Shown here: positions 1 to 64,000 of the stretch, piece after piece
Numbering within the stretch: position 1 is the first letter of the stretch
Layout: each line of letters starts with the position of its first letter
Assembly (NCBI GenBank): GCA_037179385.1
Contig: CM074179.1
Span: 71,261,683 to 71,325,682 of the forward strand
Direction: 5' to 3'
Length of the DNA: 64,000 nt
Source of the DNA: Holothuria scabra
Taxonomy: Eukaryota > Echinodermata > Holothuroidea > Aspidochirotida > Holothuriidae
The notes under the pieces: model-generated
The model's database searches: none
What the model saw: only the letters and a program-made list of their open reading frames with translations
Told to the model about the DNA's origin: nothing
Translations under genes and position numbers: made by a program

Positions 1-2007
1 ACAAGGTGTTTCTCTTGATTGGCCGTTGCCATTGTATTGTATTGATTGTATTCTTTGTTCGGGTTAGGGATAAGGTTAGGATTAGGGCTATCGTTAGCCA
101 GTAAGAAAATTTTTTGTTAAACAGTGCGCATCTGATAAGGGGGCTTGAGGTTATATAATTCAGTTCACGGTCTGGTTGGGTATACACCATCCTTCCTCTG
201 TCTCCTTTTTCAATTTCTTTGAAGGGCAAGAGCATTAACTCACCAATATCTCACAATTTTCCTCTATCCTCTCAATATGAATACCTTTTGCATAAGTTAA
301 ACATATAACTTCTGGTAAATTTCACATTTGAGAAAAAAAAAATTACATGACTCTCAACAGCTAATCAGTTCGGACGACTGCACTTACATACCCTTAAGAA
401 ATACAAAAGACCACAAATCAAATATAAAAACCCAGCTCTGCAGTTTTTCCTCATTGGTTCCCCTAATAGTTGTAGCACTGGCCATCCTGTCATGTCATGG
501 CCTCCTTTGTGCATTACTCATTAATCCCCTATCTCGATCACTAAATGACTGTATCATTTGTCCTCAAAATCCTCCTGAACCATCCCTCCAAACAAAAAGG
601 AATAGGAGTTCGAATGGGGTCTACCTGATGTTCCAGAGGCTAAATGTTTCCAATTGGTTCAACTTCCCATGTTTTTGCATTGTCTCTATGATCGGTCCAT
701 CACTACAAGGTTGATATTCCCTGTTTTATGTTCTAACATTAAGGAACAAAGTACCGTGTGAACAGTGAACCGACCCTGGGAACACTGACATGGCCCTGTT
801 GAAATCAGGGTTAGAGTTAGGGGAAAGGGTCACAGGTTTTGTGATTAGGAGACACTGCATTATCAAGAAAAACTGAGGATTTATTTGAGGATTACTGAGA
901 GGGTGGGGTGGGGGAGTCAAAGAGAAATGGACTAGAAACATGATTTCGAAAAACACATGCCGATCCACCCTATCTGAACAACCATATGCAGGCCCAACAT
1001 TAAATCTTTCAGAAAATCGGTGACTGCCCTGTACTCCCACACCCCTATCTTCCAACAATCTCTCTGAAAAAAGCTTGTGCTGCAACATAATGATAATGGA
1101 TTTGTGGGAATAGTGGGCTGTAACCGCATCAGACCACAGGACATGCCAATTAAATTGGAGGCCTTGAGTTAAGGTTTTCCATGTGTGCTACAAATCAAAC
1201 TCCTCAGGAAAGTATACTGTGTGATAGGTTCATCTAAACATACTCATCAAAGTGATTTGCAGAGCCTGGTGATATGGTGTGCAATTGCACTCAGCTGGCA
1301 TGCGTCTAAATTCACGGTCTGAAATTGGGTAACTGCAAATGATCTTCTAGCTTCAAAAAGAAAGAGTAAAGCACTTAAACATTTCAAAAAATAGAGAACA
1401 GTTTCATTTAAATTTTCTCATGTTATATTATGCATCCATTTTTATCAGTTAGGCTTACATGGTTTGAAATACCAATTTTACACAAAAAATTGTGCACTGA
1501 ATGTCTAAATAGTTCATTCCTGTCTCGACGGATCCTCTCAGTAGAATAGAGAATGTCCTAAAACCAGAATGAAAAATTCTACTGCCATCCATAGAAACTC
1601 ATTACATTTGCAACACAATATGTTCTTCCGTTTCATTTGATAAACAAACTGCAAGGCTAAGTGATAAGTAAATACATCAGCTGACCATCAGCTTGGGGTC
1701 AGGTTATTCCTAAGTATTCAAAATGGAACTTATATTCTGCTATTTCTTTGTATGACAAAGCATTAATCAAATGGGAGCAGGGGGAAAAGGTCATCAGTGC
1801 TCCAAAACTGAGGAGAGAGGCTCTGGCCGACCAGATCAACTCAATCAAGTGGTCAGAAACTGTACTGAAAAATCTAATCCAAGTTATTAATTTCACATAG
1901 TACCTCTAGGCATAGTTTTAAATCATTCCAAAAAACCGTTTGCTTGAACCAGATGTGATCATCAGCAGAGACATTCGATTTCACTATTGAGCATTCCAAA
2001 TTAAGAA
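1..2007. other. No gene recognised
   Basis: I see no conserved protein, RNA gene or clear element here apart from the MITE fragment near 290-393. The short open frames have no recognisable motif and read like chance frames in AT-rich DNA. Scattered TTAGGG-like words near 60-90 and 810-825 are too few and irregular to be telomeric. Confidence 0.5.
290..393 (+). repeat. Fragment of TTAA-flanked MITE family 2
   Basis: This stretch matches the right half of the MITE at 6947-7207, sharing the word CTGGTAAATTTCACATTT, then ACATGACTC and the terminal GACGACTGC. It has lost an internal piece. A TTAA follows at 394-397. The left half is missing, so this is an old fragment. Confidence 0.5.
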
Positions 2008-2009
2008 AG

Positions 2010-2400
2010 GGGCCCAGATTGTGCACCCAACAATAATGGACTTCTATTTCCTTCACGTTCTCCTCCTATCCTTAAAGCCATGGCAACCCACCCTAATAGC
2101 CCTGAAATGTATATGTATGAACACTAACAGTATACAAAATACTGGCATTTGTCGTGAAAATAGTGATGACAAATGTAATTCCATTCTCTCCAAGGCATCA
2201 CCACTAAAAGACAGCCACGCCACCTGGAGTATAATCCACCAAGCCATTTTGCTTAAATGATATTCGATCTCCCTCACCCAACATTAATGGGAATTCTATT
2301 CCCTTCATGGCCTCCTCCTCCGCTTACAGCCATGCCACTCCACCCTAATGTAAATTTGTTCTGAAAAGTAGATGTATAAACAGTAATAATCTGTATACGA
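2010..2400. repeat. Two diverged tandem copies, ~260 bp period
   Basis: The stretch beginning CACCCAACAATAATGG near 2020 is repeated in diverged form beginning CACCCAACATTAATGG near 2276. Both copies go on to a TTCC.TTCA.G..CTCCTCC word, a CCATG.CA.CCCACCCTAAT-like word and a GTATAC word. No protein is recognised. Confidence 0.45.
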
Positions 2401-2688
2401 AGCACTCACCCAAACAGTAGCAATTCTCCTAATCTTCTTACTTAAGCCCCTCCCAGAGTTGTCTGAAATTCATCCTAATCCAGATACACTCTCAGTTTAT
2501 TGTTTCAAGGTGAGTATAGAAAACCTCAATTTATATAATCAAAACACTCTCAGTAACGTTCATGCTGTGTAATATAAGCTTTGGTACTCTTCATTGTTTG
2601 AATTAGCTGTCAATCAATGAGCTAAGCCAATTGAAAATTTTGGTACATCCGGACCAAAATTTTAGTTTGGGTTGAGAGGACTTGCCCT
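2390..2688 (+). mobile_element. MITE family 1 copy (TTAA type)
   Basis: This ~300 bp non-coding element has further copies at 6444-7261 (minus, interrupted), 16243-16545 and 60048-60343. Shared words include CAATTCTCCTAA, CAGTTTATTG and CATGCTGTGTAA, and the right end reads GTTTGGG.TGAGAGG followed by GCCCTTTAA. A TTAA lies at 2689-2692. The left end is degraded here. The TTAA target suggests a piggyBac- or Kolobok-type mobiliser, which is inference. Confidence 0.55.
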
Positions 2689-2699
2689 TTAAACAATTG

Positions 2700-4650
2700 T
2701 ACTCCTGTTGATTTGATTAAAAAGGGCAATTAAAGCATGAAATTTTAACAACTTGGCCCACAGTGAGAAAAGGCAAGACTTCAGTGAATGGCAAACAAGG
2801 TACGATTAAAGTGCTGAATTTTAACAAAGCAAAAACCTGAGTAGATGAAGAAATAACTTGGGGTACAGTGAAAAAAGACAAAATTTTTCTAAATGAGGTA
2901 GGACTAGAGTGTATACTGTTTGACAATGGTTATTAATTAACCAGCATATATCTGTCAATTTCATTATAAGGGTCAATTAAAGTGCTTATTTTTAACAAAA
3001 CAATGCCCTGACTGGCTGAAGGAAAAACTTGGCTCATAGCAACAAAAGAAGAGACATCACAAATTGGACTATAGAGTAAGATTAGGGTACATGTTACCAT
3101 TAAAAGAGCCAATTAAATAAGGTGTGCAATTTAAACAAAGCAATGTACTGAGTAGCTGAAGATTTAACATGTCTAACAATGACTAAAGAGAAATTTCTCA
3201 AAGTGGCAAACAATAGGACTATAATCATTCTTATAACTTCTTTTAAAATGGAAATAAGATCTTTAACTTTTGAAGCAAACAACACAAGTAGCTCAAAAAA
3301 TAACCTGTCTCACAGCTGTGATAAGAAGCAAACTTCTCCAGATGGCAAGCAATTAAAGTGCATGTGCATGTGCATGTGGCTGTACATCAGCTGGTCAGAT
3401 GCACATCTAATTGCCTTCAACTCTGGAAAGCAGCTTCACCTTACTTCAAAGATACTACACATCGCAACCAATGTAGTACTCACTTGGACGACAAATAAGG
3501 AGGAATTTGAGTGAGAGAACGTCATAACAGCTTAACGAATTATACTTCTGTCAACGAGTCATTTGAGGAGGAGGCAATTAGAGCATGGAATTTTAACAAA
3601 TCAATGACCTGATCGATCGATAGGGTGGCTGAAGAAATAACTTGGCTCACAGTAGGCAAAGGAGGGACTTCACAAATGACATACAAGGTAGGATTAGGGT
3701 ACATGTCACCATGGTGATTAATGAACCAGCATATACCTGTCGGCTTCTTTAAAACAACCAATTAAATTAGGTGCGCAATTTAAACAAAGCAATGTACTGA
3801 GTAGCTGAAGATTTAACATGCCTAACAATGACTAAAGAGAAATTTCTCAAAGTGGCAAACAATAGGACTATAATCATTCTTATAACTTCTTTTAAAATGG
3901 AAATAAGATCTTTAACTTTTAAAGCAACAACACAAGTGGCTCAAAAAAATAACTGTCTCACAGCTGTGATAAGAAGCAAACTTCTCCAGATGGCAAGCAA
4001 TTAAAGTGCATGTGCATGGGGCTGCACAGCTGGTCGGATGCACATCTAAATGCCTTCCACTCTAGAAAGCAGATTCACCTTACTTCAAAGATGCTACACA
4101 TCGCAACGAATGTATTACTCCCTTGGGCGACAGTTAAGGAGAAATTTGAGTGAGTGAACGTCATGACAGCTTTAAGAATTATAGTTCTGTCAACGAGTCA
4201 TTAGAGGAAGAGGCAATCAAAAGCATGGAATTTTAACAAAGCAATTACCTGATCAATAGAGTGGCTTAAGATGTAACTTGGCCCACAGTAAAGGAAGAAG
4301 AGACTTTGCAAGTTTGTGTACGAGGTAGGATTAGGGTACTGTACATATGACCATGTTCATAAATGAACCAGCACATATCTGTCAATTTCATTAAAAGACG
4401 CAATTAAAGTGCTCAATTTCAACAAAACAATGACCTGAGTGGCTGAAGAAAAAACTTGGCACACCGTAACAAAAGGAGAGACTTTGCAACTTGGAATATG
4501 AGGTAGGATTAGGTTACATGTGACCATGGTGATTAATGAACCAGCACACATCTGTCAATCCCATGAAAAGAGGCAATTAAAGAAATAACTTGGCCTATTG
4601 TAACAAAAGACAGGATATCTCAAAGTGGCAAACAAGGTAGGAGTATAGGG
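2700..4650. repeat. Higher-order tandem repeat block
   Basis: Short modules with words such as GCAATTAAAG, TTTTAACAAA, CCTGA.T.G.TGAAGA and ACTTGGC.CA recur about every 130-200 bp. A longer unit starting AGGTGTGCAATTTAAAC near 3121 is repeated as AGGTGCGCAATTTAAAC near 3769. That gives a ~650 bp outer period around a smaller inner one. No coding potential is apparent. Confidence 0.6.
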
Positions 4651-5590
4651 TACCTCTCAGCAGGCTTGCCTGGACGGTACATACTTGGGATGTATTAATG
4701 ATGAAACTTTCCTTACTCTGTATTAGTTACATAGTTTCTCTGCTTGCCTGATTAATTACATTTTATCCCCTCATATGCACTTGATATAGTCAGCTAGATT
4801 GCAATTATTGTTAACTGATTGACAGTAGCAAAGAAATTAGAATACTGAAAAAGTTGCATAACATTTAAGTTCCACTGACAGACGAGTCAAGCATATGCTA
4901 TTAGAATATCAACAACTATATGAATACTGAAGCTCACACTTGCTGAATTATTCACTGCACAAAACATTATTCATTGTAAGGAGGTAAACTTATAAATCCA
5001 AACTGGTGCATTAGAGGCCCGTTTTCGGCATGATCATACTGACTGGGCGAACATGGAAGCCACTGAGATATAAAACAGAAGACAGGATGCAATTTTTGAT
5101 ATATTACTCAAATTTCAAGATTCTCAAAGTGGGCAAAGAGACAAAAGACACTGCATTAATTAACCAGAAAACCAAAGGGCTTTGTGATTTCTTGCAAACC
5201 AAGTTTTTTGAAGTTGTGTTATGATGCAGGTCATGCGGTTTACAGACCTCAAATGAACCATGGATGGCCAGACCTCCTTTTTGGAAACCAGGTAGAAGCC
5301 ATTCAGTTAAAACTTGAAGAAGCCATACTTGGTAGCTATTGGATATCACCGGAGGAAAACAGTACCATGTAAAAGCTAGCACCACCTTTTGACCTTGCAT
5401 GACCCCTCAAGAACAACACTCGTGAAGAAACACTACAAAAGGCATATAATGAGCGACTTTCAAAGACATTGCATATGCATGGCATACGCTTAGTGGAAGT
5501 GTCAATTAGAAGATACTCACAAAACAGCCATTAATTACCCCTATATGAACTTTAACCTCAACTCTGTGAACACAACATGTAGCCATCCCT
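4651..5590. other. No gene recognised
   Basis: This is AT-rich DNA between the repeat block and element A. The short overlapping frames at 5030-5400 on both strands have no motif I recognise. Confidence 0.45.
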
Positions 5591-5599
5591 TACCAAACA

Positions 5600-5800
5600 T
5601 GAAGGCTATTATAGCCTTCAAATACCCTTCAAATACCATTCGAATGGTATAAAGCTGATATTTTAGCATTCGATACCATTCACACTTAGTATAGCATTCT
5701 CTGCAAACTTTTGAAGGCCATTGAATGCTATTTTGAATGCTATCTGAAAGCTATAGCATTCGAAATACCCTTCAACCCAATCTTTTAGCATTCACATGAT
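5600..5800. repeat. Left subterminal word array of element A
   Basis: GAATGCTAT, CATTCGA and TACCCTTCAA-type words recur in both orientations. Near 5600 there is an almost perfect palindrome, GAAGGCTATTATAGCCTTC. The same vocabulary reappears at 14455-14684. Confidence 0.6.
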
Positions 5801-6696
5801 CAGTTTGGAGGTCAAATATTTATGTTGGAATTTGATGAATACCACAGCTGCGACCAGCCAATCAAATGCTTTGATAAAGAAGAAAGAAGTCATATGAGCC
5901 CTTTTGTAATTTAGGAAACTCAGTTTGAATCCAGTTGTGCTGCCATTTTGAAGAGCTAGCTGTGGCAGAATACTGTACATTAATTTGTGAGAACAGTTTC
6001 TGTTTGATTGGTAAAAGGTGAGTACTTGTTTAACAATCATCCTTCCACCCTAACAGTATATTGTGAGTCAATAACATTTAGAGAAACTTATCAACAGAAT
6101 TAACCTTCAGATGATGCATAGCATTTACTTCTTTTATTTTGTTAGCTGTATGGACAGTGTGCTATAGTGTAGGCCTTCCCCCTACCATAGATGTGTATAG
6201 CAGAGCAGCCACACTCACTTTGCAGGTAATTGCCACTAGCTAGTGGTTTAGCATACATTGCAGCTAGAAGTGTGGTGTACAGCTGGACAAGTGAATAACT
6301 GAAACATATCTTTGAACCTATGCATACCCTATTGAAATTAATGCACATATAGGCCACTGCTGCATGAATGCACTGCTTAATTCTAGTCATAAACTTAGCA
6401 TATATTCATATGCTCAGACTCCTGTATTGCATACAGGGGTTAAAGAACCCATCCTTTCACCCTAAACTACAATAATTTACAGCTGGTTTACCAAATTCTT
6501 AATTGGCTCAGCTCTTTGCCTGACAGCTAATTCAAACAATGCGAGTACCAAAGCTTGACATTACACATCATGAACTGCACAGGCTGAAAGAGCATGTTTT
6601 GATTATGGAGCATGCATCCTGAAGCAATAAACTGAGATTGTGCCTGGGTGAGGATGAATTTCAGACAGTTGTGGGCAGGGATTTATATTTACTTAA

Positions 6697-6942
6697 ACGG
6701 CAAATGCAGTCCCCCCGATTTGCACAAGCTGAGATAATAATCATAATTGTTAATGGCTCTTGACAATCATGAGACAATGTGTTTTTCACTGAAATTTACA
6801 AGTAGTAATACTCTGGTTAACCTTGAATGTTGAATGTTTCAGCCTTAAAATATCCTAAAAGTTTCTTGGAAGAAAAATGACAGCAAAATAGCATCATTTA
6901 GTAGCTGTTTCAAGATAATTTTAGGGCGACTGCTCTTGAACT
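6697..6942. mobile_element. MITE family 2 copy a (246 bp)
   Basis: Flanked by TTAA at 6693-6696 and 6943-6946. The left end ACGGCAAATGCAGTCC matches the inverted right end TTAGGGCGACTGCTCTTG in its GCAGTC core. It has no coding content and abuts copy b, sharing the middle TTAA. Confidence 0.65.
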
Positions 6943-6946
6943 TTAA

Positions 6947-7207
6947 AGGTAAAGAGCAGTCCCCCCCCCCCAACTTATTTTAAAGAAAAACTAAATAAAT
7001 GACACAATTTTCATCGTATTCCTCTTCAAATTATCTATCATCACATTTTAAGACTTAACTATTGCATATCCAAGGTAAACCAAGCAGTTATTTCTGGTAA
7101 ATTTCACATTTCAAGCGAAAAAACATTGTCACATGACTCCCAACAGCCAATCATGAAACTGGACAGTCTACTACACTTCTTCAATTTGGGACGACTGCTC
7201 CTGCCCT
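6947..7207. mobile_element. MITE family 2 copy b (261 bp)
   Basis: Flanked by TTAA at 6943-6946 and 7208-7211. The ends are AGGTAAAGAGCAGTCCCC and, inverted, AGGGCAGGAGCAGTCGTCCC. The interior is shared with 23397-23641 and 59806-60035 (inverted) and with the fragment at 290-393. Confidence 0.7.
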
Positions 7208-7785
7208 TTAAGGTTAGAAGAATTGGTACTGTTTGGACTTTGGAGTGGGAAAACTGGGCCTTATATTTTTCAGTTCTGTACATTTAGAACTGTTATCTGT
7301 ACAGGTACTGCAGAAGGCCAGCTGACTCCAAATGAGCGCAGTGTGAATTATGTAAACAGATTACAGATATTAACATGTGTAGATGTCAACAAGTGTTATC
7401 ATCTTGCTAATTAAACTTTAAAGGGATCAAAGATACTGTTTCAATGCATAAATTCAGTTTTTTTTTTTCAAAGTTGCATGGTTGCAGTATATAATTTTTT
7501 TTTTACAGATAAATTTAGCTTTAGATGAGGTTCAAGTCTCAGTTTCTTTCCTACTGGTTTAGGTCGGGCCGGCTGGCCGCAGCATTTTTCCAGTTTCTAT
7601 GGAGTGTATTACAACACTGAATATTTTAGGTTGTTTCTGAAACTCCCACAGCCCCCACACCCACAACTTACTACTGACAACCAACAACCTTGGTTGTTTA
7701 AAACCTCCGCAACCCACAACTAATTATGCACAGCTTAACTTAAAGGCCTGGCGCAAGGTGGTTACCCAGGGAAAAATTCCTGTTG

Positions 7786-8098
7786 AGACCTGTTGAACAG
7801 GTATCAACAGGTACCTGTTGAACAGGTAATTGGAACAGGCACAACAGGTATGAACAGGTGTTAACAGGTATGAACAGGTCTCAACAGGTGTGAACAGGTC
7901 TTAACAGGTATGAACAGGTCTCAACAGGGAGTGAACAGGTCTAAACAGGGAGTGAACAGGTATGAACAGGTGCAACTGGTCTTCAACAGGTATAGCCTTA
8001 ACTGGTCTTCAACAAGTGCAACTGGTCTTCAACAGGTACAAATGGTCTCTAACAGGTACAACTGGTCTTCAACAGGTGCAAAATGTTTTAACAGGTAA
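7786..8098. repeat. AACAGGT word array (left subterminal zone of element B)
   Basis: More than twenty copies of AACAGGT or close variants (AACTGGT, AACAGGG) are spaced about 10-14 bases apart, mostly in one orientation, with variable 3-6 base linkers such as ATG, TCTC and CTTC. A short inverted counterpart sits at about 13475-13530. The spacing suggests repeated protein-binding sites rather than a slippage microsatellite. Confidence 0.75.
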
Positions 8099-8481
8099 TA
8101 CTGTACTATATAGTGATGAATTTTTCCAACAGGGAGGTTGGGGGTTCAATTCTGGCAAGGTCAGAGCAAGATTTGTGAATGGTTTGTTGTGTAAAACAGA
8201 GAGATCTAATTTACCTGTACAAGTACAACAAAAATTTGCACAAGACAAAATTTATTTGGCTATGATATACATACTGCATGTTTAGTCAAACCCTAGTAGC
8301 ATTCCATTGTAGCAAAGTGATGATAGATAGCACACATCATGTAGATAATAAGCCAGTTAAATGCTAAAAATTGAAAAATTCGTTAATCCACAGGTTTGAT
8401 AAATATCACTGACCCATATGAAAGAGAAGAAATTAAATATAGCAATACTGTATTTCATTTGAGACTTTATAATACACAATC

Positions 8482-8815
8482 GGGGTTCTAGCCAGACCAT
8501 TCAAACTGGGTGCTGCACCCAGTTTGAATTTACTTTTTTTAAGTCAGCACACACTTTGAAATTTCACCACCCAGTTTGAATTTCATCATATGCGTACTCT
8601 AAACATACTGTAGGCTACACTGCACAGTATCAGACACATAAACATTTAATTGATTGAATGATTGTGCTGATATTGGAAATAACCAAAAAATCAGGCAACT
8701 GACCACAGACAAATGTCATTTAGATCTTGAGATATGGCCAACATCATGTGAGAATGATGCAATGTTGATTAACTCCCATGATCCAGTTTGATATTTTTTC
8801 CTGGCTAGAATCCTG
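8482..8815. mobile_element. Possible MITE with palindromic core
   Basis: GGGGTTCTAGCCAG at the left is an inverted match to CTGGCTAGAATCCTG at the right (~330 bp apart). Just inside the left end is a 25-base near-perfect palindrome built on CAAACTGGGTGC. No target duplication could be resolved, so the call is tentative. Confidence 0.4.
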
Positions 8816-9248
8816 CATATTCCAAGTTTTGATCGCATAATGCTTTTCTATAACAGCTACATGGAAAGGTATGAGATTAGCAGGCTTGCTAGCCAGGTTG
8901 TGTGACACTTGTGGCTAAGGAAGAAAAAGCCCAAAAACATTGATTCGATTTTGGTTTAACTAAAGAGTGACAATGGAATTTTTCCAATTTAAATCAAAGT
9001 TTGATCAAAGTAAAAACTGTAGTTTAACTACTGTACTACAAACATGTATCAAGCAGTCATTTCCCAATTTCCAATACAAAACAAGTGTTTTTCGTGGTTA
9101 AAAGAATTGAAAGAAAAAGTCATATGAATCAGTCCTTTCACATATTTGCTAAATTAAAAAAAACAAAGATTTGTCCATGATAAAACATTTTCTTAAGTTT
9201 TGTCCAAGGCAAAAAATTTGGAGGGCCTTCAACCGCAAGGGGCTAAAG

Positions 9249-10118
9249 CAGGGTTGTCCAACCTACGGCCCGCGGGCCACAGTCCGGCCCGCCGCAAGGT
9301 TGCGTCCGGCCCGGCAGAAACTGATCTATAGTGTATTTTTTTAGTAAGCAGATTCATTGATAACGACTTTACGCTACGCCATTCGCTACGGAATGCGTTC
9401 AACCGTGCAAGTCTTCTATGAAACTGCGTAGCCTACATTAAAATAACATTCTTAATGCCTAGTTATACATTCCCGTGAAAACGCACGAACTGTGAGATTC
9501 CCCCTGTGCCCTATCGTCCATTTTGCATGTGTAGATAACGCGGAATGATACGTAGGCCTATGTCAAGTTCTCCGTTGCCGGCTTTGTGTTTCAATCTACG
9601 AAGTGAGATTGGACAGCGAACGGTTCGGGTGTCGATGCACGGTTAACGCGCACTAACTGCAGAGGGCTGTCGGCAACTTTGCAATGTGCCAAGGAAGAAA
9701 TTGGACCGTATCCCAAACATGTGTTGTTTAATCTCCCACTGAGCCACCTCCATGGAGTAAGCGAGGTAAGTGCTTATTTTTTTTATGAAATAATTCATTT
9801 CGAATGTCTGCTACATGTAACTACACTGGAGTGTGGTCCACAATGGGCTTGGTATAATGAATGATTCAGGAGGAACATGAAAAAAGTTTAACCGGAATAT
9901 TCTGCCGAAACACCATCTTTTTTTGCTAAAATTTGTCCATCTGTTCTATCAAAAACGAAAATGAATCAGTGTTCTCCACGCTCAATGATTGCATTTTGTT
10001 GCCATGAGCTTCATACATAAGTTTGAAAGAAAAAAAAAAGGAGTGTAAAGTATGCGGCCCCTCGTCCACTCATAACCATTACATGTGGCCCGCCGCTGAA
10101 AAAGGTTGGACAACCCTG
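9249..10118. mobile_element. hAT-type non-autonomous element (870 bp)
   Basis: The termini are CAGGGTTGTCCAACCT and, inverted, CAGGGTTGTCCAACCTTT. Both ends carry the CGGCCCG-rich subterminal text common in animal hAT elements. An exact 8 bp duplication, GGCTAAAG, flanks it at 9241-9248 and 10119-10126, the hallmark of hAT integration. No full transposase frame is present. It sits inside element B and is younger than B. Confidence 0.88.
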
Positions 10119-10126
10119 GGCTAAAG

Positions 10127-13100
10127 GATAGTCTTCAGCTATTACAAGTTCCATGAACAATTACATTAAAGTGTAAAATGTTGCATTGCATTCTTCTGTC
10201 ATCAAATGGGTTTTACCGAATGTTTCAAATTTCCCAATTAGCCATCCTCCTACAGTATTGGCCAGGTACTCATCTCAGTGTATCATACAGTACCAATGAC
10301 GAACTTTCAAGTATAAGCAGGAGTGTTCAAATTTTCAGACACTGCAAAAGAAATGTAGAGCTATGAAACCGGTACATCTGTCTTTTTGCAAATAGTCCTA
10401 CATGTATATAGCCATACGTAGCTAACATACTGACATGCACTAGTGAATTCATTTGGACGGTTTTCTGCTAGTAACAGCTTCACATTAGTTACATTATCCA
10501 TTTTCTCAAAAGTACAGCAGAGTACAGTACAGTACTGTAGGTCTCCAATCTATAAACTCATTCACTCTGCAGGAAACATTTGAAAGGTACTGCAGTACTT
10601 GCTAACATCTGTCCTGGCTATGTTTCAAGAATTCGATGGCCAACACAGCTCAAAAAGTAAAAAGATATTGATGGCAGGCTCAGAAGATATTCCCAGGCAA
10701 ACCATTTTTTACTGGAAGTACGAATACATATTTTGATCAGTCCGAAGAACACAGTGCATTGCTAAATAACATTTTAAAGTTTCACAGATAAGGCGTATTA
10801 ACTCCGCCAGTTAAGGCTCTTTTAATGCCAATTGTACCGTGATTCCAATCCACTACAGGCTGATTTCGCTAAATGACAGAACTTCTGAACATAGCTGTAA
10901 ACAGGTTAGCTATTGAAGATACAACGGCAAATACTGTAACTCCCTCATCTGTGTAGTGTTTCACCAAACTCACGCTGTTAATGGAATAAAAAATAAATAA
11001 ATTTTAAACACAATGCAAATCAATGCAGATTGAAGAAAAATAGTGATTACACTTTCATATTAAATATGAACAGTATTGGAGAGTCCCCTTCCCCCACAAC
11101 ACCAACCCACCAGGACCTTTATGTACAGATCGAATAAGCTTTTTTCAGTACAACTGGCAGTGTTTGTTTGTGACTTTATATACAGTACCTAACTTTGAGT
11201 CAAATTTTTTGAGATGCCATGGGGATACTTAGGATAAAACTATGACACTACTTAAGTACAAGCATTACAATATGCATAGGCCTACAGTAACCCTAGGTCT
11301 TAATTAAACTCATGATCTAGACTTTAAGCAACTGACAATACTGAAGTGGACGGAGGTTATGCAGTGAGAAATTTAGTATTGAGTATTAAAAATCATGAGT
11401 AACATTGTTCAGCATTGATTTAATCCAAGTCTTCATAAAAATAATTACTTTGACCTACAGTTATCTCCCATCCCCTAACCTTAAAGGGAAATTTTGCAGT
11501 TGAAATGTCAAATGTTTCAACATAACATTCATAGAAAATAGCTGAAGGCATAGTCAAACTGTTCATTGTCAAACATACTGTACACCCCAGCAATAGCTTC
11601 ATCTCAAAACATTATGAATGAGAAGGGCGCTGAAAGTTGCACAATCTGAAATTTTGAAAGTTTAGGTACCCTAAACAAATTTTTCTAGAGCAAAAAATGT
11701 CAAGCTTAGGGAAACTTATCTTGAACAGAAGACCACCATACTGCATTAATTTAATCATTTATCCACCAGGGGCCAGTGCCAATAAAATTGGTTTAAAAAG
11801 GATGAAATTTTCTGTTAAGCAAATGCAATATTTCCCTTTAACCCAACCCTCAATTTAACCATGATTAAGGCAAGGTACAGTAGCCTGTAGAACAGCCCTT
11901 CGACAGGGCTGTGCATTATGTTCAATTTGTTCAAAGGCCATATACTGTATGGCAAATTCCACACCATTGTGTTGCCTAATGGAACGAGCCTACAGTAATT
12001 ACATAAGCCATCATGTGGCGGAACATAGATGGTTAGTTCAAAGTTCAAATATGTTCTAAATTTGAATCATTCTTTTCTTCAATTAATTAAAACATCATTA
12101 AGAATTAATTCTGGCTTCAAATTGTGTGGTAAAACTGACACTTTTGCATCGATCAGTGAATAAATAAGCATGTAAATGAGGTGTTCGAATGTAGAACCTG
12201 TTTAAATTTTGAACCAGCCACTGTACATACATACATGATACACTACAACACCATTCAAGGTTATGGCTGGGCCTATAGGCTATAGGCTTAAGTTATGCTT
12301 ATGGTATAAAAACACCTTTATATCCACTTGAATCCCCAGCTTTCATTGCCCAAATTTGACTGATTTTCCCATGCAGCAAATGGAGGAAATTATACTTGAA
12401 ACTTGGATGTGTGCACTATATTTACAGTTTAGGCATAGGCTGTATACTGTAACTGTAATGTAAGTGTAATGTATACTGCAATAGTAACGTTACAACACAA
12501 GTACAGTAACGTTAGACCTAACGTTAGGCCTAGCCTAGGCTAATGTTTATGGTTAAGCCAAACAGAACAGTGATAATTAAATACTATTTGCCCACCCACC
12601 ATGACCCTCAAATTGCACTGCATTTTGGTGTAAAACTGGACCAACAAATGGATCATAAAACATAAATGACTTACTCTGCTCCAGAGTATTTTTGTAAAGA
12701 AATCTTCCTCTGCTGCCTTCACTTTCATTGTACTGTACCTTTTTGAATTTGTGAATGTGACGCATGCTCAGACAACTCGTACTCAACTCTGGCTCTGTAC
12801 TGTACAGTGTATGCATGCAATAGTAGTAGTAATAGTACATGCAGTATGTGCACAATATACACAGGCAGCTGTTATCTAGCAACCTTACTCAACAATGTGT
12901 GTGCAGAGAACTGTGTCACTGCAAAGGGGCCATGAAGGTAATCCTTTGTTCAAGCAAACTATTGCTTTGTTATGTGCATTGCTTCACAAGAGATAAGAAG
13001 CTTGTATACTTAGAGAGCAGCAAAGGTATTTAGACTGTTTTGCTACTATGTGGTATGAGAAGAAGAGAAGATAAAATAAAAATGAAGCACTTGGGTAAAT

Positions 13101-13470
13101 GAATTTTAGAAGGAGACCAGGATGCCTTAATTATTATAAGCACAAGAAAAAAAATTTGGAGGCAAGTTCTATTGGGAGTTTAGTATTTGTCTATATACCG
13201 GGGAATCTGTGTCAAAAACAAGATGTTGGAGGCATGAATGCAGCTAGGAGTCCTGGGTATAACAGGAGTAGGGGTGGGGGGGGGGGGATGGTGCCAATGA
13301 CAGGAGAGAAGGGGATATACTTCTCTGTGCAACAATAAATATCTTTGGAACTTGTGTGAGCTACTAGTGTTCGGGGAGGGGATTGTAATTGTAATTATAC
13401 CCCACTGTTTCCGACCCCATATGGTACATGCACGTTTATCTGGCAAGTGGTCGAAGACAATTTTGTATGG
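10127..13470. other. Interior of element B, no gene recognised
   Basis: AT-rich, with repeated GTACAGTA and AACGTTA/AGGCCTA words (around 10500-10550 and 12440-12545) and a G-run near 13270-13287. The open frames on both strands are short and carry no motif I recognise. Confidence 0.45.
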
Positions 13471-14454
13471 AAATAACCTGTTCAAATAGCATACCTGTTA
13501 GAATTTCAACAGGTTCCAACAGGAATTTTCTCCTGGGTAATAATACAACTCCCACAACTCATGCCTTTAAATCAGGCCTTTAAACAAGTTTTATGTAAGT
13601 GGATGTAGGTTGCGGGGTCATTTTAATGACCGCGCATTAACGTTACTGTACTTAAACCCAACACCCAACCTCCTCAACCTCAACCTATGCGTCACAGCCA
13701 AGGTTGTAGGTCATGGGCAGTGTGGGGACTGCGGGGTTTAAGAAACAACCATATTTTTTATACCTACAGTAAATTAAAAAATTTTTAACAAGCAGAGACA
13801 GTTTTGTGATACATGGATGAGGTTACATACACACAATTAGTGTGCAAATTCAATGTTAATTCACCTGCATGCAAATTAACCACGGGCCGGGAAAAAATGC
13901 ACTGATAACTCATATAACTGATCATGTCTCAATTTTGGATGTCATGCGTTGCGTATATAGCATGTGCCTGAAGAGTACACAGAATATCCTTTACAGCTGT
14001 CATCAAGTTAAAATTTAGCCTGTTTGTGTAATATTGTGATAATTAATTTCATTACTGAACCAATAGTACACAACGATTTGACCTTCCATTCATTTTGCTT
14101 CTTTTTAGCCTATGCCCCTACCTACAGTACTTCTGTAACAAGGACCACAGCAGGTGGATTGCAATGAAGTCTCAAACCAATCTAGAGGTTTTAATGACAT
14201 TATACCAGTTTTGGGGATCTCGGTTGTTTTCCCTACTCCTCAGCATCATGGGCAGCAGGTTCCTTGTGCACAGTCCTTGGTCTGACTCGACCTGGGTATT
14301 GTTCAACCTGGTTCTTCTGCCTAAGAAGGGAATACAGTCTATTACTAGACCATACTGACAAGCCATTTACTATTTTGGTGTAACATTTTATTCAGTATAT
14401 AGCCATTAATAGCATCGATACAACATTCAATAGTCTTCATCTGGTGAAAATGAC

Positions 14455-14684
14455 ACTCAGAATAGCATTCGATTGCCTTTGAAATAGCATTCGATAGCAT
14501 TCGATAGCATTCGGAATAGCATTCAATAGCATTCGGAATAGCATTCGATAGCATTCGGAATAGCATTCATTTTAGCCTTCACATTCAAAACTCATTTGCA
14601 TACTTCGTCCGTGGGGAAGGCTATTCGAAGGGTATATAGCATTCGAAGGGTATATGAATGGTATATGAAGGCTATGTATTTCGG
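14455..14684. repeat. Right subterminal word array of element A
   Basis: At least eight copies of AATAGCATTCGATAGC-like text in tandem, followed by inverted GAAGGGTATA/GAAGGCTAT words up to the terminal TTTCGG|TA. It pairs with the left array at 5600-5800. Confidence 0.65.
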
Positions 14685-14686
14685 TA

Positions 14687-16242
14687 AATGATAGCTTCAA
14701 TGACCAATGCGTCTAAGTTTTGTTACAGTTACTCAACAAATGTGCTCCTGAGAGCATTAAATATAAAGGCAGTGTGAACAGGCATGAGATAGTCTGATAG
14801 CGGGACAGTCATGGAAACACATATTGTTATGTTGGGTCACAATATATCGCTAAAACAGCTCTTTGAGCTGCTTCCAGCTAATCAGCATGGGACACCCACT
14901 TATGTAAATGACAATACACTTAAAATATTTTCATGAAGATCAATAAAAAAAATATAAAAAAAACTGATAACTCAATTGTTAAATCCAGTGCAAGTTTTCA
15001 CAGGATCCTCCATTTCCAGAACCTATGCAATCTTTCTCCCTGATCAGACCTGGCAAAGGATGCGGGTCATGCAGGTGTCATAAAATCACACGTATGATTA
15101 CAAGCTATCATATTTATTTCTTAATTCTAAGAAAACACTTTCGCTTACTATCACATGAACGTTTGGAATTAATTTTGTCCGGTACATAGTATAAATATAA
15201 CAAATAGACTCGCAGCATACAAACTTAGAAATCTTTTACTTAATTATATGCACTGGAACTTTCTACACAAACATTTCAGATGCATATGCATATATTTCAC
15301 TTATTCGGCACTCAGGTGGACAGTTGTTACAAAAGTCAACCATAGAGAGAAATAGGCCTATTAGTAAGATGGCAATCTCATTTCGCTTTACATTAGTTTT
15401 TCAACACACTTATTAAACAAGAATGTCTACAAAAAGTATAGTTCATTTAAATATGCAAAATTATGAGCAATTACTTCAATATATTGACAAATTTATTGGC
15501 ATGTATCAGTTAACATGTACATTTGGCATGCTACAAAGATAGACACTGTTGAAAACTTCGTGGTGACATATACAGTATATGCTGGCAAGTAAGCAATTAT
15601 TAAGTAACAACAATAACTGTACAAAAGCATGGAATAAACTGACGGAATTCAAGCCACTCGTGCTATGCACTGGCATTTAATCAAATGAAAATGAAGGATG
15701 GGTACTTGAATGAGGTGACGATCAGTACATTCTGTTAGGCTCTTAAAAAGAGGTAATTGAAAGAATTAAGCAAAACCCCTATTAAAATTTACCATGCCAT
15801 GGGTAAAGGGTTTCAGTTCTACTCTCAATAAATGTGGGAGCTGAGGCACGAAACTTTAAGCAATGCAACACCAATTATGACAACACTCTTGTTTGTTTTC
15901 TTTGATCCTTGAGTTGTGCATGGGAACTTGACAAGGCCCCAAAGAGGAGCACAACACCAAGCAGGCAATGCCTGCAGTTTTCGTGAGACAAACTCACAGT
16001 TTAATGTGTATGATTAAGAGATAGTGAAACTACAAAAAGACTAGACGAGGCAAAGTGTCACGATTTGTTGTACAAATTTTGTTCAGCAGTAGCCTGGTAT
16101 GACCAGTCAGTCTTCAAATAATGAGGTCCGACGGAGTTTCCAGGCCAATAATCAACAACAGGCTGTCAGATTTCACAGGAACGATTGTTCCCCACTGCAT
16201 GGTAGCTCCTCTGATGATTAAATCACTGAAACCCAAAACTGG
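14687..16242. other. No gene recognised
   Basis: AT-rich sequence with no conserved frame, RNA gene or paired termini that I can see. Confidence 0.45.
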
Positions 16243-16545
16243 TTACCACCAATCAGTTCTCTCACCCCAAGCAGTACCAATTCTCCTAACCTTCTTACTG
16301 AAGCCCCTCCCACAATTGTCTGGAATTCATCCTAATCCAGATACAATCTCAGTTTATCGCTCCAAGGTGAGTATAGAAAAACTCAATTTATGTAATCAAA
16401 ACACTTTCAGTACCGTTCATGCTGTGTAACATAAGCTTTGGTACTCTGCATTGTTTGAATCAGCCGTCAATCAAAGAGCTGAGCCAATTGAGAGTTTCGG
16501 TACCACCGTACCAAAATTGTAGTTTGGGGTGAGAGGTTTGGCCCT
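16243..16545 (+). mobile_element. MITE family 1 copy
   Basis: Carries the family words from CTCTCACCCCAAGCAG to TTGGGGTGAGAGG, which form the inverted ends, and then GGCCCTTTAA. TTAA lies on the right at 16546-16549, overlapping the TA used by element E. The left flank has no clear TTAA. Confidence 0.6.
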
Positions 16546-16548
16546 TTA

Positions 16549-16687
16549 ACCCAGCTGAGAATTCCCTTTGGAACCCTTTGGGGTATTTGCATAAACCAAA
16601 CCATTTTGAAAACCATTTAGTACCATTTGTAACCCTTTCGTTAATGGAATTTGGTTTGTACAAAGGGTATCAAAGGGAATTTTCCGC
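16549..16687. mobile_element. Short TA-flanked element E (139 bp)
   Basis: TA at 16547-16548 and 16688-16689. The left end ACCCAGCTGAGAATTCCC and the inverted right end GCGGAAAATTCCCTTTG share AATTCCCTTTG. The interior has CCTTTGGAACCCTTTGG and repeated ACCATTT words. The architecture matches elements B and D, but the repeated word is CCCTTTG. Confidence 0.5.
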
Positions 16688-16689
16688 TA

Positions 16690-18985
16690 TGAAACTTTTT
16701 AGTCTAATTCCTGATGACGTTCAATATAATGTGAGAAATTAAAGATAACTCGATCAGGCCACATAACCCAATATGTAAAGATAAACCCCATTGGTTTACT
16801 AATTTCTTTGCAACCCATTGTGTTATTTAGAGCAGCTAGAAAACAATGCCTCCTCGTATATGTAAGTCAAGGTTATCAAATTTAAAACTGTTATAAGCTA
16901 ATGTATCTACACTTGAACATCCCGAGTATGCATACACATTTACAACAATATTCTTTCCAGCTGAACTTTTTTGAGAACTTATCAGTGGGCTTCACTGGCT
17001 TCATCCTTCTTGGGCTAAGAACTGTGTCATAAGAAAATCAGTTGCTGCAGCCACCCCAGTTAGACATCACGAGCAGAGGAACAAGTAGAGTGTGCATTAA
17101 ACAGTTTCAGGTTTATACCAGACATACCCATCATGTAGTATCAGGCCGAAAGGGTCATGAAGTCCCATTAGACTAACGTCTCACTGATTTTGAGGCCTTT
17201 TTCAGGGTGTTTCTGCTTCATTAATTACACATTTAATCAATAAAGATCGACTCTCTTGCCAATTTGGATCATGAAATTGCATATAAGGTGCCACCAGACT
17301 CTTCTCTATGTAGATATAGTGTGACTATACATTAAGAAGTTTTGTGTTATATCTCTCATCCTACACATCACTAAATCAACCGTGAAGGGGTTATATGAAG
17401 AGCACCAGGCTAGATTTTGTCATGCATGAGGCCCATAAAGGTGGGCTAATAAATCCAGTTTCAACCCAATATGTCCGGGTTACTTGTTTTAAGGGATTCT
17501 TTTATATAAAGTATAACTTTATTTACATGAAGATCCATCTCGGACATTTCTCTCTGTCCTTAGAGTGTTATAAAAAGATCATTCCCTTCACGAACAGCCT
17601 TTGAATTAGCTGCACACACGAGTCTGTATTAGTTGATCCTGTTTTTTAGTTAATGCAAATCATATCACACATCGTAGGGTAACGAGATGTGGGCAATATT
17701 GGCCAAAGTTTCTTGGACAGATTTACTGACATCATCACATGTTGCAAACCTTCATAGGAATCCAACACTTTTTCTCCTTTCAGTTTCATCTATATTCACA
17801 ACGGTAGTACAACTTGTAAGGGCCATGTGCACAAGAATCATCCAGCTTCTGATTGGGTGAGCAATTTGTAATTAAATGTGTCGGTGCATTTCCACTTGAT
17901 CCTGATATTGGAGCTGATAATTACCCTCCGCAGGGCCGGGTTTTTCCATCTATCAAGTGTCTAGTCATTGGTATTATCAACTACTTTCTTTACCTTCTGT
18001 ATGGGTTTTGCCTTCGTAATATTCCCTTTCTTTGACAACGTCACTGACTTTGAGCCACTCATAGTTTTCTTTTGATGAACCCTCCCTTAAAATAACTCGG
18101 GAATGGTAGGCTATCCTTAGGCTTGGCCCTGGCTGTTCATGTCATGTTTCACGTCAGCACTCCTTACTTTGTTACTAACTATCAGTACCACTAGTTGGTG
18201 TGACCATGCAGATGGGCAGAATCACATCACCGTCATCAAATACTAGCTGCAGTATTTGACTCGGTATTATTCACATCAAAAGACCGTCTCTAGACGATTT
18301 TACTTGTGAATTCCATGTCGAGCATAACACGGCAATGGAAATCTGCAAGACTGAATTTACTATTACAGACTGACTGTGCATGCACAAACGGGATCTCACA
18401 TTACATCGAACGTCATTAGCAAATTAAACGTAACCTTACTGTTTTGACTTTGATAAAAATGAAAGAAGTCTACTACGTTTTGGGTGTCTTGCAGTGACAA
18501 AAAGTTCGTTTAAATACTATACTAGAACTCTTTTCAGTATTGTTTCTTTTTTATGGAACTTTTCAGAAAATATTACAGTTTGAGGAAAGTTCCACTTCTT
18601 TGAAAGACTGTAATTATTCCTCCTTGAGATAACTTGTTTTGAAATTGTTCTTCACACACACCCACACATGCACATGCACACACAAACATACAAAAAACAA
18701 AGAAAAACAAGGCATCAACATCACATGGGTTCCTTTGGTCTTGCAATGAATCAACAATCTTCACGAAGGTGATATTGCTATGCTTGTAATGTTAATGATA
18801 ATTGAAACATTGTTGACAAATTTGTAAGTGAAAATCCTTTCTTTTTTCTCCAACCTTTCCCCCCCCCCCTTTTCTCATTTTTATTTTTTCAATTTTTTTA
18901 AAAAAATTTTTAAATGTTTCACAGACACCAACTAACTAAAATGCATTGTTCAAAATTGTTATTACAACAAAGTTAACAAAGTTAT
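16690..18985. other. No gene recognised
   Basis: Nothing conserved is visible. There is a short CA/CG-rich microsatellite-like tract near 18655-18690 and poly-C and poly-T/A runs near 18860-18915. Confidence 0.45.
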
Positions 18986-18989
18986 TAAG

Positions 18990-19440
18990 GCATCATATTT
19001 TCAGTGGAAATAATTATTGCACAGATTTTCAAAAATGGCAAGACACGGCGCTGCCTTGGAAAACATTCAAATATATTTTTCACATGTAATTTTATTTGCA
19101 TTATATGGAATGGTTCAGTAAATTGGCAGTTTCTACATTGTAGACATTTTTATAAATCTATCATCATCAAAGGGTATCAAAACTGAAATTTCAAGGCTTT
19201 TGGGATTTCATTGGAATTGATATTGGTTATATAAATTATAGAGTACAACACTTTCACTGGAAATGGATATTGCATAAATTTTCACAAATGACAAGATATG
19301 GCAGTGCCTTGGAGAAGATACATACAAATGTAAGTTCACAATTTATTTACATAGCCTGGAAGGGTTCAGCAATTGGATACATTTCTAGGCTTGTTTATTA
19401 CCCCATATTTAAGTATAAAATTGACAATTTTTCAAGCAGA
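18990..19440. repeat. Two diverged tandem copies, ~250 bp period
   Basis: TTCA.TGGAAAT.ATTATTGCA..., AAAAATGGCAAGACA and GCCTTGGA.AA in the first copy recur as TTCACTGGAAATGGATATTG, CAAATGACAAGATA and GCCTTGGAGAAG in the second. No coding signal. Confidence 0.5.
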
Positions 19441-19530
19441 GTAGTGGCCATTGTTGCAATTCAATATTAAATAAAGGAATCTAGCTGTTACTAGCATAAG
19501 TAAATGTAACCAAATGATACTGCTCATCAA

Positions 19531-20150
19531 GACAGCAACTCTGGCCCATGCTCAAAGAAGCTGAAATGAAAAGTATTTACCTAATTCTATCCTACTTTAA
19601 GTTTAAACTGAGTTTATGAAGAGATTTAACTTAGCATATAACGCCCTGTAAAATTTGTAAATAACAACAAAACAGCAACTCTAGCCCATGCTCAAAGAAG
19701 CTGATATGAAGTATTTACTCAATTCTATCCTAATTTAAACTAAGTTTAAGGAGAAATGCAACTTGGCCTATGATGCTATGTAAAATTTGTAAGTAACAAC
19801 AAAACACCAACTCTGGACCATGCTCGAAGAACCTGAAATGAAGTATTTACCCAATTCTATCCTAATTTACACCAAGTTTAAGGAGAAATGCAACTTGGCC
19901 TATGATGCTATGTAAAATTTGTAAGTAACAACAAAACAGCAACTCTGGCCCATGCTCGAAGAAGCTGAAATGAAGTATCTAGACTACCTAATTCTATCCT
20001 AATTCAAACTGAGTTTAAGGAGAGATGTAACTTAGCCTATAAAGCCCTGTAAAATTTGTAAATAGCTGCAAAACAGCAACTCTGGTCCATGCTCGAAGAA
20101 GCTGAAATGAAGTATATACCCAATTCTATCCTAACTTAAACCGAGTTTAT
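19531..20150. repeat. Tandem repeat, five ~135 bp copies
   Basis: The word CA(G/C)CAACTCTGG.CCATGCTC starts at about 19533, 19673, 19805, 19937 and 20074. Each copy continues with GAAATGAAGTATTTA, CAATTCTATCCTAA and TGTAAAATTTGTAA. The periods are 132-140 bases. The array ends just before the minus-strand SGNH frame. Confidence 0.75.
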
Positions 20151-20225
20151 TAAAGGTAAAGAAAATAGATGAAAATACCTACTTGATAAAAACAGCAAAG
20201 GTGAGGAGGATTACTGAAATTTAGC

Positions 20226-20807
20226 CTAATCTTTCAAACTTAAGACTGCCCCCCGCAAATTCTTATAATATCTTTTCATTCCTAATTCACTAAAGTGGAT
20301 GCCATCATAACACAAAACAGGGGGACCCTCAAAAATTTTCTTAAGACCAGTTTGTTGCCACTGTTTAATTTTCTCATCGCCATCACATAACCTCTTGAAC
20401 GAGAAGTTCAATTTATGGACCCTTTCATTATAATCTGGGCACCCTAGGGGAATTCTTTGCCTATGTAACGTTTGTGCTACGAAAACTTTTTGGACAAGAT
20501 GGCGCATAACTAAGAACCTGCAAAATGAATTAATTTGAACAGCTAGGCAACTTGGATTAACGGCCTTATCACCCAAGTCATTGGAACCAATATCAATAAT
20601 GATGGCATCCGGGTGCAGTCTCCCAACCAAATGAATACCCTTCCACAGGCCTGGCAGCTTCAGACCTCCCCTGCCATAAATGTCTATTTTAAATTCATTT
20701 CGAGAAAGCCCTAAGCTTCTCTTTGTTCCTCATTTTTCAGATACAGCTGCCTCCCCAAACCTCCTAACAAAGGAATGCCCCCACACAAGGACATGAGTAG
20801 GAGCCAT
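20226..20807 (-). pseudogene. SGNH/GDSL-type hydrolase frame from a mobile element, one stop
   Basis: Read on the minus strand from the ATG at 20807, this is one continuous frame of about 193 codons, broken only by a TGA at codon 26 (20732-20730). It shows the SGNH blocks in order: HVLVWGHSFVRRF (block I, Ser within GHSF, about residue 12), IIIDIGSNDLG (Gly/Asn block, about residue 70) and DGIHFSELGMKRY near the C-terminus (the DxxH block). Stand-alone SGNH domains of this kind occur in animal transposons, including DIRS/Ngaro-like elements. No tyrosine recombinase or reverse transcriptase is visible here. It lies downstream of, and in the same direction as, the Tudor-like and transposase fragments, so it may be a second gene of that element. 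An acceptor-like TTGTCTCTCTCAG lies just upstream. The hydrolase fold is well supported; its role is not known. Confidence 0.65.
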
Positions 20808-20861
20808 GCTCGGACCAGTAGAATGTTACAGTTACCCTGAGAGAGACAACATTGGAAACGT

Positions 20862-21235
20862 TTATGTAAACCGTAGCTCATTCTTCTTGAAGTCTTGTAA
20901 AAGAGGGAGAGAAAATGCTTCATCATCTTCGTCATCATCATCGGTGTCTTCATTTACATAAACTATTTCAAGCATAGTATCAATCCCAGACATGGTCTCA
21001 CAGCTCAATACTAGGCCTTTACACCACATTTCTTTACCATCATCTAACACCCAAAGATGCCTGACTTCCTTGCCTAAAAGATAGTCTGGCTCTACTTGAA
21101 TGAGCTGTACATCACCACATTCAAGATCTTCCTTAATTTCATTAGTGCTAAATGAATATGACTGGGTGAACCCATCGTACCTGATAAAATATTTGTTACT
21201 CTTAAGTCCTGATACAGTTCCTAAAAACCAGCCTA
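20862..21235 (-). pseudogene. Tudor-like modules, C-terminal part of the minus-strand transposon protein
   Basis: On the minus strand the text runs GWFLGTVSGLKSNKYFIRYDG, then about 45 residues later LLGKEVRHLWVLDDGKEMWC, an acidic VNEDTDDDDEDDEAF stretch and SLPLLQDFKKNELRF before a stop at 20862. The two repeats share a pattern: GK.(I/V)RH, then a Trp with a Gly-(T/L)V strand, then Y..(R/V)Y.(D/N). This resembles SH3-fold Tudor or chromo-barrel modules found at the ends of some transposases. The first module is split by element D: its start (HLVGKRIRHNTEENGKV) lies at about 26000, on the other side. The frame does not rejoin cleanly, so at least one indel is present. Confidence 0.55.
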
Positions 21236-21244
21236 TCCAGGGTT

Positions 21245-21470
21245 AAATTCCATTCGAAACCATTTGGAAAAGTTGAATGGTTCCGAATGGTTCTGAATGG
21301 ACCCGAATGGTCTCAAATGGATTTCAAATGGAATATGAATGGAAATGTACATCTGAATGGTTTTCTGATCACACAGCTGAATGGAATGCAAATGGTTCGC
21401 GAATGGTTTTGGTATTCGCAAATGGTTCCAGATGGTTCAATCTGGAAACCATTCAGTGAATGGTATATTA
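21245..21470. repeat. Left subterminal GAATGGT array of element D
   Basis: About fifteen copies of (C/T)GAATGGTT or CAAATGGA words in one orientation, separated by 3-8 bases. The inverted counterpart is at 25625-25975. Confidence 0.7.
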
Positions 21471-21499
21471 TGTACATCAATGGAACATGTCCAGTTCAA

Positions 21500-23396
21500 C
21501 ATGCATGTACATAATGCAAATTGTCAAGTTTTCTGTTGGTATAAGCCTACCTGTTGCAAATTCATTTGAAAGGATATGTATATCTCAATGAAACAAATTT
21601 ATAACCAACTAGATTTGATATCTGCCACAATTTGTACAAGGTACAATTGAAGGTGTAGACAGGAAAGTAAGAAACTTTGTATTAACCTAAACCAGTTTAG
21701 ATTCTTCTCAGCCTGAATATTTCCCTGATCACCTCCCCAGGCACATTTATAGGGATTTTGGAGGGGATGGGGAACATCAAATTTTGTGGGGCTCAAATGA
21801 ATTGGGGGTTACAGTAAAGCCAGCCAAAGCAACTTGAGTAGACCACAAACCGCACCCCTGGATTTCCCTGAAAATTTTAGCTTCAGTTTTCCCTAACAGT
21901 ATAACCCCCCTCCCTTACCTTGGAAAGGCTAGACAGAGATATTGTAATGCACAGCACGGATATCAGCTAGAATAGGAAATTCTTCCTGTCATTCCAGTAC
22001 CCGACCCACGCGCGATGCCTCTTGACTCCCCTCCCCACTCCACTTTCTGGCACTTTCTTAGCCCGTACTTGATATCCTCGTATACCCCAACAACACTTGA
22101 AGTTTGTGTTGTTGTAGCTTTGCAGCCTGGTATCATCTGCAGTCCAGAGGCACAACCTCCTAAATTATTGTACTCATTTCTTCTCTCCATTTTCTCCATA
22201 CAGAATTCCAATCCCCCTCCCCACCCTATCATGCTGATGCATATTTTTGTTGCCTTTCAAGTTGCTCATGTTTATGATAACTGTGACACTGAACAGGATC
22301 AAAGCACAATGCAATGCTTGTTTGAATGGAGCTATTACGTAATAGCTTGGCATGCACACAAAGCATGATACAGCACTGCAAAGCTCACAGATGCTGTACA
22401 CCCATGTGTACATCACATGTACACTACAATGTAACATAATAGGCACGGGCACAACTAGTACAATAGTAACAGAGCTACTGTACCTACAGAGAGTGCTATG
22501 CAGTGGTGTGCAGGTGTCATGCATCCAAGAAACGTGAAGTGAAAGGGCAAGACTGCTTTCCTTAGAAGACTTTTATGAAATGCTGAAGCACAGTAAGTAA
22601 ATAAACATGTTTTCTAAGTATTGCACCAGAGAGACCAATGAACAGATGTTAGTGAAAATTAAGAGCCAAAGACTGCATCAATGAATGATTGCTGTTGTGT
22701 TAACAGTCAGGCCTAATGTTTATAGTAGCAGTTCCACAAGACAATTCGTAGCACTAGTAGTACTGTAGTAGTACACAAAGACAAACGTTAATGTATGAAG
22801 CATACCTTTGGGGGGGGGGGTGGCGGTGGACATTTTATAGCCTACAAGGAAAAGAGGGACAGACATATTATATGCTGTTAATACACCTAAAACCCTCTAC
22901 AAAGAGAACCAAGCTTAATTTTATTGAATCTAAGTTCTCCAAGGGAAGTTAACCAAATTTAGGGGTTTGAAAAGCCATAGGCCTATTACTGGCCTCGGCC
23001 TAGTCATACTCAAAATAGTTGACCCCAGATCATGGTAAAATTTATAGTTGGAGTAAAATGGGGTTTTTTTTGGGGGGGGGGTTTGGTTATTAAGACTGTC
23101 TCTGTACTTTTGGGTGCTGACTAAAAAATAACTGGATGGAAAAGGAATTCCTTTTTGCATGTTTCCATCTTTATCTGTATGTACAGTTCTGTAGCATAGG
23201 GCCTAAACAATAAACAGGTACACAATTTTGTGTAGGCCTAGGCCTATATATTTTTTTTTTTTTTTTTTTTTGTGTACGTATGATAAATAATTAGTTTTCG
23301 AATTCAACTAAGTCTCCCTTTATGACCTCTAGCAAAATTTGACTGCAGGCCTAGGCCTATACCACAGACCCAAACAAACAGAGACACCGTCTTTAA
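21500..23396. other. Interior of element D, no gene recognised
   Basis: Unique-looking AT-rich DNA with homopolymer runs (poly-G near 22809 and 23070, poly-T near 23252) and AGGCCTA words near 23235 and 23350. Overlapping frames on both strands at 21960-22540 carry no recognisable motif. Confidence 0.4.
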
Positions 23397-23641
23397 TAAA
23401 ACAAAAGCAGTCACCCCAACTTGAAGAAGTGTAGTAGACTGTCCTGTTCCATGATTGGCTGTCTAGAGTTATGTGACAACATTGTTTCTCTTCAAATATT
23501 AAATTGACTGCTTGGTTTACCCATAATATGCAATTTTGAAGTCTAAAAATATGGTGAAAGATACTTTGAAGAGAGATAAGAACAAAATTGTGATGCTAAG
23601 CTGTTGCTTTTATATAAATTTGGGGGGGACTGTTCTTGACC
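23397..23641 (-). mobile_element. MITE family 2 copy (245 bp)
   Basis: TTAA at 23393-23396 and 23642-23645. The inverted ends share (A/G)GCAGTC.CCCC and GGGGACTGTTCTTGACC. The interior matches 6947-7207 in reverse. It forms the left part of the segment duplicated at 59.8-61 kb. Confidence 0.65.
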
Positions 23642-24400
23642 TTAAAAGCTTAAGTTTTCATTTGTCAAGAACATTTTACCCTTTAAAACCAAGTTAGTTG
23701 TACAACTTTTTATATACTTTTAAAATCTTATTTTTCATTTCCCAAACAGAATGACATCATAGTGAAACTGTCTCCTGCAAAGCTGATGGAGTTATTTGTC
23801 AGTGTGTCTTAAATACTTTTCATTTATGTCTGGACTGCTGTGTACCATGTAGCAGAGTCAAGCATAATCATTTTAGTGAGTGAGGAAATTGTACTGCATA
23901 CATGGAGCCATGGACTGAACAAGTCATCCTGCTGTTGAACTGTGACACCAATGTACTGGTAACCTTTTATGGCCTGCTTCCTTTTGAATAGCGATTTTCT
24001 TGTTTGAAACTACAAAGCCTGTTTTCGTTATCACATAATATGAGCACTCCTGGTTGCTGAATTATAACATATCCATGACATGCAGGCCACTGTACCTTTT
24101 GATGTTCTTGCTGTGGAGTGAGAAGGAGTCCTGAGGTTGGAGAACTACAGAACAGTGTTGAAGTAGATACTGTAAAGGCGAAGATGTTCCTCTACGCTTG
24201 CATGTGATTCAGCTAATCCGCCACATGCTGTTAAGCCTGTTTTCGTTATCACATAATATGAGCAGTCCTGATTGTTGAATTATAACATATCCATGACATG
24301 CAGGCTACTGTACCTTTTGATGTTCTTTCTGTGGAGTGAGAATGAGTCCTGAGGTTGGAGAACTACAGAACAGTGTTGAAGTAGATACTGTTAAGCAGTT
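23433..24400. repeat. Duplicated ~1 kb segment, copy 1
   Basis: This stretch aligns in the same orientation with about 59829-60990. Shared words include GACTGTCCTGTTCCATGA, AAAGATACTTTGAAGAGAG, AAGAACATTTTACCCTTTAA, CTGGACTGCTGTGTACCATG and GGAACTACAGAACAGTGTTG-like text. Copy 2 carries an extra MITE 1 at its TTAA plus ~120 bp, while copy 1 carries an extra 218 bp tandem duplication. Confidence 0.75.
24017..24391. repeat. 218 bp tandem duplication with a 55 bp templated filler
   Basis: GCCTGTTTTCGTTATCACAT starts at 24017 and again at 24235, and both copies run to GTAGATACTGT. The joint at 24180-24234 is filled by 55 bases matching 26374-26428 (one mismatch seen), which lies inside the transposase pseudogene. 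The copy at about 60825-60975 has neither the duplication nor the filler. Confidence 0.75.
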
Positions 24401-25620
24401 ACAGGACAACTTTTGAGGGGCATCTTTGAATTGACAACAGCACTCAAAAAGATATTTGCTACAGATGGCTATGTACCAGTACCAATATACAAAGGAAATG
24501 CAGGTGTCCTAGTTTTTGTGCCTCATTTATTGTAATCTGATAAATTGAACGGTCTTGTTTAAACTGTCAGGATGATGTAATTAAGAAGTGTTGAATCCTC
24601 GGTGTGCAATATTTCCTTTACTCAGGAGTCAATGGGAGGATCGGACGAAGAATACAGCCATTGGATTTGGAAACAAAATAAATTTCCCCCTTCGTGGACC
24701 TTTCATGTGCCCTGTGTGCAACCTCTAAAGGCATTTAATTGTGTTAAAACATCTTACGTTTTCAACTTGGATAACCATGAGAATATTTTTCATGGACCAA
24801 ACAGTTACCAAACTTTGTTTTATTTGGGAAATGTGAGAAGAATGAAGCCTACTCTATGATTTTTCATGAAATACATTTTACCATGGAAATCCCCATTATT
24901 TTAACTGCAAATGTGATATAACTGGTGCTTAAAGTTACAGTTTAAATTACTTGGTGGACCATTTTAATATTTTGACCGAACTTTGATTTTAATTTGAAAG
25001 TCAGAAGTTTATCTTTTTTACTATGGACAAAACATTCTCTTCGATAGTTTTTCTACTTTTTCTTCCTTGGAAAGAACACCTACAGTGTGATTTTGTCATT
25101 CCTTCAGTTTACTGAAAGGTGTAACCTACATTTGAATTACAACGCTATATTTTTGTCTATATTGTGTCGGAAAAGAGTGAGTATTACATGATTTTGGACA
25201 CCATGAACTGTTTTTACCTACATGCGTTTAAGTTTGTAACAAACTTGCCAAGTATCAATTGCCTTTTGAATTTGAGTGAAGTTGTACTCATATGGACTAT
25301 TTATGTCGTTCTTCATTTACCTTGTAAGTATCAGATCCCAACCATTACATGTAATATCCTTCAACTGGGTTGCCAGCTGCATGATCTGTGCTATCCATTA
25401 TTACTGTTCTGTAAGCTTAACAGAATGCCATCAGGGAATAATAAACGTACACTCTGTTGCTACTATTGTAAAATTCTTACAGTATATTGTTTTAATTAAT
25501 TTTGGTTTTGCAGCAACTGTACAGTATTTTCCATCTCGAACGTGCACATAGAAACCATTGGCAGACCATTTGTGGGTGGTTTCCTGTTTAAATTATTTGA
25601 AACTGTTTAGATGCATAACA
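24400..25620. other. Interior of element D, no gene recognised
   Basis: AT-rich sequence with frames of 85-111 codons on the plus strand (24602-24859 and 25164-25499). None has a motif I can name, and I do not call them genes. Confidence 0.4.
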
Positions 25621-25624
25621 TGAT

Positions 25625-25975
25625 GAACCATTCACAAACCATTTGTGAATGGTTCCAGTCATTACATTCAAAAACCATTTGCATGCCAGACCATTTGAAG
25701 ACCATTTGCAAATGGTACCATTCAACACCATTTGGGACCAGTTATTCCATTTAAAGACCATTGGCATACCAGACCATTTGAAGACCATTCGCAAACGGTA
25801 CCATTCAACACCATTTGGAAACAGTTAAAAACCATTTGCATACCAGACCATTCGCAGACCATTTGCAAATGGAACCATTCAGGACCATTCAGAACTGTCC
25901 AAAAATACAGTGTGGAAAATACCATTCGGAACCATTCAGACCATTCGCGAATGGTTTCAAATGGAATTTAACCCT
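25625..25975. repeat. Right subterminal ACCATT array of element D
   Basis: More than twenty ACCATTTG or ACCATTCG words, with longer units such as AGACCATTTGCAAATGGTAC repeated two or three times. It is the inverted counterpart of 21245-21470 and runs to the terminus at 25978. Confidence 0.7.
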
Positions 25976-25980
25976 GGGTA

Positions 25981-26211
25981 TACTTTCCCATTTTCCTCTG
26001 TGTTATGCCTAATCCTTTTACCTACCAAATGTTCAATGTTCTCTGGCTGTTTGTGAGGGTAAATTTCCTTATGTGAGTCCCCTTGCTTTGTCCGTTTGGT
26101 TGCTGGCTCTTTCAGTTTATTTTTGAAAGCACACACTGCATCATCTGGAGCAAGACCAATAGTTGTTGTAACAGGGGTTGCTCCAGCTAATGCTTTTTTT
26201 TCAAGCATCAA
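25981..26211 (-). pseudogene. Linker and start of Tudor-like module, minus-strand transposon protein
   Basis: On the minus strand this frame continues the transposase fragment after a shift at an eight-A run near 26201. It reads through a polar linker (ALAGATPVTTTIGLAPDDAV, then basic KLKEPATKRTKQ) into EHLVGKRIRHNTEENGKV, the start of a Tudor-like module. That module is cut by element D and resumes at 21235. The frame change may be a decayed splice or a true indel in the A run. Confidence 0.55.
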
Positions 26212-28312
26212 TTGCTTTCAATAATGATTGAAGCAACTCTTCAGGGGTTTTCTTTTTTCCAACAGAGGAGACATTGAACATTCCACCCTTGTTCTTAGCA
26301 CCTAACACATACCTCCTAAATTTTAATTGAGTTTCTAGGTACTTAGACTTTGCTGTATTGGTTTGCAGCGAACGAAGATGTTCCTCTACGCTTGTATGTG
26401 ATTCAGCTAATCCGCCACATGCTGTTAATTCCCTCATTAAGACAGTTTTGCGAACTCTGTCTTGTTCTTCTCTCTTCTGGATTGCTTCTTTTTTGGCCAT
26501 TCCTTTTCTTTCTCTGCCTTCCTGTATGGTGGTTAACCGCTCAAAAAAGCGTTTCTTCTGAAGGGCGACAGATTTACGTGCTAACTGAAAATATTTGGTG
26601 CGTTCTTCTTCAGCCAAATACTCAGTCCATTGTGCAGTCTTATTTGACTTATACATAATCATGGCTTCAAGAGCAAGAGTAGAGGCATTTGGCTTTTCTC
26701 TCATTAATTGGTCTAGCATTCCAAAGTCTCTTTCCACTGTGGTGTTGGTAGTGGGTACACTTTTTGTTTCAATGACAAGTTCGACATTCTCATCATTATA
26801 TTTTCCACCTTCAAGATGATCAGAAAGCATGAGCTTGCTGAGCATCTCAAAAGAAGTGCATAACATTTCCAGGAGCTGCTTAACCATTTCATCATACTCT
26901 GTGTTCTTCACCAATGTGTTATACACATCATCTTTTTTCACAGGCACATCAGGGTACAACATGTCTTTACCCGTCATCAGATCTGAGGCATCCTGCCCCC
27001 ATTTTTCAAAACAGTCAAGAGCCTGGAATAACGCTTATTCATGTTGAGCACGTGGGTCTCTTTCTCCAAATCCCTCCAGAGTGGCCCAGTTACGACTTCG
27101 TCAATAATACCAAGGGCCTTCGTTCCTGCTACAAACTGTGCAATGCCAAGGTCTGCATTAACAGCACCTATTAACTTATTCTCTGACTTATGCCTATCAA
27201 AAAATATCTTTAGGGACTCATGCAGGTGAAATACACCAGCACCATTATGAAATAATATATTGAACCTGTTACCCTTAAATGGGGCCAAGGGCACTGTCAT
27301 AATATTTCTTTCTGATGAAAAAAAGCCCTAAACTGAACAGGCTTAGCGCTTTTTTCACATGCCCTATCTTGAACACTCTTACAAACTGTCCTAACTAACA
27401 TTTCGGTGCCACTTTCATCCTTGCCATCAAACCCAGTTATCAAGGATGCACTTACCTTTGAATCCTCAAAAATCATTCCTTCCCATGCCTTTAAAGTACA
27501 ACAAGTTCGGCTAATCCTACAATGAAATGGAGACCACAAAAGAATTCATTCAACCCTGCCACTTTATTCCTCTGCGTTTCCCCAAACTTATCCAATTCCT
27601 TCAGCACAACTGGTAAGAACTTGCCCCTATAGTCAGACAGCTGATTGAATTTCTTTTGGACAGTGTGGCGGTCACTCATTACATTTTTTATTCTTACAAA
27701 AAAATCTCCTAAGCCATGTTCCTTACCTAGGCCTAGTTCAACTAAGTCTTGAGCGACTTCTTCTAATACTTGGAGGGTTGTTTGTGATGTCCCATCAATA
27801 GTTTCTCTTAATCCTAATGTGTAAATTTGTCCGTCTGAAGTTCCCACATCATAAGCCCCATAGTGATGGCCCTTCTTGGAGGTCTCATCATTGCAGAGGG
27901 TAATGTTGTCATCATTCAGCACGGTCTCGTAAGGCTGAATTTTTGCCAGAGCTTTGGCTTCAAACAACATCTTGTTCGCAAATGTCTCCTTTGGTAACCT
28001 CCCTTCTTCTACTCCTGCAATATTTTTCAGTACACTACGAACTATGCCCTCACAATTATTCCTACCAACATTTACACTCATTAAGTATTGGTATACCATT
28101 CTAACCCCATCTACATATTTACCTTTTTTCATAGTAGTAAGTTTTCCGCATTCTCTGTCTACAAGACTTTCAATTTTACGCTCCATTTCTGTCATTGTTG
28201 CATCCATTTCTTTAAGTTTTTCTGTGCTTAGTTTTTCTTTGGCATCAATCTCTTCATACTTCTGCTTGTAGTATTTTTCTCGTCGATGGCCTAACGTCGA
28301 TGTCATTGACAT
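26201..28312 (-). pseudogene. Large DDE-like transposase, decayed (at least three frameshifts)
   Basis: The minus-strand protein starts at the ATG at 28312 with a charged coiled-coil-like stretch (about residues 10-55). It then shows candidate RNase-H-fold landmarks: LCNDETSKKGHHYGAYD (first Asp), MSDRHTVQKKFNQL (second Asp), FFCGLHFIVGLA, PLAPFKGNRFNILFHNGAG, and finally TTVERDFGMLDQLMREKPNA, whose Glu resembles the catalytic Glu of helix-inserted transposases such as hAT. Frame changes occur near 27495, 27300 and 27020, each consistent with a small indel because recognisable text resumes in another frame. I remember similar uncharacterised proteins from cnidarians and fish but cannot name the superfamily. 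The gene continues past 26201 into Tudor-like modules and is split by element D. It is long dead. Confidence 0.65.
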
Positions 28313-28730
28313 TAGTGTTAACGTTTAACTACTAGTACTACTAGGCAAATCGTTGTCTTTCTGACCAGTTTCGGAATCGGGGTCCTCATCTGACTCTGAC
28401 TCGAACCTCCCCAAAATTTGCTCTAATTCTGCCCAAGTGCATTTTCCCTTTACAGCATTACTACACCCAAAGGAAATTTCGGCATTTTCTGCGATCTTAC
28501 CGGTTATTCTTCTTCAACGGTCGGGTCGATGTGGCTAATTCTTAAAGTTGGAAAAATTGCGAAAGTTTTTTTCGGTAGGTACTTCTTCGAAAGTTTCGAA
28601 AGAAAGTGACTCCTTCGTACGTAGACGCATTCCAACAAGGCCCCGTACACGGGCTATGCGTAAATGCACGTCAATACACTGAACTGAACGCAGGGCGTAT
28701 ATTGTTACGTCACTCGGCAGAAGCTTCTAA
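28313..28730. other. 5' flank of the decayed transposase; short acidic frame
   Basis: On the minus strand an open stretch ends at a TAA at 28327-28325, just before the transposase ATG. It carries KGKCTWAELEQIL and the acidic FESESDEDPDSETGQ. It could be a lost N-terminal exon, since it lacks its own convincing start. The part nearest the satellite (28510-28730) is moderately GC-rich and holds nothing I recognise. Confidence 0.35.
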
Positions 28731-30079
28731 AATCCTCGACAAAAATACATGGGACAAACCCCGCTCCCCGTATCAATGTTGAAGTTTCAGGACGCCTTGG
28801 GCTGCCGCAACATTGAGTGGGGGAGTGGGGGAATGGTGTTCCGTTCATTGCTTGTTTTGCTTGTTTTGTCCCATCATTTTTGTCGAGGATTGTCGGAAGC
28901 CTGTACAAATGTATATGAAGAAGTTTTCGATCTTGGGCAACGTAATGGCAGTTGTTGAATAAAAGTTGTGCAGTTTGAAAGGAGTGATTCGATGACAAAT
29001 GTCACGGTGTAAGCATCATGAAGAACAATTGCTGCATGACAAGATAATAAAAGCGGTTTTTAAATATTTCACGGGGAAGAAATGTAACTTATTACGCATT
29101 ACGGACTTCTGTCCATATCCGGTCTTTCTAATTAGGACAGGGAAGTGATCAAAATAAGGTACCCATGGGTGGTTTAACGTCGTTAATTTTGTCATTAACC
29201 TATTCAGAAGACCCGTTGCGGCAGGGTACCGAAGGGGGCAGGGGTCGCTTTCAAGCGATAAATATTTCTTGGGAAGGGGGGCGGATCAAAACAGCCTTCG
29301 GGGGAGGGGGAGGACAGATATTCCAGATAACTTACAGGACAAACGTGGCGTTTTAAATTTTTGAAACCGAACTGCTACAGAAAGCTCCGAAAATGGGCTT
29401 TATAACGCTTAATTTATTCATTATCCCGATGTAGAACTCGTCACTGCTTCCTATTACTAAGAATATCTAATTAGCGCCACGGTTTACCGTTGACCTCACC
29501 ACAATGAACCATTGACCTCCACACTATTTCAGTGACTGTCGAGGGTTAATCGTGCAAACAGAAGATCTCTCTATTTATAGGAAACTTTCATTGTGCAAAA
29601 ATGGTTAACCGTTTCAATTTCGAGAAATCTTTACGTAAATTGTCACGTTCACTACCCCTTATTCTTACATATAATTTCGTCTTTAACTAGATTGTAGTTT
29701 GAATCATCATTCAACGTTTATTTATGCGAAAAAAGAGAGAATTTTGTGTTTAACCGTTGGGTATATCGTGAAATATGTTACCCCCAACCCCTAACACGAA
29801 AAATAAGATGGAAAAAATTCTTTGATTTTTTCCCCATTACAGTACATGAAATTTTTGAAGTAAAGAAAAACTCTCACCACCCAGAGTACTATTCCCCCTC
29901 CCCCTTCCTCGTATGAGCTACTTGAGGAATACAAATCTTTATTCGAGCGCCAATCGCTAATCTGACACGCCAGTATACTGGTCGGACAAATTCAACTGTC
30001 ACTACTTTCCTGTAGCTTGAAAAATAAAAAGGCAACCTACCCGTTTCATACCATTTAAAACGAAAATTTGGAAAGCCCT

Positions 30080-30286
30080 ATACCTTTGTACAGGCTTCCG
30101 ACAATCCTCGACAAAAATACATGGGACAAACCCCGCTCCCCGTATCAATGTTGAAGTTTCAGGACGCCTTGGGCTGCCGCAACATTGAGTGGGGGAGTGG
30201 GGGAATGGTGTTCCGTTCATTGCTTGTTTTGCTTGTTTTGTCCCATCATTTTCGTCGAGGATTGTCGGAAGCCTGTACAAATGTAT
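30080..30286. repeat. Hairpin module of the satellite unit (example copy)
   Basis: Arms of about 50 bases face each other: TATACCTTTGTACAGGC...CGACAATCCTCGACAAAAAT...GGGACAAA and its inverted partner ending GGAAGCCTGTACAAATGTAT. They are separated by ~106 bases with a GTGGGGGAGTGGGGG tract. The arms match except for a few bases. The module is present in every unit and resembles a MITE with long inverted ends embedded in the satellite. Confidence 0.85.
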
Positions 30287-33200
30287 ATGAAGAAGTTTTC
30301 GGTCTTCCGCAACGTAATGGCAGTTGGTGAATAAAAGTTGTGCAAATTGAAAGGAGTGATTCGATGACAAATGTCACGGTGTAAGCATCATGAAGAACAA
30401 TTGCTGCATGACAAGATAATAAAAGCGGTTTTTAAATATTTCACGGGGAAGAAATGTAACTTATTACGCATTACGGACTTCTGTCCATATTCGGTCTTTC
30501 TAATTAGGACAGGGAAGTGATCAAAATAAGGTACCCATGGGTGGTTTAACGTCGTTAATTTTGTCATAAACCTATTCAGAAGACCCGTTGCCGCAGGGTA
30601 CCGAAGGGGGCAGGGGTCGCTTTCAAGCGATAAATATTTCTTGGGAAGGGGGGCGGATCAAAACAACCTTCGGGGGAGGGGGAGGACAGATATTCCAGAT
30701 AACTTACAGGACAAACGTGGCGTTTTAAATTTTTGAAACCGAACTGCTACAGAAAGCTCCGAAAATGGGCTTTATAACGCTTAATTTATTCATTATCCCG
30801 ATGTAGAACTCGTCACTGCTTCCTATTACTAAGAATATCTAATTAGCGCCACGGTTTACCGTTGACCTCACCACGTTTAACCATTGACCTCCACACTATT
30901 TCAGTGACTGTCGAGGGTTAATCGTGCAAACAGAAGATCTCTCTATTTATAGGAAACTTTCATTGTGCAAAAATGGTTAACCGTTTCAATTTCGAGAAAT
31001 CTTTACGTAAATTGTCACGTTCACTACCCCTTATTCTTACATATAATTTCGTCTTTAACTAGATTGTAGTTTGAATCATCATTCAACGTTTATTTATCCC
31101 GAAAAAGAGAGAATTTTGGGGTTAACCGTTGGGTATATCGTGAAATATGTTACCCCAACCCCTAACACGAAAAATAAGATGGAAAAAATTCTTTGATTTT
31201 TTCCCCATTACAGTACATGAAATTTTTGAAGTAAAGAAAAACTCTCACCACCCAGAGTACTATTCCCCCTCCCCCTTCCTCGTATGATCTACTTGAGGAA
31301 TACAAATCTTTATTCGAGCGCCCATCGCTAATCTGACACGCCAGTATACTGGTCGGACAAATTCAACTGTCACTACTTTCCTGTAGCTTGAAAAATAAAA
31401 AGGCAACCTACCCGTTTCATAGCATTTAAAACGAAAATTTGGAAAGTCCTATACCTTTGTACAGGCTTCCGACAATCCTCGACAAAAATACATGGGACAA
31501 ACCCCGCTCCCCGTATCAATGTTGAAGTTTCAGGACGCCTTGGGCTGCCGCAACATTGAGTGGGGGAGTGGGGGAGTGGGGGAATGGTGTTCCGTTCATT
31601 GCTTGTTTTGCTTGTTTTGTCCCATCATTTTTGTCGAGGATTGTCGGAAGCCTGTACAAATGTATATGAAGAAGTTTTCGGTCTTCCGCAACGTAATGGC
31701 AGTTGGTGAATAAACGTTGTGCAGTTTGAAAGGGGTGATTCGATGACAAATGTCACGGTGTAAGCATCATGAAGAACAATTGCTGCATGACAAGATAATA
31801 AAAGCGGTTTTTAAATGTTTCACGGGGAAGAAATGTAACTTATTACGCATTACGGACTTCTGTCCATATTCGGTCTTTCTAATTAGGACAGGGAAGTGAT
31901 CAAAATAAGGTACCCATGGCTGGTTTAACGTCGTTAATTTTGTCATTAACCTATTCAGAAGACCCGTTGCCGCAGGGTACCGAAGGGGGCAGGGGTCGCT
32001 TTCAAGCGATAAATATTTCTTGGGAAGGGGGCGGATCAAAACAACCTTCGGGGGAGGGGGAGGACAGATATTCCAGATAACTTACAGGACAAACGTGGCG
32101 TTTTAAATTTTTGAAACCGAACTGCTACAGAAAGCTCCGAAAATGGGCCTTTTTTAACGCTTAATTTATTCATTATCCCGATGTAGAACTCGTCACTGCT
32201 TCCTATTACTAAGAATATCTAATTAGCGCCACGGTTTACCGTTGACCTCACCACAATGAACCATTGACCTCCACACTATTTCAGTGACTGTCGAGGGTTA
32301 ATCGTGCAAACAGAAGATCTCTCTATTTATAGGAAACTTTCATTGTGCAAAAATGGTTAACCGTTTCAATTTCGAGAAATCTTTACGTAAATTGTCACGT
32401 TCACTACCCCTTATTCTTACATATAATTTCGTCTTTAACTAGATTGTAGTTTGAATCATCATTCAACGTTTATTTATGCGAAAAAAGAGAGAATTTTGTG
32501 GTTAACCGTTGGGTATATCGTGAAATATGTTACCCCCAACCCCTAACACGAAAAATAAGATGGAAAAAATTCTTTGATTTTTTCCCCATTACAGTACATG
32601 AAATTTTTGAAGTAAAGAAAAACTCTCACCACCCAGAGTACTATTCCCCCTCCCCCTTCCTCGTATGATCTACTTGAGGAATACAAATCTTTATTCGAGC
32701 GCCCATCGCTAATCTGACACGCCAGTATACTGGTCGGACAAATTCAACTGTCACTACTTTCCTGTAGCTTGAAAAATAAAAAGGCAACCTACCCGTTTCA
32801 TAGCATTTAAAACGAAAATTTGGAAAGTCCTATACCTTTGTACAGGCTTCCGACAATCCTCGACAAAAATACATGGGACAAACCCCGCTCCCCGTATCAA
32901 TGTTGAAGTTTCAGGACGCCTTGGGCTGCCGCAACATTGAGTGGGGGAGTGGGGGAATGGTGTTCCGTTCATTGCTTGTTTTGCTTGTTTTGTCCCATCA
33001 TTTTCGTCGAGGATTGTCGGAAGCCTGTACAAATGTATATGAAGAAGTTTTCGGTCTTGGGCAACGTAATGGCAGTTGGTGAATAAAAGTTGTGCAGTTT
33101 GAAAGGAGTGATTCGATGACAAATGTCACGGTGTAAGCATCATGAAGAACAATTGCTGCATGACAAGATAATAAAAGCGGTTTTTAAATGTTTCACGGGG

Positions 33201-36200
33201 AAGAAATGTAACTTATTACGCATTACGGACTTCTGTCCATATTCGGTCTTTCTAATCAGGACAGGAAAGTGATCAAAATAAGGTACCCATGGGTGGTTTA
33301 ACGCCGTTAATTTTGTCATTAACCTATTCAGAAGACCCGTTGCCGCAGGGTACCGAAGGGGGCAGGGGTCGCTTTCAAGCGATAAATATTTCTTGGGAAG
33401 GGGGGCGGATCAAAACAACCTTCGGGGGAGGGGGAGGACAGATATTCCAGATAACTTACAGGACAAACGTGGCGTTTTAAATTTTTGAAACCGAACTGCT
33501 ACAGAAAGCTCCGAAAATGGGCTTTATAACGCTTAATTTATTCATTATCCCGATGTAGAACTCGTCACTGCTTCCTATTAATAAGAATATCTAATTAGCG
33601 CCACGGTTTACCGTTGACCTCACCACGTTTAACCATTGACCTCCACACTATTTCAGTGACTGTCGAGGGTTAATCGTGCAAACAGAAGATCTCTCTATTT
33701 ATAGGAAACTTTCATTGTGCAAAAATGGTTAACCGTTTCAATTTCGAGAAATCTTTACGTAAATTGTCACGTTCACTACCCCTTATTCTTACATATAATT
33801 TCGTCTTTAACTAGATTGTAGTTTGAATCATCATTCAACGTTTATTTATGCGTAAAAAGAGAGAATTTTGTGGTTAACCGTTGGGTATATCGTGAAATAT
33901 GTTACCCCCAACCCCTAACACGAAAAATAAGATGGAAAAAATTCTTTGATTTTTTCCCCATTACAGTACATGAAATTTTTGAAGTAAAGAAAAACTCTCA
34001 CCACCCAGAGTACTATTCCCCCTCCCCCTTCCTCGTATGAGCTACTTGAGGAATACAAATCTTTATTCGAGCGCCCATCGCTAATCTGACACGCCAGTAT
34101 ACTGGTCGGACAAATTCAACTGTCACTACTTTCCTGTAGCTTGAAAAATAAAAAGGCAACCTACCCGTTTCATAGCATTTAAAACGAAAATTTGGAAAGT
34201 CCTATACCTTTGTACAGGCTTCCGACAATCCTCGACAAAAATACATGGGACAAACCCCGCTCCCCGTATCAATGTTGAAGTTTCAGGACGCCTTGGGCTG
34301 CCGCAACATTGAGTGGGGGAGTGGGGGAATGGTGTTCCGTTCATTGCTTGTTTTGCTTGTTTTGTCCCATCATTTTCGTCGAGGATTGTCGGAAGCCTGT
34401 ACAAATGTATATGAAGAAGTTTTCGGTCTTCCGCAACGTAATGGCAGTTGGTGAATAAAAGTTGTGCAGTTTGAAAGGAGTGATTCGATGACAAATGTCA
34501 CGGTGTAAGCATCATGAAGAACAATTGCTGCATGACAAGATAATAAAAGCGGTTTTTAAATATTTCACGGGGAAGAAATGTAACTTATTACGCATTAAGG
34601 ACTTCTGTCCATATTCGGTCTTTCTAATTAGGACAGGGAAGTGATCAAAATAAGGTACCCATGGGTGGTTTAACGTCGTTAATTTTGTCATTAACCTATT
34701 CAGAAGACCCGTTGCCGCAGGGTACCGAAGGGGGCAGGGGTCGCTTTCAAGCGATAAATATTTCTTGGGAAGGGGGGCGGATCAAAACAACCTTCGGGGG
34801 AGGGGGAGGACAGATATTCCAGATAACTTACAGGACAAACGTGGCGTTTTAAATTTTTGAAACCGAACTGCTACAGAAAGCTCCGAAAATGGGCTTTTTT
34901 TAACGCTTAATTTATTCATTATCCCGATGTAGAACTCGTCACTGCTTCCTATTAATAAGAATATCTAATTAGCGCCACGGTTTACCGTTGACCTCACCAC
35001 GTTTAACCATTGACCTCCACACTATTTCAGTGACTGTCGAGGGTTAATCGTGCAAACAGAAGATCTCTCTATTTATAGGAAACTTTCATTGTGCAAAAAT
35101 GGTTAACCGTTTCAATTTCGAGAAATCTTTACGTAAATTGTCACGTTCACTACCCCTTATTCTTACATATAATTTCGTCTTTAACTAGATTGTAGTTTGA
35201 ATCATCATTCAACGTTTATTTATGCGAAAAAAGAGAGAATTTTGTGGTTAACCGTTGGGTATATCGTGAAATATGTTACCCCCAACCCCTAACACGAAAA
35301 ATAAGATGGAAAAAATTCTTTGATTTTTTCCCCATTACAGTACATGAAATTTTTGAAGTAAAGAAAAACTCTCACCACCCAGAGTACTATTCCCCCTCCC
35401 CCTTCCTCGTATGAGCTACTTGAGGAATACAAATCTTTATTCGAGCGCCCATCGCTAATCTGACACGCCAGTATACTGGTCGGACAAATTCAACTGTCAC
35501 TACTTTCCTGTAGCTTGAAAAATAAAAAGGCAACCTACCCGTTTCATACCATTTAAAACGAAAATTTGGAAAGTCCTATACCTTTGTACAGGCTTCCGAC
35601 AATCCTCGACAAAAATACATGGGACAAACCCCGCTCCCCGTATCAATGTTGAAGTTTCAGGACGCCTTGGGCTGCCGCAACATTGAACGGGGGAGGGGGG
35701 GGAATAGTGTTCCGTTCATTGCTTGTTTTGCTTGTTTTGTCCCATCATTTTCGTCGAGGATTGTCGGAAGCCTGTACAAATGTATATGAAGAAGTTTTTG
35801 GTCTTGGGCAACGTAATGGCAGTTGGTGAATAAAAGTTGTGCAGTTTGAAAGGAGTGATTCGATGACAAATGTCACGGTGTAAGCATCATGAAGAACAAT
35901 TGCTGCATGACAAGATAATAAAAGCGGTTTTTAAATATTTCACGGGGAAGAAATGTAACTTATTACGCATTAAGGACTTCTGTCCATATTCGGTCTTTCT
36001 AATTAGGACAGGGAAGTGATCAAAATAAGGTACCCATGGGTGGTTTAACGTCGTTAATTTTGTCATTAACCTATTCAGAAGACCCGTTGCCGCAGGGTAC
36101 CGAAGGGGGCAGGGGTCGCTTTCAAGCGATAAATATTTCTTGGGAAGGGGGGCGGATCAAAACAACCTTCGGGGGAGGGGGAGGACAGATATTCCAGATA

Positions 36201-39200
36201 ACTTACAGGACAAACGTGGCGTTTTAAATTTTTGAAACCGAACTGCAACAGAAAGCCTCCGAAAATGGGCTTTATAACGCTTAATTTATTCATTATCCCG
36301 ATGTAGAACTCGTCACTGCTTCCTATTACTAAGAATATCTAATTAGCGCCACGGTTTACCGTTGACCTCACCACGATTAACCATTGACCTCCACACTATT
36401 TCAGTGACTGTCGAGGGTTAATCGTGCAAACAGAAGATCTCTCTATTTATAGGAAACTTTCATTGTGCAAAAATGGTTAACCGTTTCAATTTCGAGAAAT
36501 CTTTACGTAAATTGTCACGTTCACTACCCCTTATTCTTACATATAATTTCGTCTTTAACTAGATTGTAGTTTGAATCATCATTCAACGTTTATTTATGCG
36601 AAAAAAGAGAGAATTTTGTGGTTAACCGTTGGGTATATCGTGAAATATGTTACCCCCAACCCCTAACACGAAAAATAAGATGGAAAAAATTCTTTGATTT
36701 TTTCCCCATTACAGTACATGAAATTTTTGAAGTAAAGAAAAACTCTCACCACCCAGAGTACTATTCCCCCTCCCCCTTCCTCGTATGAGCTACTTGAGGA
36801 ATACAAATCTTTATTCGAGCGCCCATCGCTAATCTGACACGCCAGTATACTGGTCGGACAAATTCAACTGTCACTACTTTCCTGTAGCTTGAAAAATAAA
36901 AAGGCAACCTACCCGTTTCATAGCATTTAAAACGAAAATTTGGAAAGTCCTGTACCTTTGTACAGGCTTCCGACAATCCTCGACAAAAATACATGGGACA
37001 AATCCCGCTCCCCGTATCAATGTTGAAGTTTCAGGACGCCTTGGGCTGCCGCAACATTGAGTGGGGGAGTGGGGGAATGGTGTTCCGTTCATTGCTTGTT
37101 TTGCTTGTTTTGTCCCATCATTTTCGTCGAGGATTGTCGGAAGGTGTACAAATGTATATGAAGAAGTTTTCGATCTTGGGCAACGTAATGGCAGTTGTTG
37201 AATAAAAGTTGTGCAGTTTGAAAGGAGTGATTCGATGACAAATGTCACGGTGTAAGCATCATGAAGAACGATTGCTGCATGACAAGATAATAAAAGCGGT
37301 TTTTAAATATTTCACGGGGAAGAAATGTAACTTATTACGCATTACGGACTTCTGTCCATATTCGGTCTTTCTAATTAGGACAGGGAAGTGATCAAAATAA
37401 GGTACCCATGGGTGGTTTAACGTCGTTAATTTTGTCATTAACCTATTCAGAAGACCCGTTGCCGCAGGGTACCGAAGGGGGCAGGGGTCGCTTTCAAGCG
37501 ATAAATATTTCTTGGGAAGGGGGCGGATCAAAACAACCTTCGGGGGAGGGGGAGGACAGATATTCCAGATAACTTACAGGACAAACGTGGCGTTTTAAAT
37601 TTTTGAAACCGAACTGCAACAGAAAGCTCCGAAAATGGGCTTTATAACGCTTAATTTATTCATTATCCCGATGTAGAACTCGTCACTGCTTCCTATTACT
37701 AAGAATATCTAATTAGCGCCACGGTTTACCGTTGACCTCACCACGATTAACCATTGACCTCCACACTATTTCAGTGACTGTCGAGGGTTAATCGTGCAAA
37801 CAGAAGATCTCTCTATTTATAGGAAACTTTCATTGTGCAAAAATGGTTAACCGTTTCAATTTCGAGAAATCTTTACGTAAATTGTCACGTTCACTACCCC
37901 TTATTCTTACATATAATTTCGTCTTTAACTAGATTGTAGTTTGAATCATCATTCAACGTTTATTTATGCGAAAAAAGAGAGAATTTTGTGGTTAACCGTT
38001 GGGTATATCGTGAAATATGTTACCCCCAACCCCTAACACGAAAAATAAGATGGAAAAAATTCTTTGATTTTTTCCCCATTACAGTACATGAAATTTTTGA
38101 AGTAAAGAAAAACTCTCACCACCCAGAGTACTATTCCCCCTCCCCCTTCCTCGTATGAGCTACTTGAGGAATACAAATCTTTATTCGAGCGCCCATCGCT
38201 AATCTGACACGCCAGTATACTGGTCGGACAAATTCAACTGTCACTACTTTCCTGTAGCTTGAAAAATAAAAAGGCAACCTACCCGTTTCATAGCATTTAA
38301 AACGAAAATTTGGAAAGTCCTGTACCTTTGTACAGGCTTCCGACAATCCTCGACAAAAATACATGGGACAAATCCCGCTCCCCGTATCAATGTTGAAGTT
38401 TCAGGACGCCTTGGGCTGCCGCAACATTGAGTGGGGGAGTGGGGGAATGGTGTTCCGTTCATTGCTTGTTTTGCTTGTTTTGTCCCATCATTTTTGTCGA
38501 GGATTGTCGGAAGCCTGTACAAATGTATATGAAGAAGTTTTCGGTCTTCCGCAACGTAATGGCAGTTGGTGAATAAACGTTGTGCAGTTTGAAAGGAGTG
38601 ATTCGATGACAAATGTCACGGTGTAAGCATCATGAAGAACAATTGCTGCATGACAAGATAATAAAAGCGGTTTTTAAATGTTTCACGGGGAAGAAATGTA
38701 ACTTATTACGCATTACGGACTTCTGTCCATATTCGGTCTTTCTAATTAGGACAGGGAAGTGATCAAAATAAGGTACCCATGGGTGGTTTAACGTCGTTAA
38801 TTTTGTCATTAACCTATTCAGAAGACCCGTTGCCGCAGGGTACCGAAGGGGGCAGGGGTCGCTTTCAAGCGATAAATATTTCTTGGGAAGGGGGGCGGAT
38901 CAAAACAACCTTCGGGGGAGGGGGAGGACAGATATTCCAGATAACTTACAGGACAAACGTGGCGTTTTAAATTTTTGAAACCGAACTGCTACAGAAAGCT
39001 CCGAAAATGGGCTTTATAACGCTTAATTTATTCATTATCCCGATGTAGAACTCGTCACTGCTTCCTATTAATAAGAATATCTAATTAGCGCCACGGTTTA
39101 CCGTTGACCTCACCACGTTTAACCATTGACCTCCACACTATTTCAGTGACTGTCGAGGGTTAATCGTGCAAACAGAAGATCTCTCTATTTATAGGAAACT

Positions 39201-42200
39201 TTCATTGTGCAAAAATGGTTAACCGTTTCAATTTCGAGAAATCTTTACGTAAATTGTCACGTTCACTACCCCTTATTCTTACATATAATTTCGTCTTTAA
39301 CTAGATTGTAGTTTGAATCATCATTCAACGTTTATTTATGCGAAAAAAGAGAGAATTTTGTGGTTAACCGTTGGGTATATCGTGAAATATGTTACCCCCA
39401 ACCCCTAACACGAAAAATAAGATGGAAAAAATTCTTTGTGTTTTTCCCCATTACAGTACATGAAATTTTTGAAGTAAAGAAAAACTCTCACCACCCAGAG
39501 TACTATTCCCCCTCCCCCTTCCTCGTATGAGCTACTTGAGGAATACAAATCTTTATTCGAGCGCCCATCGCTAATCTGACACGCCAGTATACTGGTCGGA
39601 CAAATTCAACTGTCACTACTTTCCTGTAGCTTGAAAAATAAAAAGGCAACCTACCCGTTTCATAGCATTTAAAACGAAAATTTGGAAAGTCCTATACCTT
39701 TGTACAGGCTTCCGACAATCCTCGACAAGAATACATGGGACAAACCCCGCTCCCCGTATCAATGTTGAAGTTTCAGGACGCCTTGGGCTGCCGCAACATT
39801 GAGTGGGGGAGTGGGGGAATGGTGTTCCGTTCATTGCTTGTTTTGCTTGTTTTGTCCCATCATTTTTGTCGAGGATTGTCGGAAGCCTGTACAAATGTAT
39901 ATGAAGAAGTTTTCGATCTTGGGCAACGTAATGGCAGTTGTTGAATAAAAGTTGTGCAGTTTGAAAGGAGTGATTCGATGACAAATGTCACGGTGTAAGC
40001 ATCATGAAGAACAATTGCTGCATGACAAGATAATAAAAGCGGTTTTTAAATATTTCACGGGGAAGAAATGTAACTTATTACGCATTACGGACTTCTGTCC
40101 ATATTCGGTCTTTCTAATTAGGACAGGGAAGTGATCAAAATAAGGTACCCATGGGTGGTTTAACGTCGTTAATTTTGTCATTAACCTATTCAGAAGACCC
40201 GTTGCCGCAGGGTACCGAAGGGGGCAGGGGTCGCTTTCAAGCGATAAATATTTCTTGGGAAGGGGGGCGGATCAAAACAACCTTCGGGGGAGGGGGAGGA
40301 CAGATATTCCAGATAACTTACAGGACAAACGTGGCGTTTTAAATTTTTGAAACCGAACTGCTACAGAAAGCTCCGAAAATGGGCTTTATAACGCTTAATT
40401 TATTCATTATCCCGATGTAGAACTCGTCACTGCTTCCTATTACTAAGAATATCTAATTAGCGCCACGGTTTACCGTTGACCTCACCACGATTAACCATTG
40501 ACCTCCACACTATTTCAGTGACTGTCGAGGGTTAATCGTGCAAACAGAAGATCTCTCTATTTATAGGAAACTTTCATTGTGCAAAAATGGTTAACCGTTT
40601 CAATTTCGAGAAATCTTTACGTAAATTGTCACGTTCACTACCCCTTATTCTTACATATAATTTCGTCTTTAACTAGATTGTAGTTTGAATCATCATTCAA
40701 CGTTTATTTATGCGAAAAAAGAGAGAATTTTGTGGTTAACCGTTGGGTATATCGTGAAATATGTTACCCCCAACCCCTAACACGAAAAATAAGATGGAAA
40801 AAATTCTTTGATTTTTTCCCCATTACAGTACATGAAATTTTTGAAGTAAAGAAAAACTCTCACCACCCAGAGTACTATTCCCCCTCCCCCTTCCTCGTAT
40901 GAGCTACTTGAGGAATACAAATCTTTATTCGAGCGCCCATCGCTAATCTGACACGCCAGTATACTGGTCGGACAAATTCAACTGTCACTACTTTCCTGTA
41001 GCTTGAAAAATAAAAAGGCAACCTACCCGTTTCATAGCATTTAAAACGAAAATTTGAAAAGTCCTATACCTTTGTACAGGCTTCCGACAATCCTCGACAA
41101 AAATACATGGGACAAACCCCGCTCCCCGTATCAATGTTGAAGTTTCAGGACGCCTTGGGCTGCCGCAACATTGAGTGGGGGAGTGGGGGAATGGTGTTCC
41201 GTTCATTGCTTGTTTTGCTTGTTTTGTCCCATCATTTTTGTCGAGGATTGTCGGAAGCCTGTACAAATGTATATGAAGATGTTTTCGATCTTGGGCAACG
41301 TAATGGCAGTTGTTGAATAAAAGTTGTGCAGTTTGAAAGGAGTGATTCGATGACAAATGTCACGGTGTAAGCATCATGAAGAACAATTGCTGCATGACAA
41401 GATAATAAAAGCGGTTTTTAAATATTTCACGGGGAAGAAATGTAACTTATTACGCATTACGGACTTCTGTCCATATTCGGTCTTTCTAATTAGGACAGGG
41501 AAGTGATCAAAATAAGGTACCCATGGGTGGTTTAACGTCGTTAATTTTGTCATTAACCTATTCAGAAGACCCGTTGCCGCAGGGTACCGAAGGGGGCAGG
41601 GGTCGCTTTCAAGCGATAAATATTTCTTGGGAAGGGGGGCGGATCAAAACAACCTGCGCCGTAGGGCAAGGACAGATATTCCAGATAACTTACAGGACAA
41701 ACGTGGCGTTTTAAATTTTTGAAACCGAACTGCTACAGAAAGCTCCGAAAATGGGCTTTATAACGCTTAATTTATTCATTATCCCGATGTAGAACTCGTC
41801 ACTGCTTCCTGTTACTAAGAATATCTAATTAGCGCCACGGTTTACCGTTGACCTCACCACGATTAACCATTGACCTCCACACTATTTCAGTGACTGTCGA
41901 GGGTTAATCGTGCAAACAGAAGATCTCTCTATTTATAGGAAACTTTCATTGTGCAAAAATGGTTAACCGTTTCAATTTCGAGAAATCTTTACGTAAATTG
42001 TCACGTTCACTACCCCTTATTCTTACATATAATTTCGTCTTTAACTAGATTGTAGTTTGAATCATCATTCAACGTTTATTTATGCGAAAAAAGAGAATTT
42101 TGTGGTTAACCGTTGGGTATATCGTGAAATATGTTACCCCAACCCCTAACACGAAAAATAAGATGGAAAAAATTCTTTGATTTTTCCCCATTACAGTACA

Positions 42201-44728
42201 TGAAATTTTTGAAGTAAAGAAAAACTCTCACCACCCAGAGTACTATTCCCCCTCCCCCTTCCTCGTATGAGCTACTTGAGGAATACAAATCTTTATTCGA
42301 GCGCCCATCGCTAATCTGACACGCCAGTATACTGGTCGGACAAATTCAACTGTCACTACTTTCCTGTAGCTTGAAAAATAAAAAGGCAACCTACCCGTTT
42401 CATAGCATTTAAAACGAAAATTTGGAAAGTCCTATACCTTTGTACAGGCTTCCGACAATCCTCGACAAAAATACATGGGACAAACCCCGCTCCCCGTATC
42501 AATGTTGAAGTTTCAGGACGCCTTGGGGTGCCGCAACATTGAGTGGGGAGTGGGGGAATGGTGTTCCGTTCATTGCTTGTTTTGCTTGTTTTGTCCCATC
42601 ATTTTTGTCGAGGATTGTCGGAAGCCTGTACAAATGTATATGAAGAAGTTTTCGATCTTGGGCAACGTAATGGCAGTTGTTGAATAAAAGTTGTGCAGTT
42701 TGAAAGGAGTGATTCGATGACAAATGTCACGGTGTAAGCATCATGAAGAACAATTGCTGCATGACAAGATAATAAAAGCGGTTTTTAAATATTTCACGGG
42801 GAAGAAATGTAACTTATTACGCATTACGGACTTCTGTCCATATTCGGTCTTTCTAATTAGGACAGGGAAGTGATCAAAATAAGGTACCCATGGGTGGTTT
42901 AACGTCGTTAATTTTGTCATTAACCTATTCAGAAGACCCGTTGCCGCAGGGTACCGAAGGGGGCAGGGGTCGCTTTCAAGCCATAAATATTTCTTGGGAA
43001 GGGGGGCGGATCAAAACAACCTTCGGGGGAGGGGGAGGACAGATATTCCAGATAACTTACAGGACAAACGTGGCGTTTTAAATTTTTGAAACCGAACTGC
43101 TACAGAAAGCTCCGAAAATGGGCTTTATAACGCTTAATTTATTCATTATCCCGATGTAGAACTCGTCACTGCTTCCTATTACTAAGAATATCTAATTAGC
43201 GCCACGGTTTACCGTTGACCTCACCACGATTAACCATTGACCTCCACACTATTTCAGTGACTGTCGAGGGTTAATCGTGCAAACAGAAGATCTCTCTATT
43301 TATAGGAAACTTTCATTGTGCAAAAATGGTTAACCGTTTCAATTTCGAGAAATCTTTACGTAAATTGTCACGTTCACTACCCCTTATTCTTACATATAAT
43401 TTCGTCTTTAACTAGATTGTAGTTTGAATCATCATTCAACGTTTATTTATGCGAAAAAGAGAGAATTTTGTGGTTAACCGTTGGGTATATCGTGAAATAT
43501 GTTACCCCCAACCCCTAACACGAAAAATAAGATGGAAAAAATTCTTTGATTTTTTCCCCATTACAGTACATGAAATTTTTGAAGTAAAGAAAAACTCTCA
43601 CCACCCAGAGTACTATTCCCCCTCCCCCTTCCTCGTATGAGCTACTTGAGGAATACAAATCTTTATTCGAGCGCCCATCGCTAATCTGACACGCCAGTAT
43701 ACTGGTCGGACAAATTCAACTGTCACTACTTTCCTGTAGCTTGAAAAATAAAAAGGCAACCTACCCGTTTCATAGCATTTAAAACGAAAATTTGGAAAGT
43801 CCTATACCTTTGTACAGACTTCCGACAATCCTCGACAAAAATACATGGGACAAACCCCGCTCCCCGTATCAATGTTGAAGTTTCAGGACGCCTTGGGCTG
43901 CCGCAACATTGAGTGGGGGAGTGGGGGAATAGTGTTCCGTTCATTGCTTGTTTTCATTGTTTTGTCCCATCATTTTCGTCGAGGATTGTCGGAAGCCTGT
44001 ACAAATGTATATGAAGAAGTTTTCGATCTTGGGCAACGTAATGGCAGTTGGTGAATAAAAGTTGTGCAGTTTGAAAGGAGTGATTCGATGACAAATGTCA
44101 CGGTGTAAGCATCATGAAGAACGATTGCTGCATGACAAGATAATAAAAGCGGTTTTTAAATATTTCACGGGGAAGAAATGTAACTTATTACGCATTACGG
44201 ACTTCTGTCCATATTCGGTCTTTCTAATTAGGACAGGGAAGTGATCAAAATAAGGTTCCCATGGGTGGTTTAACGTCGTTAATTTTGTCATTAACCTATT
44301 CAGAAGACCCGTTGCCGCAGGGTACCGAAGGGGGCAGGGGTCGCTTTCAAGCGATAAATATTTCTTGGGAAGGGGGGCGGATCAAAACAACCTTCGGGGA
44401 GGGGAAGGACAGATATTCCAGATAACTTACAGGACAAACGTGGCGTTTTAAATTTTTGAAACCGAACTGCTAGAGAAAGCTCCGAAAATGGGCTTTATAA
44501 CGCTTAATTTATTCATTATCCCGATGTAGAACTCGTCACTGCTTCCTATTACTAAGAATATCTAATTAGCGCCACGGTTTACCGTTGACCTCACCACGAT
44601 TAACCATTGACCTCCACACTATTTCAGTGACTGTCGAGGGTTAATCGTGCAAACAGAAGATCTCTCTATTTATAGGAAACTTTCATTGTGCAAAAATGGT
44701 TAACCGTTTCAATTTCGAGAAATCTTTA

Positions 44729-44876
44729 CATAAATTGTCATGTTCACTACCCCAAATGCTTACATATAATTTCGTATTTAACCAGATTGTAGTTTGAATC
44801 ATCATTCGTTGTTTATTTATGCGAAAAAGATAGAATTTTGTGGTTAACCGTCATGTACATCGTGAAATATGTTACC
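44729..44876. repeat. Diverged tract inside one satellite unit
   Basis: Between about 44729 and 44876 this unit differs from its neighbours at about 15 positions. For example CCCCTTATTCTT reads CCCCAAATGCTT, CATTCAACG reads CATTCGTTG, and CCGTTGGGTATATC reads CCGTCATGTACATC. The rest of the unit is nearly identical to the others. Confidence 0.8.
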
Positions 44877-47716
44877 CCACCCCTAACACGAAAAATAAGA
44901 TGGAAAAAATTCTTTGATTTTTTCCCCATTACAGTACATGAAATTTTTGAAGTAAAGAAAAACTCTCACCACCCAGAGTACTATTCCCCCTCCCCCTTCC
45001 TCGTATGAGCTACTTGAGGAATACAAATCTTTATTCGAGCGCCAATCGCTAATCTGACACGCCAGTATACTGGTCGGACAAATTCAACTGTCACTACTTT
45101 CCTGTAGCTTGAAAAGTAAAAAGGCAACCTACCCGTTTCATAGCATTTAAAACGAAAATTTGGAAAGTTCTGTACCTTTGTACAGGCTTCCGACAATCCT
45201 CGACAAAAATACATGGGACAAACCCCGCTCCCCGTATCAATGTTGAAGTTTCAGGACGCCTTGGGCTGCCGCAACATTGAGTGGGGGAGTGGGGGAATAG
45301 TGTTCTGTTCATTGCTTGTTTTGCTTGTTTTGTCCCATCATTTTCGTCGAGGATTGTCGGAAGCCTGTACAAATGTATATGAAGAAGTTTTCGATCTTGG
45401 GCAACGTAATGGCAGTTGTTGAATAAAAGTTGTGCAGTTTGAAAGGAGTGATTCGATGACAAATGTCACGGTGTAAGCATCATGAAGAACAATTGCTGCA
45501 TGACAAGATAATAAAAGCGGTTTTTAAATATTTCACGGGGAAGAAATGTAACTTATTACGCATTACGGACTTCTGTCCATATTCGGTCTTTCTAATTAGG
45601 ACAGGGAAGTGATCAAAATAAGGTACCCATGGGTGGTTTAACGTCGTTAATTTTGTCATTAACCTATTCAGAAGACCCGTTGCCGCAGGGTACCGAAGGG
45701 GGCAGGGGTCGCTTTCAAGCGATAAATATTTCTTGGGAAGGGGGGCGGATCAAAACAACCTTCGGGGAGGGGAGGACAGATATTCCAGATAACTTACAGG
45801 ACAAACGTGGCGTTTTAAATTTTTGAAACCGAACTGCTACAGAAAGCTCCGAAAATGGGCTTTATAACGCTTAATTTATTCATTATCCCGATGTAGAACT
45901 CGTCACTGCTTCCTGTTACTAAGAATATCTAATTAGCGCCACGGTTTACCGTTGACCTCACCACGATTAACCATTGACCTCCACACTATTTCAGTGACTG
46001 TCGAGGGTTAATCGTGCAAACAGAAGATCTCTCTATTTATAGGAAACTTTCATTGTGCAAAAATGGTTAACCGTTTCAATTTCGAGAAATCTTTACGTAA
46101 ATTGTCACGTTCACTACCCCTTATTCTTACATATAATTTCGTCTTTAACTAGATTGTAGTTTGAATCATCATTCAACGTTTATTTATGCGAAAAAGAGAG
46201 AATTTTGTGGTTAACCGTTGGGTATATCGTGAAATATGTTACCCCCAACCCCTAACACGAAAAATAAGATGGAAAAAATTCTTTGATTTTTTCCCCATTA
46301 CAGTACATGAAATTTTTGAAGTAAAGAAAAACTCTCACCACCCAGAGTACTATTCCCCTCCCCCTTCCTCGTATGAGCTACTTGAGGAATACAAATCTTT
46401 ATTCGAGCGCCCATCGCTAATCTGACACGCCAGTATACTGGTCGGACAAATTCAACTGTCACTACTTTCCTGTAGCTTGAAAAATAAAAAGGCAACCTAC
46501 CCGTTTCATAGCATTTAAAACGAAAATTTGGAAAGTCCTATACCTTTGTACAGGCTTCCGACAATCCTCGACAAAAATACATGGGACAAACCCCGCTCCC
46601 CGTATCAATGTTGAAGTTTCAGGACGCCTTGGGCTGCCGCAACATTGAGTGGGGGAGTGGGGGAATAGTGTTCCGTTCATTGCTTGTTTTCATTGTTTTG
46701 TCCCATCATTTTCGTCGAGGATTGTCGGAAGCCTGTACAAATGTATATGAAGAAGTTTTCGATCTTGGGCAACGTAATGGCAGTTGGTGAATAAAAGTTG
46801 TGCAGTTTGAAAGGAGTGATTCGATGACAAATGTCACGGTGTAAGCATCATGAAGAACGATTGCTGCATGACAAGATAATAAAAGCGGTTTTTAAATATT
46901 TCACGGGGAAGAAATGTAACTTATTACGCATTACGGACTTCTGTCCATATTCGGTCTTTCTAATTAGGACAGGGAAGTGATCAAAATAAGGTTCCCATGG
47001 GTGGTTTAACGTCGTTAATTTTGTCATTAACCTATTCAGAAGACCCGTTGCCGCAGGGTACCGAAGGGGGCAGGGGTCGCTTTCAAGCGATAAATATTTC
47101 TTGGGAAGGGGGGCGGATCAAAACAACCTTCGGGGGAGGGGGAGGACAGATATTCCAGATAACTTACAGGACAAACGTGGCGTTTTAAATTTTTGAAACC
47201 GAACTGCTACAGAAAGCTCCGAAAATGGGCTTTATAACGCTTAATTTATTCATTATCCCGATGTAGAACTCGTCACTGCTTCCTATTACTAAGAATATCT
47301 AATTAGCGCCACGGTTTACCGTTGACCTCACCACGATTAACCATTGACCTCCACACTATTTCAATGACTGTCGAGGGTTAATCGTGCAAACAGAAGATCT
47401 CTCTATTTATAGGAAACTTTCATTGTGCAAAAATGGTTAACCGTTTCAATTTCGAGAAATCTTTACGTAAATTGTCACGTTCACTACCCCTTATTCTTAC
47501 ATATAATTTCGTCTTTAACTAGATTGTAGTTTGAATCATCATTCAACATTTATTTATGCGAAAAAAGAGAGAATTTTGTGGTTAACCGTTGGGTATATCG
47601 TGAAATATGTTACCCCCAACCCCTAACACGAAAAATAAGATGGAAAAAATTCTTTGATTTTTTCCCCATTACAGTACATGAAATTTTTGAAGTAAAGAAA
47701 AACTCTCACCACCCAG

Positions 47717-48450
47717 TAGTCTATGGGCCAATAATCGAAATCATCCCCCCCCCCCTTAGCCACAATTTTTCACTGTGTTTTTCTGTTAGGTGGGATCCTT
47801 AGGCATCATATTCTGCTTGTTTGGCATTACACAAGTGGTGGTTGTGGCCAGGAAATCCAAAATGGCCGCCAAAATGGCCGCCATTTTGGATTTTCAGGTT
47901 TAAGGAAATGTTTCTCTGTCAGAAGGTCACATACCCCCAAACAAGGTGTCATATGAAAGCTGATAAAATTTACTCTCTAGTGATGTATAATTTTAGGGGG
48001 TTCGATGTAATATGAATGCCTAAAAATAGCAAAAAGTGTGATTTTTTTGCAATTTTTTACGGAAAATTGAAATTTTAATAAAATGTTCACTTCACTATCT
48101 CATGATAGCTTTCATAGATGCATTTGATTTTTTCCACAAATTAGCTGTTATGTAATATGTTTAACACCTGCAAAACGCAGGTGGATGGCATTTCTAATTC
48201 ATGAGTTATGACCGTCCAAACATTCCAACCCTCGATTTCAGAATTTACCCAAAATGTGTTCTTCCATTGACTTACTGTACAAATTGGCTATTAACCGTGT
48301 ATTCTATGACCCTTTGTAAATGTCTGGCCCCAGCTGTCCCTCAGAAACTCTTATCCACTGTGGTTCCCTTTCAATCTATCGTAACCTGAAAATCTGTCTT
48401 TAAAAAAGTGGTGAGCATGGCCATGAAGTCCAAAATGGCCGCCATTTTGG
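47717..48450 (+). repeat. Left terminal inverted repeat of the Academ-like element
   Basis: 734 bp paired with 56637-57354. It begins TAGTCTATGGGCCAATAAT, has a C-run at about 47746, then repeated AATGGCCGCCATTTTGG palindromes (about 47863-47894 and 48433-48450). The left copy has an extra ~16 bp duplication of the palindrome half. After 48450 the two ends diverge. Confidence 0.9.
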
Positions 48451-50082
48451 TCTTTCACAATTAGGGGACTATATTTTTACAGAAGGTCAAATACCCCTTG
48501 ATTGAAATATGTAACCCCCGTTCCCTAGCCACACTACTTCATTTTGTTTTTTGGTTACAGTAAATAAGGGTATCAGTCAGCTTTTTTATTAGCCTAAGGC
48601 TTCTTTTTGCCTTTGATCTGATGTGAATGTAGGCCCAGCACCATTTTCATAGAAATGAGGGCAAGAATAACACCTTACAACTGTTTTCTGAAAACTCTGA
48701 AAAATGTCATATCTTGCCACCAAAATGTTTAAAAACAGCAAAGATTTTCCGCGAGAATGAGATTGAATCATCAGACCAGCTGGGCATACAAGAACGATGA
48801 TTTATGCCAAAATCCAAGGGGAAGTCTCTTTTCTGGTTAACACCCCTGTTGGGTGAGCAATGAGAAGTTGCGATGTGCTTTGAGAGACTATCGAATTGCG
48901 TAACGACAGCCTTACAGAACGTTGCTACAAGCATCCGATTTTCACGTAAGTTATAACTGCTTCTTCTTAGTTCGCTGTTCATTTATGTTGAGTATGATAT
49001 TTTCACCACTATATGTTGTCCACAACACGTTATAGTTTACTTAATGATAGCTTCAAAACTTCGATTACCAGTCGATGGTGTAGGCTAGGCTGAAATTTAA
49101 TAGCCTAACGCACAAGTATAGGCTAAATTGCTAAGTATACTAGGGTAGGCCTTGCTGATAAAGTATTGGCATAGGCCTAGGCTTTAAGTAAGTTACCCTT
49201 GAGCTTTCTTTAAACATAAATTCGGGTAAAGGTTGAATGGTTGCCCCAAACTAATTTTTGGATATAGTTCACACGGCAATGAAGCCCAAAAGCTTGTGCC
49301 AATTTAGCTAGATCAGACTCACTTTTTTCTTGTTTTGACTTATTCTCAGAATTGGCTTTGTGGCACTCAAGTGAAAACATATATGCTTTAGTTGATAGGC
49401 AAATGATCTTTCTTACTAATCTGTAATTTTTAATTGATAATCCCTCTGAAAGAAGATTGACATAATGATGCAGACGAAGTTTAGTTTTGCGTGTGACCAG
49501 GGTGTGATATCCCATGTAGCAAGGCCTGTTACGCAAATAATATGGTACCTGAAAAGTTTCTTCAACAGCATCTTGTCACGCGGTTACACGATTTATTCGA
49601 GCATAGAAATTCATAACCTCAGCAATTATATAAGAGTGTAATAGAATGGGTCAGCATGCAGCCTGGGTGAAGCAAAAGCTGTCGTTTTGCTAGTAACGTA
49701 CCTCTTTCACAGCAGGATGATTAACTGATTTTTTAATATTGCCACTTGCGAATAATCCTTAGTGTTTTTAAGAATTCGTTACTTAAGCTGAAGAAGTATT
49801 TTTAAAAATAAATTCCAGACATCAAATTTGAAACCATTATTATTTAAGTCTTTGGTTATTCTAAGTTTGAAAAGTGATTAATGTAAAAGTACACCTCTTG
49901 ACAGACACTATTGCTGTTATAAATAAAACTAGTATCAAAGAGGTTTAAAATGCGTACATTTGCAAAATAATTGTACTACTTTGTCGATTGAAAACAGCTT
50001 TTTTCAATATTATTCTTGTAATGTATCGTTTCAGGTTACCGTAAACGATAGGCAAGACTTGGTTATTAATAGACTTGTGAAA
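48451..50082. other. 5' region of the Academ-like element; possible leader intron
   Basis: The text just after the inverted repeat (ACAGAAGGTCAAATACCCC, then CCCTAGCCACACTACTTCATT) is a diverged echo of the terminal repeat (GTCAGAAGGTCACATACCCCC and CTTAGCCACAATTTTTCACT). A donor-like AC|GTAAGT at 48945/48946 and an acceptor TTTCAG ending at 50035 could bound a leader intron. The minus-strand frames at 48707-48982 and 49210-49536 have no recognised motif. Confidence 0.4.
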
Positions 50083-51296
50083 ATGGCAAACGAAACACCC
50101 CTAAGAATGGTGGCCAAAAAAGGAAAAGAATAACCAAAAGTGATGTCAATCTAACTTGTATTATTCATTGCTGTAATGTGAAAAACTCTTCCAAAATCTC
50201 ATCACTAACAGAAACAAGTTTCGGTAAAATCAAAGAAGTTTGTAGAATTCGCGCTAGACAAGACACAGACTTCGATATGTATGGCCACATAATTGAAAAC
50301 ATGCCAGATGTTTACCTGAACCACATGCACGGATATCACAGACTGTGTTACCAGAAGTTTACTAACATCTCAAAATTGTTGAAACATGCAGCAACCATTG
50401 ACACTGATAGACTGTCCCAACATCAGTTGAAAAGAAGACGAGTGTCAGCTGATTCAAATGTACTCTTTCCGAATAATGAATGTCTAATTTGCAGCAAGCA
50501 TAGGAAAAAGAGAAAAGGGAAAGAAGAACCTCTGACCAAGTGCGTAACATCATCTGCAAGCAGTCTTATAAAAGAAACAGCTTTAATAAAATGTGATTAT
50601 GACATGCAAACAAAAGTCAATGAAACTGACCTTGTTGCAAGAGAAGCATATTATCACCGTTCATGTTACAAATTGTACACACAAGAAGATAGCCGGAATA
50701 CAAGTCAAGCTCGAGGAGATGAAGATGCTAAAGAAAGTCAGTCAGCTCACGCAGCAGCATTTGAGTACATCTCAGAGTACATAAATGAGAGCATTATAGA
50801 CAACTCAAATGTGGAACGAATTGGTATGATCAAAGAGAAATACTTACTCTTTTTGCTAAAACACCACCCACAGCATTATAACCCGAACTACAAAACGCAC
50901 AAACTGAAAGAAAAGATAATTAGAAAGTTTGGCAGTAAAATTAAGTTTTGGCGACCAAACTATTGCAGTGATTTGATTTATTCAACATTTATTCAGCAAG
51001 GACAAGCTGTTGAAATTGCGTTTCAGGCTGCTGCATCAGAAAATAGGCGTTTGAAAGAAGCTGCCATGTTTTTGAGACGAACAATTCTGGCTGCAAAGGA
51101 AGAAGCTTTAGATATACCCTGGCCGCCACCCCCAGGTGATGAGCTCAAAGAATGGGACTCTCCACCAGAGCCGCTATTACACTTTCTTTCAGCGCTTCTT
51201 GGTGGAACAGAAACGGAGGCATTATCTCCTGATAAGTCACGAAGAGTATTGTCTATCGGTCGTGATGTAATATATGCTCTGACTAACGGCAAATGA
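50083..51296 (+). pseudogene. Academ-like protein, N-terminal Cys/His-rich part (exon 1 start)
   Basis: The probable start is the ATG at 50083 (MANETP), but the frame must shift at the CCCC run at 50098-50101 to enter the long open frame, which then gives GGQKRKRITK, a likely basic nuclear-localisation stretch. Counting from the codon at 50178, Cys/His clusters follow: C22, H54/C58 in YHRLCYQKF, C102/C105 in CLICSKH, C122, C139, and H160/C163 in YYHRSCYKLY. The paired YHR.CY motifs suggest two related zinc-binding units, probably for DNA binding at the inverted repeats. A conserved-looking IPWPPPPGDELKEW stretch lies near the end. A TGA at 51294-51296 interrupts the frame; the next ATG follows directly in the same frame, so this is a point nonsense mutation (possibly C to T at a CpG), not a gene end. 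The zinc-binding role is inference. Confidence 0.75.
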
Positions 51297-52880
51297 ATGA
51301 CACCTAAGCATATACTGTTGGGTATTTCGATATGGCATCTGACTGGAAGAGCAGACGTAGTGAAAATATTGAACAGGTTTGGCCACTGTATATCCTATTC
51401 AAGGCTGCTGGAAATCCTTACTGCAATTCACGTGGCCATTAAAGACCACGACAGTCTCTTTCCACCCGGTGTCAAGTCTGAAGGTAATGAAGTGATTCAC
51501 TTTTGTTGGGATAACTTTGACCTCAATGAGGAGACTGCATCGGGAGCTGGAACAACTCACTCAACTCATGGTCTCGTGATTCAAGAAACAGTCATTGGTG
51601 AAGAGAATGGGGAAGCTGAGGATATACTCTCCATTCCCAGGACAAAGAAAAGATCTGTCACCCTTGACATAACAGTAATGGAGCCTTGTTATGTCAAAAA
51701 ACATGCTGAGCCCAATCTTTCAGGCACAGTTTCTCGGCCGTTATTCTCAGAAGACCACACATTTGATATTAAGACATCTGACATGCTGTGGCTCTTGTGC
51801 AGGGCATTGCAAAAAGGATCAATGCAAACAGTACCAGGCTGGGGAGGGTGGATATCTCTCACGGGTGATAAACATGATGAAAGAAAAACAACTGTGGAGT
51901 ACATGCCTCCAATAAATGCCCCAGTCACTGAAAATGCTACTGTTATGCATGTCTTAAAAATCTCGCAAGAGGCATCTGCTGCTGTTGGACAGGACTACAC
52001 ATTTGTAACATTCGATCTAGCTGCTGCAAAAAAGGCGTACGAAATTTTATGGACATATCCAGATCGATTTCGCAACGTTATAATTCGACTTGGTGCATTT
52101 CACATGGCATGCACATATATAGCTGCTTTAGGAAAGTATATGAAAGGGAGTGGCTTTGAGGAAGTGTTAATTGAATCTGCAGTTTGTGCCAGTGGGTCGA
52201 TCGAAAGAGTCATGAATGGAAAACACTATAACAGAGCCAGATATGTTATAAGAACATCTCTTGAAGCTCTGGAAAGATTGTTGTTGGCTTCATTCCAAAA
52301 AGAAGAAGGTCAAGTCATTAGTGAGGGCCAAATGAGATTGATGTCTACTTTGGCAAAAACACCAAGCTTGGAGAATGTGTGTGCTGTCAAGGAAGACCCC
52401 AGGTGGAGGGAATGGTTGCAAAAGTATGAGGGGTACAAGACCAAGTTACGTTCTGGAGAAAGAGGTAAAACTGCCCAGTTCTGGATAGGCTATATGGAAA
52501 AGGCATGGCTTCTGATGCGTTTCTTGAGGGCCACTTAAGTAAATGATGTCAACCTTCACATTGCTTGTCTACATGAAATGTGTCCTCTCTTCTTCAGTCA
52601 AGAGAAGCCAAATTATGCAAGGTATACATCTGTTTATTTGAACATTCTTCTCAACCTTCCACACACACATCCCGGTGCAACAGAACTTTTAAAGAAAAAT
52701 GGAATGAGTGTAAACAGGTCTTCAATCCCGAACTCTCGAAATGCTGTGGACATAACAATAGAACAGACGTACAACCGCCATGCCAGCGGACATGGTCCTG
52801 GAATCATTGGCTTCAGTCGCAATTTGGCAGCTTATCACAGATGGAGTAGCACTCGGCATACACGTGCTGGTTATCTGCAG
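51297..52880 (+). pseudogene. Academ-like protein, DDE-like transposase core (exon 1 end)
   Basis: In frame with the preceding segment. After a helical stretch (TPKHILLGISIWHLTGRADV) come candidate catalytic residues: D72/D75 in FCWDNFDLNEE (codon at 51510), D240 in FVTFDLAAAKKAY (52014), and a Glu in ITIEQTYNRHASG (52761). About 249 residues separate the second Asp from the Glu, as in transposases whose RNase-H fold holds a large helical insertion. A Glu in GSGFEEVLIES is an alternative. A TAA at 52536-52538 interrupts the frame inside FLRAT/NDVNLHIACLHEM, and conserved-looking text resumes at once in the same frame. The exon ends at LQ|GTAGGC (52880). Catalytic assignments are by eye. Confidence 0.75.
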
Positions 52881-53245
52881 GTAGGCATTACGTTTTAAAG
52901 TAAGAGTTATACAATGAACATGTATACTACACGAGGTAAAATCAAAGGACCGGCTATACTCTTTTGATTAAGTTGTAGAAATTCGCGCAAATTAAAAAAG
53001 TTCTGTTGGAAACCACCCATATTCGAAAACGCAATTGCAAACTAAATATTTGTAAACAAGACTCAACATGGTCTTCTGTAATCTTTATATAAAGTAATCC
53101 TAAATTGGATGAAAACCTTTTACTTTTATACATAAAAATCCATACGTTTCTGAAGACTGACTGCAAAACACTGCATGTCCTTATATCCTTTATATTTTAC
53201 ATATCAATTGTGTTTACTTCACTTACCTGTTTGCATTCATTCCAG
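52881..53245 (+). other. Intron 1 of the Academ-like gene (365 bp)
   Basis: GTAGGC donor after ...GGTTATCTGCAG and acceptor ...TTGCATTCATTCCAG before GCAACACTTG. It is phase 0 and joins AGYLQ to ATLES in the same reading sense. An intron here argues for a nuclear gene transcribed by Pol II. Confidence 0.8.
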
Positions 53246-54256
53246 GCAACACTTGAATCTGTTGGTGCTGTTGATGAGGAGATGAACAACCACAAAGATG
53301 TCAACCCATCACAGATTGCACAAGAAGAATGTGCAGTTATCAACATGATGAATGCCTTTGAGAACTTCACAAACCCTTTCAATATTCCTGATGTTGACAA
53401 GCTGTACTGCATTTCATCAGGGAAACCAGTTCCAGAAGATATAGCTGCTGATATACTCACTGTTGATACTCATGGCATCAATGCTTACAAGACTTTTGTA
53501 CGAGAGAGACTAATACAGAAGACGGTTGGAATTCATGCGCCAATTAAAAGACTCAAGTTGAAGACATTTGCATCAATGGCTTTGAAAGTATCCGTGAAAA
53601 GCTCTATGAAAAAAACAAAGGAACTTGTAGCAGAAAGAAACGTATTTGGCCAGTTGATACTCCTTGCAATGAATCACAACCTGTGTATGGAAAAGGTATT
53701 ATCATACCCACTTGGACCCGTACCCTGGAGCTTTGCCACTGCTGATGGAGCACCAGTTAAGACAGACAAGGCAAAACTAATGCACAAGCTGGAAGAAGGC
53801 CATACAATGACAAACAGATCACATTCTGCTATTCATGTTATTGATGGAAATGCGATGTTCCAAGCGCTCTCTCAAATCCCAGAAACATTTGGTGAGTTAG
53901 CCCAGCGTATTTTTGCACAACTTCCGAACGCTACTCGTGTGGACTTTGTAACAGACACATACCAGCAACAGAGTATCAAGAACATTGAAAGGGAGCGCCG
54001 TGGGACATCACAAGAATTCCTCATACATGGATATCTCACAAAAGTACCAAGTAACTACAAACAGTTCTTGGCAAACAGTTCTAACAAAGCACAGCTTATC
54101 CGTCTAATCTTGGATGAGTGGAAGAAGGACAAGTATGCACCGAAGCTAAAGGGACGACAAGTGATGTTCGTGTGTGAAGAGAACTGTTGGAGCCTCACAA
54201 GCAGAGATTGACACTCTACTATAGCAGAAGAGGTTCCAGTCTTGCGATCAAAACAG
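53246..54256 (+). pseudogene. Academ-like protein, exon 2: linker and first half of FEN/XPG-like nuclease
   Basis: Exon 2 runs from ATLESVGAV to LRSKQ|GTGTGT. After a linker (NAFENFTNPF, SGKPVPEDIAADIL) come nuclease landmarks: VIDGNAMFQAL (Asp at about 53842), equivalent to the first conserved Asp of FEN1, and VDFVTDTYQQQSIKNIERER (Asp at about 53953, with the downstream Lys and Arg), equivalent to the second. Then KGRQVMFVCEENCW leads to a TGA at 54209-54211, the third in-frame stop, after which the frame continues with EEVPVLRSKQ to the donor. The FEN/XPG assignment is strengthened by the motif order across exons 2 and 3. Confidence 0.75.
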
Positions 54257-54544
54257 GTGTGTACCGAATTTGAACCAATCAAATAAACCAATTCTTACCA
54301 GGTTAAATCTCACTTGACAGTATTTTTATTACAGTTCTTTATTACTGGACCTTAACTTTCATGTTAGCTTTGCTACTTTCAAAGTCAAACGCAAATGAAA
54401 CCTCTTGTTTGATGACGGCTCGCTTTGCGTTTCAGAAAGTTGAAATAATGAGTGGCCTTTTTCATATCTTTTTTATACCATGCATGTAGATGGAATTTTT
54501 TCATAATAATGAATCTTTTCAAGCATTACTTTGATCTTTTTCAG
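54257..54544 (+). other. Intron 2 of the Academ-like gene (288 bp)
   Basis: Donor AAACAG|GTGTGT and acceptor TTTTTCAG|GAAGAG, phase 0. It joins RSKQ to EEADTR, placing the intron exactly before the metal-binding Glu motif of the nuclease. Confidence 0.8.
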
Positions 54545-55375
54545 GAAGAGGCAGACACCCGAATGATTCTTCACTGTTTTCACATTGCAACTCAGTGCAG
54601 TAATGTGAGTGTTATAATTGTTCGTTCACCTGACACAGACGTGTTCCTGTTGATGATGAAGTTTTCCCAAAAACTCCCGATACCACTTATAATGGACACT
54701 GGTGTAGGAGACAAGCGACGTTTGATTGATATCACATCAGCATGTAAGAGCATTGGCAATGACATGTGTAACGCATTACTCTCCTTGCATGCCTTTACTG
54801 GCTGTGATACCGTAAGTTCGTTCATGCGCAAAGGTAAAGTTGGACCTCTGCGTGTGCTGAAAAATAATCCACAGTACATTCCTGTTTTCACTAGTTTAGG
54901 TACAACCACTTCACCAACTCCACAACAATTTGATGATCTGGAAGCGTTCACATGCCTGTTATACGGTGCGAGGTCAGGTATCAAGAACATCAACAAGCTT
55001 CGCTTCACTATGTTTATGACACGCTACACACCTCAAAACCAGCTATTATCTAGTGAGAGTGGCATCGACCTAAGCTTACTTCCACCCTGCAGATCATCGT
55101 TGCGAATGCATGTTTTACGTGCTAATTATCAGGCTTTCATCTGGAACCAAGCAAATCTGGCATTCCCGGAACTACCAAAACCATACAATGGTCATGGCTG
55201 GGTTTTAAAAGATGAAAAATTGCAGTACCAATGGACAGAAGAAGAACTCCTTCCAACTGAATTGGTGGATCTAGTACTGGAGCAGAATGATGAACGAGAG
55301 AACACTAGTGATGATGACTGCTACGACATTCATGATGACATTTTAGATGAAGAAGAGGAGAGTGATGACATCTAA
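54545..55375 (+). pseudogene. Academ-like protein, exon 3: second half of FEN/XPG-like nuclease and acidic tail
   Basis: Opens with EEADTRMIL, matching the position of the E.E motif of FEN1/XPG nucleases. It is followed by VIIVRSPDTDVFLLMM (the D.D pair, codons at about 54632-54640) and LHAFTGCDTVSSFMRKGK (the final Asp of the lGsD motif, codon at about 54806). With the two Asp residues of exon 2, this gives the full order of acidic ligands expected for a two-metal structure-specific nuclease. The tail is strongly acidic (DDDCYDIHDDILDEEEESDD). This exon has no internal stop. The FEN fold normally cuts flaps or bubbles; a role in processing transposon or target ends is inference. A poly(A) signal AATAAA lies at 55815-55820. 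Confidence 0.8.
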
Positions 55376-56060
55376 ATATGTTACACTTTAATCACATCCT
55401 ATGCTTTACTTTTGACAAGGGTGTTTTATACACACTAACAGGTATGGGTCATTGTACTTTTGGTTCTGCTAGTTACACAGATGTTACACTTCTTTTGTAA
55501 TTTTTCCTTCATGTTATTGCAATAATAACGACCCCACTTCGCGTGATCGATGATCCAAATGATTCAGATCTTGATTGGGAAATTATGGGAAGTTTGTAAT
55601 CTTTCTATTTTTATTGGATAGAAATGAATGATTTAATAGCATTTCAGTTTCTTCCTAGTTCTTGCGATGTATATCATTATATCCTATTTGAGGTTCTCGA
55701 TGGTATGCATTCCGTGCTAAAGTGGTGCAAGAGGGGGCATTTCATCCTTGCCCCATCAATTGCCCCTCCCTCACGTTAGATCAGTAAGGGGTCAGGTGAA
55801 CGGAAGAAGTAAGTAATAAATTTCTCCTGAGATTTAATTTTTTCCAGACACATGATAACCTTTTTTAAAGCTTGTCAGGGTTTCGGCCAAGTGGGCTCAC
55901 CCGCAGGAACGGGTGCTTCTGGTTATGTTTCGTGCTGTACCCCAAAACTGTTGCCTCATCATTCTTCTATGATTTTCATTTACCCCAAACCAATTTTGAA
56001 ATTCTGGCGCCACCTCTGACAATATGTGAACTAATAAAAAGTGCATAACTCCTCGTTACT
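55376..56060. other. 3' flank of the Academ-like gene
   Basis: Non-coding. Contains AATAAA at 55815 and a small hairpin, CACCCGCAGGAACGGGTG, near 55899. No other gene is seen. Confidence 0.5.
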
Positions 56061-56065
56061 GAAAA

Positions 56066-56650
56066 AGGCGAAATGGCCGCCATTTTGAACAATTTCATGG
56101 CCACACCAAGTCACCAACATTTTATTTGATGGCATACATTTTGAAACTGATAGCTGAAAACCTTGAGTACCATTAAACAGAAGTGGGTGAGAACGTCTAA
56201 GGCAAAGAGGACAGCGAAATACACAGGCTCATTATCTGCATAATTTATTTCCCATTTGTATAGTTAGCCCATAGAAGAAACATTTTTAGTAACTGCTGAA
56301 ACTGTGGGTCTAAACCTTTTAATGATCAAAACTCACGAATTATGTGTGCTATCTGTCGGAGTTTTGCCAGTATTGCATTTATTATATAGGAGCAAACCTG
56401 TGGAGAAAATGTTTTGAAGCAATGAAAACTATGATAAGATATAGAGATACCTTTATATTAAAACGTTGTAAAAAATAGCAAAAATCATATTTTTTGCTAT
56501 TTTTAGACATCTGTGTGATTGCAAATCCCCTATAACTGTAAATCACTGGAAAGACTATCTAACCAGCTTTCAAATGACACCTTGTTTAGCAGTATGTGAT
56601 ACTCCGACAGGAAGACAACGTGTTAAACATGAGAATCCAAAATGGCGGCC
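56066..56650. repeat. Diverged subterminal repeat next to the right inverted repeat
   Basis: This ~580 bp stretch follows the same order of landmarks as the right inverted repeat beside it: AAATGGCCGCCATTTTG, CATGGCCAC.CC.A...CACCA, GCCCATAGAAGAAAC against GTCAATGGAAGAACAC, ATCAAAACTCACGAATTA against GTCATAACTCATGAATTA, TGTGGAGAAAATG against TGTGGAAAAAATC, TTTGCTATTTTTAG, and CTTTCAAATGACACCTTGTT against CTTTCATATGACACCTTGTT. It is an older tandem copy of the terminal unit. Confidence 0.7.
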
Positions 56651-57354
56651 ATTTTGGACTTCATGGCCGTGCTCACCACTTTTTTAAAGACAGATTTTCA
56701 GGTTACGATAGACTGAAAGGGAAACACAGTAGATAAGAGTTTCTGAGGGACAGCTGGGGCCAGACATTTACAAAGGGTCATAGAATACACGGTTAATAGC
56801 CAATTTGTACAGTAAGTCAATGGAAGAACACATTTTGGGTAAATTCTGAAATCGAGGGTTGAAATGTTTGGACGGTCATAACTCATGAATTAGAAATGCC
56901 ATCCACCTGCGTTTTGCAGGTGTTAAACATATTACATAACAGCTAATTTGTGGAAAAAATCAAATGCATCTATGAAAGCTATCATGAGATACTGAAGTGA
57001 ACATTTTATTAAAATTTCAATTTTCCGTAAAAAATTGCAAAAAAATCACACTTTTTGCTATTTTTAGGCATTCATATTACATCGAACCCCCTAAAATTAT
57101 ACATCACTAGAGAGTAAATTTTATCAGCTTTCATATGACACCTTGTTTGGGGGTATGTGACCTTCTGACAGAGAAACAGCTCCTTAAACCTGAAAATCCA
57201 AAATGGCGGCCATTTTGGATTTCCTGGCCACACCCACCACTTGTGTAATGGCAAACAAGCAGAATATGATGCCTAAGGATCCCACCTAACAGAAAAACAT
57301 AGTGAAAAATTGTGGCTAAGGGGGGGATGATTTCGACTATTAGCCCATAGACTA
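56637..57354 (-). repeat. Right terminal inverted repeat of the Academ-like element
   Basis: 718 bp, inverted match to 47717-48450, ending GCCCATAGACTA followed by the CAG duplication. It holds AATGGCGGCCATTTTGG palindromes at about 56637-56657 and 57199-57219. Confidence 0.9.
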
Positions 57355-59100
57355 CAGAGTACTATTCCCCCTCCCCCTTCCTCGTATGAGCTACCTGAGG
57401 AATACAAATCTTTATTCGAGCGCCCATCGCTAATCTGACACGCCAGTATACTGGTCGGACAAATTCAACTGTCACTACTTTCCTGTAGCTTGAAAAATAA
57501 AAAGGCAACCTACCCGTTTCATAGCATTTAAAACGAAAATTTGGAAAGTCCTATACCTTTGTACAGGCTTCCGACAATCCTCGACAAAAATACATGGGAC
57601 AAACCCCGCTCCCCGTATCAATGTTGAAGTTTCAGGACGCCTTGGGCTGCCGCAACATTGAGTGGGGGAGTGGGGGAATGGTGTTCCGTTCATTGCTTGT
57701 TTTGTCCCATCATTTTCGTCGAGGATTGTCGGAAGCCTGTACAAATGTATATGAAGAAGTTTTCGGTCTTGGGCAACGTAATGGCAGTTGGTGAATAAAA
57801 GTTATGCAGTTTGAAAGGAGTGATTCGATGACAAATGTCACGGTGTAAGCATCATGAAGAACAATTGCTGCATGACAAGATAATAAAAGCGGTTTTTAAA
57901 TATTTCACGGGGAAGAAATGTAACTTATTACGCATTACGGACTTCTGTCCATATTCGGTCTTTCTAATTAGGACAGGGAAGTGATCAAAATAAGGTACCC
58001 ATGGGTGGTTTAACGTCGTTAATTTTGTCATTAACCTATTCAGAAGACCCGTTGCCGCAGGGTACCGAAGGGGGCAGAGGTCGCTTTCAAGCGATAAATA
58101 TTTCTTGGGAAGGGGGGCGGATCAAAACAACCTTCGGGGGAGGGGGAGGACAGATATTCCAGATAACTTACAGGACAAACGTGGCGTTTTAAATTTTTGA
58201 AACCGAACTGCTACAGAAAGCTCCGAAAATGGGCTTTATAACGCTTAATTTATTCATTATCCCGATGTAGAACTCGTCACTGCTTCCTATTACTAAGAAT
58301 ATCTAATTAGCGCCACGGTTTACCGTTGACCTCACCACGATTAACCATTGACCTCCACACTATTTCAGTGACTGTCGAGGGTTAATCGTGCAAACAGAAG
58401 ATCTCTCTATTTATAGGAAACTTTCATTGTGCAAAAATGGTTAACCGTTTCAATTTCGAGAAATCTTTACGTAAATTGTCACGTTCACTACCCCTTATTC
58501 TTACATATAATTTCGTCTTTAACTAGATTGTAGTTTGAATCATCATTCAACATTTATTTATGCGAAAAAAGAGAGAATTTTGTGGTTAACCGTTGGGTAT
58601 ATCGTGAAATATGTTACCCCCAACCCCTAACACGAAAAATAAGATGGAAAAAATTCTTTGATTTTTTCCCCATTACAGTACATGAAATTTTTGAAGTAAA
58701 GAAAAACTCTCACCACCCAGAGTACTATTCCCCCTCCCCCTTCCTCGTATGAGCTACTTGAGGAATACAAATCTTTATTCGAGCGCCCATCGCTAATCTG
58801 ACACGCCAGTATACTGGTCGGACAAATTCAACTGTCACTACTTTCCTGTAGCTTGAAAAATAAAAAGGCAACCTACCCGTTTCATAGCATTTAAAACGAA
58901 AATTTGGAAAGTCCTGTACCTTTGTACAGGCTTCCGACAATCCTCGACAAAAATACATGGGACAAACCCCGCTCCCCGTATCAATGTTGAAGTTTCAGGA
59001 CGCCTTGGGCTGCCGCAACATTGAGTGGGGGAGTGGGGGAATGGTGTTCCGTTCATTGCTTGTTTTGCTTGTTTTGTCCCATCATTTTTGTCGAGGATTG
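57355..59100. repeat. 1.37 kb satellite array, right block (1.3 units)
   Basis: Resumes in exact phase after the transposon, with markers at 57594 and 58957 (period 1363 because one 9 bp TGCTTGTTT word is missing). The array ends at 59100 inside the right hairpin arm (TTTTTGTCGAGGATTG). Its first base on the left (28731) lies in the left arm, so the array is bounded by inverted halves of the same module. Confidence 0.9.
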
Positions 59101-59805
59101 TAGACGCCAAAAACCGCGGGAAATGTTCTGTTGCTATGCCGTATAATTAGGTCATGAATAAACATCGGCAGTGTCGGCTCTGTTGAAAGGGAATGGGCGG
59201 GATTTATGGACGATTTCATTAACATTGAGGGTGCACTGGGGCTGTAGAGAATTTTTTTGTTTTTTCTTCAGAAATGGAAAGTACATTAAAAATGCTAAAA
59301 AATGATACTAGGAAGCAACTGAGGCGATATTTTGTACATTGTTTATTTATAGCACCAAAGTTTTGAGCATAAAAATAGTAAATAAAAATATGTTTTGGTT
59401 ATTGCTTGCCTCCATCAAATGGAAGGGCTTCTTGTTCTCTTTCGAATGACGTATAGATTTCAGGGGTCAAAGGTTCAGCCCCAATGCACGATTCAATCAA
59501 AGTACGCCGGCAGGGCTATTTTTAGGTGACCGAAACATGATTTCATTGTGCGAAGACGAAGCGAAGGTTACGGAGAGGTCGACAAAAAATGTAACGTAGT
59601 TTTCGTTATTTTTATTTTCGAGTCTACTTGATGGGAAATTGTAGTGGGAAAATCTCTTGGTTTAAGTGAAATAGCGATGTGATAAAAATATCGACATGTT
59701 TAAGTAGTGCAAAATCAGTTTTTCAACATGCTGTTTTAACGAGTGTGTCGTTTGCGTGTGAGCAGTTTCGCGACGTTTTTGGAGAAACTGTGTTTGCGCG
59801 TGTGA
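59101..59805. other. No gene recognised
   Basis: Unique-looking DNA immediately beyond the satellite. The plus-strand frame at 59679-59897 runs into the MITE copy and is not a credible gene. Confidence 0.4.
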
Positions 59806-60035
59806 CAACCGTACTTGAAGTAAAGTTGCAGACTGTCCTGTTCCATGACTGGCTGTTTAGAGTCACATGTGACAACATTGTTACCCTTCAAATATGAAAT
59901 TCACTGCTTGGTTTACCCAGAATATGCAAAACTGAAGTCTAAAGATATGATGAAAGATACTTTGAAGAGAGATAAGAAGAAAATTGTGATGCTTAGCTGT
60001 TGCTTTTAAATAAGTTTTGGGGGCTGTTCTTGACC
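59806..60035 (-). mobile_element. MITE family 2 copy, left end decayed
   Basis: Matches 23397-23641 in the same orientation from about ACTTGAAG onward and ends GGGGCTGTTCTTGACC with TTAA at 60036-60039. The left terminus has been lost. Confidence 0.6.
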
Positions 60036-60990
60036 TTAAAAGCTTAAAAGCCCACTTCTCTCATCCCAAACAGTACCAATTCTCCTAACTTTCTTAGCCA
60101 AGCCCCTCCCACAATTGTCTGAAATTCACCCTCATCCAGACACAATCTCAGTTTATTGCTTCAGGGTGAGTACAGAAAGCTCAATGTGTATAATCAAAAC
60201 ACTCTCAGGACAGTTCATGCTGTGTAATATAAGCACTGATACTCTGCATTTTTTGAATTAGCAGTCAATTAAAAAGCTGAACCAATCGAGAATTTCTGTT
60301 ACCCTATACTAGAAGTGCAGTTTGGGGTGAGGGGATTGGCCCTTTAAGTTGCACACAGGACAGAGCACCTAGGAGGACAGGTGGTGTCACTTGGGTGTAT
60401 TCTCCTATAACTGCAAGTCTCACTTTTTAAGGGAAGAATATGACTGGCAGAAGTATGAAAGTTATTTCTTTTGTTAAGAACATTTTACCCTTTAAAACCA
60501 AATTAGTTGTACAACTTTTTATATACTTTTAAAATTTTATTTTTCATTTCCCAAACAGAATGACATTAAAGTGAAACTGTCTCCTGCACAGCTGATGGAG
60601 TTATTTTTCAGTGGGTCTTAAATACTTTTCATTTATGTCTGGACTGCTGTGTACCATGTTGCAGAGTCAAGCATAATCATTTTAGTGAGTGAGGAAATTC
60701 TACTGCATACATGGAGCCATGGACTGAACAAGTTATCCTGCTATTGAACTGTGACACCAATGTACTGGTAACCTTTTATGGCCTGCTTCCTTTTGAATAG
60801 CGATTTTCTTGTTTGAAACTACAAAGCCTGTTTTCGTTATCACATAATATGAGCAGTCCTGATTGTTCAATTATAATATATCCATGACATGTAGGCTACT
60901 GTACCTTTTGATGTTCTTGCTGTGGAGTGAGAATGAGTCCTGGTGTTGGAGAACTACAGAACAGTGTTGGAGTAGATACAGTTAGAGTAG
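59829..60990. repeat. Duplicated ~1 kb segment, copy 2
   Basis: Same-orientation copy of 23433-24400. It is interrupted at a TTAA by MITE 1 (60048-60343) and by ~120 bp after it that copy 1 lacks. It has only one copy of the 218 bp unit that is doubled in copy 1. Confidence 0.75.
60048..60343 (+). mobile_element. MITE family 1 copy with TTAA duplication (296 bp)
   Basis: TTAA at 60044-60047 and 60344-60347. The ends AAGCCCACTTCTCTCATCCC and, inverted, AGGGCCAATCCCCTCACCCC are imperfect inverted repeats. The related segment at 23642-23660 reads AAAAGCTTAAGTT without the element, an apparent empty site supporting TTAA duplication. Confidence 0.75.
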
Positions 60991-62163
60991 AAGCAGTTAC
61001 AAAAGCAGTTTTTACCAGACCACGAGTGTCCGATAAAAGCTTTCTGTTGGGGTGACGTCACAAATTAACTAGCTAGCATTTCATTTTAGCAGTCCTCTGA
61101 TACAAATCATACTACACAAGTTGGCAAGTTTGTTCTTTTTGACCAGAGATTGAGAAGATATTTACTACAAGAAAAAAAAAATAATAGGGAACTTAATCCG
61201 ATCTGGACTCGTTGAAGTGTGGCCGCGGCTGTGTCATTTTATTTTTCCTTTTTCCTTCCCATTTTCCTTGTTCTGCTTTCCTCATTGCCTATTCGTTTTT
61301 TTTTTCTTCTTTCCTCTTCCTTCCCTTTCTCTTCCCATTTCCTACAGTCTTTTCTCTCATTTACCACCCCTCCCGACAGTTCTCTCCTGGATACCAGCCT
61401 TTTAGTTTTTGATTTTATAAACCTAACAGGCCAGTACTTTAACTGTTTAAGGTACCTGTTGTAATCCTTTCCCACAGCACAACGAAAGTAGCAACGTTTA
61501 ATCACAAGACAGAATTCCCGTTAAGAACAAATTAAAATTCAAAACTTGAAATAAGGGATTACATACGTACTATCATATAATGCTACGTACCGCCTACCTA
61601 TTTTTATCATTAATTATACAGTGAAGGTACACGCCAGTTGAAACATAACTGATGTAGGCCTAATCTACTGTAGGTCTTACCGTTTTTTTTTTTCAGGAAC
61701 TTGTTGAAAAAACAAGTTGCAGAAGAAAGGCGGTTGTTGCAAAAATACACAGTTCAAATAAAAAGATCGTACAGTAACACCACACACAGAAGTTTGTCGG
61801 TATACCAGATAGTAAATTGTTAGCAGATGACCCTCGAAAAAGAGTAAATGAGCAAAACGGTGGTTTACGCGATACTTGATGTTTTTATTACCTGCTAAAA
61901 CTTTTTAAGCCTTTAAGACTTTGTGTTCTCGCATTTAGTTACCAATTTCAAAATACTTACTCCTTTATTTCAATGTTGTTGCAGACAAAAACGGGTACGA
62001 ATGCTCTGTTCTTGTCTAAACGGCTCTGTTTTCTAATTGCATTGAGACTCGTCCATTAATATTGTAGCGTGGGCTTTAGTTCCCGAGGAACGGCGGGAAC
62101 ATGGCCGGGCACTGGTTAACTTAGATGCAAAAAATTAAGACATTTTTAGTTAAAATTTTCAAT
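60991..62163. other. No gene recognised; polypyrimidine tract
   Basis: 61230-61350 is a ~120 base C/T-rich tract on the plus strand. Frames over it are low-complexity and not genes. The rest is AT-rich, with a C/G-rich island near 62075-62120 and nothing recognised. Confidence 0.5.
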
Positions 62164-62538
62164 TCAATCTAAGACTGTTTTGTACACCTCTAGGGGTTCG
62201 TTAGGTAACCTGGGTCTTGCGTTAATATAAGTTTGAAACGTGGATACGAAATCCCGTTTCTTAAATGCTTCTTTCATGAGTTCCTTAACTCTATCATAAT
62301 CTGCTTGTACGGTGTCGGACAAACTATTCCAATAACTAAATGCAGAGCCCCCTAATCGTGTAGGAAGGAGTTGTGCTTGATCATGACGGGCCTTGACAAG
62401 CTCGTTTGAAGCATTTACAACAACCTCAAACCTACGTGACCAAAGACCGAAGTCTTCCAAACCATCCCCATTGAAAGTAGATGATAAATCTATATTAAGT
62501 TTTCGATAAGGTGTTTTTTTCTCTTTATCATTAGACAT
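62164..62538 (-). pseudogene. Truncated Gypsy-type retrotransposon gag
   Basis: The minus-strand frame from the ATG at 62538 (MSNDKEKKT) gives 124 residues with a gag-like core: FNGDGLEDFGLWSRRFEV, then LPTRLGGSAFSYWNSLSD, then FKKRDFVSTFQTYINARP and PNEPLEVYKTVL. This order is typical of the capsid N-terminal part of animal Gypsy elements. It stops at 62164 well before a full gag, and there is no zinc knuckle, protease or reverse transcriptase downstream. I could not find paired long terminal repeats. It is a broken fragment; the gag assignment is by motif recall. Confidence 0.7.
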
Positions 62539-62699
62539 TCTGTTTACATTCAATGTTATTATACGAAGGGAAAATACGCAAACATAAGGGGTGAGATAAT
62601 GAAAGAAATGATACTCACCAATATGTATACAACAACACTTCCCTTTAAAACATGTGGAAGTCCAAAATGTACACAATCCACACAATATGTATGAAGTCA

Positions 62700-64000
62700 A
62701 ACCGTAAAGGGACTAGAGCAGTACACATATAAGCAGCTCCTATTTAAACGGACGAACTTCTTCACTAGAGTAGCCAGCGGGGGGGGGGGGGAGGGGGACA
62801 GAGTGCCCCCTCCCACAGAAATTTTGGGGACGCGATGGGCGATGTTGAAAAAATGAAGGAGGGAAAAAAAATAAAAAATAAAAAAAAAGATAAACGGCAA
62901 GAGGAGGGAGGGAATCGGGGGCATTTTTTACAGTTTTTCGGGGGGGGGGGTCTTAGTCGTTACGATAAAGTATGCAGTCCCCGACCAGTGGCGGAGCTAG
63001 GTATTTCAGTCAGAGGGGGCGAAAATGGTCTGCAGGGGCGCTTCGAAGGAGAAAATACCCTGAGCCTCAGCAGGATCAAAGCCACGGCTTTTCAGACTTT
63101 CCATTTGATCTTCCGCACCTGATAGAAGACTTCTTTGCCATTTCTCCTCAGCAAGTTTTTTGTATTAAAACTGTTTAAATTTTCTATTCATGGGCCTCCG
63201 CAGAAGAAATTCGGGGAGCAAAATTCTGTCAGGGGGAAAAAGCTCCGCGCCACCATGAGTTGGCGCGGAGCGCAAGAAAATATTGGCCCAAACTGCCTCT
63301 CAGATCGCTGGAAATGGCATTTCTACAGCCTATTTACCGCATATAAATTGGGAAAACACTGAGTGAACTGTTAAAATGTTGATGTTAACTTTTCTTCGTC
63401 TTTTTCTTTATGTTTTCCTCGTTTTTTCAGGTTTTCTTTTTATTTTCCAGGGAGGGCAAGTTCCCCCCTTGCCCCCTACCTGCGGACGCCCATGTTCCTA
63501 TCCCTCACTTTCACATTCTAGTATGAAGGCGCTCATTATATTTTGTGTTATTGTCAGGCCTCGATTTAAGATTTAAAGTAATAATAGGTTTCTTCGCGAA
63601 GATAAAGATTAAACCTGCTAGAGCTAAATAGCAAGCAATCTTACAGGGGGAAAATTTATGGAAATTAATCACCGTTCCGTGTACATTTTTGGCATCTGGA
63701 AATCAAGATAAGTACACGAAGAAACATTAATTGGCGTAATTTACATCGTGTGACCACTCTGAAATAGCCATTAATTAAGTACACTGAAAGAAATAGCCAA
63801 GACAAAAGGTCTGCTTGGCTCTCTAGATACCGAATTCATAATAAATAGATAAAAGTAGCCTAAACCTAGGCTTATTAGATGCAATTTTCTGGCTTTTGAG
63901 ACCACGAAAGTACAGCAATAAGCATTTTCATGGGATTATCGTGCAGTGTCAGAAATAGCCATTTATCATAAGAGAGGTCACTTGAAGAAAAGTAAAATGG
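62700..64000. other. G-rich repeats and possible MITE, no gene recognised
   Basis: Poly-G runs lie near 62780 and 62940. CAGTGGCGGAGCTAGG at about 62989 and, inverted, GGGCGTCCGCAGGTAGG at about 63490 look like decayed MITE ends. A perfect 11 bp hairpin, GCTCCGCGCCA / TGGCGCGGAGC, lies at 63242-63271. The rest is AT-rich DNA without a recognisable gene. Confidence 0.4.

Follow-up and report, generated by a model that had tools for sequence, protein, structure and literature searches.

A probable AcademX transposon of Holothuria scabra whose predicted protein joins a DDE transposase half to a FEN/EXO1/XPG-like nuclease half

The window, a stretch of 64,000 nucleotides from Holothuria scabra (contig CM074179.1), carries one copy, now damaged, of an animal cut-and-paste DNA transposon that was active recently. 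The predicted protein, of about 1500 residues, comprises two Cys/His modules, a DDE half and a C-terminal half of the FEN/EXO1/XPG type. We assign the element with high confidence to AcademX, the nuclease-bearing kind of Academ, and the evidence as a whole is probably best explained by an AcademX copy in which a DDE transposase is fused to a nuclease that would handle the other strand. The pairing of a transposase with a nuclease within an element is not new here, having been described before under the name AcademX.

The limits of the element were supported by its termini, its target-site duplication (TSD), empty sites, and the presence of both 12-base ends in six sister copies. The features that define it are the following.

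47717..57354, forward strand: whole transposon, 9638 bp
47714..47716, unstranded: left CAG copy of the 3-bp TSD
47717..48450, forward strand: left terminal inverted repeat, about 734 bp
56480..56709, unstranded: subterminal direct repeat, 74% identity to 57041-57270, spacing 561
56637..57354, reverse strand: right terminal inverted repeat, about 718 bp
57355..57357, unstranded: right CAG copy of the 3-bp TSD

The terminal sequences are TAGTCTATGGGC at 47717 and GCCCATAGACTA at 57354, the right end being the reverse complement of the left, and the inverted repeats contain two long blocks that are 98% complementary, with 90% complementarity in the outermost 41 bp. The element sits in a tandem array with a period of about 1372 bp (window positions about 28731-59100), and the other monomers of this array that matched both 300-base flanks all had the empty site CCCAG/AGTAC with a single CAG (14/14). 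Thus, one CAG became two on insertion and nothing else was duplicated. Beside the subterminal repeats, an internal stretch of 22 nt (56254-56275) is 77% complementary to the left end of the element, and may be the trace of an older end duplication.

The coding part of the element consists of three exons in one sense.

50083..52880, forward strand: exon 1, encoding the Cys/His modules and, after them, the DDE half; two in-frame stops in the window copy
53246..54256, forward strand: exon 2, encoding the linker and the start of the FEN/XPG-like domain; one stop in the window copy
54545..55375, forward strand: exon 3, rest of the FEN/XPG-like domain and C-terminal part

Both exon junctions, 52880/53246 and 54256/54545, are GT-AG and of phase 0, and homolog P0001, a single predicted protein, is continuous across both of them (RAGYVQ-ATMEL and STQ-EEADTR), as expected from the three same-sense, phase-0 exons proposed in the initial annotation. 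The same annotation described a single-protein transposon; the one-protein layout holds in the homologs, but the window copy is not open, being interrupted by in-frame stops at 51294-51296 (TGA), 52536-52538 (TAA) and 54209-54211 (TGA), with its likely start ATG (50083) out of frame with exon 1. Judged from its sequence, the window copy itself is unable to make the full protein. Recoding of the stop codons was ruled out, because TGA and TAA both occur among the stops and because all exons are open in two sister copies.

Exon 2 had nine matches in the genome of the same animal (1.19 Gb, 31 contigs), window copy included. Six of the eight other copies have both 12-base ends, the C17 copy (7.06 Mb) matches from element base 55 on only, and the C3 copy is rearranged, with part of its interior present twice. 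Matches over the full length of the window element were at 99.0-99.4% for five of the eight and at 97% for a sixth; such near-identical copies indicate that the family moved recently. All three exons are open in 2 of the 8 sister copies, and one or more interruptions are present in the other six. When the left 144 bases were used as query, 40 of 120 candidates gave scored matches, from which ten further elements were paired. Five of these, read whole at 1.0-6.0 kb (L040, L055, L058, L059 and L060), have ends like those of the window element and 3-bp TSDs, and share only parts of its interior; L058-L060 also hold interior sequence without a match to the window element, and are therefore not simple deletions. 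These shortened or rearranged derivatives were presumably mobilised in trans. For the remaining five, pairing relied on the two ends only, which lie 5.6-8.1 kb apart. The TSDs of the window copy and the six two-ended sister copies are CAG, TTG, ATA, GAT, TGT, ATA and TAT, that of the C3 copy, whose left and right ends lie about 12 kb apart, is CTT, and those of the ten further elements are CTG, ATC, TCT, ATA, TTA, AAA, ATT, TGA, ATA and TTC. In this tally, from which left-end matches without a partner were excluded, the TSD was 3 bp in 18 of 18 paired ends.

A homolog search with residues 420-1380 returned 151 proteins (E <= 0.001), of which the 120 listed were used and the other 31 were not; conservation counts take as denominator the homologs with a residue at the position concerned. 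Homologs covering nearly the whole region shared 29-53% identity with the window protein, and many of them were 1540-1600 residues long; among the named sources are Pinctada, Nucella, Sycon, Apostichopus, Anneissia and Dendronephthya. By alignment, both halves were covered over more than half their length in 109 of the 120 homologs among the matches listed, a count in which fused matches are favoured because the search query spanned both halves. Of the other 11 among the matches listed, ten covered the DDE half only, and one covered the full nuclease half and 48% of the DDE half. The alternative named in the initial annotation, that the two halves are always separate genes, did not occur. Searching with the nuclease half gave 1095 matches, and the 120 listed include many shorter proteins with that half, which, owing to the length filter and to short contigs, are not able to show true separate genes. 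Some homologs (P0219, P0230, P0231, P0232 and others) have an extra C-terminal cysteine-rich stretch, and one stretch of this kind, in P0120, gave a match to the Tesmin/TSO1 CXC domain. Proteins with gastropod names (Nucella, Elysia, Gigantopelta) were also present among the homologs (P0029, P0059, P0061, P0063, P0209, P0216), whereas among molluscs Academ is described as nearly confined to bivalves in the accessible part of PMC10294476.

The N-terminal and central parts of the protein show the following features.

50157..50666, forward strand: two Cys/His modules (C29, H32 ... H89, C92; C137, C140 ... H195, C198)
51510..51512, forward strand: D480, first D of DDE (WDNFD); 108/108 homologs with a residue there, among the matches listed
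52014..52016, forward strand: D648, second D of DDE (FDLA); 117/117 homologs with a residue there, among the matches listed
52761..52763, forward strand: E897, DDE glutamate (TIEQT); 118/120 homologs, among the matches listed

The three D-D-E candidates picked out by the initial annotation are thus near-invariant, and its Cys/His clusters were likewise confirmed, with C92 (59/60), C137 (66/68), C140 (66/68), H195 (73/74) and C198 (73/76) conserved in homologs. C29, H32 and H89 are present in the window copy and in some homologs, below the conservation cut passed by the other five. These modules probably bind zinc. In the predicted structure, the DDE half matches the fold of the Drosophila P-element transposase over 323 residues, the only transposase among the best 50 structural matches of the whole model, although the lack of other transposases in that set carries no weight. 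The P element has an 8-bp TSD and is not known to have a FEN half, and membership in the P superfamily was rejected because of the TSD length, which is 3 bp in the window family; no Pfam match to a THAP domain was found in the window exon pieces or the scanned homologs. Pfam scanning of five window exon pieces gave DUF6589 in one piece, at 16.6 bits against a cut-off of 27, and otherwise weak unrelated matches. Of seven scanned homologs, several of which were chosen for a pre-existing PF20231 label, DUF6589 was above the cut-off in 4, below it in 1 and absent in 2. This match covers part of the DDE half, and DUF6589 is a family of unknown function, no mention of which was found in the literature searched.

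For the nuclease half, the corresponding positions are given below, with all counts taken among the matches listed.

53843..53845, forward strand: D1136 (IDGNA), which opens the acidic nuclease set; 111/112, with E in the one exception
53954..53956, forward strand: D1173 (FVTDTY), profile-aligned to EXO1 D78; 110/110
53978..54001, forward strand: patch of K1181 (112/112), E1184 (112/112), R1185 (110/113) and R1188 (112/112), aligned by profile to the EXO1 KKEVERSRR stretch
54545..54556, forward strand: E1274, E1275 and D1277 (EEAD); 109/110, 110/110 and 109/109
54632..54640, forward strand: D1303 and D1305 (PDTD); 107/108 and 108/108
54806..54808, forward strand: D1361 (GCD), profile-aligned to EXO1 D225; 104/104

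The ordered acidic set DGNAM, FVTDTY, EEADTR, SPDTD and GCDT of the initial annotation was therefore borne out, with eight positions near-invariant among the matches listed, and its order is that of the metal ligands in FEN/XPG/EXO1 nucleases, two of the positions being aligned by profile to EXO1 D78 and D225. All twelve acidic positions tested were acidic in 89 of 120 homologs among the matches listed, the misses being mostly gaps. A FEN/XPG fold, anticipated for 53842-54811, was found in the predicted structure as a FEN/PIN-type fold matching EXO1, FEN1 and XPG, and weakly by profile. For each of the two models VIA-align placed EXO1 highest, 1.5 and 1.8 Z above FEN1, while Foldseek ranked XPG and FEN1 first; when the three proteins were aligned by structure, sequence identity was 10-14%. 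The nuclease-half profile gave a weak match to EXO1 among PDB sequences (E 0.0099), all five matched sequences being EXO1; with the whole-protein profile the top match was EXO1 at E 0.37, followed by the unrelated SDS3 at E 0.89, and with one homolog alone the PDB search gave no match at E 1. The C-terminal half shares with human EXO1, FEN1 and XPG the predicted fold, the acidic order, the basic patch after the second Asp and the GCD followed by helices, and differs from them in being fused behind a DDE half in a transposon. Structure-specific nuclease activity would be expected of a member of this group.

We take the transposase and nuclease of AcademX to form one protein, and its nuclease to be of the XPG type. 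Placed by its testable AcademX features rather than by comparison with Academ reference proteins, the element is probably a new AcademX family. According to the accessible part of PMC10045372, AcademX (Kojima 2020, cited there) encodes a nuclease with the transposase and has a TSD of 3 or 4 bp, and that of PMC9587614 counts Academ among the DDD/E superfamilies. The comparison with a nuclease-bearing Academ lineage with 3-4 bp duplications, made in the initial annotation, agrees with PMC10045372. The window element agrees in encoding the transposase and nuclease parts together, in a 3-bp TSD within the reported range, and in a DDD/E transposase with near-invariant D480, D648 and E897 and a fold match to a DDE transposase. 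Its length of 9.6 kb exceeds the mean of 5565 bp for bivalve Academ consensuses in the accessible part of PMC10294476. AcademH, of the same superfamily by name, differs in that it reportedly encodes a helicase rather than a nuclease and makes TSDs of 9 or 10 bp, a difference from AcademX that the accessible text of PMC10045372 links to helicase versus nuclease; a Pfam scan of the five exon pieces from the window, at E 1, found no helicase domain. The KolobokE, KolobokD and KolobokP lineages likewise combine a DDE transposase with an accessory nuclease, but of lambda-exonuclease-like, DnaQ-type and His-Me folds, as far as the accessible part of PMC9587614 describes them.

In the reaction that we envisage, the two Cys/His modules would bind the inverted repeats of the element. 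DDE transposases release 3' ends and transfer them to target DNA; here, the DDE half would cleave the 3' ends of the element and attach them to the two target strands at points 3 bp apart. The 5' strand would stay joined to donor DNA, or remain as a 5' flap. Such flaps are the substrate class of FEN-type nucleases, and the fused FEN-like half would cut the 5' strand or the donor 5' flap at the element's 5' end. We advance this particular nuclease step tentatively, at a little under an even chance, by analogy with Tn7, in which TnsA beside TnsB cuts the other strand; the likeness is one of function, with the non-transferred strand left to a second nuclease, whereas TnsA and TnsB are separate, bacterial proteins with a restriction-type nuclease. 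More speculatively, one eukaryotic protein might make both cuts in the same complex, as a counterpart of TnsB and TnsA derived from a DNA-repair nuclease, and might also set the 3-bp stagger. No experiments on why AcademX elements carry a repair-type nuclease were found in the literature searched, most subscription papers being outside its reach, and AcademX elements have so far been recognised from sequence. In the present family the copies are very similar, two of them have open exons, the ends are exact and empty sites are available; both halves are well predicted, and their active sites are separate. A direct test of what the nuclease does could therefore be made.

A different role, EXO1-like and not needed for the cut-and-join reaction, would follow excision: 5' to 3' resection of the donor break would lead to sister-chromatid copying, so that the element is restored and its copy number rises. 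We consider this somewhat less likely than the strand-cutting role. EXO1 led in VIA-align and was the sole protein among the PDB profile matches, but that lead in Z is modest and is not repeated by Foldseek. The five shortened derivatives with similar ends are what abortive gap repair could leave; however, internal deletions arise without a nuclease too, as in P and hAT elements, and three of the five are not simple deletions. Moreover, TSD length and accessory enzyme vary together between AcademX and AcademH in the accessible part of PMC10045372, which hints at a role of the nuclease in the transposition reaction itself. It is very improbable that the FEN-like half lacks catalytic activity and only recognises branched DNA or junctions: fold matches alone do not show function, but the eight acidic positions together with K1181, E1184 and R1188 are near-invariant among the matches listed, down to 29% identity. 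That each half belongs to a gene of its own, or that neighbouring ORFs were read as one by chance, as three stops and two introns in the window copy and the 11 listed homologs that do not span both halves could suggest, was rejected as barely conceivable in view of homologs of about 1500 residues continuous across both junctions, the 109 fused matches among those listed and the two sister copies with all three exons open. The reading preferred here thus remains that of a DDE transposase with a fused nuclease handling the other strand.

Elsewhere in the window, the 1372-bp array contains eight recurring reverse-strand ORFs of 123-142 codons (minimum 120 codons), one of which was scanned and gave no Pfam match. 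Two adjoining ORFs of 277 codons on the reverse strand (26201-28324) resemble pieces of another mobile-element protein and had no Pfam match at E 0.01. Reverse-strand ORFs at 20226-21242 showed GDSL-lipase and Spin/Ssty matches, all under curated cut-offs, and possibly derive from a retroelement, and a short tandem array with a 132-bp unit in 4.6 copies lies at 19528-20149.
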